Shown in pieces: positions 1 through 6,215 of a DNA stretch of 6,215 nt (positions within the stretch are counted from its first letter, which is position 1; every line of letters starts with the position of its first letter). The DNA comes from Candidatus Desantisbacteria bacterium CG1_02_49_89 (GTDB lineage Bacteria > Desantisbacteria > UBA1551): contig MNUP01000137.1 in assembly GCA_001871075.1 (NCBI GenBank), positions 1 through 6,215 of the forward strand, read 5' to 3'. The notes beneath the pieces are model-generated. The model made no database searches and was not told where the DNA came from. It was given only the letters and a program-made list of their open reading frames with translations. A program made the position numbers and the translations under genes.

Positions 1-25
1 AAACGTTAAATTTAACTTCCTTAAA

Positions 26-55
26 CCACGGATTAACACGAATTCCCACAGATTT
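26..55 (+). repeat. Three tandem degenerate decamers upstream of gene 1
   Basis: Three 10-bp units occupy 26-35, 36-45 and 46-55, best read as variants of CACRGATTNN. Aligned to the reverse complement of 5020-5049, positions 27-56 match at 25 of 30 bases, with the last decamer (CACAGATTTT) identical. A second stretch, 28-45, matches the reverse complement of 5092-5113 at 17 of 18 bases if four extra bases are allowed there. The two gaps therefore carry one repeat family in opposite orientations. Function is unknown. It is not coding and no promoter can be read in it with confidence. Confidence 0.75.
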
Positions 56-62
56 TAACTCG

Positions 63-98
63 GACTCTTTGACTCTAAATCTGCAATCTACAATGTCT
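63..98 (+). repeat. Octamer and heptamer word array in the leader of gene 1
   Basis: Two 8-bp words (GACTCTTT at 63-70, GACTCTAA at 71-78) run into 7-bp words AATCTGC (78-84) and AATCTAC (85-91), with a weaker third at 92-98. This is the upstream member of a series of 7-bp word arrays found in every gap of the window. The open frame of gene 1 extends back through this array to a TTG at 69, but that extension translates repeat sequence and is not a credible N-terminus. Confidence 0.55.
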
Positions 99-113
99 GT
101 AAACGGGGGCGTC

Positions 114-3100
114 ATGAAGAAATTGGTATTATTTTCAGTATTGGTTTTTACTGTGGTCTGTGGACTGCCCGCCCCGATGTCCATCGGGGCGAGGTCTCGC
201 CCGCCAATATTCGTGGCGGGCGGATTGACTTCAGTTTGTTTTGCCGCAGACCAGGTGACAAACGGACTTGTGACAGTAGGCCCTGTTGTAAAAGACGGGA
301 AGACCCTGGGATTTTATCTTGAAAAGGCCGGAACAAAGATAAGCGAAGTGCTGTTCGGGTCAGTGGGCAACATAACCGCGGATTCCGTGAAACAGGACGG
401 GAACAAACTCGTGTTTACGGGTTTGAAGGCAAACCCCACTCCTGTGCTTGGCCCTGGTTCATACGTGAGCGTTGAACTGCTTACCAATGATGAATTCCCA
501 CGCGTCAGGTTCAGGCTGGAACTGGTAAAGTTTGAAAAAAGCCTTTGGGAAGGAGTTCTTGACAAGGTGCCTTTCCACTTTATGGTATGCAGCATGCCCG
601 GGTCTGAGATATTTCACCAGAGGGGATGGCCGCTGGGAACTCCTGTTGTTGAGCCCTACGTGATACTGACTGACCCCGGCTCAGGCAGGACTATCGGCAG
701 CAACTTTAACAGGAACTGGTCTTACGACCCGCCAATAGGCGCGTATCCTGTGCCGGTCGCGGGATTGTGGAACGTTAAGGAAAAGAAATACGTGGCTTAC
801 CTTTTCCAGGAAGCCCGCTCAACCGACAACACAGAGAAATCCATCTCGACCACTTACTGCTGGGAGTTCCAGACAGCAAAAGAGTTCTTCTGCCTTGCCT
901 CAAAATACGCCAACGGTTACATGGACCTGAACTACCCCAAAGACGGGGATGTTCTTGAAAGCCATTTCAGGCTGATCTTTAACCTTAACCTGCCTTCTGA
1001 GGATGACCCCAACGCTTTCGTGCTCAACTATATCCACACAACATACGCGGACCTCATACCCGGGGTCCCGGAAATAAACGACATGAATTGGCTTCCCGGC
1101 AATCTCAGGTTCAAGACGCCGGGAAGGCCTTCTTTAAGCGGGCTTTTTCACACGGTCGGGGAAAAAGACCCGTTTATGAAGCCGGGTACTATTTTTAGTG
1201 ACGGCGTAAGCTACATTGACCCTGGCATAGAATTCGCTTACGACACAGGGAAAAGCACAGCGACCCTTAACTCCTTCAAGAAAAAAATGGAATTCCTTAT
1301 GGAAAAAGCGAAAAAATGGAAGGTGGGCGAGGATGAATGCGTTTTCTGGCAGCTGCCCATAGAGGGAGAATGGTGGCCTAATTTCGGCAAGGGCGTGGAA
1401 ACCATGCACAACGTGTGGGGAGTGCAGGAAGCAAGGGCGTTCCTCGAGGTTTATAAATGCGAGAAAGACCCGAAATACCTGCCGTACGTTGACGGCACGA
1501 CCAGGTGGCTGAAACACATGCTCTACACCAGGAACTGCTATCCTGACGTTACCGCGGCAATGTTCGCGTGGTCAGGCGGGCCCATAGTTTCATACCTTCT
1601 GCGCTATTATTACGTTTTCAGGGACGCGCCTGACGTTGAGCACAAGGCTCTTGCAGATCTGGCTTATAAGCTTGCCCGCTCTTACGCGTACAGGTACCTT
1701 CCGATCTGGACCACTGACAACGATAAGGCGGATAACCTGGATTCCGCGTTTTTCTGCGAGCCCAATGCAGGCGTGCCGTGGCTGGGCGCCGCGTGTTCCA
1801 ACGAGGTCTGGATAAATGCGTACATGGCAGCGGTTGCCTATGTTGCCACAGGCGACCCGCTTTTCGGGTATTATTTGCGCGGCATGCTTGAAAGGTGGCA
1901 CGACCTGTACAAGGACCTGGCCAAGCCAAAACCCCAGGCATACGGTTCGGCTGACCTTACGGAAAGGTTCGGGCTGTATGACGGAGCTCCGCAGGTAAAA
2001 GGGACAAGAGCGAATTACGGCGGGCTCTGGGGCGGGTTTGAAGCGATCTGCTACCCGCTTGCGGGATCAAAAATGAGGGTGCTGTGCGGGGAAAAGGCAG
2101 CCATGGCGTTTGACCAGGGCGGAGTTGAGACGAATTTCAGGGATTACAGGTATTACGGCAGCGGCAATTTTTCTTTTACAGTGGCAAGCACGCTTTCAGA
2201 GCCCTGCGCTGTCTCGATAACGTTTCCCTATTTCAAGCTCTCGGGAAAACCGGTGTATGTTATAAACAAGGGGCAGAAAAAAGCCCTTGTTGAGGACACG
2301 GATTTTAAGGTATACAAATTTTCTCCGGACTCAATGTTTGTAGGGGGAGTTTCAAACGGGGACATTGTGGCTGTGGGAGACTGGAACCCGGATGTTAAGC
2401 CGCTCTCCTGTTCCGTGGGCAAGACGCACAAGGTGGAAAAGCAGATAACTATCGAAAGGGACGGGTATTCAGCGGCTAACATCGCGAAGTCCTGCAACAC
2501 GGGCATCAAGGAAGACTGGGGCGATCCAGGGACAATGGCAGGATACGTGCCCGGCATTACTTTCCTGTGGGGAGTGCCGTTTTACCTTGTGCCCGGCTCT
2601 GATAACGCGGGCAAGGTCGCTGTAAGGAATGCTGTCGCAAAAGTGGATATTTCCTGCCAGCGGCTCTTCTTCCTTGTTTCAAACCCCGGGCCTAAGGCTT
2701 TGCTTTCACTGACATTTGCTGACGGTTCCAAACAGGACCTATCGGTCAAGGATTCGATCTGCGCGATAACCGGCTGGCCCCCTTGTTTCAAGTGGCGCAT
2801 TGACCTGATAACGGTTGCGGCAAAAGGCAAAGCGCTCAAGGAGGTAAAGGCAACTGATGTCAGCCTTTTCTCGGTTACAGGCACCCAGAGATCCGACAAG
2901 GATATCGCGGAAGCCCTTTCGCTCATAGCCGCAGAGGCAAAAAAGCAGGACATCGAGGCTAAATTCGTGAAAAAACTTGAAGGTCTTGCAGGAGAGTTCA
3001 AAAGGCTTTCAAAGCGCATAGCGGTCATTCCCGTGCCCCAGTTCTCAATAGAGCAGGTGCCTGCCGGAGCGCTTATGCGCAAGGCAGGGGTGCTGGGCGA

Positions 3101-3767
3101 TGTGGTAGTGCTCACGCCTGAACAGCTTATCTCAAAAGCCTTTAACGGCCAGAGGTATCCTGTGGCTGTTTACCTTGGCGGGGAACAGTATTACCAGACA
3201 GTCAAGGATGACGGAGATGCGGACCAGGCTATCATCAACTACCTGAAAACCGGGGGCCTGCTTGTCGTGATACCCAGCCCCAGCCAGCCTTTCCCGTTCT
3301 ATTATAATGAAAAAGGAAAGCCTGTTGTGTCAGCCCCGAAGTTCGGCATGACGATATCCGGAAGCGGGGCTCTTGACAGGCAGGATACATTAAAATACAG
3401 CCGGGTAACAGGATGGGAAAAACCCCCTGTTTCAAATCTTACGTTCAGGGTTAACCCGAAGCAGGACATAATAAAAGGTCTGCTGCCAGAAACATTTGCC
3501 TGGATGGAAGATGGGGACCAGAGATGGAGGCCTATGATAGGCGCGGTGCCTGCGCCCGGCGTTTACACGCCTGTGGTAAGCCTTTACGATGCCGATAACA
3601 ACTGCTACGGTGAAGGGATAGCTTATCTGGAATATAAGTCTGACCCGGTTGCAGGCGGAAAGATCATTTACGCCTGGCCCAGCCTTGCGAACCACGAAAA
3701 ATATTCCGGCACAATAATCCCGGCGCTTCTTGAATACGCGCTTAAGAGCATTAAGCTGGGCAACTGA
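114..3767 (+). CDS. Large exported multidomain protein, putative polysaccharide-acting, with GATase-like C-terminal domain
   Basis: This gene encodes 1217 residues from the ATG at 114. That start gives a classic signal peptide (MKK, then a hydrophobic core at residues 4-18) and has a weak G-run (105-109) upstream. Likely signal peptidase I cleavage is after VCFA (residue 44) or the next Ala. Residues 19-37 come from an in-frame palindromic insertion. After the signal, residues about 46-310 are beta-rich. Residues about 380-610 are helical and rich in Trp and Tyr, with acidic clusters such as EGEWW (417-421) and TTDNDKADN (533-541), resembling an alpha/alpha toroid of carbohydrate-active proteins. 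Residues 680-925 are again beta-rich. After a charged helical linker (926-968), residues 968-1217 look like a class I glutamine-amidotransferase-type Rossmann domain: AVIPVP, YLGGEQYY (1020-1027), an INYLKTGGLLVVI strand-turn (1041-1053) and a closing YAWPSLANHEKYSG segment. No nucleophile-elbow Cys is visible, so it is probably non-catalytic. I recognise no named family for the whole protein. The role in polysaccharide handling is inferred from export, fold and the GH172-like neighbour. Tandem stops (TGA TAA) end it. Confidence 0.85.
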   Translation: MKKLVLFSVLVFTVVCGLPAPMSIGARSRPPIFVAGGLTSVCFAADQVTNGLVTVGPVVKDGKTLGFYLEKAGTKISEVLFGSVGNITADSVKQDGNKLVFTGLKANPTPVLGPGSYVSVELLTNDEFPRVRFRLELVKFEKSLWEGVLDKVPFHFMVCSMPGSEIFHQRGWPLGTPVVEPYVILTDPGSGRTIGSNFNRNWSYDPPIGAYPVPVAGLWNVKEKKYVAYLFQEARSTDNTEKSISTTYCWEFQTAKEFFCLASKYANGYMDLNYPKDGDVLESHFRLIFNLNLPSEDDPNAFVLNYIHTTYADLIPGVPEINDMNWLPGNLRFKTPGRPSLSGLFHTVGEKDPFMKPGTIFSDGVSYIDPGIEFAYDTGKSTATLNSFKKKMEFLMEKAKKWKVGEDECVFWQLPIEGEWWPNFGKGVETMHNVWGVQEARAFLEVYKCEKDPKYLPYVDGTTRWLKHMLYTRNCYPDVTAAMFAWSGGPIVSYLLRYYYVFRDAPDVEHKALADLAYKLARSYAYRYLPIWTTDNDKADNLDSAFFCEPNAGVPWLGAACSNEVWINAYMAAVAYVATGDPLFGYYLRGMLERWHDLYKDLAKPKPQAYGSADLTERFGLYDGAPQVKGTRANYGGLWGGFEAICYPLAGSKMRVLCGEKAAMAFDQGGVETNFRDYRYYGSGNFSFTVASTLSEPCAVSITFPYFKLSGKPVYVINKGQKKALVEDTDFKVYKFSPDSMFVGGVSNGDIVAVGDWNPDVKPLSCSVGKTHKVEKQITIERDGYSAANIAKSCNTGIKEDWGDPGTMAGYVPGITFLWGVPFYLVPGSDNAGKVAVRNAVAKVDISCQRLFFLVSNPGPKALLSLTFADGSKQDLSVKDSICAITGWPPCFKWRIDLITVAAKGKALKEVKATDVSLFSVTGTQRSDKDIAEALSLIAAEAKKQDIEAKFVKKLEGLAGEFKRLSKRIAVIPVPQFSIEQVPAGALMRKAGVLGDVVVLTPEQLISKAFNGQRYPVAVYLGGEQYYQTVKDDGDADQAIINYLKTGGLLVVIPSPSQPFPFYYNEKGKPVVSAPKFGMTISGSGALDRQDTLKYSRVTGWEKPPVSNLTFRVNPKQDIIKGLLPETFAWMEDGDQRWRPMIGAVPAPGVYTPVVSLYDADNNCYGEGIAYLEYKSDPVAGGKIIYAWPSLANHEKYSGTIIPALLEYALKSIKLGN
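167..223 (+). repeat. 57-bp GC-rich palindromic element inserted in frame in the signal-peptide region
   Basis: Three overlapping palindromes make up the element. CGCCCCGATG (170-179) pairs perfectly with 182-191. GGGCGAG (187-193) pairs with 196-202. CGCCCGCCA (198-206) pairs perfectly with 214-222 around a 7-nt loop. The left end GCCCGCC (167-173) can also pair with 215-221, closing the unit. At 57 bp it adds exactly 19 codons (PAPMSIGARSRPPIFVAGG, residues 19-37), keeping the frame open. Removing it joins a hydrophobic core directly to LTSVCFA-ADQ, a normal-length signal peptide. It resembles in kind the palindromic elements known to insert in frame in bacterial genes (for example Rickettsia palindromic elements). 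It encodes no protein of its own and clear target duplications are not visible. Confidence 0.75.
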
Positions 3768-3774
3768 TAAATAA

Positions 3775-3809
3775 CGTTCATCGTGCGTCGTTCTTCGTTC
3801 ATCGTTTGA
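3775..3809 (+). repeat. Five-unit degenerate heptamer array (CGTTCAT type)
   Basis: Five consecutive 7-bp words begin 7 nt after the TGA of gene 1, at 3775, 3782, 3789, 3796 and 3803. The first and fourth are both CGTTCAT; the others differ at one to three positions and all begin with CGT. Non-coding; function unknown. The 10-mer TCATCGTGCG in it (3778-3787) recurs at 6157-6166 beyond gene 3. Confidence 0.75.
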
Positions 3810-3826
3810 ACATATGGCTGTTTCTG

Positions 3827-3863
3827 CGATGCACGACCCGAAAGGGCGAGGTACGATGCACGA
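3827..3863 (+). repeat. 10-bp direct repeats flanking a small hairpin that resembles part of the signal-peptide element
   Basis: CGATGCACGA occurs perfectly at 3827-3836 and 3854-3863. Between the copies are 17 bases containing CCC-GAAA-GGG (3837-3846), a short stem with a GNRA-type loop, followed by CGAGGTA. The 9-mer GGGCGAGGT (3844-3852) also occurs at 187-195 in the palindromic element of gene 1, where it likewise follows a CCCG...CGGG hairpin. A miniature or decayed copy of that element flanked by a duplicated target is one reading. Chance interruption of a heptamer array (CGATGCA words at 3827 and 3854) is another. Confidence 0.5.
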
Positions 3864-3868
3864 ATAAT

Positions 3869-3874
3869 GGGAGG
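3869..3874 (+). promoter_or_regulatory. Ribosome binding site of the GH172-like gene
   Basis: GGGAGG is a strong Shine-Dalgarno match placed 5 nt before the ATG at 3880, which decides that start. An ATG at 3876 in another frame is too close to the site, and an in-frame ATG at 3889 is 14 nt away. The site begins 5 nt after a 10-bp repeat (3854-3863) able to pair with 3781-3790. Confidence 0.75.
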
Positions 3875-3879
3875 CATGT

Positions 3880-4941
3880 ATGGATGACATGGATAAATTA
3901 AGCTTCATAAGCGGGCTGCCGATGATGTCAAACGCGAAAACAAGGTCGATCTCAGCTGAGAACCCCGACGGAAAGCCCGGAAGCGGGGCCCAGGCAGAGC
4001 CGAATATGAACGGCGCTGAAGCGATGCTGGGGAAGGGATGGAAGGTGCGGCCGTGCATAAGCCTTTTGAAGGGAATGACCACGACCCTCGCGGACATAGA
4101 AGGGCCCGGGATTATCCAGCACATATGGATCACGGTCTCAGAGCCCGCTTACAGGGACTGCGTCCTGCGTTTTTACTGGGACGGAGAAAAAGAGCCTTCG
4201 GTTGAAGTCCCGCTCGGGGATTTCTTCTGCAACGGCCACGCCCTGCGCTGTAAAATTAATTCGCTTATGGTGTGCGTCAACCCCTCAGGCGGGTTCAATT
4301 CATACTGGCCTATGCCTTTCAGGAAACACTGCAAAATAACCATTGAGAACCAGCGCTGGGAGGACATCCACGGGTTTTTCTACCAGGTGAATTTTTGCCT
4401 TGCTGATAAGATACCTGACGACGCGGCTTATTTCCACGCCCAGTGGAGGAGATGCGCCCGGCTTGATATGAAGAACCCTGACCACGTGATACTCGAGGGA
4501 ATAAAAGGCAGAGGCCATTATGTCGGGACTTTCCTGGCGTGGACCCAGCTGACAAACGGGTGGTGGGGAGAAGGAGAAATAAAGTTTTTCATTGACGATG
4601 ACAAAGAATATCCCACGATATGCGGCACAGGCACGGAAGATTATTTCTGCGGCGCCTGGGGTTTCGGCGGGGAAACCTATTCAACGCCTTTCCTGGGATA
4701 TCCGCTTTTCCGCAAAGAACCGGGCGAGGTCCCAAAACACGGGCTTTACAGGTGGCACGTGCTTGACCCGATAAGGTTTGAGAAGAAACTGAAAGTGACT
4801 ATACAGGCGCTCGGATGGTGGCTTAACGGCAAGTTCAAGCCGCTTGACGACGACATTGCGTCAGTCGGCTACTGGTACCAGGCAGAGCCGCACGCCCAGT
4901 TCCCGATACTTCCGGATGTGCCCGGACGCTGCCCAAGATAA
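3880..4941 (+). CDS. DUF2961 / GH172-family glycoside hydrolase
   Basis: This 353-residue protein has no signal peptide, so it is probably cytoplasmic. Family-type blocks appear in order: TRSISAENPDG (21-31), GPGIIQHIW (75-83), FYWDGEKEPSVEVPLGDFF (98-116), NPSGGFNSYWPMPF (134-147), GEGEIKFFIDDD (230-241), CGTGTEDYF (248-256) and ASVGYWYQ (327-334). DUF2961 was renamed glycoside hydrolase family 172 after characterisation of difructose dianhydride I synthase/hydrolase. Other members act on alpha-D-arabinofuranosides in D-arabinan. The family uses two catalytic glutamates. By their spacing E253 in GTEDYF and E231 or E233 in GEGE are the best candidates here, which is inference. The length covers the family core (a tandem jelly roll) with no extra domain. 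The actual substrate cannot be read from sequence; a furanoside is the family-based expectation. It lies 112 bp after the exported protein and 196 bp before the oxidoreductase, consistent with a carbohydrate-use locus. Confidence 0.9.
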   Translation: MDDMDKLSFISGLPMMSNAKTRSISAENPDGKPGSGAQAEPNMNGAEAMLGKGWKVRPCISLLKGMTTTLADIEGPGIIQHIWITVSEPAYRDCVLRFYWDGEKEPSVEVPLGDFFCNGHALRCKINSLMVCVNPSGGFNSYWPMPFRKHCKITIENQRWEDIHGFFYQVNFCLADKIPDDAAYFHAQWRRCARLDMKNPDHVILEGIKGRGHYVGTFLAWTQLTNGWWGEGEIKFFIDDDKEYPTICGTGTEDYFCGAWGFGGETYSTPFLGYPLFRKEPGEVPKHGLYRWHVLDPIRFEKKLKVTIQALGWWLNGKFKPLDDDIASVGYWYQAEPHAQFPILPDVPGRCPR

Positions 4942-4945
4942 AACA

Positions 4946-5024
4946 GTTAAAAGTTGAAAGTTGAACGTTGAAAGTTGAAAACGCTGAAGGCTGAATGCTG
5001 GATGCTAAATGTAAAATATAAAAT
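4946..5024 (+). repeat. Eleven-unit drifting heptamer array
   Basis: The array begins 4 nt after the stop of the GH172-like gene. Five words of GTTGAAA type start at 4946, 4953, 4960, 4967 and 4974. After a 2-nt slip, six more start at 4983, 4990, 4997, 5004, 5011 and 5018. They change gradually from GCTGAAG through GCTGGAT and GCTAAAT to GTAAAAT and ATAAAAT. Neighbouring units mostly differ at one or two positions while the ends of the array share little. Non-coding. Confidence 0.8.
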
Positions 5025-5122
5025 CTGTGACAATCTGTGTTAATCTGTGTCTAATTTTATTTCGTGATTTCGTGGAAATCTTAATCCGTATGAATTCGCG
5101 TTATCTAATCCGTTTGCATCCG
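5020..5122 (-). repeat. Degenerate decamer/octamer array, inverse of the leader repeat
   Basis: Read on the minus strand, 5049-5020 gives three tandem decamers of CACAGATTNN type that match 27-56 at 25 of 30 bases. Next come two perfect tandem octamers (ATTTCGTG at 5059-5066 and 5067-5074 on the plus strand), then TAATCCGT at 5082-5089 and 5106-5113. The reverse complement of 5092-5113 matches 28-45 at 17 of 18 bases with a 4-base insertion. The stretch therefore belongs to the same family as the gene 1 leader, in the opposite orientation. An open frame from 5027 runs through it into gene 3 but only translates repeat words. Confidence 0.7.
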
Positions 5123-5123
5123 C

Positions 5124-5131
5124 AAAAGGAG
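5124..5131 (+). promoter_or_regulatory. Ribosome binding site of the oxidoreductase gene
   Basis: AAAAGGAG lies 6 nt upstream of the ATG at 5138. It sits immediately after the repeat-filled gap and fixes the start at 5138 rather than any upstream in-frame codon. Confidence 0.8.
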
Positions 5132-5137
5132 TGGTAT

Positions 5138-6112
5138 ATGCTGAAAGTGGCTATGCTGAGTTTCTGGCACGTGCACGCTGAAGGCTACGCCAAGCAGTTA
5201 AGGGAAAGGAACGACAACAAGATCACCTGCATGTGGGACGAGATACCGCAGCGCGGCAAGGACTGGGCGGGAAAACTCGGTATTGATCTTGAGCCTGACC
5301 TGAGCAAGCTGCTGAAAAGGGATGACGTTGACGCGGTTGTAATAAATTCGCCTACAAACCTGCACGCGAAAATTATGATTGCCGCAGCGAAAGCCGGGAA
5401 GCACATTTTCACGGAAAAAGTAATGGCGCTTACCGTCAGGGAGTGCAAAGAGATCTCGGAAGCGGTCAAAAAAGCAGGCGTGAAATTCTGCGTTTCATTC
5501 CCCCAGCTTACAGTGCCTTACGTGCGGTTCGCGAAAAAGGCGATAGACGAAAAGATCATAGGTGACGTGACGCTTGCCAGGTTCAGGGCAGCGCACGCCG
5601 GAGCGTCCGCAGGATGGCTTCCGCCTCATTTCTTTGACCCTGTGCAGACAGGCGGAGGGGCGATGATGGACCTTGGCGCGCACCCGATGTATACGCTCAG
5701 GTACCTGCTGGGAAAGCCCAAAAGCATTAATTCCATATTCACTGTCCTGACAGGAAAGCAGGTTGAGGACAATTCCGTGTGCGCCATTGAATTTGAGAAC
5801 AAGGCGATAGGCGTATCGGAAGCGTCATTCGTGTCAGGCGGGGGAATGATAGGCCTTGAAGTTTACGGCACAAAAGGCTGCCTGATAGTTGAATCATCCG
5901 CTTCAGGCCCTGTCATCAAAATGGTCCCTGCTGAGCTTGAAAAACAGATCTCCCTGCCCCCTGCCCTGCCAAGGCCGATCGATATCTGGGTGGACGGGAT
6001 TCTAAAGGGAACCGAAATTCCGTTCGGCACAGAACAGGGCACCCAGCTAACCGAACTTATGGAAGCCGCTTATAAATCGTTCCGCGAAAAGCGCCAGGTC
6101 TCCATTAAATAA
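5138..6112 (+). CDS. Gfo/Idh/MocA-family NAD(P)-dependent oxidoreductase
   Basis: This 324-residue cytoplasmic protein has a usual length for the family. The N-terminal Rossmann half (1-120) opens with LKVAMLSFWHVHA (2-14) and continues with DDVDAVVINSPTNLHAKI (62-79) and KHIFTEKVMAL (88-98). The C-terminal half carries GGGAMMDLGAHP (172-183), the family's Asp/His substrate-site motif, with D178 and H182. Family members oxidise, reduce or epimerise sugars, inositols and related polyols with NAD(P). Two departures are visible. The glycine-rich GxGxxG dinucleotide loop is replaced by SFWHVHA, and the EKP signature reads E93-K94-V95. K94, the usual catalytic lysine, is kept. This fits a divergent subfamily rather than a broken gene, because the rest is well preserved and the frame is open. 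The substrate is unknown; a sugar released by the upstream hydrolases is a reasonable inference. Confidence 0.93.
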   Translation: MLKVAMLSFWHVHAEGYAKQLRERNDNKITCMWDEIPQRGKDWAGKLGIDLEPDLSKLLKRDDVDAVVINSPTNLHAKIMIAAAKAGKHIFTEKVMALTVRECKEISEAVKKAGVKFCVSFPQLTVPYVRFAKKAIDEKIIGDVTLARFRAAHAGASAGWLPPHFFDPVQTGGGAMMDLGAHPMYTLRYLLGKPKSINSIFTVLTGKQVEDNSVCAIEFENKAIGVSEASFVSGGGMIGLEVYGTKGCLIVESSASGPVIKMVPAELEKQISLPPALPRPIDIWVDGILKGTEIPFGTEQGTQLTELMEAAYKSFREKRQVSIK

Positions 6113-6113
6113 C

Positions 6114-6141
6114 GCACATAGCACATGGCATATTGCATATG
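6114..6141 (+). repeat. Four-unit degenerate heptamer array (GCACATA/GCATATG type)
   Basis: Four 7-bp words start at 6114, 6121, 6128 and 6135, the first only 1 nt after the TAA of gene 3. The first two share GCACAT and the last two share GCATAT. CATATGGC at 6136-6143 also occurs at 3811-3818. Non-coding; function unknown. Confidence 0.7.
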
Positions 6142-6215
6142 GCGAAAAAAATAAGATCATCGTGCGCCGCAAAAGACAAATTAACAGGGAACTTAAGAGA
6201 ACTTAAAAAAGGTAC
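6142..6215 (+). other. Gene-free right edge of the window
   Basis: No open frame of note is present. The stretch contains an A7 run (6145-6151), the 10-mer TCATCGTGCG (6157-6166) shared with 3778-3787, and two GAACTTAA words exactly 10 bp apart (6189-6196 and 6199-6206). The AAAAAAGG close to the edge could be the ribosome binding site of a gene starting beyond the window. No stem precedes the A-run that would make a terminator on either strand. Confidence 0.4.

Follow-up and report, generated by a model that had tools for sequence, protein, structure and literature searches.

Why do the gaps between neighbouring bacterial genes hold tandem arrays whose unit stays at seven bases while the seven-base word itself changes from gap to gap? 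Records of bacterial heptamer repeats go back decades, with no explanation for a unit of seven bases. The question is raised here by a 6,215-nt stretch of DNA from Candidatus Desantisbacteria bacterium CG1_02_49_89 (the window, Table 1). Should the heptamer be the building block of hairpin arms, the puzzle becomes a concrete structural one.

Heptamer arrays in the window

The 7-bp arrays reported by the first-pass annotation are real: the scores of four segments, in three of the window's gaps (3775-3806, 4942-4980, 4980-5024, and 6114-6143), were reached by none of 2,000 dinucleotide shuffles, while the array in the first gap is weak. Tandem Repeats Finder recovered arrays at 3775-3806, 4945-4980, and 4983-5011, and did not recover the first and last arrays of the window. 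The array downstream of gene 1 begins 7 nt past the stop codon and opens a hairpin (3775-3862) that folds at -40.8 kcal/mol (z -3.6), with a 3' arm apparently broken by a small palindrome, CCCGAAAGGG. Because the contig ends at 6215, any partner arm of the last array may lie out of sight. An Rfam search of the window gave no match, and a known RNA family was rejected. The pairing of hairpin arms is a piece of anatomy that the first-pass annotation overlooked.

Table 1. Genes, heptamer arrays, and hairpin arms of the window
Feature	Position	Strand	Details
Weak heptamer array, AATCTGC AATCTAC AAT	78..94	+	17 nt; lag-7 score 7.8; P=0.007, 2000 shuffles
Gene 1	114..3767	+	1217 aa; no match in Pfam profile search
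5' hairpin arm, CGTTCAT CGTGCGT CGTTCTT CGTTCAT	3775..3805	+	lag-7 score 14 (segment 3775-3806)
3' arm of the 3775-3862 hairpin, CGATGCACGA..TACGATGCACG	3826..3862	+	paired with 3775-3805 in the minimum-energy fold
Gene 2, DUF2961 protein	3880..4941	+	PF11175, E 2e-95
GTTGAAA-type array, single arm, beginning at the gene 2 stop codon	4942..4980	+	lag-7 score 23
Continuation of the GTTGAAA-type array with drifting word (GCTGAAG, GCTGAAT, GCTGGAT, GCTAAAT, GTAAAAT)	4980..5024	+	lag-7 score 20; letters read directly
Longer-period arrays in the gap after the DUF2961 gene	5022..5074	+	10-mer AATCTGTGTT, 5022-5055; 8-mer ATTTCGTG, 5059-5074; Tandem Repeats Finder
Gene 3, GFO/IDH/MocA oxidoreductase	5138..6112	+	PF01408 and PF22725
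Heptamer array, GCACATA GCACATG GCATATT GCATATG, 1 nt past the stop codon of gene 3	6114..6143	+	lag-7 score 14

Arrays across the source genome

The source genome was sampled as 60 stretches (816 kb, about a third of the genome), with genes called by a home-made caller. Intergenic identity at lag 7 was 0.295 vs 0.265 in shuffled sequence (z 20), and the autocorrelation continued at lags 14 (z 30) and 21 (z 16), whereas coding DNA, at 0.257, had no lag-7 excess, in keeping with the expectation that such arrays would be limited to non-coding DNA. Lag-7 arrays occupied 167 of 456 co-directional gaps (about 37%) and none in shuffles, and further arrays were found at lags 8, 9, and 10 (71, 43, and 58 co-directional gaps, respectively), with only 0 to 6 at lags 4-6 and 11-13. 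The proposal that every gap carries an array is thus, given the genome-wide share, a property of this small window and does not extend to the genome. The clustering of arrays near stop codons did generalize, with 86 starting within 15 nt of a stop vs 27 expected under uniform placement.

The 239 arrays found in the sample fall under 67 consensus words, and the claim that each gap has a word of its own gave way to a picture in which a limited set is reused. Specifically, AATTATGARTTATGA has 189 matches in the source genome and its reversed pattern none, and GTTGAANGTTGAA has 49 vs 14 for its reversed pattern; other reused words include AATTATGA, ACGTCGT, AACGTGT, and GTTGAAA, with the GTTGAA word slightly inflated because part of the second batch of stretches was picked for such arrays. 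The statement that the arrays are not a spreading sequence family was also too strong: a single loop core is common to about 15 AATTATG hairpins, from which we conclude that some hairpin copies have spread. One apex core was found between the arms of at least three different words. Heptamers as a phylum-wide trait were rejected on a small sample from one genome of the same order (87% complete; 20 contigs, 13 kb intergenic), which had no lag-7 excess and two arrays in 85 gaps.

Arrays as the arms of hairpins

In large part, the heptamer arrays are the two arms of intergenic hairpins. A reverse-complement partner lies within the same gap for 91 of the 239 source-genome arrays, vs 10.9% in other array-bearing gaps, a 3.5-fold difference, and for about 60% of the arrays no partner was detected in their own gap. 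Polarity, judged by words from other gaps, follows the same layout: near the stop codon, the word is on the sense strand in 79 cases vs 4, and near the next start, its reverse complement is found in 60 vs 5. Among source-genome gaps of 40-400 nt, 39% fold with z < -3. The hairpins fill the space between neighbouring genes, most of them co-directional: only a few bases separate the upstream stop from the 5' arm, and the distance from the 3' arm to the next gene ranges from a few bases to a few tens. The arms consist of tandem 7-mers or, less often, 8-10-mers; stems are often A+T-rich, and some palindromes are nested inside others.

For one word, the arms also co-vary in register. Own arms matched at 0.767 in a set of 39 AATTATGA hairpins taken from other genomes, vs 0.682 when same-word arms were swapped between hairpins (sd 0.015; the highest value in 1000 swaps was 0.726), and across all 80 AATTATGA hairpins, the A/G unit agreed between the arms in 58 and disagreed in 22.

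Word replacement at orthologous gaps

Hairpins of the same word occur in Bacteroidota, Chloroflexota, Planctomycetota, Acidobacteriota, Verrucomicrobiota, Hydrogenedentota, and Gammaproteobacteria, with loops that are unrelated between phyla. The gap between ftsA and ftsZ in Hymenobacter offers a natural experiment: across 70 species, two core division genes retain a stem between them, and the sequence of that stem is repeatedly replaced. A palindrome is present in 69 of the 70 (mean score 21.1 vs 7.8 shuffled), the best period is 7 in 47 species and 8 in 18, and about 37 changes of word label, assigned heuristically, were counted along an ftsZ tree of 360 columns in which 14 of 67 inner branches were well supported. 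Between L273 and L287, whose ftsZ genes are 97.8% identical, the hairpins are unrelated, loop included. The replacement hairpin of L287 has no second full copy in its genome, and a copy was found in one of 12 other Hymenobacter genomes, at an orthologous-looking place. At the pyrH-frr gap, at least three words occur, and 13 of 22 sequences score 14 or more vs a shuffled maximum of 13.

The pattern of constant period and changing word that the first-pass annotation described between gaps recurs, more tellingly, at orthologous gaps: related species often share a hairpin but not its word, a pattern suggesting conservation of structure and repeat length rather than of sequence. Since its stem is kept and its sequence replaced, the ftsA-ftsZ slot would escape the usual searches that look for RNA elements by sequence conservation; it is also a test case for the speed of DNA rewriting by fold-back copying.

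Proposed rewriting in place and its alternatives

The reading we favor, to which we give roughly an even chance, is that heptamer-armed intergenic hairpins have their arms rewritten in place by slippage and arm-to-arm template switching. Slippage between tandem units would spread a variant word along one arm, intrastrand template switching in the imperfect palindrome would copy it to the opposite arm, and the two together would allow the word to drift or give way to another with the stem intact. Homogenisation of the arms of inverted repeats by template switching is documented (PMC8604942). The single-copy state of the L287 replacement hairpin supports rewriting over import, as does the apex core shared by arms of at least three words in the source genome. 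The full replacement separating L273 from L287 points to a jump more than to gradual drift, and the preference for periods of 7-10, above all 7, is left unexplained by slippage and template switching alone. A bolder version, which we regard as rather unlikely, posits a hairpin slot in several phyla, where a stem of 7-10-nt units is kept while an active writing process (a fixed-step enzyme, or slippage specifically coupled to fold-back copying) swaps the word, such that structure and period would be inherited and sequence would not.

At some slots, the stem may be kept for an action in the transcript between the two genes, such as stability, processing, or translational coupling. On the sense strand, stem mismatches at Hymenobacter ftsA-ftsZ were G.T in 136 cases vs A.C in 58 (19 vs 3 word families), and the co-directional gaps of one Hymenobacter genome gave 70 vs 39. 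This single-strand (G.U) signature, as read from the stems, supports a putative RNA role at ftsA-ftsZ. Such a role is not general, because G.T and A.C were even in the source genome (227 vs 252) and at pyrH-frr (25 vs 21, with no single-strand signature); on the even ratio, an RNA function common to the source-genome hairpins was rejected, and the hairpins there may have multiplied with no sign of an RNA role.

Under one alternative, possible but on the unlikely side, Y1 tyrosine transposases or an enzyme like them would mobilize the hairpins, which would be small non-autonomous palindromes of the REP or MITE type, with words as element families and each word change as one insertion replacing another. 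The loop core shared by the AATTATG hairpins and the nesting of palindromes fit this explanation, as does Parabacteroides, where the hairpin spacers are related to each other and where, at one slot, relatives have no hairpin in a gap of 27-44 nt. The Parabacteroides spacers form one family in both orientations, as read with no correction for gene direction, and spacer inversion was therefore set aside as evidence. The flanks of that slot are too diverged for a target-site duplication to be read, so that this mark of insertion could not be established. Matches to Y1_Tnp (PF01797) number 10 in the source genome, but three also occur in the relative that lacks arrays. Further, mobility must contend with the single-copy L287 replacement, with loops unrelated between phyla for the same word, and with a slot filled in 69 of 70 species through about 37 word changes, which would require an extreme hot spot.

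Less probable still, and in our view improbable, is that slippage produced short tandem repeats of an ordinary type, like the known cyanobacterial STRRs or heptameric SSRs, and that pairing arises only from the presence of one word on the two strands of a gap. An over-representation of heptameric SSRs is stated for many bacteria (PMC4692102), the polarity rule is the one reported for GGGNATC repeats (PMC4692102), and most source-genome arrays are without a detected partner. Against this stand the better match of own than of swapped same-word arms, the excess of partners in an array's own gap, and the persistence of the hairpin through word change.

We consider it very unlikely that the hairpins serve as intrinsic terminators of transcription, or as attenuators, whose stems happen to be repetitive. 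The 5' arm does begin right after stop codons, and in other genomes hairpins are mildly depleted between divergent genes (7 of 67 hairpins vs 60 of 337 gaps), but stems are frequently A+T-rich and some hairpins do lie between divergent genes. The reading was rejected on the missing T-run, which was found neither downstream of source-genome hairpins (T fraction 0.327 vs 0.315 mirrored) nor downstream of those at ftsA-ftsZ (0.291 vs 0.265 mirrored). Least probable is a dedicated enzyme (e.g., a reverse transcriptase or telomerase-like enzyme) that copies heptamer arms from a template in steps of 7-10 nt. The sharp window of periods, the identical word with unrelated loops in unrelated phyla, and the array-poor relative are in its favor; on the other side, an unsystematic search found no candidate enzyme or template, and imperfect, co-varying arms are explicable by known replication errors. 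A protein with 7-nt spacing, which the first-pass annotation also proposed, is likewise no more than a candidate explanation.

Relation to known repeats

Earlier work had described heptamer repeats and, in cyanobacteria, some hairpins made of them; an account of word turnover was not found in the literature, and AATTATGAATTATGA and three related word strings were absent from the open-access literature searched. For rewriting by slippage and template switching, a close known process is quasipalindrome correction, which matches the arms of inverted repeats (PMC8604942, PMC7202029) and is described on ordinary imperfect palindromes, rather than on tandem-repeat arms with word turnover.

REPs are 20-40 bp long and carry an unpaired GTAG or CGTC tag (PMC3733652). 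Like REP palindromes with their RAYT transposases, our hairpins are extragenic, lie downstream of genes, and form several families in a genome that also has Y1 transposases; unlike REPs, they have arms of tandem heptamers with a word that varies by site. Among the listed hairpins, no constant GTAG or CGTC tag was visible on inspection, though the word ACGTCGT itself contains CGTC. The GGGNATC and GGGGAYT repeats of Xanthomonas and Nostoc, proposed as G-quadruplexes (PMC4692102), share the 7-nt period, the location between aligned genes, and the placement on the coding strand after a stop and the non-coding strand before a start, whereas our words form stems and, for the most part, are not rich in G. 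Direct repeats of TAACTGA, reported from Beggiatoaceae, Cyanobacteria, and Bacteroidetes, are likewise intergenic heptamers with a patchy distribution across phyla; in the abstract of that source (PMC4679880), related heptamers are rare and only one indirect repeat is noted, so that a single word there contrasts with many words, often in inverted pairs, here. Finally, the STRR (short tandemly repeated repetitive) heptamers of filamentous cyanobacteria include a repeat-containing hairpin between hupS and hupL in several species (PMC2670836). The likeness extends to intergenic 7-bp tandem units, a hairpin with repeats between two linked genes, and, as in heptameric SSRs, a small set of words reused within a genome; the hairpins described here differ in that many words coexist in one genome, that orthologous gaps retain the stem but exchange one word for another, and that the hosts examined belong to other phyla.

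Heptamer arrays in the window and across the source genome

The heptamer arrays, runs of a 7-nt tandem word, are real and reach further than the first-pass annotation saw. The array positions that it had claimed in the gaps of the window, a complete contig of 6215 nt in a genome of 2.48 Mb and 150 contigs, were borne out against 2000 dinucleotide-preserving shuffles per gap. If the last array has a partner arm, it could lie past the contig end.

Features of the window, with array scores judged against dinucleotide-preserving shuffles of the same gap
Feature	Positions	Remarks
Heptamer array	78-94	Short; P=0.007 (2000 shuffles)
Gene, no Pfam match	114-3767	
G+C-rich palindromic element, CCCGCCCCGATGTCCATCGGGGCGAGGTCTCGCCCGCC..GGCGGGCGGA	168-222	In frame, signal-peptide region of the first gene
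Heptamer array	3775-3806	Reached by 0/2000 shuffles
Hairpin	3775-3805 paired with 3826-3862	
DUF2961 gene	3880-4941	
Heptamer array (GTTGAAA)	4942-5024	Reached by 0/2000 shuffles; one arm only, by inspection
GFO/IDH/MocA gene	5138-6112	
Heptamer array	6114-6143	Reached by 0/2000 shuffles

Beyond the window, our sample covered 816 kb of the source genome in 60 stretches, with genes called by a home-made hexamer-scored ORF caller. The genome-wide lag-7 comparison proposed by the first-pass annotation came out in favor of its claim, with intergenic identity at 0.295 versus 0.265 in shuffled sequence (z 20) and echoes at lags 14 and 21; coding sequence in the same sample showed no lag-7 excess. 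Lag-7 arrays occupied 167 of 456 co-directional gaps and none after shuffling, a fraction somewhat inflated for the GTTGAA word because the stretches were partly picked by matches to it. In co-directional gaps, lags 8, 9 and 10 were enriched too (71, 43 and 58 gaps), with no enrichment at lags 4-6 or 11-13. Neighboring gene pairs separated by a gap were co-directional in 456 of 472 cases (9 divergent, 7 convergent).

Hairpins with interchangeable arms

Commonly, an array directly follows the stop codon, its reverse complement precedes the next gene, and the folds are striking. Inverted repeats occurred in 211 of 430 sampled gaps versus 36 in shuffles, and 91 of 239 arrays had a reverse-complement partner (score at least 12) within their own gap, against 10.9% for other array-bearing gaps. 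Scored with words taken from other gaps, polarity was pronounced: the word lay on the sense strand near the stop in 79 cases versus 4, and its reverse complement near the next start in 60 versus 5. Further, arms matched better within their own hairpin (0.767) than with same-word arms from other hairpins (0.682, sd 0.015), and thus co-evolve in register.

One word, AATTATGARTTATGA, had 189 matches in the source genome and none for the reversed control. A strict hairpin pattern, built from this word and a spacer of 25-55 nt, gave hits in at least 117 GTDB genome stretches; hosts among the matches listed were mostly Bacteroidota, with Chloroflexota, Planctomycetota, Verrucomicrobiota, Acidobacteriota, Hydrogenedentota and one gammaproteobacterium. 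Their loops were mutually unrelated, and the loci additionally carried arrays or hairpins with other words. Searched whole, 28 matching genomes held 1 to 55 matches apiece, and the reversed pattern none in 28/28. The one other genome examined from the source phylum lacked a lag-7 excess in a 20-contig sample.

Word turnover was examined at the ftsA-ftsZ slot (orthologous gap, 80-161 nt; genes named by NCBIfam equivalogs) of 70 Hymenobacter species. Of these, 69 held a palindrome; scores averaged 21.1, against 7.8 in shuffles, which never exceeded 13. Locus L325 was the clear exception, and a few other species came close to the shuffled maximum. The best period was 7 in 47/70 and 8 in 18/70. 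Words included AATTATG, CATTTAAC, AATTAAG, AATGTTG, CAATGAG, AGCTGTT, GGGTCTTG and GTGAATGG, and the non-heptamer palindrome GTCATGCTGAGG was also among the fillers. Parsimony on the ftsZ tree gave about 37 word-label changes, an order of magnitude only, given heuristic labels and a weakly supported tree. In one species pair (L273/L287) the ftsZ starts are 97.8% and the ftsA ends 88% identical, and the hairpins are unrelated. At a second slot, pyrH-frr, 13 of 22 gaps reached the palindrome score and three or more words occur (AGTTGTC, GTTGAAT-type and CAATTAAC/GTGAGCA), and one hairpin-occupied slot in Parabacteroides is empty of hairpin in relatives.

Origin and possible function

Hairpins with interchangeable heptamer arms are the best reading of these data. 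Slippage along an arm, combined with template switching between arms, would rewrite a hairpin in place, and template switching is documented to homogenize inverted repeats (PMC8604942). Such rewriting fits the in-register arms, an apex core shared across words in the source genome (AAGGA..TTTATTTAAAT..TCCTT, flanked by arms built on three or more words: AATTATG, GATCCTA and GCGTGTCA) and a Hymenobacter replacement hairpin of which no second full copy was found in its own genome. These steps leave the preference for 7 (and 8-10) without explanation. The main rival, notably in the source genome, is an origin from mobile palindromes.

An RNA role predicts that sense-strand stem mismatches are G.U in preference to A.C. 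At ftsA-ftsZ, G.U prevailed (136 versus 58; by word family, 19 versus 3) beyond the loop-composition prediction (ratio 1.28), whereas counts were even in source-genome stems (227 versus 252) and at pyrH-frr (25 versus 21), which supports an RNA role at this one slot and not generally. In one Hymenobacter genome, the counts were 70 versus 39 in co-directional gaps and 23 versus 23 in convergent and divergent gaps. Intrinsic termination is unlikely, as no T-run was found after the stems.

The kind is already known. Heptameric repeats are described as over-represented in many bacteria, with scant detailed study, and GGGNATC repeats follow the same polarity rule as the arrays here (PMC4692102); TAACTGA repeats are known from Beggiatoaceae, Cyanobacteria and Bacteroidetes (PMC4679880); and in several cyanobacteria the hupS-hupL gap is reported to hold a 7-bp STRR hairpin with a suggested role in transcript stability or translational coupling (PMC2670836). 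In the open-access literature we found neither a general class of paired heptamer arms described nor any account of conserved slots at which the word turns over.

Other palindromes and repeats

In the sampled stretches, 48.4 of 102 kb of intergenic bases, nearly half, match another gap. The gaps also hold period 8-11 arms (e.g., ACCACGAAATCACGAAA) and many other nested palindromes (such as GTCATTGCGAG..GCAATC, TCCCCCTTTA..AAAGGGGGA and CAGGGCTAAAGCCCTG). The first of these is a dispersed element that resembles GTCATGCTGAGGAACGAAGCATC, a non-heptamer palindrome that, itself or as a near relative, fills the ftsA-ftsZ slot in some Hymenobacter species (L286, L291, L295, L322 and L329). The element in the signal-peptide region of the first window gene has about 22 relatives in the 816 kb, mostly in gaps and some within called genes, and is reminiscent of Rickettsia palindromic elements. 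Y1_Tnp transposase matches number 10 in the source genome (loci including L236 and L238) and 3 in the phylum relative. Finally, a small palindrome, CCCCAAAGGGATCC.TTCGG, breaks up heptamer arrays of two different words (gaps L066:16542 and L066:7759), which suggests that it inserted into them.
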